Assembly (NCBI GenBank): GCA_947589495.1 | Contig: CANQAK010000007.1 | Coordinates: 1-36,590, forward strand | Origin: an uncultured Bacilli bacterium | Lineage (GTDB): Bacteria; Bacillota_I; Bacilli_A; RF39; UBA660 | Reading direction: 5' to 3' | Length of the DNA stretch: 36,590 nt | Shown: in pieces, positions 1 through 36,590 of the stretch | Numbering within the stretch: the stretch's first letter is position 1 | How the letters are laid out: each line of letters begins with the position of its first letter | Position numbers and translations under genes: made by a program | Notes under the pieces: model-generated | The model's database searches: none | What the model saw: only the letters and a program-made list of their open reading frames with translations | Told to the model about the DNA's origin: nothing

Positions 1-354
1 GAAATAGTAAAGGAAGTGAGTGAAGAAGTGTTTATATTAAATGAAGATGGATCATATACAAGAACAATAAGTATAGAGGAGGAAAATAGAATAATCCAAA
101 AACAAAGAGAGGAACTTGCATATGAAAGAGGAGAACAAAAAGGAGAATTAAAAGGAAAGAAAGAAGGAGAGATGATAGGAGAATTAAAAGGTAAAAAAAT
201 AGGTGAAAAAATAGGAATTGAAATTGGAATAGAACAAACAAAAATAAAAACAGCTATAAAAATGTTAAAAAGAAATATGTCCATTGAAGACATATCAGAA
301 ATAACAAACTTATCTAAAAAAGAAATAAATGGATTGGTAAAAAAAGCAATGTAA
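1..354 (+). CDS. C-terminal part of an Rpn/PD-(D/E)XK transposase-like family nuclease (5'-truncated by window edge)
   Basis: Frame is open from base 1 (EIVKEVSEEVF...). Gly/Lys/Glu repeat 'KGELKGKKEGEMIGELKGKKIGEKIG' followed by 'IKMLKRNMSIEDISEITNLSKKEI' is the typical C-terminus of this family. Confidence 0.6.
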   Translation, partial: EIVKEVSEEVFILNEDGSYTRTISIEEENRIIQKQREELAYERGEQKGELKGKKEGEMIGELKGKKIGEKIGIEIGIEQTKIKTAIKMLKRNMSIEDISEITNLSKKEINGLVKKAM

Positions 355-585
355 AATATTTAAATTATTATTTATATCAAAAGATAAATTTGTCTTAATA
401 ATGAATATATATTATTGTGTGTTGTACTAAAAAAATTGGTTGAAAAAGTGCAAAAAGATAGATTAAATCTTTACTTTTTGAATAGTTTATAATATAATTA
501 AATAGAAGTTTTTACTTAGATTAAAAAGTTTTCCGATTTTTATCTCAGTTAAAACCGATTAGTAAAATAGAAAGGAAAGAAAATA

Positions 586-855
586 ATGGCTTTATGTAAA
601 GAAGAAAAGGCAAAGATTATTAAAGAATTTGCTAAGAATGAAAAAGATTGTGGTTCTGCAGAAGTTCAAATAGCAATATTAACAAAAGAAATCAATGATT
701 TAACAGAACATATGAAAGAACACAAACATGATTATCATTCAAAAAGAGGCTTACTTATGAAAGTTGGTCGTAGAAAAAAACTATTAAGTTATTTAAAAGA
801 TAATGATGTAGTAAGTTACAGAAATGTAATTCAAAAATTAAATTTAAGAAAATAA
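586..855 (+). CDS. rpsO: 30S ribosomal protein S15
   Basis: Protein 'DCGSAEVQIAILTKEINDLTEHMKEHKHDYHSKRGLLMKVGRRKKLLSYL' is classic S15; followed by pnp. Confidence 0.97.
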   Translation: MALCKEEKAKIIKEFAKNEKDCGSAEVQIAILTKEINDLTEHMKEHKHDYHSKRGLLMKVGRRKKLLSYLKDNDVVSYRNVIQKLNLRK

Positions 856-904
856 CAAAGGGCACTATTTTTTAGTGTCTTTTTTATTAAAAGGAGGAGG
901 ATAG

Positions 905-3061
905 ATGATGAAAAAAGTATTTGAATTAGATTTTTTTGGAAGAAAAATAGTAGTAGAGCATGGAGAACTTGCTAAACAAGCTCATGGTGCTGTCTTAGTA
1001 AGATTTGATGATACAGTTATTCTTAGTACATCAGTTGTCTCAAAAAATGCTAATTTACTTTCTGATTTTTTCCCATTAACAGTCTTATACAACGAAAAAT
1101 TATATTCAGTTGGTAAAATCCCTGGTGGTTTTATTAAAAGAGAAGGAAGACCTACTGACAATGCTACATTAGCAGCAAGAATGATTGATAGACCAATGCG
1201 TCCTTTATTTCCAGAAGATTTCCGAAATGAAGTTCAAATCGTTAATACTGTTTTAAGTGTTGATCAAGATAATTCTCCAGAATTAACAGCATTATTTGGC
1301 TCTAGTTTAGCAACATGTATTAGTAAAATCCCATTTAATGGTCCAGTAGCAGCAGTTAAAGTAGGAAGAGTAGATGGAAAATTTATTATTAATCCAACCG
1401 TAGCCCAATTAGAAAAAAGTGATATTGATTTAACAGTAGCAGGAACTATGGATGCCATAAATATGGTAGAAGCTGGTGCTAAAGAAGTTGAAGAAAGTGT
1501 TATGTTAGATGCTTTATTGTTTGGACATGAAGCGATAAAAAAATTAGTAGAGTTTGAAAACCAAATTATTGCAGAAATTGGCGAAGAAAAGATGGATTAT
1601 CCAAAATTGGAAATTTCTGATGAATTAAGAAATGAGATAGAAAGTCTTTGTAAAGATAAATTAAATGAAGCTTTAAGAATTAAAGAAAAGCAAAAAATGT
1701 ATGAAGAGATTAATAATATAAAGGAAGGTATTTTAGAAAAATACCGTACTGAAAATGAAGATGAATTAAAACCAGAAGAATTAAATGAATTGTTAATGAA
1801 AGTTTCACTAGTATTTGAAAATATTCAATATTCTGTTTTTAGAAAAATTGTTGTTGATGAAAAAATTCGAATTGATGGACGAAAAATGGATGAAATAAGA
1901 CCAATTAGTGCTAGTATTGATATTTTACCTAGAACTCATGGTTCAGCTCTATTTACAAGAGGGGAAACTCAAAGTTTATCAATTACAACATTAGGAGCTT
2001 TAGGTGAATCACAACTTTTAGATGGTTTATCTATTGAAGAAGAAAAAAGATTTATGCTTCATTATAATTTTCCTCAATTTAGTGTTGGAGAAACAGGAAG
2101 ATATGGAAGCCCTGGAAGAAGAGAAATTGGTCATGGTGCTTTAGGAGAAAGAGCTTTATTACAAGTAATTCCTTCTGAAGAAGAATTTCCATATACAATA
2201 AGAGTTGTATCAGAAATATTAGAAAGTAATGGTTCATCAAGCCAAGCAAGTATTTGTGCAGGATGTCTTTCTTTAATGGCTGCCGGTGTACCAATAAAAG
2301 CTCCAGTAGCAGGTATTGCTATGGGACTTATTACCAATAATAATAAATATACAATTTTAACAGACATTCAAGGTATGGAAGACCATTTAGGAGATATGGA
2401 TTTTAAAGTAGCAGGTACTAGAAAAGGTATATGTGCTTTACAAATGGATATTAAAATTGATGGTGTTAATAAAAAAATATTAAAAGAAGCATTAGAACAA
2501 GCTAAAAAAGCCCGTATGCAAATTCTTGATTTATTTGAGACAGTAATTAAAGAACCTCGAAAAGAATTAAGTAAATATGCTCCAAAAATTGAAACATTTA
2601 ATATTTCTCCAGAAAAAATTAAAGATGTTATTGGTCGTGGAGGAGAAACTATTACTAAAATTATTTTAGATGCTAGTAATGTTAAAACTGTCAACGATAA
2701 AGAAGCTGTAAAAGTTGATTTAGAAGATGATGGTAGAGTAATTATATATCATCATGATGCAGAAATTATTCATAAAACAAGAGAAATGATTGAAAGCGTT
2801 GTAAGAGAAGTTGAAACAGGAAAAATTTATACGGGTAAAGTTGTTAAAGTTGAAGATTTTGGTTGTTTTGTTGAATTATGGCCTGGTTGTGAAGGAATGG
2901 TTCATGTTTCTCAAATGGATACAAAAAGAGTTAAAAAACCAAGTGATTTATTTAAAGTTGGAGATGAAATAATTGTTAAAGCTTTAGGCTATGACAATCG
3001 AGGACGTTTAAATTTATCAAGAAAAGATGCTTTAAAAAAAGAGGAAGAAATAAAAGATTAA
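905..3061 (+). CDS. pnp: Polyribonucleotide nucleotidyltransferase (PNPase)
   Basis: 718 aa with [42 protein letters not shown] (KH) and C-terminal S1 domain. Confidence 0.97.
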
Positions 3062-3093
3062 GAATAAAATAAAAGTAGAAGGAGTAAAGAAGT

Positions 3094-3834
3094 ATGGATT
3101 TATTTTATATTATTTTAATTATTATAGTTGTTATTATTTTAGCGTCAATTAAGCAAATTAATGAATATGAAAGGGGAGTAAAGTTTCGTTTTGGTAAATT
3201 TGTTAAAGTTTTAACACCAGGATGGAAGTTAGTATTACCAATTTTTGAATCATATCGTAAAGTTGATATTAGAACAAAAGCAGTTGATGTTCCAAGTCAA
3301 GAAGCTATTACAAAAGATAATGTATCAGTTCAAATTAATGCTGTTATTTATTATAAGTTATTTGATGCGTCTAAAGCTATATTAGCGGTTGAAAATTTCT
3401 ATTATGCTGTTGGTCAACTTGCTCAAACAACAATGCGTAATGTTGTCGGTTCTGTATCTTTAGATGAACTTTTAGCAGAAAGAGATAAAATTAGTACAGA
3501 AATTTGTAAAATTATTGATGATGCTACTGATCCTTGGGGAATAAAAGTAGAAAATGTTGAATTAAAAGATGTATCTTTACCAGAAGATATGAAAAGAGTT
3601 TTAGCTATTGCTGCTGAAGCCGAAAGAGAAAAATTAGCAGTTGTTACTAAAGCTAAAGGAGAAGTTGAAGCTTCAAATAATTTAGCTAAAGCTGCTGATA
3701 TTATGGCTAAAACTCCTGGAGCAATGCATTTAAGAACACTTTCTACTTTAAGTGATATAAGTAGTGATAAATCTAATACCGTGGTAGTTTGCTTACCAGT
3801 TGAAGTTTTAGAAGCAATGAAAGGGAAAAAGTAG
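3094..3834 (+). CDS. SPFH/Band 7 (slipin/stomatin-like) membrane protein
   Basis: N-terminal TM; 'INEYERGVKFRFGKFVKVLTPGWKLVLPIFESYRKVDIRTKAVDVPSQEAITKDNVSVQINAVIYYKL' typical of slipin. Confidence 0.92.
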   Translation: MDLFYIILIIIVVIILASIKQINEYERGVKFRFGKFVKVLTPGWKLVLPIFESYRKVDIRTKAVDVPSQEAITKDNVSVQINAVIYYKLFDASKAILAVENFYYAVGQLAQTTMRNVVGSVSLDELLAERDKISTEICKIIDDATDPWGIKVENVELKDVSLPEDMKRVLAIAAEAEREKLAVVTKAKGEVEASNNLAKAADIMAKTPGAMHLRTLSTLSDISSDKSNTVVVCLPVEVLEAMKGKK

Positions 3835-3856
3835 TTAATACTTTTTTTCATTTATC

Positions 3857-4537
3857 ATGAAAAAGGATAAATTACAAATTATATATGAAGATAAATATTT
3901 AATAGTAGTTAATAAAAAAAGTGGTATACTTACTATTTCTACAGATAAAGAAAAAGAGAATACTTTGTATTCAAAAGTAAAAGAATATTTAAAAAAACAA
4001 AATAAAAATAATAAAGTATTTATTGTTCATAGATTAGATAAAGATACAAGTGGTTTAGTAATATTTGCTAAAAGTATGCAAATAAAAAAGATCTTACAAG
4101 ATAATTGGAATAAAGTTATAAGAAAATATGTTGGTATAGTTAATGGTATAATTCCTAAAGAAAAAGATGTTATTAAAAATTTTTTAGCTGAAAATAAAAT
4201 GCACTATGTTTATTGTACAAATAATAAAAAAGGAAAGTTAGCTATAACTGAATATATAAAACTTGATAGTAATAAAAAATATAGTTTATTGTTAATAAAT
4301 ATTTTAACGGGAAGAAAACATCAAATAAGAGTACAATTAAGTGATTTAGGTTATCCTTTAGTTGGAGATACTAAATATTCTAAAATAAAAAATAAAGGTA
4401 TTAAAAGATTATATTTACATGCTATTTATTTAGAATTTCCACATCCAATAACTAAAGAAATAATTAAATTAAAGACAGAAATTCCTTCTTCGTTTGATGG
4501 TTTACTAACATTCAAAAAAAGTTTTACTGACATTTAG
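3857..4537 (+). CDS. RluA-family RNA pseudouridine synthase
   Basis: 'VHRLDKDTSGLVIFAKS' and 'LLTGRKHQIRVQLSDLGYPLVGDTKY' motifs. Confidence 0.92.
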   Translation: MKKDKLQIIYEDKYLIVVNKKSGILTISTDKEKENTLYSKVKEYLKKQNKNNKVFIVHRLDKDTSGLVIFAKSMQIKKILQDNWNKVIRKYVGIVNGIIPKEKDVIKNFLAENKMHYVYCTNNKKGKLAITEYIKLDSNKKYSLLLINILTGRKHQIRVQLSDLGYPLVGDTKYSKIKNKGIKRLYLHAIYLEFPHPITKEIIKLKTEIPSSFDGLLTFKKSFTDI

Positions 4538-4548
4538 TAAAGCTTTTT

Positions 4549-5628
4549 TTAGTATTCCATAATATATAAATCATAATATTCATCATAAGTTAATCCTGAT
4601 TCATAAACACTTGTTGCTATATTTCCTAAATATCTTAAATGCCATGGCTCTTCAATATAACCTGTAATAGGAATACCACTTTTTGTATATCGAACAATAA
4701 AACCATATTTATAAGAATTATTTAATAACCAGTTATAATCTTTATCATCTAATCTTTTACCTTCTACATTGGGATCATTTAAATCAACTGCTAATCCTAA
4801 TTGATGCTCAGAAGAACCAGGGCGAGCAGAGTATGTATCAGATTTACTAATTCCATCTCTTAAAACATAATTAGTATATAACATATTTTGAAAAGCATAA
4901 GATCGGTAAGCTGTAGTACTTTCTATAGTAATACCTTCTTCCAAAGCTTTTTTAATTAGTTTTTCATATGCTATAGAAGCTTCTTTAACCATAGAAGCAT
5001 CTTTATTATCAAAAAGAGGAACTAAATCTTTAGGAACATAATTTTCATCTAAAAAGTGATATTTATTAACTAAAGCAGTTATGCTATCAGGGTTGCTAAC
5101 TAAAGTAGTATAACTATAAAATTTATTATCTAAACCAATATTGACATAAGTAACTACTGTTTGTAAATCTCTATTAGTTTTTTCTAAATAATCTTTATAT
5201 CTATGTAACTTATTAATATCAAAATTTTTAATACCAATATAATCACTAAAGTCATCTTGTTTTTGAATATTTAAAAGTATTTCTTGATTTTTACTACTTA
5301 ATTTAAATATATTATTTATTTCTTTAGCATTATAACCTTTATTTAAATAAGTATTAACTTTATCTAAAAAATTATCTGTTTCAATATAATCAATTTGTAA
5401 ATATTCATTTAAATATAAATTATTAAATTTATCTGACTTTAAAAATTCATCTAATGTTTTAGAATATTCTTTTTGATATATTTCTTTTAATTTATTAACA
5501 TTAATAGTTTTTTGAGATTCAGTACTATAACTTTTTTTAGAACTAAAATTGTTTTTTATTCCCCAAAAAATTACAATAATCATAATAATAATTACAAGAC
5601 TAAATATTAAAAGCTTCTTTTTTTTCAT
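4549..5628 (-). CDS. D-alanyl-D-alanine carboxypeptidase, VanY/M15 family
   Basis: 'AYRSYAFQNMLYTNYV', 'SARPGSSEHQLGLAVDLND', 'EPWHLRYLG' zinc peptidase motifs; N-terminal TM. Confidence 0.92.
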   Translation of the reverse strand: MKKKKLLIFSLVIIIMIIVIFWGIKNNFSSKKSYSTESQKTINVNKLKEIYQKEYSKTLDEFLKSDKFNNLYLNEYLQIDYIETDNFLDKVNTYLNKGYNAKEINNIFKLSSKNQEILLNIQKQDDFSDYIGIKNFDINKLHRYKDYLEKTNRDLQTVVTYVNIGLDNKFYSYTTLVSNPDSITALVNKYHFLDENYVPKDLVPLFDNKDASMVKEASIAYEKLIKKALEEGITIESTTAYRSYAFQNMLYTNYVLRDGISKSDTYSARPGSSEHQLGLAVDLNDPNVEGKRLDDKDYNWLLNNSYKYGFIVRYTKSGIPITGYIEEPWHLRYLGNIATSVYESGLTYDEYYDLYIMEY

Positions 5629-5691
5629 AAAATTAAAACCTCTATTAATATTATATCTTATTTAATAAAAAATAATATTTAAAAAAACTGA

Positions 5692-7749
5692 TTATTTTTC
5701 GTAATCAGTTTTATTTGTTGTATTACTACTATTTACAGTAACATTTCTTGTTTGACCAGTTCTTTCCCATCCAGGAATTGATTCTTGAGTACTCCATTTG
5801 TATCTATATTTAGTTACTTGTTTAGTAGTTTTATCAGCCTTTATAGTTTGAGTATTTCCTTTTGTACATCTAGCTGTAGAACCAGCTCCAACTTTAGTAT
5901 AACCATCTGGACAAATGTATGATACATCTTTAGTTGCATTTTTAGTAATTGTTTCACTTGCAATACATTTATTTCCAACTTTAGCTGAATTATTTGGACA
6001 AATAGGATCTACAGTTTTTTCAGAAGAAGTACTATTTGTTTGAGTACATTTAATATTTGTACCACTTCCAGTTTTTGTATAACCATCTGGACAAATAGGA
6101 TCTCCATAAGTAGTTTTAGGAGTTGAGGTATTTTTTATACAAGAATCTCCACTTTTTGTATATCCATCTGGACAAATTGTATTTTTACTATCAACACTTA
6201 TAGTACCAGTTTCTTTTGTACATGTACTACCATTACTATTATATCCACTAGGACAAATAGGACTTGCTGATGTTGACTTAGTAGTAGGTACTGATTTTGT
6301 ACATTTTTTATTTGTACCACTACCACCTTGATCAGTGTAACCACTAGGGCATACATATACAGCAGTTGCCCATACATCAGTATATGATGAACCAGAACAA
6401 TAATATTTATAATATGTTCTTGTACATCCTCTATAAGATGAACATGCTTCAGTATATGAACCACTATACTTACAACCGTTATAATAACTGCCATGATATA
6501 TTGTATAAGATTTGTAATAACTACTTGATGAGTAAACACGACATTTACCATTTCCTAAATTTGTTCCTTTACTACAAGAGTAATATGAGAATACAGGACT
6601 AGCACTTTGAGTAGTGTAACTTGTACTTGATCCAGTACATTTAGTATTTGCACCACTACCACTTTTTGTATATCCACTAGGACAAATAAAGTCTGCAGTT
6701 TCAGTTTTAGTAGTATTTGTTTCTTTAGCACACATTGAATTATTATATTTTGTATAACCATCTGGACAAATAGGACTAGTTGTTTCTTTTTTAGTTTCAT
6801 ATTCTGTTTTAGAACATTTAATATTTGCGCCACTTCCAGTTTTTGTATAACCATCTGGACAAACAGGATCAGTAGTTAAAGTTTTTGATGATACATCAGT
6901 TTTAGTACATTTTATACTAGAACCACTACCAGATTTAGTATAACCATTTGGACAAACAGGATCAACTGTATCACTTGCTTCTTTAATACATTTAGAACTT
7001 CCACCAATACCAACTTTTGTATATCCTTCCGGACATAAATATTTAACATTAGTAGTAACTCTTATATTTGATGAATCATCTTTTATACAAATGCTACCAC
7101 TTTTTGTATATCCACTAGGACAACTATAAACACTTTCAGTAGTACTATAAGCTTGTCTAAATTGATATTCTATAGCAACATCTTTATCTTTACCACTAAT
7201 TTCTTCTTCATTAGTTAAAGTATTTTTACAATTTCCTTGAACACATAATTGATTACATCCAAGTTCTTCTGTAGTTTTAGCAACTTCTTGTCCACAAACT
7301 AGAGTAGTAGACATATGATATGTTCCATTTTCATTAGTTACTAATACGTAACTTGCTTCTGTATCACAAGTTGAATTGTTTTTATATGAAAATGGTATAA
7401 TTAATCCTTTATCAATTAATTCTTGTAAAGTATATTTTAATGAATTACCATTTTCAGGAAGTTCACTAATTAAGAAATATTCTTTAGCAGTATCATGAAA
7501 ATAACGATAATTATTTATATAACTTTCTGAATATGCATCTGGATTAGTTATTGTTCCACTGTTAATAGTACTATTTTGATTATTATTAGAATTATTTGAA
7601 TAATCTACATCTAAATTATTGCTAGGATTAGTATTTCTTGTAAATAACCATACAATAAAGAAGATAACTAAAACAACTAAAACAATTAATAATCCTTTTT
7701 TAATAATATTAGTCCAATCAAATTTTCTTCTAGGTTCTTCTACATACAT
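5692..7749 (-). CDS. Membrane-anchored Cys-rich tandem-repeat protein (CPxGYTK...KC repeats)
   Basis: N-terminal TM (GLLIVLVVLVIFFIVWLF) then roughly a dozen 'xCPDGYTKxGSGxxIKCTKT' units of ~30 aa. Confidence 0.8.
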   Translation of the reverse strand: MYVEEPRRKFDWTNIIKKGLLIVLVVLVIFFIVWLFTRNTNPSNNLDVDYSNNSNNNQNSTINSGTITNPDAYSESYINNYRYFHDTAKEYFLISELPENGNSLKYTLQELIDKGLIIPFSYKNNSTCDTEASYVLVTNENGTYHMSTTLVCGQEVAKTTEELGCNQLCVQGNCKNTLTNEEEISGKDKDVAIEYQFRQAYSTTESVYSCPSGYTKSGSICIKDDSSNIRVTTNVKYLCPEGYTKVGIGGSSKCIKEASDTVDPVCPNGYTKSGSGSSIKCTKTDVSSKTLTTDPVCPDGYTKTGSGANIKCSKTEYETKKETTSPICPDGYTKYNNSMCAKETNTTKTETADFICPSGYTKSGSGANTKCTGSSTSYTTQSASPVFSYYSCSKGTNLGNGKCRVYSSSSYYKSYTIYHGSYYNGCKYSGSYTEACSSYRGCTRTYYKYYCSGSSYTDVWATAVYVCPSGYTDQGGSGTNKKCTKSVPTTKSTSASPICPSGYNSNGSTCTKETGTISVDSKNTICPDGYTKSGDSCIKNTSTPKTTYGDPICPDGYTKTGSGTNIKCTQTNSTSSEKTVDPICPNNSAKVGNKCIASETITKNATKDVSYICPDGYTKVGAGSTARCTKGNTQTIKADKTTKQVTKYRYKWSTQESIPGWERTGQTRNVTVNSSNTTNKTDYEK

Positions 7750-9731
7750 TGATAATCACCTCCAAGTGTAAGGGCTTCACCACAAATATTTTTAAATTCA
7801 GGCCCTTCTAAGGCTGTTGTCATTAAGTATTGTAAATTTTCCCAACTATATAAATATTCTTCTGATACAAATACTGGATACAATGGTGCAACAAATGAAT
7901 TATAACCAATATACCAATCAAAATAATCATTTAATATTGCATCATTATTAAATTCTTCATCATCTGTTAAAGCAGAAGGTTCATTAGTGTAACCATTTAA
8001 TGATGTAGCAAAAATATTAATATAGTTATATACATCTAATTTATGATTATCATTATCTGGTTCAGTTAATATAGCTTGAGTCATAGTACCTAGTCTTGTT
8101 AAGAACTTATCCATATCTGAACCATCTTTTGCAAAATATTGTAAAGCATTTAATTTATTAATATCTTCTTCAGTAGTAGCACCAAATAAATAATTATCTA
8201 CTATTCTATTAAATGAAGTATTAAATGATTGAGCTAAACTTGCATTATCTTGTGTGAATAATTCTTTTTTATCAAGAGCCATTACTATTTCCACTATTTG
8301 ATTAATAGCAGCATCATCATAAAAGTTAGTTGATTGAATTAAATATGCACGATTAACGTAATCAACAGCTTCCTCATTAGTAATATTAAATACACTTCTT
8401 GCATTTTCATAGTCTTCTAAATAATTTAAATTAAATTCTTTAACTGTTGCATAATTTTCTACTGTAGCTATATAAGGCATGCTTAATAAACTTTGAATTA
8501 CATCTTCATTAAAGTTTTCATCCATTAATTTAGCATAATATTCATCATAACCTAATTCTTTTAAAGATTTTACATTACTAGATAATTCTTCTTCTATTTC
8601 TTTAGATGGAGTAGGTGTAACCCAATCTTCTTCTAAACTATCAGCAATTTCAATGTTATCAATTGAACTATTATATTCAATATTTTCTGTTAAATTTTCA
8701 TCATCTTTTACATTTTTACTATCGTTTTTATTATCTTTTTTAAAAGCATGAACAATACCTGTGATAGCAATAGCACCAACTAAAGTTAATGCAACACCAC
8801 CAATAATTAATTTTGATTTATTATTATTTTCAGTTATTTCTTCATTATTATTTAATTTTTCCATCTTTGCAATTAATTTAGCTAATTTGTTTTTAAATCC
8901 TTCTAATTCCAAAGCATTTAATGTTTCAAAAATTTCACTATTAATATAGTTATATTTTTCATCTAAATCATTTAAATATTTATTAATAAGTACTAATTTA
9001 ACTTTTTCTTTTAATGATAATTTATCTTTATCTTGTAATTCATCATATTTTTCATTCAAGCTATCTCTTAAAGAATTAGCCTTTTTTACCATTTCACATA
9101 TTTCACTTATTAATTCATCTTTTTCTTCATTAGTTTCAGCTTCTATATTTTCTTCATTATCTTCAATATCTTCTGTTTCAATGTTTTCATTATTTTCTTC
9201 AATTTCTATATCATCTTTGTTTTCAACATTTTCTTTAACTTCAACATTATCTTCATTATCTTTATTATTTGTTCTATTAGGAATACTTTCATTTAATCCA
9301 GTTTTACTTAAATTTTCCATATCTTCAACTAATCGTTTAAAAAAATCTTTGAATTTTGATAATGAATCAATATCGTCTTCTTTTAAATTATTACTATTAT
9401 TAACAAAAATATCAAATGTTTCTAATATTGATGTAATAGCATTTAATTTAATTTTTTCATTTTTTGTTAACTTTTCTTTCTTTTCTAATTTTTCTTTTTG
9501 ATCTTTTAAGGTACTTTTTGCTAAACCTGCAACATTAATTAAACCACTAATTTCTTTTTTTAAATTTTCACACTTTTCACAATTATCCAATTCAGCTGTA
9601 AGATTTTTTCTGAATTCTTCTGCATTAGCAATTGCTGATTCAATTGTTGAATCAATGTCATCAACCTCATCAAAAAGTCCAAATTCATTTAAATTATCAA
9701 TAACATTATTTTTATTTTTATTTTTTTCCAT
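7740..9731 (-). CDS. Hypothetical single-TM protein with long acidic/coiled-coil N-terminal region
   Basis: 663 aa; charged E/N/K-rich N-terminus, TM 'LIIGGVALTLVGAIAITGIVHAF'; overlaps start of the repeat-protein gene by ~10 bp, so probably co-transcribed. Confidence 0.7.
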   Translation of the reverse strand: MEKNKNKNNVIDNLNEFGLFDEVDDIDSTIESAIANAEEFRKNLTAELDNCEKCENLKKEISGLINVAGLAKSTLKDQKEKLEKKEKLTKNEKIKLNAITSILETFDIFVNNSNNLKEDDIDSLSKFKDFFKRLVEDMENLSKTGLNESIPNRTNNKDNEDNVEVKENVENKDDIEIEENNENIETEDIEDNEENIEAETNEEKDELISEICEMVKKANSLRDSLNEKYDELQDKDKLSLKEKVKLVLINKYLNDLDEKYNYINSEIFETLNALELEGFKNKLAKLIAKMEKLNNNEEITENNNKSKLIIGGVALTLVGAIAITGIVHAFKKDNKNDSKNVKDDENLTENIEYNSSIDNIEIADSLEEDWVTPTPSKEIEEELSSNVKSLKELGYDEYYAKLMDENFNEDVIQSLLSMPYIATVENYATVKEFNLNYLEDYENARSVFNITNEEAVDYVNRAYLIQSTNFYDDAAINQIVEIVMALDKKELFTQDNASLAQSFNTSFNRIVDNYLFGATTEEDINKLNALQYFAKDGSDMDKFLTRLGTMTQAILTEPDNDNHKLDVYNYINIFATSLNGYTNEPSALTDDEEFNNDAILNDYFDWYIGYNSFVAPLYPVFVSEEYLYSWENLQYLMTTALEGPEFKNICGEALTLGGDYQCM

Positions 9732-9845
9732 AAAAAATTCCCCCTGAATATGGCGTCTATAATAGCACTTTCTTTGAATTTTGTCAATAGTATGTCAATA
9801 ATATTAAAAAGCAGTAGGAATTCTACTACTTAAATTTGAGATTCG

Positions 9846-10340
9846 TTAATCTATTTTACCAAGTAACCAATCTACAGAAACATTGAATTTTTTAGCAAAT
9901 TCGTAAATAAAAGTAGTTGATACTAAATATCTCCCTCTTTCATAGTCGCACCATACAGAAGGGGAAGTATTAAGAAATTTTGCTAATTTTGTTTGTGTAT
10001 AATTGTTTTCTTGACGAATTTGTCGAAGTCTTTTTCTTGTCCTCTCAATATCAATGGCCGGTTGGGAATTAATGTATTGTTTTTTATTGGTAAGCCCAAG
10101 TGTATAATCGATAGAGACATTAAAATAATTAGCAAAGTCATTTAACCTTTTTAAAGGAATGACATTAAATTTATTTTCAAGAACTGCATAAGTTGATCTT
10201 GATATTCCCATGGCTTCAGCAATTTCTTTTTGTTTTGTGTCGCAGGATTCCCGAATCTCTTTCATCCTTTCAATCATTTTTTCGCTGACCACCAAATTCA
10301 TTTTATTTGATTTCTGTGGCAAAACCCGAAAACGTTGCAA
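9846..10340 (-). CDS. XRE-family regulator with two tandem helix-turn-helix domains
   Basis: 'TKQKEIAEAMGISRSTYAVLENKFNVIPLKRLNDFANYFNVSIDYTLGL' and 'YTQTKLAKFLNTSPSVWCDYERGRYLVSTTFIYEFAKKFNVSVDWLLG'. True start may be the internal Met (MNLVVSEKM). Confidence 0.88.
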   Translation of the reverse strand: MQRFRVLPQKSNKMNLVVSEKMIERMKEIRESCDTKQKEIAEAMGISRSTYAVLENKFNVIPLKRLNDFANYFNVSIDYTLGLTNKKQYINSQPAIDIERTRKRLRQIRQENNYTQTKLAKFLNTSPSVWCDYERGRYLVSTTFIYEFAKKFNVSVDWLLGKID

Positions 10341-10635
10341 ATGCCGAAATAAAGTGGTTTCTAGCTTATTTATTTTGTAAATTAGATGTTTTATTATTTA
10401 TATATAGTAGGTAATAAAATATGACAAAATTTTTAAAAAAAACATATAAAAAAATCCTACTTAATAAATAAGTATCTTAAAATTTTAATCAGTATTTACA
10501 ACTGTACAATTGATTGAGACTTTTATTGGGATATTTTTATGAACTAGATAATTAATTGCTAAGTATAATCTATAAAAAAATATATCATTATTTTATATTT
10601 AATGCAATGTTTATGAGTAAAGAAGGAGAGTTAAA

Positions 10636-12237
10636 ATGAAAATTAAAAATCAAAAAGCTTATGTTATTATATCTTTTATTTTAGTAGTAGAAGTTATATG
10701 TGGCTTTTTAACCTACAAGATGGTTAGTAATAAAAAAGTTAAATTAGATAATGTTGTTCTAATTAATAATAAACAAGAGGAAAATACAGGTCAAATGTTT
10801 GCATTTATGCTTGAAACTAGTAAAGATAGTAATAAATATAATCAATCAGAGGAAAATACATGGCCTGGTAAAGGTTATTCTTTTAATCAAACAAAATCGG
10901 GATGTATGGATTCAGAAGGTCGAAAAATTGATGGAGAATTAAATTATATTGAAGAATCTAATACCGTTACTTTAAAATCTGCAACTACAGTTTTTTGCTA
11001 TTTATATTTTGATAATGAAGATGACTTGCCAGTAGTCGATAAAATAGAAAAAAGTGCAAGTACAGATACTACATTGACAGTAAAAGTTACTGCTCATGAT
11101 GATAATTTTAAAATTACAGAATATTATTATAAAATTGAAGATAAAGCAACAAGTATTGCTTTGACATCAACATTAGAAACAAATGATTTTGAAAAGGATA
11201 CTAGTAATACACATATTTTTAGTAATGTTAGCAAAGGAAAATCATATAATGTTTCTGTTTATGTAAAAGATGAAAAAGGAAATCAATCAGACACATTAAC
11301 TCAAGAAGTAAGAATGACTCCAGCAGCATTAGAAACTTTGAAAGGCAAATCAGACAGTGGATTAAGTGAAATTTTAGTCGGAGGAATGTATAGGTATCAA
11401 GGAACAGATGTAAATAACTATATATGCTTAAAAGAAGTAGGTCAAGCAAATTGTGAAGATAAAAGCGAAAACATGTATCGAATCATAGGAATCACCCCTG
11501 AAGGAAATATCAAAGTCATAAAACAAACAAAATATAATAAGGGAGGAACAACAACATTTAAATGGAATACAAACTATCATGATAACTCATCATCAAGTAG
11601 TGGTTATTGTGAGAAAAATGGTTGTCCAGAGTGGCCAGAAAGTGATATATATAAAGAATTAAATACAAATAACGATTCATTCTTAAGTAAATTGGCTAGT
11701 GATATACAGAACAAAATAGAAGATTGGGAATGGTATTATGGAGATATAGCATATGATTATGCAAATAAAACAGCAGAAGAAATATATAAAATAGAAATAG
11801 GCCAAGCAAATACACAATATTATGGAAAAACATCATCAAATACAAATTTAGTAACAGATCAAAAATGGCAAAAAATGAATAAAACAGCCAAAATAGGATT
11901 AATATATTTACATGATTATTATTACCAATCAACATCAAATAACTGTCATTATAATAACAATACATATACACAATGTAAAGAAGGAGGCTGGATGCACATA
12001 TCAAAAAATAATAGTTCATTATCTGGTAACGAGCAATATGAATGGACCATGTCGCGTATAGGTCGGCATAGTAGCTCAGGTCCTTACTTCTTTGCGTGGA
12101 GTGTGATTTCGAGCGGCAATGTCAACCACAACTACTTGAACGCTACGTTTGCGGTTCGCCCAGTCTTCTATCTGAAGTCTAATGTAGAATTAGAAGGAGA
12201 AGGAACAACAAAAAGTCCATTCTACATAAAAAGTTAG
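10636..12237 (+). CDS. DGR target protein 1 (N-terminally anchored, FN3/Ig-like segment, C-terminal ligand-binding-like domain carrying VR1)
   Basis: N-terminal TM, C-terminal '...MYRIIGITPEGNIKVIKQTKY...EWTMSRIGRHSSSGPYFFAWSVISSGNVNHNYLNATFAVRPVFYLKS'. C-terminal coding segment matches TR with A-only substitutions. Confidence 0.92.
   Translation: MKIKNQKAYVIISFILVVEVICGFLTYKMVSNKKVKLDNVVLINNKQEENTGQMFAFMLETSKDSNKYNQSEENTWPGKGYSFNQTKSGCMDSEGRKIDGELNYIEESNTVTLKSATTVFCYLYFDNEDDLPVVDKIEKSASTDTTLTVKVTAHDDNFKITEYYYKIEDKATSIALTSTLETNDFEKDTSNTHIFSNVSKGKSYNVSVYVKDEKGNQSDTLTQEVRMTPAALETLKGKSDSGLSEILVGGMYRYQGTDVNNYICLKEVGQANCEDKSENMYRIIGITPEGNIKVIKQTKYNKGGTTTFKWNTNYHDNSSSSSGYCEKNGCPEWPESDIYKELNTNNDSFLSKLASDIQNKIEDWEWYYGDIAYDYANKTAEEIYKIEIGQANTQYYGKTSSNTNLVTDQKWQKMNKTAKIGLIYLHDYYYQSTSNNCHYNNNTYTQCKEGGWMHISKNNSSLSGNEQYEWTMSRIGRHSSSGPYFFAWSVISSGNVNHNYLNATFAVRPVFYLKSNVELEGEGTTKSPFYIKS
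12051..12163 (+). repeat. DGR variable repeat VR1 (113 bp) ending at IMH-like CGCCCAGtcttctat
   Basis: Hand alignment to 12374-12486: same length, 15 mismatches, every one at a TR adenine. Confidence 0.95.
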
Positions 12238-12246
12238 AAAGATAAA

Positions 12247-12279
12247 ATCGCCCAGGGTGGCTTTTGGCGCCCAGGCGAT
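12247..12279 (+). other. GC-rich hairpin just downstream of VR1 gene, containing two copies of the IMH core (T)CGCCCAG
   Basis: ATCGCC...GGCGAT outer stem and GGGTG/CGCCC inner stem (one G.T); sequence atcgcccagggtggcttttggcgcccaggcgat in a very AT-rich background. Confidence 0.7.
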
Positions 12280-12291
12280 AATAAAAAAATT

Positions 12292-12326
12292 AACCCTCAT
12301 TGATTTTAAGCAATGAGGGTTTTAAA
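12292..12326 (+). terminator. Probable intrinsic terminator after target gene 1
   Basis: AACCCTCATTG-attttaag-CAATGAGGGTT, 11-bp perfect stem, followed by TTAAAAT. Confidence 0.7.
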
Positions 12327-12342
12327 ATATTTGCATTATTGA

Positions 12343-12348
12343 TATAAT
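12343..12348 (+). promoter_or_regulatory. Possible -10 (TATAAT) for the TR RNA
   Basis: TATAAT 26 bp upstream of TR start, just after a terminator; no strong -35 at ideal spacing. Confidence 0.4.
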
Positions 12349-12373
12349 AAAAATAGGTAATCTTGAATAAGAA

Positions 12374-12486
12374 GTCGCGTATAGGTCGGAATAGTAGCTC
12401 AAGTACTAACTTCAATGCGTGGAATGTGAATTCGAACGGCAATGTCAACAACAACAACTTGAACAATACGAATGCGGTTCGCCCAG
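12374..12486 (+). repeat. DGR template repeat (TR), 113 bp, Asn-codon (AAC/AAT) rich, followed by IMH*-like cgcccagCCCACTAT
   Basis: Non-coding intergenic copy of the VR; holds A where VR1 has C/G/T; diverges from the VR flank directly after CGCCCAG (cccactat vs tcttctat). Confidence 0.95.
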
Positions 12487-12576
12487 CCCACTATAACTTG
12501 AAAGATAATATGGTTACGGCTATATTTTTGGGAAGATAGAGGACAAAGATTATCTAGGAATTTATTCCAAAGTGAA

Positions 12577-12627
12577 AACGGAGATGATATGTTTTACGAA
12601 ACAATCTATTAACTCCGTTATTTTTTT
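12577..12627 (+). terminator. Hairpin with T-tract ending TR transcript
   Basis: AACGGAG...CTCCGTT then ATTTTTTT. Confidence 0.65.
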
Positions 12628-12762
12628 GCAAGTAAACTTAGTTGCAGTACCATAATTTAGCATGCTATAATATTTATTAGGATAGGAAGTGATAAAGAAG
12701 AAGAAAATTAATAGATAGAATTATGAGACATGCGATAAAATAGATAGAAAGTAGTAATATAG

Positions 12763-13149
12763 GTGGTCAAAATAAAAAAAGAGTTAATTGAACTCAGAAA
12801 ATCTGGCAAATTTTATAATACTTTTGGTGATGATGCGATAATTTTACATTACCTAATGGGTTACAGAATAGTGGCTGAAAAGGGTGGCGTTGGTTTTCCT
12901 GAAACAGCATATAATAAAGTTATTAATGCTTTAGAAGATGCTGAAATATCATATGTTGTATATGAAAAAGAAGAAGTAATTGCAGAAAAAAACTTCAAGA
13001 AATTAAACGATTATAAAAATGTTTTAAAAAAAGGAATAAATGAATTATCGTTAGAAGAAAGATTTAATAAAATTGAAAAGAAAATTCGTGGGTTAAATCA
13101 AAAAGAATTAGACTATGTTCTTGAAGTAATAGAAAATGCAATATCATAG
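12763..13149 (+). CDS. MutS domain I-like DGR accessory protein (MSL-like)
   Basis: 'SGKFYNTFGDDAIILHYLMGYRIVAEKGGVGFPETAYNKVINALEDAEISYVVYEK' resembles the MutS N-terminal mismatch-binding domain (GDFYE.F..DA...AGVP...); GTG start; overlaps next ORF. Confidence 0.72.
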   Translation: MVKIKKELIELRKSGKFYNTFGDDAIILHYLMGYRIVAEKGGVGFPETAYNKVINALEDAEISYVVYEKEEVIAEKNFKKLNDYKNVLKKGINELSLEERFNKIEKKIRGLNQKELDYVLEVIENAIS

Positions 13150-13492
13150 TGAAAAATTCTTAATTGTTAAAAATATAAAAAAATTTATTTTAGGATTAGA
13201 AACATTATTAGTTAATTTTCCCAGAAAGGAATTTTTAACTAAAGATATGGTTTATAAAGATGCTTTAAAAATCCTGGAATTAATTTATGTAGCAAATGAA
13301 GTAGAAGATATAGTTGAAAAAAGAAAAATTCAAGTAAAAATATTAAGTAAAATTAATATGTTGGATTTTTATTTAGAAAGAGCTTATAAAAGAAAATATA
13401 TAAATGAAAAACAATGTTTAGCTAAATCAAATGAACTTGAACAAATTACTAAAATGATATATAAATGGATTAAAAATGAAAGAGTATGTTAA
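13136..13492 (+). CDS. avd: Avd-like four-helix-bundle DGR accessory protein
   Basis: 118-aa helical protein 'IKKFILGLETLLVNFPRKEFLTKDMVYKDALKILELIYVANEV...KRKIQVKILSKINMLDFYLERAYKRKYINEKQCLAKSNELEQITKMIYKWIK', directly upstream of and overlapping the RT. Confidence 0.82.
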   Translation: MQYHSEKFLIVKNIKKFILGLETLLVNFPRKEFLTKDMVYKDALKILELIYVANEVEDIVEKRKIQVKILSKINMLDFYLERAYKRKYINEKQCLAKSNELEQITKMIYKWIKNERVC

Positions 13493-14603
13493 TTTAGAAG
13501 TTTTATTAAATTTATTTGAATTAGAAATATCAAAAAATGTTAAAAATAAACATAAAGTATACATGTTTGAAAAAAATAAGTTTCAAAATATTAATAGAAT
13601 TATTAATGTATTAAGAACTAATAACTATAATGGTGGTAAATATAATATTTTTTTAATAAAAGAGCCAAAACATCGTATAGTAATGGCTTTAGATATTAGT
13701 GATAAAATAATTAATCATTTTATAGCAAGATATGTTTTAGAAAGAAAATTATCTAAATATTTAGATATACGTAATGTTGCAACTAGAAAAAATATGGGTA
13801 CAGATTATGGAATTAAATTATTAAAAAAATATTTAGAACTTAATAAAAAATATGATAATTTTTATATATTAAAATTAGATATAAGTAAATATTTTTATTC
13901 TATTGATCATGAAGTTTTAAAAAATATGATTAAAGATAAATTAGATGATGAAGAATTTAATATGGTAAGTATTATTTTAAATAGTACTAATCAAGAATAT
14001 ATTAATAAAAAAATTGCTAATATTAAAGAAAAATATCTAAATTTACATCCTGAATATAAAAAAGAAATGGATGCTTTACCATATTATTATGAGGGTAAAG
14101 GATTACCCATAGGAAATATGACAAGTCAATTTCTTTCAATATTTTATTTATATGAATTAGATCATTATATAGTTCATGATTTACATATTAAACATTATAT
14201 AAGATATATGGATGATTTTGTTTTAATTCATCATGATAAAAAAGTATTAGAAAATGCTAAAAAAGTTATTGAAGATATACTTAATAAAAAATATAAGTTG
14301 AAACTTAATGCAAAAAAGACTAAAATAGTTAACGCTAAAGAAGGATTTTCTTTTTTAGGATATACTTATAAAATAGTAAATAAAAAAACTATAGTTAAAT
14401 TAAAAAAAGAAGCATATGAAAAAATAAAAAAGAAAGTTAAAAAAGTATATTATATGTATGAATCTGGTTATTTAGATTTTAATAGTGCTTTTTGTTCAAT
14501 TATGTCTTATTGGTATAATAGAAAATATGGTAGTCAAATGAAAGTAAGAAGAGCCATTAATAAATATTGGTTTTATAAAGAACATCATGCGTGTAAAGAA
14601 TAG
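13476..14603 (+). CDS. DGR reverse transcriptase
   Basis: 'LPIGNMTSQFLSIFYLYELDHYI' (DGR-type SQ motif) and 'IRYMDDFVLI' catalytic motif; 'LDISKYFYSIDH'; 375 aa with no maturase/endonuclease extension. Confidence 0.96.
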   Translation: MKEYVNLEVLLNLFELEISKNVKNKHKVYMFEKNKFQNINRIINVLRTNNYNGGKYNIFLIKEPKHRIVMALDISDKIINHFIARYVLERKLSKYLDIRNVATRKNMGTDYGIKLLKKYLELNKKYDNFYILKLDISKYFYSIDHEVLKNMIKDKLDDEEFNMVSIILNSTNQEYINKKIANIKEKYLNLHPEYKKEMDALPYYYEGKGLPIGNMTSQFLSIFYLYELDHYIVHDLHIKHYIRYMDDFVLIHHDKKVLENAKKVIEDILNKKYKLKLNAKKTKIVNAKEGFSFLGYTYKIVNKKTIVKLKKEAYEKIKKKVKKVYYMYESGYLDFNSAFCSIMSYWYNRKYGSQMKVRRAINKYWFYKEHHACKE

Positions 14604-14874
14604 ATATGTATTTATTAAAAGAACTTTTCCTAATACAATAGTAATTTTTGAAAAAAATAATGAATATAAAAGTTATGGTCAAGATAAAGAATTATTAGAA
14701 TATATAAAATTTAAAAAGTTAAATAATTTAAATAAATTAAAAATTAATTATATTGTAGTTAGGAATATGACTATTGTAAAACATGAAATATTTGAAAATA
14801 GTATGTATCAAATCTATTATACAAGATTTAATTTATTTAAATTAGTTAATTTAATTCGTCAACGAAGACGTTAA
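14587..14874 (+). CDS. Small basic ORF overlapping 3' end of DGR RT; unknown function
   Basis: 95 aa, start overlaps RT stop by 17 bp; RQRRR C-terminus; no family recognised. Confidence 0.6.
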   Translation: MRVKNRYVFIKRTFPNTIVIFEKNNEYKSYGQDKELLEYIKFKKLNNLNKLKINYIVVRNMTIVKHEIFENSMYQIYYTRFNLFKLVNLIRQRRR

Positions 14875-14927
14875 AATAGGCAAATCCTGGGCTAATCGCA
14901 GGCCTTGGGAAATTCTATCTATGGAAG

Positions 14928-14956
14928 CCTCTTAAAAAGTGGGCTTCTTTTTTTCA
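14928..14956 (+). terminator. Terminator of DGR operon
   Basis: GAAGCC-tcttaaaaagtg-GGCTTC followed by TTTTTTT. Confidence 0.7.
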
Positions 14957-14977
14957 AAAAAAAATAATAAACCTTAG

Positions 14978-16093
14978 TTAAAATTTAACTGGTTTATTAT
15001 TAATTTCAAATTCTAAAGCATTACTATTAGTTATTAGATCATATATAGCAGCACATTTTAGTTCATATTCATATGTTTTAGATTTTCTATTTGGTGTTAA
15101 AGATACATTTATATCTTTTTTAATTTTATTTAAATATTTTTTACCTTTATTATTAAATCCTAAAATTTTTAAATATTCATATTTTAAATTTTGATTATCA
15201 ATTTTAGTAAATCCTACTAAAATATGAATAAGCATTCTTCTAAGTTTATTATAAGTATATCTTTTAGATTTAGTTTTTTCTAATAAATCTTCAACACTCG
15301 TACATTCATGTATGACTTTTTTAAGTCTATTTTCTATTCCTTCATCAACATCTAAATAAATACTTAAATCTTTTTCTGTAATAATTTTATATTTAATAGT
15401 TTTAAAATAATTTTCTAAAGAAATATCTTTTATAAATGGAATAGTCATACTTGGTACATATTTTTTAATATCCATTTTCTTTTTTAATTTTTCTCTTATA
15501 TTAGATGCACTTACGATTTTTTCATCTAAAGTAGTATCTAAATAATTATTTGTTCTTTTAATTGTCATAGCATTTATTTTATAATTATTAAGTTTTATAC
15601 TTTTTAAATAAGAAATTCCTAGTAAATCATTTGGTTCAAATTGAAAATCAATTTGAATAGCTTTAGCTAGTGCGGTTGGGTAATTTACCCCTTCATTTAA
15701 ATATTTTTTTACTAATGCATCATATTGATCTTTATTATTAATTGTATAATCAGTTATTTTATTTAAAGTTTCTAAATCATTGGATTCACTACCAAAAATA
15801 ACATAGTCACATTTTAATTCTTCTAAGTAAGTGATACTAGCATTAGCAAATACATCAGCACTTTGAGTTCCATAAACAAAGGGAAGTTCTACTACAATAT
15901 CTATATTATTTAAAAGAGCTAATTTAGTTTTATCTTCTTTAGAAATAATGGAAAGTTCTCCTCGTTCTAAAAAATAACCATTTAAAACTAAAATAATTAA
16001 TGAATCAGGAAATAATTCTTTTACTTTTTTTAAATGGTATAAATGTCCATTATGAAATGGATTATATTCACAAATTATGCCAATAACTTTCAT
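14978..16093 (-). CDS. tmcAL: tRNA(Met) cytidine acetate ligase (YlbM/TmcAL nucleotidyltransferase family)
   Basis: 'MKVIGIICEYNPFHNGHLYHLKKVKE...SIISKEDKTKLALLNNIDIVVELPFVYGTQSADVFANASITYL'. Confidence 0.92.
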   Translation of the reverse strand: MKVIGIICEYNPFHNGHLYHLKKVKELFPDSLIILVLNGYFLERGELSIISKEDKTKLALLNNIDIVVELPFVYGTQSADVFANASITYLEELKCDYVIFGSESNDLETLNKITDYTINNKDQYDALVKKYLNEGVNYPTALAKAIQIDFQFEPNDLLGISYLKSIKLNNYKINAMTIKRTNNYLDTTLDEKIVSASNIREKLKKKMDIKKYVPSMTIPFIKDISLENYFKTIKYKIITEKDLSIYLDVDEGIENRLKKVIHECTSVEDLLEKTKSKRYTYNKLRRMLIHILVGFTKIDNQNLKYEYLKILGFNNKGKKYLNKIKKDINVSLTPNRKSKTYEYELKCAAIYDLITNSNALEFEINNKPVKF

Positions 16094-16171
16094 ATTAAAT
16101 CACGAATTTAATATAACAATTTATCTTGTTATTGTCAATTTCCTAATATATAATAATTAAAGGTGGTTTAA

Positions 16172-17023
16172 ATGATTATCTGTGTTGTAGGACCAACGGG
16201 TGTAGGTAAAACTAAATTAAGTATTATGCTTGCTAAAAAATATAATGGAATAGTAGTAAATGCTGATGCTTCACAAATATTTAAGGAACTTAATATAGGT
16301 ACTGCTAAAATAAAAGAAGAAGAAAAAGAAGGTATTAAACATTATTTGTTTGATATAAAAAGTCCTGATGAAGATTATAATGTTTGTGAATATCAAAAAG
16401 ATTTAAGAGCTATTTTAGATAAAGAAAAGGAAAAAAATATTATTTTAGTGGGAGGAACTGGTCTTTATATTAAAGCTGGTTTATATGATTATAATTTTTT
16501 AGAAACTGAAAATAAAGATTATTCTAATTATAGTAATGAAGAATTATATGAAATGGTTAAAAATATTAATAAAGATGTAGATATTCACATTAATAATAGA
16601 AGAAGATTAGAAAATTTTTTAAATAGAAATGGAGTAATATCTAAAAATTCAAAATTATTATATGATGTAAAATTTATTGGTCTTACAACAGAAAGACAAT
16701 ATTTATATGAAAGAATTAATAAAAGAGTAGATGAAATGTTTGAAGAAGGTTTACTTGAAGAAGTTAAAACTTTATATAGTAAATATAAAAATTCTCGAAT
16801 ACTAGGTAGTGCAATTGGATATAAAGAAATTATAGAATATTTAGAGGGAAAAATATCTTTGGAAGAGAGTAAAGAATTAATTAAAAAAAATTCAAGACAT
16901 TATGCAAAAAGACAATATACTTGGTTTAATAATCAGATGGATGTAAAATGGTTTAATACAGATTTTTTGAATTTTGACAAAACTTTTGATGAAGTAATTA
17001 AGTATTTAGAAAATACTGAATAA
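16172..17023 (+). CDS. miaA: tRNA dimethylallyltransferase
   Basis: 'VVGPTGVGKTKLSIMLAKKYNGIVVNADASQIFKELNIGTAKI', 'LVGGTGLYIKAGL', 'ILGSAIGYKEIIEYLEG', 'RHYAKRQYTWF'. Confidence 0.95.
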   Translation: MIICVVGPTGVGKTKLSIMLAKKYNGIVVNADASQIFKELNIGTAKIKEEEKEGIKHYLFDIKSPDEDYNVCEYQKDLRAILDKEKEKNIILVGGTGLYIKAGLYDYNFLETENKDYSNYSNEELYEMVKNINKDVDIHINNRRRLENFLNRNGVISKNSKLLYDVKFIGLTTERQYLYERINKRVDEMFEEGLLEEVKTLYSKYKNSRILGSAIGYKEIIEYLEGKISLEESKELIKKNSRHYAKRQYTWFNNQMDVKWFNTDFLNFDKTFDEVIKYLENTE

Positions 17024-17149
17024 TATAGAAAATAGGATATATCAATTGTTTAGATTGACATTATTCTTTAATGATAAAGATAATGGCTTTTAATTTGTGT
17101 AAAATAAAGTACAATTTTTAAAAGTTAACAACAAAATAAAATTCGAAAC

Positions 17150-17176
17150 TTGACTCCGGGGGGGGTATTATATAAT
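17150..17176 (+). promoter_or_regulatory. Promoter with poly-G spacer: TTGACT-cc-G8-tatta-TATAAT (15-bp spacer)
   Basis: TTGACT 17150-17155, G8 17158-17165, TATAAT 17171-17176; duplicated upstream of the 34.87-kb target gene. Confidence 0.75.
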
Positions 17177-17195
17177 AACCATATAGGACAGAAAA

Positions 17196-17222
17196 GTTAA
17201 TAAATATGAGTAAGTTATTAAC
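17196..17222 (+). promoter_or_regulatory. Conserved leader inverted repeat GTTAATAA-N11-TTATTAAC
   Basis: 8-bp perfect arms; identical copy at 34819-34845. Confidence 0.6.
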
Positions 17223-17234
17223 AAAAAAGAAAAG

Positions 17235-19427
17235 GTGAATTATATAATGGAGAAAAGAAAAACAACAATAATATTTACAATTGGAGTAATGTTGATAGTA
17301 AGTACCTTTTTAATATGTCATAAACATACGGTATATCAAACACAACTAGATGAAGTAAAGTTAAAAGATGTAGTAAATAAAGAACAAAATAATATGTTTG
17401 CCATAATGTTACAAGATGAAAATGGTGAATATAAACAAACTAATGATAGTAATTTTCCAACAGATGGATATAATTATAATGCAGAAAAATCAGGATGTAT
17501 AGATTCTAAAGGATTAGCAGTAGAAAATGTATTAACATATACAAATAAAAAATTTAGTGTAAGAACAAATAAAGCAGTATATTGTTATGTATATTTTGAT
17601 AAAAGTAATGCAGAAGAATTATTAGAGCAATTAAAAAAGAGCGGTGGATTAAGTGATGCACCAGTTGGAGGAATGTACCGATACCAAGGAACAAATGCCC
17701 AAGTAAATAATTATTTATGTTTAGAAGGAAAATGTTCTTCTGGATCAGATGATATGTACAGGATTATAGGAGTAACACCAGAAGGAAATATCAAAGTGAT
17801 AAAACAAACAAGATATGGAAGTACACATGCATGGAATACAAAATATAGTGATGCCTCCTCGCCAACTAATATTTATTGTGGGACAAGTGGATGTCCCGAA
17901 TGGCCAAATAGTGATATATATAAAGAATTAAATACAAATAATGACTCATTTTTAAATAAATTATCTAATAAAATACAAGACAAAATAGAAGAATGGGATT
18001 GGTGGTATGGAGATATAGAATATAATTATGCAAAAAATTTAACAGGAGAAAATTTATATCAAATAGAAACAGGAGGAGAAGATAGTCAGTATTATTCAAA
18101 AACACAAACAGGACAAAGTATACAAACAGGTCCATGGCAAAAAATGAGTAATAAAGCCAAAATAGGATTAATATATTTACATGATTATTATTATCAAACA
18201 ACAACATCAACCAATTGTCATCTTAGTAGTTCAACATATACACAGTGTTTAAACAATGGATGGATGCATATGCTAAATAATGAAGGAGCAACATCATATA
18301 ACGAGCAATATGAATGGACTATGACACGTGTAGGTCGAGAGAATAACTCAAGTACTGACTTCCGTGCGTGGTTTGTGAGTAGGAACGGCGAAGTCAGTAC
18401 ACAAAGTTTAAATAGTTCGTATGCGATACGCCCAGTCTTCTATTTAAAGAATAATATAACATTATATGGAAGTGGAACAGTAAATGATCCATTCAGATTA
18501 ACCGAACCAACAGAACAAGAAAACACATTAAGAAGTAAAGATACAACACAAGCTTTAAGTCAAACTTTAGTCGGAGGAATGTATAGATATCAAGGAACAA
18601 ATAATGTAGTAAAAAATAATTATATATGTTTAGGAAGTTTAAATGATATAAATTGTGGAGATAAAAGTAATGAAATGTACCGAATCATAGGAATCACCCC
18701 TGAAGGAAATATCAAAGTAATAAAACAAACAAGATATCAAAAAGGAAGCACAAGTGGATTTGCATGGAATACAGCATATAATGCATCAAGTAGTGCAAAT
18801 AGTACAGATAGATGTGATACAAATAATGGATGCCCAGAATGGCCACAAGCAGAAATATATAATACTCTAAATACGGATTTCTATAATAGTTTAAATAGTG
18901 AAATAAAAGGAAAAATAGAAGAATGGAACTATATGTATGGAGATATAAGTCATGATTTAGTAAATAGTGACCATATAACAGCAGAACAAGCATATAAAAT
19001 AGAAAGTGGACAAGAAAATACAAAATATTGGGAACATCCATCAGTAAGTTATATAGAAAATACAAAATGGACAAAAAGTCAACCATCAAAAATAGCATTA
19101 ATGTATATACATGATTATGCATATTCGGGAAGTACAACAGGACATGAAACAAGTTGTAGAACAGACTATGATACAACATGTAAAGGAAGCTGGATGCATG
19201 AAACTAATAATGATAGTAATACATATCACGAATGGACCATGTCGCGTCTAGGTCGGGCTAGTAGCTCGAGCGCTACCTTCGGTGCGTGGGTTGTGCTTTC
19301 AAGTGGCCAAGTCGACAGCCCCTACTTGACCAATACGCGTGCGGTTCGCCCAGTCTTCTATCTAACGTCCGATATAGAACTTGGAGGAGCAGGATCAACT
19401 TCTGATCCATTCTACATAGCAAATTAG
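17235..19427 (+). CDS. DGR target protein 2, tandemly duplicated target domain with VR2 and VR3
   Basis: N-terminal TM; two copies of 'GGMYRYQG...MYRIIGxTPEGNIKVIKQTRY...CPEWP...EWTMxRxGR...AxRPVFYL'. Likely true start ATG at 17247. Confidence 0.92.
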   Translation: MNYIMEKRKTTIIFTIGVMLIVSTFLICHKHTVYQTQLDEVKLKDVVNKEQNNMFAIMLQDENGEYKQTNDSNFPTDGYNYNAEKSGCIDSKGLAVENVLTYTNKKFSVRTNKAVYCYVYFDKSNAEELLEQLKKSGGLSDAPVGGMYRYQGTNAQVNNYLCLEGKCSSGSDDMYRIIGVTPEGNIKVIKQTRYGSTHAWNTKYSDASSPTNIYCGTSGCPEWPNSDIYKELNTNNDSFLNKLSNKIQDKIEEWDWWYGDIEYNYAKNLTGENLYQIETGGEDSQYYSKTQTGQSIQTGPWQKMSNKAKIGLIYLHDYYYQTTTSTNCHLSSSTYTQCLNNGWMHMLNNEGATSYNEQYEWTMTRVGRENNSSTDFRAWFVSRNGEVSTQSLNSSYAIRPVFYLKNNITLYGSGTVNDPFRLTEPTEQENTLRSKDTTQALSQTLVGGMYRYQGTNNVVKNNYICLGSLNDINCGDKSNEMYRIIGITPEGNIKVIKQTRYQKGSTSGFAWNTAYNASSSANSTDRCDTNNGCPEWPQAEIYNTLNTDFYNSLNSEIKGKIEEWNYMYGDISHDLVNSDHITAEQAYKIESGQENTKYWEHPSVSYIENTKWTKSQPSKIALMYIHDYAYSGSTTGHETSCRTDYDTTCKGSWMHETNNDSNTYHEWTMSRLGRASSSSATFGAWVVLSSGQVDSPYLTNTRAVRPVFYLTSDIELGGAGSTSDPFYIAN
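18323..18435 (+). repeat. VR2, decayed 113-bp variable repeat
   Basis: Codon-by-codon alignment to TR without gaps; about 33 mismatches, ~16 at TR A and ~17 at non-A. Confidence 0.8.
19241..19353 (+). repeat. VR3, 113-bp variable repeat with IMH CGCCCAGtcttctatct
   Basis: Gap-free alignment to TR: 26 mismatches, 22 at TR A; IMH and following tcttctatct identical to VR1. Confidence 0.93.
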
Positions 19428-19457
19428 AAATATAAAATTACTAACAAATTATTAAGA

Positions 19458-19485
19458 AAACTTCTATTGATGAAGTTTTTTTATG
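19458..19485 (+). terminator. Terminator after target gene 2
   Basis: AACTTC-tattgat-GAAGTT followed by TTTTT. Confidence 0.6.
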
Positions 19486-19522
19486 TAACAATTAAAATTT
19501 TAAATAATAAAAAGCTACTAGA

Positions 19523-20488
19523 TTAACTAGTAACCATAAATTCTTGATAAATTGTTGTATTAAAATTATGTTCTTCAACTTTAACATTACCAGAATCAGC
19601 TTTATTTAATTCTTCAGTATTAACTAAAAAATATTTATGATATAAATAATCTTTACCATCACTACTAACTGGATCATCCCAAGTTAAATCAATATGTAAC
19701 CATTTATCATCTATTTTAACTGCATTCCAAACATGACCATTTGATTCATAACTTATTTCTTCTTTAGTAGTAGCAATTTTATAATTTTCATAATTAAGTT
19801 TAGATAAAATAATACTCATTAAATCTGCATAACCATTACAAGTAGCATAACCATCATGAACTATTCCATAAGCACTAAAAGATTTATAAGGACTTTCTTT
19901 TGTATCATTTCTAGTTACATCATATTTAGTATTATTTATAATATAATCATGAAATCTTTTTAAATTTTCATAATCATTATCATCTTTTTTATATAATTCA
20001 TTTATTAAATTATTTACATATTCATTTATTTCATTTATTTCTTCTTGTGAATATAAATAAACTATTGTAATAGTTATTTCTCCAGATTCTGTAATTGATG
20101 TTTTTATAGAATCAAAACTATTATATGGATGAACAAAATTATTAATATGTGTAAGAGTTAATTCATCTTTAGTAATATCTGCAATGTCATCAATACAATC
20201 AGTATATTCACTAGGACAGTAAAAAGTAAATTCATCCCAACCTTGATTAATAACACTATAAATGATTTCTAATAAATCTTTATAAGAATAGGGAATATAA
20301 TCTTTACTATTTTTAATATATAAAAAATCATAATCTTTTGTATATTCGTTACCCTTATTAACAGTAAGAACTGGTTTATTAGATATAGTTTTAGCTAAAA
20401 AATCTGTAATAGTACCTACATTTAATAATATTACTAAAATAAGCATATAACAAATAAAAGGAATAATATATTTTCGCATTTTCATCAC
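19523..20488 (-). CDS. Transglutaminase-like domain protein, membrane anchored
   Basis: 'YGIVHDGYATCNGYADLMSIILSKL...GHVWNAVKIDDKWLHIDLTWDDP' Cys-His-Asp core; N-terminal TM. Confidence 0.88.
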   Translation of the reverse strand: MMKMRKYIIPFICYMLILVILLNVGTITDFLAKTISNKPVLTVNKGNEYTKDYDFLYIKNSKDYIPYSYKDLLEIIYSVINQGWDEFTFYCPSEYTDCIDDIADITKDELTLTHINNFVHPYNSFDSIKTSITESGEITITIVYLYSQEEINEINEYVNNLINELYKKDDNDYENLKRFHDYIINNTKYDVTRNDTKESPYKSFSAYGIVHDGYATCNGYADLMSIILSKLNYENYKIATTKEEISYESNGHVWNAVKIDDKWLHIDLTWDDPVSSDGKDYLYHKYFLVNTEELNKADSGNVKVEEHNFNTTIYQEFMVTS

Positions 20489-20523
20489 AAGAACATTTTA
20501 TCAAAAAAAAACAAAGTAGTAAA

Positions 20524-20787
20524 CTACTTCATATTTTTAATTTTTGTATTTAATCTTTGTTTTTCACGATTAACTTTATTTTCTTTAATTAATCCTTTTT
20601 GGAAAGCCTTATCAATATTTTTTTGGAAATCTTTAAATATTTTATTTGCTTCTTCAACATTTCCAGATTGAATTGCTTTTTCACAAGATTTAATTAAATT
20701 TTTAACTCTTTGACTTAGTTCATGATTTTCTTCTGTTTTTTTACTTATTACTTTAACAGCTTTTTTTGAACTTTTGATATTTGGCAA
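20524..20787 (-). CDS. rpsT: 30S ribosomal protein S20
   Basis: 'MPNIKSSKKAVKVISKKTEENHELSQRVKNLIKSCEKAI...' S20-like. Confidence 0.88.
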   Translation of the reverse strand: MPNIKSSKKAVKVISKKTEENHELSQRVKNLIKSCEKAIQSGNVEEANKIFKDFQKNIDKAFQKGLIKENKVNREKQRLNTKIKNMK

Positions 20788-20939
20788 AAAAATCCCTCCT
20801 TAAAAAATTCATATTAATTTTACCAAAAAATATACGCTTATGCAAGTAAATAAAGGAAAATATTATAAAAGTTATTAACATTCCATAATAAGACATATTA
20901 TTCAATAGTTATTATTTATAATATAGATGGTGAATAAAG

Positions 20940-21854
20940 ATGGGGAGATTTAAAGGTAAAAAGAAAAAGAGTAATTTAATTATATATATAGGTCTTTTTT
21001 TAATAAGTATGGCTTTTAGTATTAAGTATTTATATGATGAAAATTTAATTAAAAATGATACTTTAGTAGATATACTTATAAATGATAATTTAGGAAGTTT
21101 TAAAAATAATATTAATGATGTAGATTTTTTATTAAAATATGCATTAAATATTGATTTAGAAAAAGAGGCGAAAGTAGAAGTCCCAATCGAAAATAGAGAA
21201 GAAGAAAGCGTTACCGAACAGTTAGGTATTAATGAACCCATTGTTTATATTTATAATACTCATCAAGATGAAAAATATCAAAGTGCTTATTTAGAACCAT
21301 ATAATATAAATACTACTGTTTTTATGGCTAGTAAAATGTTAAAAGAATATTTAGAAAATTTAGGAGTAGGAGTTATTGTTGAAGAAAATAGTGTATCAGA
21401 AAAACTTAATAGTTTAAATTTAAAATATGGTAGTAGTTATAAAGTTACAAGGATGTTTTTAGAAAGTGCTAAAGAAAATAATCCTAGTTTAAAATTTTTT
21501 ATTGATTTACATAGAGATTCATCTAAATATGAAAATACAACAACAGAAATTGATGGAGAAAGTTATGCTAAAGTATTATTTGTTATTGGTTTGGATAATG
21601 CTTCTTACGCTAATAATTTAGCTTTAGCAGAAAAATTAAAAAGTAAAGTAGAAGAGTTTAATGAAAGTTTATCCAGAGGTATTTTACAAAAAAGTGGTAA
21701 AGGAGTAAATGGAGTATATAATCAAGATTTTGATTCTAATACTATCCTAATTGAAGTAGGAGGACAATATAATAATATTGGAGAAGTTAATAATACTTTA
21801 AAAATACTAGCAGATATTTTAGCTAGTTATATAAAGGAGAATTTGAATGGGTAA
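20940..21854 (+). CDS. spoIIP: Stage II sporulation protein P family amidase
   Basis: 'PIVYIYNTHQDEKYQ', 'FFIDLHRDSS', 'GVYNQDFDSNTILIEVGGQYNNIGEVNNTLKILADIL'; adjacent to rpsT. Confidence 0.9.
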   Translation: MGRFKGKKKKSNLIIYIGLFLISMAFSIKYLYDENLIKNDTLVDILINDNLGSFKNNINDVDFLLKYALNIDLEKEAKVEVPIENREEESVTEQLGINEPIVYIYNTHQDEKYQSAYLEPYNINTTVFMASKMLKEYLENLGVGVIVEENSVSEKLNSLNLKYGSSYKVTRMFLESAKENNPSLKFFIDLHRDSSKYENTTTEIDGESYAKVLFVIGLDNASYANNLALAEKLKSKVEEFNESLSRGILQKSGKGVNGVYNQDFDSNTILIEVGGQYNNIGEVNNTLKILADILASYIKENLNG

Positions 21855-22173
21855 AAAGAAAAAAACTAATCCAATTTTAAAAATATTAGGTTGTTTATTT
21901 GTTGTTTTTATGGCTCTTTTTATTGCAAGTAGTAGTGGTTATTATGAAAGTAAGATTCGGGATAGAGTAGTTGTAACTGAAGAAGGTATTAAAGAATTTG
22001 AAAACAAAGTTCAAAATGGTGAAGAAATTGATATAACTTCTTTTTTAAATAATGAAAGAGAAGATTATAGTAGTAAAATGTCTCTTTTAGGAGATAATTT
22101 AACAAATGGAATAGAAAATGCTGTTTCTAGTGGAATGAAGTTAATGCTTAATCTTTTAAAGTCACTCTTTTAA
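21847..22173 (+). CDS. Hypothetical single-TM protein, overlaps spoIIP
   Basis: 108 aa, N-terminal TM; overlap with upstream gene suggests translational coupling. Confidence 0.65.
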   Translation: MGKKKKTNPILKILGCLFVVFMALFIASSSGYYESKIRDRVVVTEEGIKEFENKVQNGEEIDITSFLNNEREDYSSKMSLLGDNLTNGIENAVSSGMKLMLNLLKSLF

Positions 22174-22225
22174 AAAAGACAGTTTTATTGTATAATTTAA
22201 ATGATAGAAAGTAAGGGTAGATTAA

Positions 22226-23299
22226 ATGAAAGTATTGTGTATAGGAAGCTCACTTTATGAAATAACTTGTACGGTAAAAGAAGCCATTAAAGAAAATGAA
22301 GTAATAAGATTGGAAGATAGGATTGAATGTGGTGGTGGAAGAGCAGGTAATATTGCTTATTTATTAGGTAAATGGGGAGTAGAAACTTATATTGCTAGTA
22401 TGCTTGGAGCAGATGATAACGCTAATAAAATAAAAAAAGAATATGAAGCAATTGGGATTAAAACTGATTATATAGAAACTAGTTATGATAAACCAACTAG
22501 TCAATCTTTAGTAATTGTTAATGCTACTACTAAAAATAAAACAGCTTTTGAAATAGTAAGTAATTCTTTCTTAAAAAAATATGCTTTTGGTATTGAACCA
22601 GATATAATTGTGGCAGATGGAAATGATTTTAATGCTACAGTTGCAGCTTTTGATAAATATCCTAAAGCGCAAAGCTATTTAGTAGTATCAAGATATAATA
22701 CGGAAATTATTGAATTATGTAAATATGTTAAAAATATTATTTTTAATAAAACAACCGCTGAATTATATACTAATTTAAAAATAGATTTTAATGATAGTAG
22801 TAGTTTAGTAAATATTTATAATAAATTAAAACAAAAATTTAATAAAGCAGAAATTATTATTACTTTAGGAGAACGTGGTTCAGTTTATTCTATTAATAAT
22901 CAAGTTAAAATTATGCCAACCATTGTGACAAATATTGTTGATACTAATGGAGCAGGGGATGTTTATGCTGGGGCTTTCATTTATGCTATGGGAAGAAATT
23001 TTGGTTTAGAAAAAGCCATTGCATATGCAACAATTGCTAGTTCAATGAGTACAACTAAAATGACTTCCAGAATGTCTATCCCATCTTTAACTGAAGTTTC
23101 TACCTATTATGATAATAAATTTGGAGCTCAAAATAATCCAAATACTCAAAGTGAGCAAACGCCTAATCAAGTTCAAAATCAAGTACAACAACAACAAGTA
23201 CAACCACAAATGCAAAATAATGATGCAAATATGGGAGTAACTAATCAAGCTAATGTGAATAATAATGTAGGAAGTAATCAAAATACTAATGTTAACTAG
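22226..23299 (+). CDS. PfkB/ribokinase-family carbohydrate kinase with Q/N-rich C-terminal tail
   Basis: 'ECGGGRAGNIAYLLGKWG' and 'VDTNGAGDVYAGAFIYAMG' signatures; tail 'NQVQNQVQQQQVQPQMQNNDANMG...'. Confidence 0.9.
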   Translation: MKVLCIGSSLYEITCTVKEAIKENEVIRLEDRIECGGGRAGNIAYLLGKWGVETYIASMLGADDNANKIKKEYEAIGIKTDYIETSYDKPTSQSLVIVNATTKNKTAFEIVSNSFLKKYAFGIEPDIIVADGNDFNATVAAFDKYPKAQSYLVVSRYNTEIIELCKYVKNIIFNKTTAELYTNLKIDFNDSSSLVNIYNKLKQKFNKAEIIITLGERGSVYSINNQVKIMPTIVTNIVDTNGAGDVYAGAFIYAMGRNFGLEKAIAYATIASSMSTTKMTSRMSIPSLTEVSTYYDNKFGAQNNPNTQSEQTPNQVQNQVQQQQVQPQMQNNDANMGVTNQANVNNNVGSNQNTNVN

Positions 23300-23534
23300 T
23301 AAAACCCCAAGATTAGATTTACATGGTGAAACAAGAGCTTTTGTTTATTCTTTAGTGAATGAATTTGTTAATGATAATTACAAAATGGGTAATAAAGAAA
23401 TTGCTATTATTCATGGTAAACATGCAAATATTTTAACTAAAGAAGTTCATACTGTTTTAAAAGAATGTAAGTTAGTTAAAGATTATAAATTAAATATGTG
23501 GAATCTAGGAGAAACAATAGTTTATTTAAAATAA
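23289..23534 (+). CDS. Smr-domain protein
   Basis: 'PRLDLHGETRAFVYSLVNEFVND...IAIIHGKHANILTKEVHTVLK' Smr core. Confidence 0.85.
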   Translation: MLTSKTPRLDLHGETRAFVYSLVNEFVNDNYKMGNKEIAIIHGKHANILTKEVHTVLKECKLVKDYKLNMWNLGETIVYLK

Positions 23535-23536
23535 AA

Positions 23537-23566
23537 AAGACACTCTTTTCATCACTGAAAGTGTCA
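23537..23566 (+). terminator. Hairpin terminator after Smr gene
   Basis: GACACTcttttcatcactgaAAGTGTC hairpin. Confidence 0.55.
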
Positions 23567-23577
23567 AACTTAAATTT

Positions 23578-23859
23578 TTAGAGAGAGCATTCATTTTCGG
23601 AAATTGAGTGTTCTTCTTTTTTATATTCTTCAGCATTATCCCAATTTTCGTTCTTTTTTATTTCATTTAAATTTTCAACATAACCTGGTATACTAGATAA
23701 AAATAGAGTTTCCTCAATATTTTTCCATTCATCTTCTGATATTAAAACAGCATTTTTACCTTTATTATTAACAATTCTAATAGGATTAAATCCAACATTT
23801 ACGTCTGATACTAGTTGAAATAGATTAGCTTTGGCTTTAGTTATATTTATTGTGTTCAT
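23578..23859 (-). CDS. Phd/YefM-type antitoxin-like protein (no toxin partner seen)
   Basis: 'MNTINITKAKANLFQLVSDVNVGFNPIRIVNNKGKNAVLISEDEWKNIEETLFLSSIPG'. Confidence 0.88.
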   Translation of the reverse strand: MNTINITKAKANLFQLVSDVNVGFNPIRIVNNKGKNAVLISEDEWKNIEETLFLSSIPGYVENLNEIKKNENWDNAEEYKKEEHSISENECSL

Positions 23860-23980
23860 AGTTTTTACCTCAATTTAAATTATAACGTACTTTTTTATGT
23901 ATGCCAAGTATATGCAAAAAATTAAAATTTTATAATTTTTTTATTTTATACAAGTTTCCTTGATAAATACATAGTAACAT

Positions 23981-24015
23981 AAAAAAAAGAACTTTTTATC
24001 AAGTAAGTTCCTTAT
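23981..24015 (-). terminator. Terminator for the minus-strand tRNA operon
   Basis: On minus strand GAACTT-acttgataaa-AAGTTC-TTTTTTTT. Confidence 0.7.
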
Positions 24016-24049
24016 TTTAACTCGGATTTTCCGAGGCTTCTATTCACAA

Positions 24050-24134
24050 TGGTGCAGGTAAAGGGACTTGAACCCCCACGGATATATCCACTAGATCCTA
24101 AGTCTAGCGCGTCTACCAATTCCGCCATACCTGC
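24050..24134 (-). tRNA. tRNA-Leu (anticodon TAG), CCA encoded
   Basis: Reverse complement GCAGGTATGGCGGAATTGGTAGACGCGCTAGACTTAGGATCTAGT...GTTCAAGTCCCTTTACCTGCACCA; class II variable arm. Confidence 0.93.
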
Positions 24135-24145
24135 AAATAAAAAAA

Positions 24146-24222
24146 TGGTGGACCTCGTAGGACTCGAACCTACGACCGCCCGGTTATGAGCCGGATGCTC
24201 TAACCAACTGAGCTAGAGGTCC
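24146..24222 (-). tRNA. tRNA with CAT anticodon (Met or Ile2), CCA encoded
   Basis: Reverse complement GGACCTCTAGCTCAGTTGGTTAGAGCATCCGGCTCATAACCGGGCGGTCGTAGGTTCGAGTCCTACGAGGTCCACCA. Confidence 0.93.
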
Positions 24223-24301
24223 ATAAAATTTTTGAACAACATAATCTTACCATATTTGCTAAACTTTAGCAATAATTTTTTATAAAAAAAGATAAACGTT
24301 A

Positions 24302-24724
24302 TTAATGTTTATCTTGTAACATATTAAGTAAATCTATTTTAAACATATCTTTAGAAGCATTAGCTTTAGATATCATTATACCTTTATATGCAGTTAACTC
24401 TGACATATGTCCTTCTAATAAAATTTGAGAAGGTGTAATTTCTTCAAGCATAACAACTTCTTCATTATAATGAACAGTATAAATTAGTTTGACTTCTCCA
24501 TGAATTTGTGAAAACATTTTATCGCTTGGTAATCTTAATTCATATTTTTCAGTATTATTTTTTTTGTTTGAATCTACTTTTTCTCCTAAAAAATTACCAT
24601 TTCTTAATGCTGGATAAAATTCGAAGTTTAATTTTTTAAAAGCTAACATGTTATATTTTTTTAAAGCTCTTTCTAACTTCTTAAATTCATTTTCGTTAAC
24701 GTAATCTAAAACGTATCCTTTCAT
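24302..24724 (-). CDS. Hypothetical protein, 140 aa
   Basis: Open reading frame with SD-like 'gggggtaaga' upstream; no recognised family. Confidence 0.65.
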   Translation of the reverse strand: MKGYVLDYVNENEFKKLERALKKYNMLAFKKLNFEFYPALRNGNFLGEKVDSNKKNNTEKYELRLPSDKMFSQIHGEVKLIYTVHYNEEVVMLEEITPSQILLEGHMSELTAYKGIMISKANASKDMFKIDLLNMLQDKH

Positions 24725-24861
24725 AATAAGTCTTACCCCCTAAATACGATATAAGTATAGCACATAATACAAAAAATGTCAACTAATTGTATAATTTTAA
24801 TTTTTCTTGTTAAATTATACAAACAATTTGATATAATTATACAATTTTAATTTTACAAAGA

Positions 24862-25782
24862 TTAACCCATTACTTGTCCACCATTATTATGTAAAACTTG
24901 ACCAGTAACATAACTTGAGTCATCAGAAGCTAGAAAAACAAACGTTGGAGCAAGCTCATAAGGCATAGCTCCTCTTGCCATAGCAGCATCCGCTCCTAAA
25001 GAAGGTATTTTTTCTTTTACCCAACATGCAGGTTGTAAAGGTGTCCAAAAAAATCCTGGAGCAATAGCGTTTACCCGAATATTTTTAAGAGCTAAATTTC
25101 TAGCTAAAGCTCTTGTAAATCCAATAATTGCTCCTTTGGTTGTAACATAATCAATTAATTGAGGTTCACCATAAAAGGCAGTTACTGATGAAAGATTGAT
25201 AATTGAGTCTCCACTTTTTAAGTAGGGCAAAACAGCCTTAGTTAAATAAAACATTCCATAAATATTTACTTTCATTGTCCAATCAAATTGTTCATCACTA
25301 ATTTCTTCTAAAGAATCAGCTTGGTATTGTACTCCAGCATTGTTTACTAAAATATCAATTTTTCCAAATTTTTCTAAAGTTTTCTCAACTATTTTTTCAC
25401 AAAATTCTTTATTTGAAATATCTCCAGACATTAAGAGGCACTCGCCGCCTAGTTTTTCTAAATAATTTTTAGTATCTAAAGCATCTTGATGTTCATCATA
25501 ATAGGGTATTACTACTTTAGCTCCTTCTTTTACAAATGCCACTGCAGCAGATTTTCCAAGGCCACTATCTCCACCAGTTATAATTGCTACTTTATCTTTT
25601 AATTTACCACTTCCTTTATAGTTTGGATTATCAAAAATAGGTTTAGGCTTCATTAAATATTCAAACCCTGGTTGTCTTTTTTGTTCTTGCATAGGGGCTA
25701 AAATTTTATATTCTGTACTTTCTATTCCAATGGGATCATAATAATTATAAAATTTATTTCCAAATTTATAATCATAGTTCAT
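24862..25782 (-). CDS. SDR-family oxidoreductase (YhdF/glucose-ribitol dehydrogenase-like)
   Basis: 'VAIITGGDSGLGKSAAVAFVKEGAKVVI', 'DILVNNAGVQ', 'YVTTKGAIIGFTRALARNLALKNIRVNAIAPG', 'SSYVTGQVLHNNGGQVMG'. Confidence 0.94.
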   Translation of the reverse strand: MNYDYKFGNKFYNYYDPIGIESTEYKILAPMQEQKRQPGFEYLMKPKPIFDNPNYKGSGKLKDKVAIITGGDSGLGKSAAVAFVKEGAKVVIPYYDEHQDALDTKNYLEKLGGECLLMSGDISNKEFCEKIVEKTLEKFGKIDILVNNAGVQYQADSLEEISDEQFDWTMKVNIYGMFYLTKAVLPYLKSGDSIINLSSVTAFYGEPQLIDYVTTKGAIIGFTRALARNLALKNIRVNAIAPGFFWTPLQPACWVKEKIPSLGADAAMARGAMPYELAPTFVFLASDDSSYVTGQVLHNNGGQVMG

Positions 25783-25857
25783 AAAATCACTTCCTAAAAT
25801 ACTATATGAATTTAATATAAATTGGTTATTAAACTAAAATAATTGTTTATACTATAA

Positions 25858-27018
25858 ATGATAGTTATGAAAAGTAGAGTATTTTATTTAAGTTTATTTA
25901 TAGTAATAGTAATTGTAATGAATGCCGTAAGTTTTAAAGTCTTTTATAAAAAAGAAGATGTTGAATACGCTAATCTTTGTTATTATGAAGAAGATAATAA
26001 CTATATTTTAGTGGAAAAAAATGAAATTGCTGATAATTTTATTTCCTATTTATATAAAGATAGTAGTGATAATTATATTGGTAAGATATATGACTATGAT
26101 TCTAATAAAGAATTATTGATTACTGATTTAATTAAAGAAGATAAATTAGAAGAATATAATAATAAAATAAAAGAATTAATATATTTAAAATATCCTAAAT
26201 TTATATCTGATGTGTTAGTATTAGATGAAACAGATAAATCTTATTTATTTAGAGATAATGAATTAATTATTTATTTTAATAATTATGTAATAGAACCAGA
26301 AGTATTAGAAACTTTATATTTAAAAGTTAATTATAATGAAATAAAAGATTATCTTAATTTTTTAGTAATATATGATAGTGATTATGAAAACGAATCTGGG
26401 TATAATTATACTAATGCCAAAAAAAGTATTGCATTCACTTTTGATGATAGTCCCAATAAAAATAAAACTAATGTAATTTTAGAAGAATTAAAAAATAATT
26501 ATGCTCATGCTACTTTTTTTGTAGTAGGTAGTAAAGCAATATATAATAAAGATTTACTTATAAGTATTAAGAATATGGGAAATGAAATAGGAAGTCATAC
26601 TTACAACCATGCTAATATGGGAAAAATGACTGATGAAGAAATATTAAATGATTATGAAACGATGAATAATTTATATAAAAATTTATTTAAAACAGATTTA
26701 AAATATATAAGACCTCCTTATGGAGTAATTAAAAAAAATCAATTAGATTTAATACCAACCTCTTATATATTATGGAGTTTAGATACAAATGATTGGAGAT
26801 ATAGAAATAGTGATTATTTAGTTAATTATGTTTTAGAAAATGTTCAAGATGGTGATATTATTTTATTTCATGATTCTTATGATAGCACAGTAGATGCAAT
26901 AAAAAAATTATTACCTCTTTTATATAGCAAAGGCTATCAAGTAATGAGTGTATCTGAACTTTTTGATTTAAAGAAAATAAGTATTCAAAACAATCAAATT
27001 TATCATAATGCCTATTAG
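25858..27018 (+). CDS. Polysaccharide deacetylase (NodB-like), N-terminally anchored
   Basis: 'IAFTFDDSPNKNKTNVILEELKNNYAHATFFVVG', 'IGSHTYNHANMGKMT', 'IRPPYG', 'ILFHDSY'. Confidence 0.92.
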   Translation: MIVMKSRVFYLSLFIVIVIVMNAVSFKVFYKKEDVEYANLCYYEEDNNYILVEKNEIADNFISYLYKDSSDNYIGKIYDYDSNKELLITDLIKEDKLEEYNNKIKELIYLKYPKFISDVLVLDETDKSYLFRDNELIIYFNNYVIEPEVLETLYLKVNYNEIKDYLNFLVIYDSDYENESGYNYTNAKKSIAFTFDDSPNKNKTNVILEELKNNYAHATFFVVGSKAIYNKDLLISIKNMGNEIGSHTYNHANMGKMTDEEILNDYETMNNLYKNLFKTDLKYIRPPYGVIKKNQLDLIPTSYILWSLDTNDWRYRNSDYLVNYVLENVQDGDIILFHDSYDSTVDAIKKLLPLLYSKGYQVMSVSELFDLKKISIQNNQIYHNAY

Positions 27019-27389
27019 AAAATAGCTAAATCAACATCACCAGCATTATCATCTAATTCAGTATATAAAGAAAGAGCACCTCCTACTAAAAATACTAAAG
27101 TTGTTATTAATCTTTCTAAAGCAACTCTTTTTCTATTGGGAGTATTATTTCTATTTAATTCAACATCTTCTAAAGATATAACAACATAATAAAAATAAAT
27201 AACTAAAGCAATTATTAAAAGAGTAATATTTATTTTTCTACCACTTTTTTGATCTTGTTTATTTTTTGTATAAACATATCTTTCTTCTAAAAAGTTAGCA
27301 ACTAATGCAAAAAAGACAATAAAAAAGTAGATATACCAAATGATATCTTCTTCATGGAGTAATCTTAATTTTCTTGCATCACTTTCCAT
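27015..27389 (-). CDS. Hypothetical membrane protein
   Basis: ORF with several hydrophobic segments; no family recognised. Confidence 0.55.
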   Translation of the reverse strand: MESDARKLRLLHEEDIIWYIYFFIVFFALVANFLEERYVYTKNKQDQKSGRKINITLLIIALVIYFYYVVISLEDVELNRNNTPNRKRVALERLITTLVFLVGGALSLYTELDDNAGDVDLAIF

Positions 27390-27400
27390 ACTAAATATTA

Positions 27401-27703
27401 TTACTTTTTAGTATTTTTAATTAAAAAAATATTTAAATTTTTAATTCTTATTTTATGACTGCCAATTGTAAATAAAAGTGATGATATAAGTAAAATAATA
27501 CCAGTTATAATATCCCATATATTTTTATTACTAATAAACAAATAAATACTAAATAAAAAACTACATATACCAATTATAAATAATCTATCTAAACGCTTAG
27601 TTAAATTTTTACCATATTCAGTATTAATAAATTCTTTTTTTAATTTTTCTTTTTTCTCTTTAGTTAAATAATAATATTTTAGTTTATACATCAATACCAC
27701 CAA
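27401..27703 (-). CDS. Hypothetical small membrane protein
   Basis: ORF with two hydrophobic segments; adjacent to previous. Confidence 0.5.
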   Translation of the reverse strand: MVVLMYKLKYYYLTKEKKEKLKKEFINTEYGKNLTKRLDRLFIIGICSFLFSIYLFISNKNIWDIITGIILLISSLLFTIGSHKIRIKNLNIFLIKNTKK

Positions 27704-27730
27704 AATAATTATAACTTAAAATTAAGAGTT

Positions 27731-27759
27731 TTGACAACTTAATTAAAACAGTGTATGAT
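27731..27759 (+). promoter_or_regulatory. Sigma-A-like promoter TTGACA-N17-TATGAT
   Basis: TTGACA 27731-27736 and TATGAT 27754-27759 upstream of the ATG at 27793. Confidence 0.75.
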
Positions 27760-27792
27760 ATTTTTATAAAGGTGGGTAATGGAGGCATAAAA

Positions 27793-29592
27793 ATGACTAT
27801 CAAAGAAAAATTAAAAAAAGTATATAATGAAGCTTTAAAAGAAAATTATTTTAAGACTAAAGAATTAAAAGAATATGGACTAAGTAGTACTGATTTAACA
27901 AATTTAGTAAAAAAGGATATTTTAGTAAGGGTAAAAAAAGGAGAATATTTAGTTAACAATATAGATAGTTTAAGTATTTTGGTTAAAGAAGAAAAGGATT
28001 TAAGAGAAAAAATATTTTCATATTTACAAGATGGTAATTATGAAGATGCATTATCATTAATTGATAAATGTTTAAAAGAAGTAGAGAAAAGTGAATATTT
28101 TTTCTTACTAGAATATTTAATTAAAATATCTTTATCTAAAAATGATTTAACTTTTAAAGAAGTTTTAATTACTTTAAAAGAAATTATTGATAATAAATTT
28201 AATTTTGTAATTGATACATATATTAATGAATTTTTTAAATATATTAGAGAGTATAATTTTGAAGTAGCTAAACTTTATTTAGAAATAATTAGAAGAAGTA
28301 AAAAATTATCTAATGCTTATATAATTTATAAAGATTTAGAACAAAGTTTAGAGTATTTTCAAAATAAAGATAATGAAAAAAATAGTAAATTACCAAATAA
28401 TTTACTTTATGTATTAAATAAAGATGGTATATTTATTTTTGAAAATACTAATCCCTTTTTACTTAAAAATATAGAAGGATTAGTAAAAACTCATAGTGAT
28501 ATATCAATACTAAAAGTAGATAATTTAATAGTTTTAAAAAAGAAATTGGGCAAAAATTATGGTTTAAATAGTATAGATGAAGGAAATAAAGCTTTTCAAG
28601 CTGGAGAATATGCAAAATCTCTTCGTATTTTTAAAACAATGTTATTTAATGCAGAATCTTCCTTGCCTTTTTATAAAATAGGTTATTCATATTTTAAATT
28701 AAATGATTTAAAATTAGCTAAAAAATATTTATTAGTAGCATCAATTTTAAGTAAAAAAGAAGGTAAAACTACCAATTATGATACTATTATTAATAGTATT
28801 GATAAAGTTTTAAATACTCAAAATAAAAATGAAAAGAATTGGAGTGATGAAGATTTATTACAAATATTAAAAGATGTAAATGATGAAAAAATAGTTTTAA
28901 TAGATATAGATAATAGTAATACTTATTATAAAATAACTCGTTTTATTAGAGAACATGAAGATTATGTATATTTTTCAAGTGGTAGTTTATTAGTGATTAG
29001 AAAACAAAATACTAAAGAAAATAGAGATTATTTTAAACTACGTAAAGAAGCAACTAAAGCATTTGATAAAAAAGATTATGAATTATCTTTAAAATTATCT
29101 TTAGAAATTGCTGAATTTTGTTATACATCTAGTTTACCTTATGGTAAAATTGGTGAATGTTATTTAAAACTTAAAAATTATCCAGAAGCTTTAAAATATT
29201 TTAAAGCTGCTAAATGTTTAGCTCAAAAATATGGTAAAGATGATTTTGATTATGATAAAATTATTCTAAGTACTATGGAAGCAATGGAAAAAGAAAAATT
29301 TCATATTGAACTAGATCTTACATCAAAAATAGATGAATTATTAGAAAAAGGAATAAATGCCTTTCTTATTGTTAGTAAATTAAAATTAACGAGTGAAGAA
29401 GCATTTTATGTTTATTTATATGCTGCTAATTATTATTATCATCAAAATTTATATGATTTAGGAGATTATTATATAAAATTTGTTATTGAACACAATTTAG
29501 AAGATGAATCTCTAAATGAAATTATCTCTAATACTTTAAAATATAGAAATAATAATATTAAATTAGAAAGAGTAAAAAAGAAAGAGGAATAA
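27793..29592 (+). CDS. TPR-like repeat protein (ORF track start at 27751 is inside the promoter)
   Basis: SD 'tggaggcataaaaATG'; N-terminal winged-helix-like segment 'YFKTKELKEYGLSSTDLTNLVKKDILVRVKKGEYL' and TPR-like 'SLPFYKIGYSYFKLNDLKLAKKYLLVAS'. Confidence 0.75.
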   Translation: MTIKEKLKKVYNEALKENYFKTKELKEYGLSSTDLTNLVKKDILVRVKKGEYLVNNIDSLSILVKEEKDLREKIFSYLQDGNYEDALSLIDKCLKEVEKSEYFFLLEYLIKISLSKNDLTFKEVLITLKEIIDNKFNFVIDTYINEFFKYIREYNFEVAKLYLEIIRRSKKLSNAYIIYKDLEQSLEYFQNKDNEKNSKLPNNLLYVLNKDGIFIFENTNPFLLKNIEGLVKTHSDISILKVDNLIVLKKKLGKNYGLNSIDEGNKAFQAGEYAKSLRIFKTMLFNAESSLPFYKIGYSYFKLNDLKLAKKYLLVASILSKKEGKTTNYDTIINSIDKVLNTQNKNEKNWSDEDLLQILKDVNDEKIVLIDIDNSNTYYKITRFIREHEDYVYFSSGSLLVIRKQNTKENRDYFKLRKEATKAFDKKDYELSLKLSLEIAEFCYTSSLPYGKIGECYLKLKNYPEALKYFKAAKCLAQKYGKDDFDYDKIILSTMEAMEKEKFHIELDLTSKIDELLEKGINAFLIVSKLKLTSEEAFYVYLYAANYYYHQNLYDLGDYYIKFVIEHNLEDESLNEIISNTLKYRNNNIKLERVKKKEE

Positions 29593-29593
29593 A

Positions 29594-30073
29594 GTGAAAT
29601 TTGAGTTAAATGAATTAAATTTAAAAAATTGCATAGATATTAATGAAATAGTTACTATTGATTCAAATATAGATAAAAGAATTCATGATTTAAAGGATAG
29701 TAAAGTTATTGGTAAAATAACTAAAAATAGTAATGGAGATATTTATTTAGATTGTGTTTTTGAAGGAATTATGTATATTGATGATGCTATAACTTTGGAA
29801 AGCGTTCCTTACAAATTTAATATTAATATTGAAGAAAATTTAGAAGATTTAGAAGAAAATTATCAAGATTGTTATCAAAAAGAACAAAATATACTTGATT
29901 TAAAGCAAATTTTATGGCAAAATATTGTATTGGAAGTTCCCATTGGATTTACTCTTTGTAATGATGCTAATATAAAAGGAAATGGTTGGGAATTAATTAA
30001 TGAAAATACTAAAGTGGATGAAATAGACCCACGATTTAAAAAATTAGAAGATTTATTGAAAGGTGATGATTAG
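29594..30073 (+). CDS. YceD/DUF177 family protein
   Basis: Acidic ~160-aa protein immediately upstream of rpmF, with 'GDIYLDCVFEGIMYIDDAITLESVPYKFNINIEENL'; conserved synteny. Confidence 0.8.
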   Translation: MKFELNELNLKNCIDINEIVTIDSNIDKRIHDLKDSKVIGKITKNSNGDIYLDCVFEGIMYIDDAITLESVPYKFNINIEENLEDLEENYQDCYQKEQNILDLKQILWQNIVLEVPIGFTLCNDANIKGNGWELINENTKVDEIDPRFKKLEDLLKGDD

Positions 30074-30076
30074 TTT

Positions 30077-30262
30077 ATGGCAGTTCCTTTTAGAAGAACA
30101 AGTATTACTAAAAAGAGAATGAGAAGAACACATTTAAAAAAAGAAGCTGGAGAAGTTGTAAGTTGTCCTAAATGTGGGGCACCATTAAGACCTCATAGAG
30201 CTTGTAAAAAATGTGGAAACTACAAAGGTGAAAACGTTTTAGAAATAGAAGAAGAAAAATAA
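30077..30262 (+). CDS. rpmF: 50S ribosomal protein L32
   Basis: 'MAVPFRRTSITKKRMRRTHLKKEAGEVVSCPKCGAPLRPHRACKKCGNYKGENVL'. Confidence 0.96.
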   Translation: MAVPFRRTSITKKRMRRTHLKKEAGEVVSCPKCGAPLRPHRACKKCGNYKGENVLEIEEEK

Positions 30263-30380
30263 ATTATATTGAATAGGAAACTATTCTTTTTTTTGGTAAA
30301 AAATTCAAATTTTTATTGTTTTCTATTATGGACTTTAATCTAACTTTTTGTTAAAATATATACAAAAAGTGGTGGGATGT

Positions 30381-31793
30381 ATGCAAAGAAAACATAAGCT
30401 TGTTTATATTGGTATAGTTTTAGTTTTATTAATTGTTTTTGCCATTATTAATTTGTTTATTCCCAGAGTTGAAATATCTTTAAATGGTAAAAGCAACATG
30501 AATATAGAAGTTGGAAGTGAATATAAAGAACTAGGAGCTAACGCTTATGTAGCTAGTGCCTTTAAAAAAGATAAATTAAATTTAGAAATTGATGGAAATG
30601 TTGATTCTAGTAAATTAGGTAATTATATAATTACTTATAAAGTAAATAATCATGGAAATATTATAACTGCTCAAAGAAAAGTAAAAGTAATTGATGATAT
30701 AAAACCTGTTATTACTTTAAATAGTGATGTTAAAGCTTGTAAAAAAAATCGTTTAGTAGAAATAGATGCTACTGTTACCGATAATTATGATGGTGATATT
30801 ACAGATAATTTAGAGTATCGAATAGATTTTGATAAAGTTTATATTAGTGCTAAAGATTCTTCTTTAAATAAAAGTGAAATAGTAGAAGATTTAAAATATA
30901 TTGATGAAGAAGAACCTGTAATTAAATTAAATGGTAATGATAAAATTTATTTAGTAATGGGAGAATCTTACAATGAATTAGGAGCAGAAGCAACTGATTC
31001 ATGTGATGGTAATTTAACAGATAAAATAAATATTACTAATAATGTAAATATTAATAAAGAAGGTAGTTATGAAGTAGTATATGAAGTAACTGATAATAGT
31101 AATAAAACATCTACTATAAAAAGAACTGTTGTAGTAACTAAACCTGTTGTAAAAGAAGAAGAGAAAGCTACAGGAACAATTTATTTAACATTTGATGATG
31201 GACCTGGTGTTTATACTGAAGAGATATTAAATATTTTAAATAGATATAATGTTAAAGCTACATTTTTTGTTACTAATCAATTCCCTAAATATAATTATTT
31301 AATAAAAAAAGAATATGATGAAGGACATAGTATTGGTATACATACTTATAGTCATAAATGGAATATTTATGAAAGTGAAGAAACTTATTTAAATGATTTT
31401 AATAATATGGATAATATTATATATAATTTAATTGGTATACATACTAAAATCTTCCGTTTTCCAGGAGGAAGTTCTAATACAGTTAGTCGTAATTATAACA
31501 TAGGAATAATGAGTAGATTAGCTAGTATTATGACTGAAAAAGGTTATGTATATTTTGATTGGACTTTTGATAGTGGTGATACTTCTAAAAATAAAAATAA
31601 AGCTAGTGATATAATTAATACTTTTAAAACATATTTAAATAAACATGGAGATAATATAGTACTTATGCATGATATTAAAAAAAGTACTTTAGAAGCTTTA
31701 CCAAGCGTTTTAGAATATACAAAGAATTTAGGATATACTTTTAAAGTAATTACAGAAAATACTACACCAAAGCAATTTAAAATTGCTAACTAA
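30381..31793 (+). CDS. Polysaccharide deacetylase with N-terminal Ig-like (DUF5011-type) domains
   Basis: Ig-like 'EVGSEYKELGANAYV...', 'VMGESYNELGAEATDSCDGNLTDKI', then 'IYLTFDDGPGVYTEEILNILNRYNVKATFFVTNQ', 'FRFPGGSSN'. Likely start is the internal Met (MQRKHKLVY). Confidence 0.9.
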   Translation: MQRKHKLVYIGIVLVLLIVFAIINLFIPRVEISLNGKSNMNIEVGSEYKELGANAYVASAFKKDKLNLEIDGNVDSSKLGNYIITYKVNNHGNIITAQRKVKVIDDIKPVITLNSDVKACKKNRLVEIDATVTDNYDGDITDNLEYRIDFDKVYISAKDSSLNKSEIVEDLKYIDEEEPVIKLNGNDKIYLVMGESYNELGAEATDSCDGNLTDKINITNNVNINKEGSYEVVYEVTDNSNKTSTIKRTVVVTKPVVKEEEKATGTIYLTFDDGPGVYTEEILNILNRYNVKATFFVTNQFPKYNYLIKKEYDEGHSIGIHTYSHKWNIYESEETYLNDFNNMDNIIYNLIGIHTKIFRFPGGSSNTVSRNYNIGIMSRLASIMTEKGYVYFDWTFDSGDTSKNKNKASDIINTFKTYLNKHGDNIVLMHDIKKSTLEALPSVLEYTKNLGYTFKVITENTTPKQFKIAN

Positions 31794-31852
31794 TAAGTAC
31801 CCATACCAAATAAAAAAAGTTACATAATATAAATTAGAAAGGAAATAATATT

Positions 31853-32158
31853 ATGGAACAAAAATTTGAGTATAATAAAGAGACAAGTTTTGATGGTGGA
31901 CAAATGGGTATGGATATGGGTACTTGTTGTGAAGCAGGAATGCCTATGCAAAGTGCTCCAATGATGTGTCAACCAATTCAAGAATGTCCACAAGAAAGAG
32001 TATGTCATAGATATATTTGTTATGAAGTACCTCATATTATGCCATGTAATACTAGAATAATAAATCATCATGTTTATAGACATACATACACACCATGTTA
32101 TACAAGTTGTGAAGAAAATGTTGTATCAAACATTTATGATAGAAAATGTTGCTTCTAA
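31853..32158 (+). CDS. Cys/His/Met-rich small protein, CotD-like spore coat candidate
   Basis: 101 aa 'MGTCCEAGMPMQSAPMMCQPIQECPQERVCHRYICYEVPHIMPCNTRIINHHVYRHTYTPCYTSCEENVV' resembles CotD-type composition. Confidence 0.65.
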   Translation: MEQKFEYNKETSFDGGQMGMDMGTCCEAGMPMQSAPMMCQPIQECPQERVCHRYICYEVPHIMPCNTRIINHHVYRHTYTPCYTSCEENVVSNIYDRKCCF

Positions 32159-32220
32159 AAATCTCTAATAGAGATTTTTTTCTTTACAAAAATAAATAGA
32201 TCATATTAATATATAAGTAG

Positions 32221-32664
32221 GTGATGCTTATGATTAAAAGAGTAACTAGTAGTACTGATTGTAAAATATGTGATAATTTTTTAACTTTATTAATTCAAGA
32301 TGAAAGAAAGTATGCTAATGATATTGATGAGAATTTTGTAGTTAAAGATTATTTTATTAATGTATTAAATAAAGATAATATTCTTTTATTAGATAAAGAT
32401 AAAAATGTTCCTACGGGATATATATTTGCTTTAAAAAAAGAAAATGGTTATTTAATTGATGGACTTTATGTAGATGTTAATTATAGAAAAAAAGGTTTAG
32501 CTACTAAATTAATAAAAGAAATTGTTTTGAATATTAATTATCCAATATTTTTGTGGGTATATAAAAATAATATAAAAGCTTTAAATTTATATAAAAAACT
32601 AGGTTTCATTATTAAAAATGAAACCCCAGAGAAATATTTTATGGAATACTTAGGTAATAAATAA
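32221..32664 (+). CDS. GNAT-family N-acetyltransferase
   Basis: 'YLIDGLYVDVNYRKKGLATKLIKEIVLNINYPIFLWVYKNNIKALNLYKKLGF'. Confidence 0.85.
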   Translation: MMLMIKRVTSSTDCKICDNFLTLLIQDERKYANDIDENFVVKDYFINVLNKDNILLLDKDKNVPTGYIFALKKENGYLIDGLYVDVNYRKKGLATKLIKEIVLNINYPIFLWVYKNNIKALNLYKKLGFIIKNETPEKYFMEYLGNK

Positions 32665-32683
32665 TAAAATATTTATATTATTC

Positions 32684-32725
32684 CTATGACGAAATTCTTT
32701 GCATTTGCAAAGAATTTCGTCATAG
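32684..32725. repeat. Perfect inverted repeat, 20-bp arms, 2-bp centre
   Basis: CTATGACGAAATTCTTTGCA-tt-TGCAAAGAATTTCGTCATAG. Confidence 0.9.
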
Positions 32726-32794
32726 AAAAAAATTGATATTTTCTACTTGAAATTAAAGATAGTTATGATAATATATAAGTAACAAGGAGTAGTT

Positions 32795-33751
32795 ATGAAG
32801 TTAAAAGATGAAGTAAAAGAAATGAGAAAAGAATGGGTTCACGAAGGGTATACAAGAATAATTAAGGATTTTAAAGATTATGATAAAATTACTAGAGGTC
32901 AAATGGTTGACGAAATTGTAGAGTATTATCATAGTTTTGATGTCATTTCAAGCATGTGTACATATAATGAATTAATGCTTTTAAAAAAAATATTAAATAA
33001 TAAAGTTACATATAAAGAACTTAAAAAATCCAAAAAAGAATTTGAGCTTCATGAATTATTAAGAAAATTTTTAATTATTGATACAATAGATGAAGAAGTA
33101 TGTGTACCAGAAGAACTTCAAGATGTTGTTAAATTAGCAATTAAAGAATGTGATAAATATTATATGGAAGTAAATGATGAAATAAATGATTTATTAATTG
33201 GTTTAATGAAAATATATGGTATTATTACTCCAGAAGATCTTTTAGATATATTACAAACTTATATAGATATATCTGATGAACACTTTTATTTCCATTTAAG
33301 TACTAATGAAAATTTTAGTTTTAATACTTATCATGTCTATGTTAATGATATAGTATATTTAATATATGAACCATATTATATATTTGAAGATATATTAGTT
33401 AATAATATAAATGATGAATTAGACTATAAAATTAGAGATGAAGAAGAAGTAATATATTTAAGAAAACATGATTTTTATGATAAAAATAAAGATATTTTAA
33501 AATTTTTAACAGAAGTAAAAAAATTAACATTTTTCCATTTTACATTATTTGACGCTATGCTGAAATGTGTAGTAATTAATGATGATAGAAAAAAATTAAT
33601 TCAAAGCTTTAGAAATATTCCAGCATTAAAAAATAATAATTTAGATGAAGTAATTGAATTAATGAATAAAGCAATGGATAATATGCCTTCTTCAATACTT
33701 AAAGGTTATACTAAAAAAGAGTATGATATGATAAAAGGTAATAATGAATAA
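32795..33751 (+). CDS. Hypothetical protein, 318 aa
   Basis: Long ORF with SD 'aaggagtagttATG'; no family recognised. Confidence 0.7.
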   Translation: MKLKDEVKEMRKEWVHEGYTRIIKDFKDYDKITRGQMVDEIVEYYHSFDVISSMCTYNELMLLKKILNNKVTYKELKKSKKEFELHELLRKFLIIDTIDEEVCVPEELQDVVKLAIKECDKYYMEVNDEINDLLIGLMKIYGIITPEDLLDILQTYIDISDEHFYFHLSTNENFSFNTYHVYVNDIVYLIYEPYYIFEDILVNNINDELDYKIRDEEEVIYLRKHDFYDKNKDILKFLTEVKKLTFFHFTLFDAMLKCVVINDDRKKLIQSFRNIPALKNNNLDEVIELMNKAMDNMPSSILKGYTKKEYDMIKGNNE

Positions 33752-34385
33752 TAAAGATATTAAAAATTATAAAATTTATAAAGAAAAAATAGGGGAAATA
33801 ATAGAAAATTGTATGTTATATACATATAACTTTAAATTAGAAGAAAAATTTTATAACTTATTAAATAATAATAATGTTAGGTTTGATTTTAATGATACTA
33901 ATGTAGTTATAAATTTAACTGTATTTCATCGAGTTTCTAAAGAAGATACTATTTTTGAAAAATATATGAAAGAATATATTGGATTATTTCATAATGATTA
34001 TAAATATTATAATGCTATTAAAAATACATATGTAGAATCATTATTTGAAATAAAAAATATAGATAATAAAAATAATATAGTTACTTTATTAGATATGTAT
34101 ACTAATAAAGAATATAATGTTACTGATATTACTTTATCTAATTCTTCAAAAGATTTAATAGGAAGTTATATTTATACTTCTTTAGTAACTATTAATGAAT
34201 TTACTATTATTACAGAATATGGTTTTGTGTTTCTAAAAAATAATCATCCAAATATTTTAAGAGAAATTAAAATAAAAACTAATAGACTTAATATAAATAA
34301 TGATGTAACAAAAAGATTTATTGCTTGTTATAAAATGTTTCAAAAAGAAGATGATATAAGTTTTTATCTAAATGAATTAGTTTAA
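33744..34385 (+). CDS. Hypothetical protein, 213 aa, overlaps previous
   Basis: ORF overlapping upstream gene by 8 bp; no family recognised. Confidence 0.65.
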   Translation: MNNKDIKNYKIYKEKIGEIIENCMLYTYNFKLEEKFYNLLNNNNVRFDFNDTNVVINLTVFHRVSKEDTIFEKYMKEYIGLFHNDYKYYNAIKNTYVESLFEIKNIDNKNNIVTLLDMYTNKEYNVTDITLSNSSKDLIGSYIYTSLVTINEFTIITEYGFVFLKNNHPNILREIKIKTNRLNINNDVTKRFIACYKMFQKEDDISFYLNELV

Positions 34386-34476
34386 AAAAAGATTGTAATA
34401 TATATAAAAATAGAGTATACTAAATATATAGGAAGTGTGATATTTCACGCCACCTAATATTATTATTAGCTAGACG

Positions 34477-34584
34477 TTATTCTATTACAATATGGACGAC
34501 GTCTTTTAATTTGTCTATTAAAATAATAATAGACAAAATTAGTATAATTAATAACAAGAACTTATTCAAAGTTTTTGCTTTCAT
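34477..34584 (-). CDS. Small hydrophobic peptide (35 aa), candidate type I toxin-like
   Basis: Minus strand SD ggaagtgaGGTGAGacggttATG; MKAKTLNKFLLLIILILSIIILIDKLKDVVHIVIE; not in the ORF track because of its size. Confidence 0.5.
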   Translation of the reverse strand: MKAKTLNKFLLLIILILSIIILIDKLKDVVHIVIE

Positions 34585-34772
34585 AACCGTCTCACCTCAC
34601 TTCCAAAAGACAAAATCCCCCTGAAAATCGGTTTAAAGGTGACGTCAGTACCAACACTTCCATAAGTCTCTATTAAATAATAGAAGTTTTTATTTGTAAA
34701 TACTTTCGACAAAACTGGTCAAAATAAGACATAAGAAAAATGTAAAGTTAACAACAAAATAAAAATTGAAAC

Positions 34773-34799
34773 TTGACTCCGGGGGGGGTATTATATAAT
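34773..34799 (+). promoter_or_regulatory. Promoter with poly-G spacer: TTGACT-cc-G8-tatta-TATAAT (15-bp spacer)
   Basis: Near-identical to 17150-17176; G8 at 34781-34788. Confidence 0.75.
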
Positions 34800-34868
34800 A
34801 ACCTTAAGAAATAGAAGAGTTAATAAATATGAGTAAGTTATTAACAAAAAGAAAAGGTGAATTATATA

Positions 34869-36136
34869 ATGGAGAAGAAAAAGATAATAGTGTTAGCACT
34901 TACAGTAGTATTAATAATGTCAATATATATGACATATAGAACATATGAAAATAAACCAAAAGAATTACCAGAAGAAAAAGAAAAAATAGAAACAAAGAAA
35001 AAACAATTTGCCATGTATATAAAAGAAGGGGATAATTATGTAGAATATCATGGAGATGAGGGAAAAGAAAATTTATTTCCAGAAGGATATAAATTAAATG
35101 AAGAACAAAGTAGATGTGAAGATATAGATGGAAATAAAATAGATGATATAACATTTAATACAGATACAAATAGTATAACAGTAACAAGTAATAAAACTGC
35201 ATATTGTTATTTATATTTTGATAAAGAATTACCTAAAACATTGCAAACACTGCAAAGTAAAGCCAGTAGCGGATTAAGCGAAGGCTTAATTGGAGGAATG
35301 TATAGATATCAAGGAACAAATGATGTAGTAAAAAATAATTATATATGTTTAAAAGAAGCAGGACAAGCAAATTGTACAGATAAAAGTGATAACATGTATC
35401 GAATCATAGGAATCACAGAAGAAGGAAATATCAAAGTCATGAAACAAACAAAATATACAGATAGTGATGGTACAGATAAATTTGCATGGAGCACGAATGT
35501 TACTGATTCACAATGTGGAGAAAATGGTGTCCAGAATGGCCAAACAGCGATATATATCAAAGACTTAATGGAAACAATGGATTTATAAGTACATTAAATG
35601 AAAATATTAAAAATAAAATAGAAGCACAAAACTGGTGGTATGGAGATATGCATAATGATTTTGTAGGAACATTGAGTGCAGATGAAGTATACAAAGTAGA
35701 GACAGGACAAATGGATACAAAATACTATGGACATAGTTCAAGTGATAAAGCAGAAGTAACAAATCAAAGATGGACAAAAATGGAAGAAAAAGCCAATATA
35801 GGATTAATATATTTACATGATTATTATTACCAAGCAAAACAAGAAAGCTGTCATAATACAAAAAATAGTAATTATAAAGATTGCATAAATCAAGGATGGA
35901 TGCACATGAAAAATAACGGAGGAGGATCGTTAGATTACGAATGGACCATAACACGGTCCGGTCGATCGAGCGATATAGGAATTGGTTTTGGTGCGTGGTT
36001 AATCAGGAGTTATGGAAATAACGCTGCCAACTCCATGGAAGGAAGTGAGACAATTCGTCCGGTCTTCTATCTACAGTCTACTATAGAATTAGGTGGAGCA
36101 GGATCAACTTCTGAACCATTTTATATAAAAAATTAG
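34869..36136 (+). pseudogene. DGR target protein 3, frameshifted (ORFs 34857-35588 and 35513-36136), carries VR4
   Basis: Same domain as targets 1 and 2. A single T is missing in 'gaaaatggTGTccagaatgg' (35527-35530) relative to 'aaaaatggTTGTccagagtgg' of target 1; reading frame then continues to the C-terminus in the other frame. Confidence 0.8.
35950..36062 (+). repeat. VR4, strongly diverged 113-bp variable repeat
   Basis: 37 codons as in TR, keeps GCGTGG and a degenerate IMH (CGTCCGGTCTTCTATCTACAGTCTA vs CGCCCAGTCTTCTATCTGAAGTCTA). Confidence 0.7.
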
Positions 36137-36145
36137 GAGTCCTTC

Positions 36146-36590
36146 ATGCAGAGAAAAAAATTAATAAAATGGGGAGTTGTAATATTATTAGTAATTGTAT
36201 TAATAAGTATGTTTATAATACATGAAGTTAAAGAGTATAATAAGGTATATGCTGATTTAGAAGATTTTAGTTCTTCTTTAAGTGAGTATGAACATATAGG
36301 TAATATTAATTTTGTTTCATATTTACCTAGTAAAATAAATGAATTTTTTATAGAAAAAAGTTGGGATATAACAGATAAAAAGTTAACTAAAAATAAAAAA
36401 CAAGTAATATGTTGGGTAGAAGAAACAAGTGAAGACAGGTATGACATATTTATAGGGGCCACTTCTCCAATATGTGCAAAAAACTTAGATGGAGCATTTG
36501 CGTTTCTAAATGTTGATAATATAAACTTTAGTAATTTAGATACAAGTGAAACAGTAAGTATGGAGAGTATGTTTAGGAATTTTGGAAGTT
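36146..36590 (+). CDS. Membrane-anchored BspA/DUF285-like surface protein, 3'-truncated by window edge
   Basis: Open to window end: MQRKKLIKWGVVILLVIVLISMFII...CAKNLDGAFAFLNVDNINFSNLDTSETVSMESMFRNFGS; DUF285-like 'TSETVSMESMFRNF'. Confidence 0.65.
   Translation, partial: MQRKKLIKWGVVILLVIVLISMFIIHEVKEYNKVYADLEDFSSSLSEYEHIGNINFVSYLPSKINEFFIEKSWDITDKKLTKNKKQVICWVEETSEDRYDIFIGATSPICAKNLDGAFAFLNVDNINFSNLDTSETVSMESMFRNFGS

Follow-up and report, generated by a model that had tools for sequence, protein, structure and literature searches.

A diversity-generating retroelement with a predicted stand-alone template RNA gene and variable repeats dispersed through a Bacilli genome

We analysed a 36,590-nucleotide stretch of DNA (hereafter, the window) from an uncultured Bacilli bacterium and conclude that it very probably holds a cellular diversity-generating retroelement (DGR) in which an autonomous small RNA gene is the template and one cassette serves variable repeats (VRs) genome-wide. 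It is also likely, if less firmly so, that the system is a distributed one, with a stand-alone, trans-acting template repeat (TR) RNA gene, structured in itself, whose copies can multiply and scatter independently of the reverse transcriptase (RT), and with one RT-Avd-MutS-I machine acting on many surface-protein genes, which would be addressed by the non-adenine letters of the TR in the manner of a guide RNA. At the level of sequence, this distributed-template model draws its support from adenine-only differences, 16 VRs, RNA covariation, dispersed TRs, and matches between TRs and VRs located on different contigs. In the usual picture of a DGR, a single template adjoins a single enzyme in a compact cassette; here, the template would instead be an RNA gene of its own, and the system would extend throughout a 1.1-Mb genome.

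The retroelement cassette and its nearest target

All features described below lie on the forward (+) strand. Target gene 1 (10636-12237), an open reading frame of 533 aa that was aligned with its paralogues, encodes an N-terminal membrane anchor, an Ig-like stretch (weak PF23608 match), and a C-terminal domain containing VR1. The first-pass annotation had placed VR1 at 12051-12163 and the TR at 12374-12486, and both positions are correct: the two repeats align over 113 bp without gaps, and all 15 differences fall at TR adenines (7 A>T, 4 A>C, and 4 A>G; P = 5e-9 for 15/15, given 37 adenines in the TR). The homology starts abruptly at GTCGCG and ends at CGCCCAG, directly 3' of which the previously described IMH/IMH* switch is indeed present, with TCTTCTAT in the VR and CCCACTAT in the TR. 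The IMH side of VR1 (TCTTCTATCTGAAGTC, 12164-12179) is conserved in the other VRs. As to the diversified codons, which had been given as AAC or AAT in the TR, this is the case for 10 out of 12, the other two being AGT and ACT.

Ordinary gene conversion among paralogous domains might be invoked to explain the TR-VR similarity without reverse transcription, as a target-domain profile finds about 60 copies in the genome (63 matches, counting fragments and the TR itself). However, conversion would not change 41% of the adenines of VR1 while sparing every non-A letter, and genes for a DGR RT and Avd adjoin the TR and VR1. The adenine-only pattern refutes this explanation, to which we assign a negligible probability.

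Four overlapping or adjacent genes are located 3' of the TR, with a likely operon promoter (TTGCAG-18 nt-TATAAT, 12642-12671) recognised by inspection of the sequence. The first gene (12763-13149) encodes MSL, a stand-alone MutS domain I-like protein of 128 aa (PF01624 above the cut-off; 13/14 orthologues). Three residues do not vary among the aligned MSL sequences, namely G15, F17, and Y18 (GxFY); the corresponding motif of MutS is G-x-F-Y-E, the Glu of which MSL has not retained. The presence of Avd and RT genes, already noted in the first pass, is upheld by profile searches. Avd (13136-13492; 118 aa) matches PHROG 3206, 'Avd protein of DGR' (E 9e-17), with a further match to NF033474 (E 8e-9) that is below the cut-off. 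The RT (13476-14603; 375 aa) matches PHROG 1423 (E 5e-70) and carries the motifs LPIGNMTSQ (GxxxSQ, motif 4) and YMDD (xxDD), as do 7/7 of the DGR-type phage and plasmid RTs compared; its best PDB match is 8ub7, labelled there only 'Reverse transcriptase', which we take to be the BPP-1 RT. In a phylogenetic tree with some weak deep forks and a single non-DGR RT as the outgroup, the RT groups with the DGR-type enzymes, apart from the outgroup. Assignments to group II intron (94 bits vs cut-off 300), retron (54 vs 235), and DRT (Drt3a; 54 vs 200) RTs were rejected. Judged by these sequence features, the affiliation of the cassette with DGRs is secure.

The last gene (14587-14874) encodes a 95-aa protein that is conserved in 13 loci and has no family match in profile searches. 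Its predicted structure (AF2 pLDDT 92.8) brings MutS and MSH3 chains to the top of the Foldseek list (probability up to 1.00, best E only 0.01), and hhalign of its profile against that of MSL gives 40% probability, the structure search being the clearer of the two; the protein is thus probably the second of the cassette to fold like MutS domain I. Contig C16 of this genome also carries a full-length MutS gene. Neither the MSL gene, nor the 95-aa reading frame, nor the RNA structure considered next had figured in the first-pass annotation.

The predicted template RNA gene and the proposed site of priming

From its sequence, the TR is an RNA gene in its own right, with a promoter and a terminator. 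The predicted transcript of ~270 nt (12353-12628; covarying structure, RNA model match E 2.7e-31) is situated between the intrinsic terminator of target gene 1 (12294-12326; sequence and fold) and the apparently separate promoter of the RT operon, and is preceded by a TATAAT -10 box (12343-12348; extended, TGATATAAT). In a survey of 65 TR copies, in which some genomes are counted twice, TATAAT is found upstream of 53 (background 10%), nearly always 12-14 nt before the arm of helix H1 (GGTA), and a U-tract follows helix H5 in 63, so that transcripts mostly measure 250-285 nt. An Rfam search of the cassette returned no match.

The flanks of the TR are conserved in relatives, and its interior is not. 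Alignment of 23 TR copies yields six helices in which 97% of the cells are paired, as opposed to 41-47% in slid controls, and in which both partners have changed in 26 out of 40 pairs (138 cells of this kind observed vs 39 expected; 0/500 shuffles as high). Without guidance, RNAalifold arrives at almost this structure, and folding of the window copy alone gives the same helices, with an unremarkable total energy (z -1.3). Helix H1, formed by UAGGUAAUCUU (12354-12364) and AAGAUUAUCUA (12546-12556), encloses the TR and has both-side changes in 6/11 pairs, as in the exchange of GGUAAUCUU:AAGAUUAUC in the window vs GGUAAGGUU:AAUCUUAUC in locus L034 vs GGUAAGUAU:AUACUUAUC in locus L035. In helix H2, the IMH* arm (12488-12494) pairs with positions 12536-12542 of the spacer (AUAGAGG), with C-G/U-A exchanges in 3 pairs (C-G in 11 copies vs U-A in 7). 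The spacer arm is followed by an invariant ACA (12536-12545 together), the proposed priming site, and the GACAA next to H2 is identical in 23/23 copies. Covariation also defines H3 (12508-12525) and H4 (12557-12568) in the spacer RNA, as well as H5/H6 (12577-12627), which together with the U-tract form the predicted 3' end and terminator.

Because H5 and its U-tract resemble a typical terminator, the covarying RNA could serve regulation or termination and have nothing to do with cDNA priming. We find this quite improbable, considering that H1 spans the whole TR, that H2 pairs exactly the IMH* block in which the TR departs from the IMH of VRs, and that the GACAA after H2 does not vary. The reading of the RNA as a priming template gains from the position of H2, which starts 2 nt past the last base identical between TR and VR; IMH* is kept in TRs and IMH in VRs. 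The difference between the two thus has a structural reason, and the switch may mark the priming site. Furthermore, an adenine two letters before the TR end occupies a silent codon position, yet is unchanged in 13/16 VRs, which suggests that copying begins just upstream of it. The letters shared by TR and VR stop, in some relatives, at GTTCGCC.

Taken as a mechanism, the TR RNA would be a transcript delimited by a promoter and a terminator of its own, with H1 closing over the TR and H2 pairing IMH* with the spacer. RT-Avd presumably binds this RNA, starts copying at the spacer beside H2, and randomises at adenines, and the cDNA would then replace the matching VR in any target that shares the non-A letters of the TR and ends in CGCCCAG-TCTTCTAT. 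One RT cassette could in this way serve VRs genome-wide and, in sister species, several dispersed TR genes, each addressing VRs of its own. The two MutS domain I-like proteins may help mismatched cDNA to survive or anneal.

Variable repeats across the genome and template genes in relatives

The genome is a 1.11-Mb draft of 51 contigs, including the window, and contains one RT match. TR-derived VRs occupy 16 sites on ten contigs, three in the window and 13 on other contigs; all but VR1 had gone unmentioned in the first pass. Target gene 2 (17235-19427; 730 aa) carries two tandem VR domains, of which the VR at 19241-19353 differs from the TR at 22 A and 4 non-A positions (Fisher P 5e-10) and an old VR at 18323-18435 at 16 A and 17 non-A positions (P 0.02). 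Non-A differences number 0 in VR1, 3-4 in the VRs on C1 and C38 and at window position 19241, and up to 17 elsewhere, and the excess of changes at adenines is significant in 15 out of the 16 VRs (Fisher P < 3e-3). The description of VR1 as freshly diversified can accordingly be retained as relative recency, with 0 non-A differences vs 3-17 in the other 15 VRs. That of a complete DGR is apt insofar as the cassette has all its parts; the single-target picture is not, and the locus rather appears as the hub of a genome-wide system.

In most of the closest pairs of target genes, identity is much higher among the non-A letters of the VRs than over the preceding 300 bp (e.g., 96% vs 70% and 95% vs 69%), a sign of repeated homing from one shared template and not of gene duplication. 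Position 64 is C in the TR and T in 10/16 VRs, and the shared T may be a trace of an earlier TR sequence. The target proteins are presumably exposed at the cell surface and bind ligands; as to the C-type lectin fold of DGR targets, the target domain is predicted with an AF2 pLDDT of 61, too weak for assigning a fold, and no fold match, and one paralogue has a weak DUF6273 match. GC skew agrees with the target strand in 12/12 stretches, and 82% of other ORFs are likewise co-oriented; target co-orientation was therefore dropped as proof of replication-directed homing (PMC12875486), with which it is consistent.

Relatives of the RT come from uncultured Bacilli metagenome-assembled genomes (MAGs), mostly of goat and rabbit gut according to the record names, and the RT is present in about half of the genus. 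The window TR had no match in the RT loci of these relatives, since non-A letters differ between species, and their TRs were instead located by self-comparison within each RT locus. TR RNAs, counted per genome by means of a covariance model for the IMH*-spacer RNA, number one here, 13 in G019, 12 in G026, 10 in G013, 7 in G032, and 6 each in G022 and G007, spread over many contigs in the relatives. G019, G026, G032, G022, and G007 have one (cassette-type) RT match each, and in G013 neither RT nor MSL was matched. Within the order, 51/241 genomes and 18/92 genera, all of one family, have the RNA. The multi-TR arrangement was seen only in relatives, this genome having a single TR.

In the relatives, TR-VR pairs do not always have the same last letters in common; 100-nt windows therefore overlooked some of them, and shorter windows ending at GTTCGC succeeded. 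In G019, a TR on C45 differs from a VR on C1 at 16/26 A and 1/54 non-A positions (P 3e-9), and a TR on C6 from a VR on C11 at 14/25 A and 2/55 non-A positions. In G022, a TR on C1 and a VR on C26 differ at 13/26 A and 3/54 non-A positions, with all 3 non-A differences at the 5' end and 0 in the last 60 letters. In most of these cross-contig matches the second-best TR is clearly worse. VRs thus agree at their non-A letters with TRs located on different contigs, and the TR genes appear, as far as sequence can tell, to act in trans and to address particular VRs. In multi-TR genomes, most targets match no surviving TR closely. The relatives are incomplete draft MAGs, and some of their contigs may have been misplaced in binning or assembly, although agreement among several independent genomes speaks for the arrangement. 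Contigs seem to be interrupted where the 5' ends of target genes are repeated.

These data can be set against a conventional single-locus DGR, with VR1 as the sole current target and the other VRs and dispersed TRs as paralogues or relics of duplication and lost cassettes. Up to 17 non-A differences in some VRs, the 10 TRs of a genome devoid of RT and MSL matches, and the many VRs of relatives that match no TR would all fit such a history. Nevertheless, VRs on several contigs keep 92-96% of their non-A letters, although the flanks of the same pairs are often only ~70% identical; TR-VR pairs that differ at only 0-3 non-A positions link separate contigs in G022, G019, G013, and G032; and TR RNAs retain promoter, terminator, and compensated helices, which relics would not. 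We therefore consider a single-locus DGR unlikely and favour a template acting across the genome.

Relation to known retroelements

Remote VRs are already known from Treponema denticola, cyanobacteria, and Thiohalocapsa, and the present system has the core features of a DGR; what would be new is the distributed architecture of addressable templates. Searches of the open-licence literature turned up no description of TR RNA genes that stand alone, each with a promoter and terminator, and are scattered over a genome, nor any of the covarying TR RNA or the second MutS-I-like protein. DGRs with two TRs have been mentioned (PMC6642488), and a large DGR survey states that remote targets were out of its view (PMC8144416). 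The covarying helices provide a testable model for the position of cDNA priming outside BPP-1, trans-acting templates suggest a simple route to multiplexed targeted mutagenesis, and, with two MutS-domain-I proteins encoded, one may ask how the system coexists with the genome's own MutS gene.

The DGR of Bordetella phage BPP-1 (bRT-Avd-TR-Mtd) likewise combines RT, Avd, adenine mutagenesis between TR and VR, and IMH/IMH*, and in both systems a structured spacer follows the TR, an internal adenine of which reportedly primes cDNA in BPP-1 (PMC12875486). In BPP-1, however, the TR RNA lies between avd and brt, and there is one VR with a hairpin 4 bp after it (PMC3240598), whereas in the present system a separate TR unit with its own promoter and terminator precedes MSL-Avd-RT, VRs are many, and two MutS-I-like proteins are encoded. 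A GC-rich imperfect hairpin (12249-12282; sequence and fold) resembles that of BPP-1 but lies 86 nt 3' of VR1; the hairpin is required in BPP-1, whereas none is obvious in the flanks examined downstream of most remote VRs here.

The T. denticola DGR is, like the present one, cellular and diversifies remote targets from one TR, with 2-7 targets per genome (PMC4891356), in contrast to the 16 VRs found here and the dispersed TR genes of relatives. In cyanobacteria, to go by the portion of the source consulted, the CLec target domain forms a scattered family of paralogues, with remote VRs, as here, but over many genomes with few targets each, and that portion describes no stand-alone TR genes (PMC7517822). 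Many VRs are also found in Thiohalocapsa PB-PSB1, with 21 VRs in 15 targets and nine DGR loci of several classes, some probably diversified in trans (PMC10907252); here, by contrast, one RT cassette and one TR would serve all 16 VRs.

Orientation and integrity of the target genes

In all 12 target-bearing stretches of the window's own draft genome, G000 (L009-L019 and the window), the strand of the target genes, which are predicted to encode surface proteins with a VR-bearing C-terminal domain, matches the GC skew, and this match holds even where the skew flips inside contig C2. Co-directional targets are reported to be preferred (PMC12875486), and the pattern is in line with this, but agreement with the skew is also seen for 82% of other ORFs. 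The window also contains a disrupted target-family gene (34857-36136), which is broken by frameshift/stops: the match to the family contains two TGA, one TAG and one TAA.

Templates, reverse transcriptases and target counts across the genus

Contigs C27, C12, C13, C18, C21, C2, C37 and C26 of the relative G022 are among many that start 440-520 bp upstream of a target domain, as if the assemblies had broken within a near-identical 5' part of target genes; in that case, target counts are lower bounds. In another relative, G013 (L151-L156), 10 stand-alone TR RNA genes were found, and a search of this genome, listed as 94% complete, for RT and MSL (MutS domain I-like protein) matches returned none; either the RT cassette has been lost or it falls in a gap of the assembly. 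A distinct second lineage of DGR-type RTs, with the motif GxxxSQ, is present in the same genus (L060 in G017, L062 in G011 and L065 in G010).

Repeated elements downstream of target-type genes

The element CGTCAACGAAGACGTWAAAATAG occurs in 10 mismatch-free copies in the genome, one in the window (14857-14879) and 9 elsewhere. Eight of the 10 lie directly 3' of the stop codons of target-type genes whose VR domains are more diverged; of the remaining two, one is a tandem copy and the other closes the RT operon. A terminator hairpin, CCCTGGGAG, usually comes next. Possibly, CGTCAACGAAGACGTWAAAATAG represents a target-associated 3' element or the mark of a second target class. Separately, two target genes (in L009 and L011) carry inverted repeats of the GTCCAGGC...GCCTGGAC type past the stop codon, with arms ~40 nt apart.

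Follow-up and report, generated by a model that had tools for sequence, protein, structure and literature searches.

The window analyzed here, a stretch of 36,590 nucleotides from an uncultured Bacilli bacterium, raises the question of why a run of eight guanines lies between the -35 and -10 boxes of a promoter in a genome of roughly 25% GC. A preliminary description of this DNA proposed a phase-variable switch coupled to DGR hypervariation of the same protein. The promoter and the genes that it concerns are arranged as follows.

17123..17249, + strand: conserved upstream module consisting of a GTTAACAACAAAATAAAA block, promoter core, 5'-UTR, RBS, and start region; precedes 26 genes (BLAST, alignment)
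17150..17155, + strand: -35 hexamer TTGACT, identical in 26/26 copies (pattern search and BLAST)
17156-17157, + strand: CC between the -35 hexamer and the G tract (sequence)
17158..17165, + strand: G8 tract in a 15-bp promoter spacer (sequence; alignment of 26 copies)
17166-17170, + strand: TATTA between the G8 tract and the -10 hexamer (sequence)
17171..17176, + strand: -10 hexamer TATAAT (sequence)
17196..17222, + strand: inverted repeat GTTAATAA-N11-TTATTAAC in the predicted 5'-UTR (sequence listing, alignment)
17247..19427, + strand: target gene, 726 aa from the ATG at 17247, with an N-terminal TM segment and two tandem VR-bearing C-terminal-type domains
34773..34799, + strand: second poly-G promoter core, TTGACTCC-G8-TATTATATAAT, identical to the core at 17150 and upstream of a paralogous gene
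34869..36136, + strand: paralogous surface gene after the second promoter copy, with a split reading frame (overlapping ORFs 34869-35588 and 35513-36136)

The core at 17150-17176 reads TTGACT-CC-GGGGGGGG-TATTA-TATAAT. On re-reading, the G8 tract between TTGACT and TATAAT and the 15-bp spacer (2+8+5) are exactly as first described, and the arithmetic by which G10 would give 17 bp (2+10+5) holds. The preliminary description named one G8 run only; the window has a second at 34781-34788. Four overlapping poly-G matches in the window correspond to these two separate runs and were reached in 0/100 shuffles, and dinucleotide shuffling gives an expectation of 0.13 runs of G7 or longer vs the two present. 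The frame break near 35513-35588 in the second paralogue is either genuine or introduced by assembly. The inverted repeat at 17196-17222 has largely conserved arms and a variable loop among the 26 aligned copies; an mRNA hairpin and an operator are possible roles for it.

Searches were extended to the organism's own assembly (1.11 Mb in 51 contigs, 88% complete), for which genome-wide counts rest on pattern searches. With the spacer length left free, CTTGACTCC-N4-20-TATTATATAAT is found at 26 sites, and the reversed-pattern control gave 0. These sites define class A, with the core CTTGACTCC-Gn-TATTATATAAT, in which the tract is G8 at 12 sites, G9 at 13, and AG7 at 1. A homopolymer thus lies between consensus-like sigma-70-type -35 and -10 boxes in a spacer of 15 or 16 bp, and its length differs among paralogues of a single genome. 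BLAST of positions 17118-17250 recovered the same 26 sites, 89-100% identical, and a single weak extra match, which means that the pattern, with its fixed boxes, had hidden no variants. Downstream of all 26 sites (26/26) lie members of one broad gene family. Their products have a short TM segment at the N terminus, then a variable central part and a C-terminal domain that carries motifs such as EWTMSRIGR and RPVFYL; frame breaks or contig ends cut a few of them short. Reading by eye of module genes and relatives showed N-terminal TM or signal segments, which suggest a surface location for the products.

A second promoter design (class B) is found in the same genome ahead of two other membrane or secreted gene families. 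Here the G tract touches the -10 box and spacers are 18-20 bp (G8 = 18, G9 = 19, G10 = 20). Specifically, TTGACA-ATTTTGATAC-Gn-TATAAT stands before four neighboring genes on contig C9, within 3.5 kb and between almost identical flanks, with n = 10, 9, 9, and 8; before two genes on contig C13 the promoter is TTGACA-TATTTGATAC-Gn-TATAAT with n = 9 and 8. Overall, every G8+ run of this genome lies in a promoter-like spacer: 25 in class A, 6 in class B, and one G10 run that is behind TTGACA and upstream of an ATG. Contig C39 carries two further class-B promoters with A-interrupted runs, GGGGGAGGGG and GGGGAGGGG; their spacers are 20 and 19 bp, lengths at which they are possibly locked.

We consider it likely that this surface-protein gene has a sigma-A-type promoter in which the G8 tract serves as a contingency (phase-variation) element, and that the promoter module is one of 26 copies. 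RNA polymerase needs a -35/-10 distance of about 16-18 bp. The G8 form of class A, at 15 bp, is predicted to be weak or off, with G9 and G10 giving 16 and 17 bp, and class B would approach from the other side, from 18 bp at G8 to 19 at G9 and 20 at G10. Slipped-strand mispairing in replication, presumably occurring in living populations, would lengthen or shorten the tract by one G and thereby shift the gene into or out of the usable spacing range, with promoter strength depending on tract length and display turning ON or OFF. If switching is independent at each paralogue, each cell lineage would display its own subset of the surface repertoire.

Spacer lengths address this reading directly. 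Ordinary promoters were represented by TTGACA-N-TATAATA in 12 congeners (n = 126). Their spacers are 15 bp in 3 cases, 16 in 34, 17 in 47, 18 in 25, and 19 in 2, indicating a working range of 16-18 bp and a peak at 17. The poly-G promoters (n = 406) are the matches listed in the organism's own genome, its genus, and its family, with a few single-copy rows left out; their spacers are 15 bp in 128 cases, 16 in 172, 17 in 15, 18 in 23, 19 in 44, and 20 in 8, with a few others. A spacer of exactly 17 bp occurs in 15/406 poly-G promoters (3.7%) vs 47/126 ordinary ones (37%), a difference with a Fisher p of 1e-20 when related copies are counted singly. Because copies are related, one mode per genome and class was also counted. 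The mode falls at 17 bp in 1/32 genome/class sets (p 1e-5) and in 1/14 genera outside the window's own genus (p 0.014). With lengths at 15/16 and 18/19 and 17 depleted, the tracts are at the positions where one base should matter most, and their length changes (15/16 and 18/19 vs 16-18) span the working range of the -35/-10 spacing.

Not all of the length pattern need reflect switching. Most classes have G8 more often than any other length, whether the spacer is then 15 or 16 bp, and in some classes nearly all copies share one length. Tract length may thus be due in part to a slippage equilibrium or to a fixed requirement, and not to ON/OFF tuning, and a 16-bp spacer may already be fully active. 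Near-uniform lengths are seen in several species (G8 in 33/38 copies of G021 and 15/16 of G030). Orthologous loci compared between species have mostly equal tract lengths, but their upstream flanks are only 70-93% alike and the comparison says little either way.

Relatives indicate how widespread and how varied these promoters are. Runs of G7 or longer are present in 37/38 genomes of the genus, with 1 to 57 in each. In most congeners searched with the promoter pattern the run is inside the spacer and its neighbors are species-specific. Spacer designs include TTGACACC-G-TATTA, TTGACACC-G-TAATA, TTGACTCTC-G-TATAT, TTGACT-G-TAATATTT, and TTGACAATC-G-AATAC, among others, and the -10 box of congener G003 is TATACT. 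Only the G run is common to the promoter classes; it lies 0 to 8 nt from the -10 box, between differing neighbors. More broadly, among 147 genomes sampled from the family at nearly one per genus, 30 have poly-G promoters (30/147, about a fifth of the sampled genera), and the reversed-pattern control gave 0. The examples read of genes after these promoters encode signal-peptide or TM proteins. Matches to the core pattern of the window itself in genome contigs from outside the genus were without the G run, and no copies of the module were found in scans of IMG/VR contigs, which were sought for strain variation.

One congener, G008, which has a DGR, carries six promoter-type runs and also 13 related genes in which the run is intragenic, roughly 25-37 codons into the coding sequence (G9 in 12, G10 in one). 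Use of such a run as either a promoter spacer or a coding tract is easiest explained as a slippage device. In 13/13 of the coding-tract genes the ATG frame ends soon after the run and a long ORF continues in another frame; these tracts are candidates for translational phase variation, although the lack of any in-frame copy among them counts against the switching reading.

An alternative, which we judge unlikely, is that a surface-protein regulon is co-regulated through the tract as a fixed recognition element, either an operator or the site of a special sigma factor, with length differences as tolerated noise. The core around the tract is indeed invariant within species, the 5'-UTRs of G000, G010, and G013 are unrelated, and the prevalence of G8 in most classes would also be expected of a fixed element. 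However, such an element does not predict the avoidance of 17 bp, and half of the copies in the window's own genome differ in length. Nor does it fit a site where the G run alone is common between classes, at 0 to 8 nt from the -10 box, and is found inside coding sequence in G008.

A neutral by-product appears very improbable. Duplication or gene conversion could have spread one promoter whose homopolymer drifts in length without function, and the module copies, related by duplication, are not independent. Their 89-100% similarity is in keeping with this, homopolymers slip in general, and an A run in the 5'-UTR likewise varies in length. The tract is nonetheless almost substitution-free: the alignment of the 26 modules contains one substitution in it, beside flank columns where as many as 9 or more copies diverge. 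Drift would also have to explain why a spacer G run recurs in independent architectures, both within the genus and beyond it, and why all G8+ runs of an AT-rich genome are confined to such spacers. An assembly artefact is scarcely credible: homopolymer lengths are unreliable in short-read MAGs, all genomes compared are draft metagenome bins, and many congener contigs end in or near the module, but the same architectures recur across many assemblies, which excludes the presence of the runs as an artefact, and lengths differ between distinctly flanked loci in long contigs (the G10/G9/G9/G8 series of C9).

Phase variation at the promoter leaves the second question, that of the DGR. The following features bear on it.

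10636..12237, + strand: DGR target gene adjoining the TR, with a VR at 12053-12169 and without a poly-G promoter
12376..12492, + strand: DGR template region (TR) (VR comparison; VR matches in own genome)
12763-13149, in the window: MutS domain I-like small protein, between the TR and Avd (PF01624, E 4e-5)
13136..13492, + strand: Avd-like accessory protein (NF033474, E 8e-9, below the curated cut-off; PF22296, E 8e-6)
13476..14603, + strand: DGR reverse transcriptase (RT) (PF00078, E 1e-16; congener relatives at 58-79% identity)
18325..18441, + strand: older or degenerate VR-like region in the first domain of the target gene (mismatches to the TR at 17/38 A and 18/79 non-A positions)
19243..19359, + strand: VR of the second domain of the target gene (mismatches to the TR at 23/38 A and 6/79 non-A positions)

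The RT lies beside the TR and Avd, and TR/VR differences are concentrated at TR adenines in the VR at 12053-12169 (mismatches at 16/38 A and 2/79 non-A positions) and in that at 19243-19359, where the enrichment has a Fisher p of 2e-9. The gene after 17150 is therefore a DGR target, as had been proposed. The MutS domain I-like protein is present at 18/20 RT loci fetched, with 32-86% identity to the window copy, and we take it to be possibly the MutS-like DGR accessory gene of the literature. A small ORF at 14587-14874 overlaps the end of the RT gene; it is found at 15/20 of the RT loci fetched and is without a Pfam match. A structure model of the target domain is too weak to assign a fold (pLDDT 62) and has no PDB fold match at E <= 0.001, and a PDB sequence search with this domain gave no match. 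The domain may be of the C-type-lectin-like kind expected of a DGR target; PF19789 matched at E 0.045, below the cut-off.

Specific coupling of the two systems was considered and rejected as a rule. The genome has TR-like VRs at 12 other full-length sites. The poly-G module is upstream of about half of VRs and absent from the others, including that of the TR-adjoining gene. Among the 26 module genes, the VR is within 7/73 non-A mismatches of the TR in 5 and intermediate in 4 (12-15 non-A mismatches); the others are more diverged or cut. A DGR RT match is present in 19/38 congeners and was not detected in the poly-G-rich genomes G005 (43 runs), G009 (38), G012 (33), and G010 (24); draft genomes may miss the RT. 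This partial overlap of VRs and module, together with poly-G genomes in which no RT was detected, indicates two systems that coincide on some genes without being obligately linked. Thus, the proposed phase-variable promoter gains from the 26 copies, the second design, the recurrence in the family, and the avoidance of 17 bp, and a specific coupling of that promoter to the DGR is not supported, given close VRs in 5/26 module genes and about half of VRs without the promoter.

With the tract read as a phase-variation element, the DGR would add protein-level hypervariation on a minority of module genes, so that the layers would meet without mechanical coupling. A broader picture is attractive, and we offer it tentatively, as somewhat less probable than not: a family-wide two-layer display in which uncultured gut Bacilli would hold large sets of surface receptors behind poly-G promoters at the 15/16 and 18/19 edges, mostly off, where rare one-base slips would expose one or a few members in each lineage and the DGR would rewrite the binding surface of some. 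Slippage would then choose the expression, and mutagenic retrohoming the sequence, of the same proteins. If so, a large and mostly uncultured family of gut bacteria would pick its displayed surface proteins by genome-wide poly-G slippage. Precedents are single genes in pathogens; here a genome has tens of such promoters, whose two spacings approach the optimum from below and from above, and spacing tuning thereby becomes testable by evolution alone and with ordinary read data. The DGR overlap on some genes would then be a natural combination of expression choice and targeted hypermutation.

Among open-licence papers, we found nothing on point about DGR targets with phase-variable promoters, or about a poly-G promoter device in RF39-type bacteria. 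Elsewhere, phase variation by poly-G in a promoter spacer is established, in agreement with the preliminary description. In Treponema pallidum, TP0126 (an OmpW homologue) has a poly-G between the -35 and -10 boxes and is transcribed best at 17 nt, and the tprL tract varies from G7 to G11 in vivo (PMC7864442). In Neisseria meningitidis porA, a poly-G lies between the -10 and -35 boxes, and shortening the 17-nt spacing abolishes transcription (PMC7864442). The promoters described here resemble TP0126, where box distance sets transcription, in the spacer poly-G, the box distance, and the surface protein. However, TP0126 and tprL are single genes of a spirochaete, whereas 26 + 6 promoters occur here in one gut Bacilli-type genome, in two architectures, one with spacers below 17 bp and the other above. 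The position of the tract between the -10 and -35 boxes is shared with porA, but porA is one gene with no DGR, and here the promoter module is common to a gene family. In Mycoplasma hyorhinis, the vlp gene family encodes surface lipoproteins, and the promoter of each gene contains a homopolymer prone to slippage. That homopolymer is poly-A, in few genes and with no DGR, in contrast to the poly-G found here. Finally, the RT, Avd, TR, and several VR targets changed at TR adenines are like those of multi-target DGRs in Treponema denticola and others; unlike in those known systems, some of the targets here are also behind poly-G promoters.

Follow-up and report, generated by a model that had tools for sequence, protein, structure and literature searches.

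The DGR locus and its neighbours

The window, that is, the whole stretch of 36,590 nucleotides analysed here (G+C 25%), is contig C7 of genome G000, a MAG of 1.11 Mb in 51 contigs that is 88% complete. The host is a gut bacterium; its related records are MAGs of Bacilli, of which one came from goat rectum and most others bear the name 'Lapin'. A chromosomal DGR spans about 12321-14603 and consists of a template repeat (TR), a MutS-I-like gene, an Avd-like gene and a reverse transcriptase (RT; Table 1). In DGR-type RTs the motif [IVL]GxxxSQ replaces QGxxxSP, and the IGNMTSQ of the 375-aa RT conforms to this pattern. Its best match among solved structures is 8ub7 (E 3.3e-23), which we take to be the RT of BPP-1. 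The Avd-like gene is kept beside the RT in relatives, and both its position and its conservation fit Avd. Directly before it lies the 128-aa MutS-I-like gene, present in 17 of 18 related RT loci, an arrangement suggestive of a mismatch-recognition module beside a mutagenic RT. A 95-aa ORF with no family match (14587-14874) overlaps the end of the RT gene and is conserved after the RT in most relatives.

The DGR gene order recurs in relatives and adjoins miaA in the nearest ones, and because of this recurring order and neighbourhood we consider the DGR to be a vertically inherited cellular element, not a prophage. A phage origin was rejected on the further ground that viral_contigs contains no exact match to the TR core, the locus being syntenic across the genus next to miaA.

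Table 1. Positions of DGR components, repeats and target genes in the window
Feature	Coordinates	Strand	Evidence
Cis target gene, 533 aa	10636..12237	+	ORF list
VR1, cis variable repeat in ORF 10636-12237	12051..12163	+	15/37 A, 0/76 non-A mismatches to TR
Promoter-like site of TR RNA (TTTAAA - 16 - TGnTATAAT)	12321..12348	+	TATAAT in same place before other TRs of the genus
Template repeat (TR)	12374..12486	+	alignment with all VRs
IMH* at TR 3' end (GCGGTTCGCCCAGCCCACTAT)	12474..12494	+	3/21 bases differ from IMH
Conserved 24-nt 3' core of TR RNA (GAAGATAGAGGACAAAGATTATCT, GAAGATAGARGACAAAGATTATCT)	12532..12555	+	genus-wide conservation, covarying helices
Terminal hairpin AACGGAG...CTCCGTT then T run, probable terminator of TR RNA	12577..12627	+	compensatory changes across genus
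128-aa protein with MutS domain I match	12763..13149	+	PF01624 E 4.2e-5, above gathering score
Avd-like accessory protein	13136..13492	+	NF033474 E 7.6e-9, PF22296 E 7.6e-6, both below curated cut-offs
DGR reverse transcriptase, 375 aa, motifs IGNMTSQ and YMDD	13476..14603	+	RVT_1 E 1.2e-16
Target gene, 730 aa, N-terminal hydrophobic anchor, two tandem VR-bearing domains	17235..19427	+	ORF list, repeats
VR2, older variable repeat, first domain of VR3's gene	18323..18435	+	16/37 A, 17/76 non-A mismatches to TR
VR3, variable repeat, C-terminal end of tandem target gene	19241..19353	+	22/37 A, 4/76 non-A mismatches to TR
IMH of VR3 (GCGGTTCGCCCAGTCTTCTAT)	19341..19361	+	equals that of VR1; silent sites conserved across 56 copies
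Degenerate VR-like region in another target gene	35950..36062	+	25/37 A, 38/76 non-A mismatches to TR

The product of the 730-aa target gene has a weak match to DUF6273 (E 0.002). A C-type lectin fold that holds the VR is a mark of DGRs; here, in a structure model of the target domain (mean pLDDT 63), the VR itself was poorly modelled, and no PDB match was found at E <1. Judging by their N-terminal hydrophobic segment, the targets are probably anchored surface proteins with C-terminal tips diversified as a repertoire. The target gene at 34857-36136 has an interrupted frame and is read as two overlapping ORFs (34857-35588 and 35513-36136), which reflects either a pseudogene or an assembly error. 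On the minus strand, 5692-7749 encodes a 685-aa anchored protein with many Cys-rich repeats of the CPxGYTKxGxG type.

VR3 and its IMH

According to the original prediction, VR3 lies in another gene about 7 kb from the TR and was written by retrohoming in trans. The distance is 6.75 kb, VR3 is indeed in a separate gene, and ungapped alignment returned the 26 mismatches previously counted, 22 of them at the 37 adenines of the TR and four at its 76 other bases (Fisher p = 4.7e-10 for adenine bias). The identity of its IMH with that of VR1 was confirmed as well, the 3' block GCGGTTCGCCCAGTCTTCTATCT being common to VR1 and VR3 where the TR has GCGGTTCGCCCAGCCCACTATAA, with three differences within the 21-nt IMH. 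Retrohoming in trans into VR3 is well supported, as it best accounts for the adenine-restricted differences and the preserved IMH. The four non-A differences are T31C, G61A, C64T and T70A, and three of them do fall in Ser codons and are synonymous: T31C and G61A are silent Ser changes, and C64T is a silent third base in a codon that now reads Ser. T70A is not silent, changing the codon from AAT to CAA. VR2, which lies 918 bp upstream of VR3 in the same gene and has a weaker adenine bias relative to the TR (p = 0.03), was not part of the earlier finding, nor were about 53 more copies genome-wide.

Across 56 copies of the repeat the IMH carries 0-6 mismatches, and its codons (R-P-V-F-Y) are spelled against the codon habit of the same proteins, as evidenced by CGC (30/56 at the IMH vs 1/151 in the background), GTC (45/56 vs 20/276) and TTC (49/56 vs 29/130). 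This conservation of silent sites is a constraint on the DNA of the kind expected of a homing site, and it suggests that nearly the whole family is a target now or was one until recently. A hairpin 3' of the VRs was not found, the longest stem in the next 90 nt averaging 4.6 bp vs 4.4 bp in shuffles.

A family of targets across the genome

In genome G000 we find a single RT, a single detected TR and some 56 VR-bearing domains; since the assembly is a fragmented MAG, the number of copies and the TR count of one are approximate. The TR used as query on its own genome matched 14 places including itself; apart from the TR and VR3 these comprise 12 places with TR-like DNA, mostly on other contigs. 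A protein search with the VR3 domain gave 64 matches, 56 of which have a VR that can be aligned to the TR, and several targets carry two VRs in tandem. Non-A mismatches to the TR form a gradient that starts at 0/76 in VR1, continues with 3, 4 and 4 (VR3 being among these) and reaches 51/76, so that VR3 is one of the four copies nearest to the present TR and VR1 is the only copy that agrees with it at every non-A site. Twelve copies, spread over several contigs, differ at no more than 10/76 non-A sites. A further 29 have 11-28 such changes, and in these agreement with the TR is 0.42 at A-sites in codon positions 1-2 vs 0.65 at non-A third codon positions, the reverse of normal coding evolution. 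Two target domains on different contigs (G000:C2:79768-80523 and G000:C3:10757-11515) have near-identical VRs, with 26 non-A differences each and nearly all of these shared, and their resemblance is likely due to recent duplication or conversion between targets.

The probable template of VR3

The 12 VRs closest to the TR have non-A changes in common far beyond expectation, with a sharing of 50 vs a null mean of 19.8 and a maximum of 41 in 5000 permutations that preserve base and codon position. More specifically, C64T is present in 7 of the 12, vs 9/132 C-to-T changes at other C-ending codons (p 3e-5), T31C in four (p 1e-3) and T59C in five. The four changes of VR3 itself recur in other VRs above expectation (P 0.002), and three of them occur together in the copy at C3:33358 and three in that at C4:31283. 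The A-site likeness of VRs sharing C64T is not raised (0.35 vs 0.36 and 0.39), and between marker sites 59 and 64 there is only modest linkage (p 0.035). Since the non-A marks are shared but the A-sites unrelated, the simplest source of the marks is the template, acting in separate writing events, and each of the 12 closest VRs was probably written on its own from a template that differs from the present TR. Certain codons resemble hidden A-sites of another template; codon 20, for instance, is CAG, CGG or CCG in copies with C59. We infer at least one other TR version, either an older form or a second TR that may have been lost or left unassembled.

A search of the assembly, which is 88% complete, did not reveal the TR variant with the four non-A differences that the original prediction had suggested looking for, and the donor TR of VR3 is accordingly a postulated one. 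Two other origins of the marks were considered and rejected. Were the shared C64T due to duplication of a VR that had been written before, A-site identity should be raised, which it is not; truncated cDNA would pile non-A changes at the 5' side, but the 5'/3' contrast disappears when the shared markers are left out (0.058 vs 0.054).

TR genes in sister species

The 3' core of the TR RNA was found in 14 of 38 genomes of the genus (0 in the reversed control). Counts, likewise taken from fragmented metagenome assemblies, are one in G000, 4-13 in eight relatives (G003 6, G008 13, G022 6, G024 4, G026 6, G031 9, G032 4, G037 10), two in G013 and one in four others. Each RT-positive, core-bearing relative has a single close homologue of the query RT, apart from G030, which has two; in the assembly of G037, which has ten cores, the RT was not found. 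Stand-alone TR genes, dispersed or in tandem, occur in these same eight relatives (e.g. L154-L166). In most of 60 TR stretches a conserved leader, TAGGTAATCTTG, is closely preceded by a TATAAT box. The 3' RNA of these stretches contains helices with many compensatory changes, and a hairpin followed by a T run ends most of them. In the RNA model, one helix of the conserved 3' RNA (12474-12640) pairs the IMH* end of the TR with the downstream core.

Different VRs best match different TRs in G003, G008 and G024. L142 has 5/77 non-A mismatches to its best TR vs 12 to the next, L140 has 2/80 to its own, and L170, on a different contig from its TR, has 4/77 non-A and 20/39 A mismatches. These VR-specific matches imply that several TRs are apparently used with one RT, in trans, and the several TR genes held by sister species make a second TR plausible for VR3. 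Mutation of the TRs by themselves was rejected, the A-richness of mismatches among TRs within a genome being no higher than in their 3' RNA part (0.67-0.78 vs 0.61-0.81).

Interpretation and alternatives

We posit that VR3 is very probably a remote target of the DGR at 12321-14603, one of a family written in trans, and that its last full writing came from a related but different TR. A free-standing TR RNA would be reverse-transcribed by the RT with its Avd-like partner, with errors at adenines, and the cDNA would then replace the sequence upstream of the IMH in any family member bearing one. The TR behind the last full writing of VR3 may have been an earlier version or another that is lost or unassembled. 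From the sequences we infer that writing takes place in trans and is still ongoing.

The original prediction had left the four non-A changes to either drift or an older TR version, and their recurrence in other VRs favours an older or different TR. Under drift, the present TR would have written VR3 and later point mutations would account for changes that are only four in number, three of them silent and two running from G/C toward A/T, in an AT-rich genome. T31C opposes this AT bias, however, the same changes recur in other VRs beyond all 5000 permutations, and sets of three marks travel together in two other copies, so that drift seems unlikely. It is similarly doubtful that VR3 is a remnant, last written far in the past and since fallen out of the reach of the DGR: although the C64 of the present TR is missing from VR3 and VR2 in the same gene is clearly older, VR3 belongs to the four of 56 copies nearest the present TR, its frame is open and its IMH is intact.

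Far less credible is an ordinary family of paralogous surface proteins whose tips grew apart through duplication, gene conversion and positive selection, with no remote writing by the DGR. Large families do occur in genus members in which no close RT was found, such as G005 with 44 matches, but paralogous divergence would leave unexplained why differences are adenine-restricted relative to a non-coding TR, why A-sites are unrelated between copies sharing non-A markers and why the IMH is conserved at silent sites. Genomes with an RT also have larger families (median 35.5 vs 18, p 0.003; completeness and relatedness uncontrolled). Writing in trans from a related TR is thus our preferred reading for VR3. 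With rather less confidence, we favour a genus-wide network in which one RT locus at a fixed chromosomal position works with several free-standing genes for TR RNA and on dozens of homologous targets, non-A sites record the last template, and the template of VR3 is no longer seen in the genome.

Relation to known DGRs

The DGR described here is an extreme variant in its architecture, cellular and vertically inherited, with known chemistry. It resembles that of Bordetella phage BPP-1 in its RT, Avd-like gene, TR, IMH vs IMH* and adenine-specific changes; the BPP-1 system belongs to a phage, has a cis target and needs a GC-rich hairpin shortly after the VR (PMC3240598), of a kind not found here. 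The Treponema denticola DGR, with one RT, one TR and seven dispersed target genes (PMC4891356), is similar in that one TR serves several remote VRs in surface proteins, here probable ones. In isolate SP32 one remote VR is closer to a different TR type than to the resident TR (PMC4891356), which parallels VR3. Unlike in T. denticola, there are tandem double-VR targets here, the TR is multiplied in sister species, and seven targets compare with about 56 VR copies in 1.1 Mb.

In Thiohalocapsa PB-PSB1, 15 targets with 21 VRs and nine DGR loci have been described and activity in trans inferred (PMC10907252). Remote targets there match the TR of another locus at all non-adenine sites and VRs within one gene are unequal in activity, as here; its DGRs are of four classes linked to conflict systems, in contrast to the lone RT locus here and the single family of homologous anchored proteins. 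In cyanobacteria, where 21 genomes together contain 76 remote targets, dispersed paralogs likewise show TR homology at gene 3' ends, but the targets are few per genome on average, mostly predicted to be cytosolic, and have an established C-type lectin fold (PMC7517822). A 2019 survey reported 91 TR-VR pairs in one Pseudomonas, with few A-to-N substitutions and in one giant adhesin (PMC6642488), and the method of the largest metagenomic DGR survey is, by its own statement, blind to remote targets (PMC8144416).

Among open-licence literature, dispersed TR genes are provisionally new, and multi-target cellular DGRs reach about seven well-supported targets per TR at most. Non-adenine sites provide a means of assigning targets to the templates that wrote them, and of ordering these events roughly. 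About 56 targets in 1.1 Mb, and as many as 13 TR genes alongside one RT in sister species, mean that estimates of how far a single DGR reaches may be much too low.
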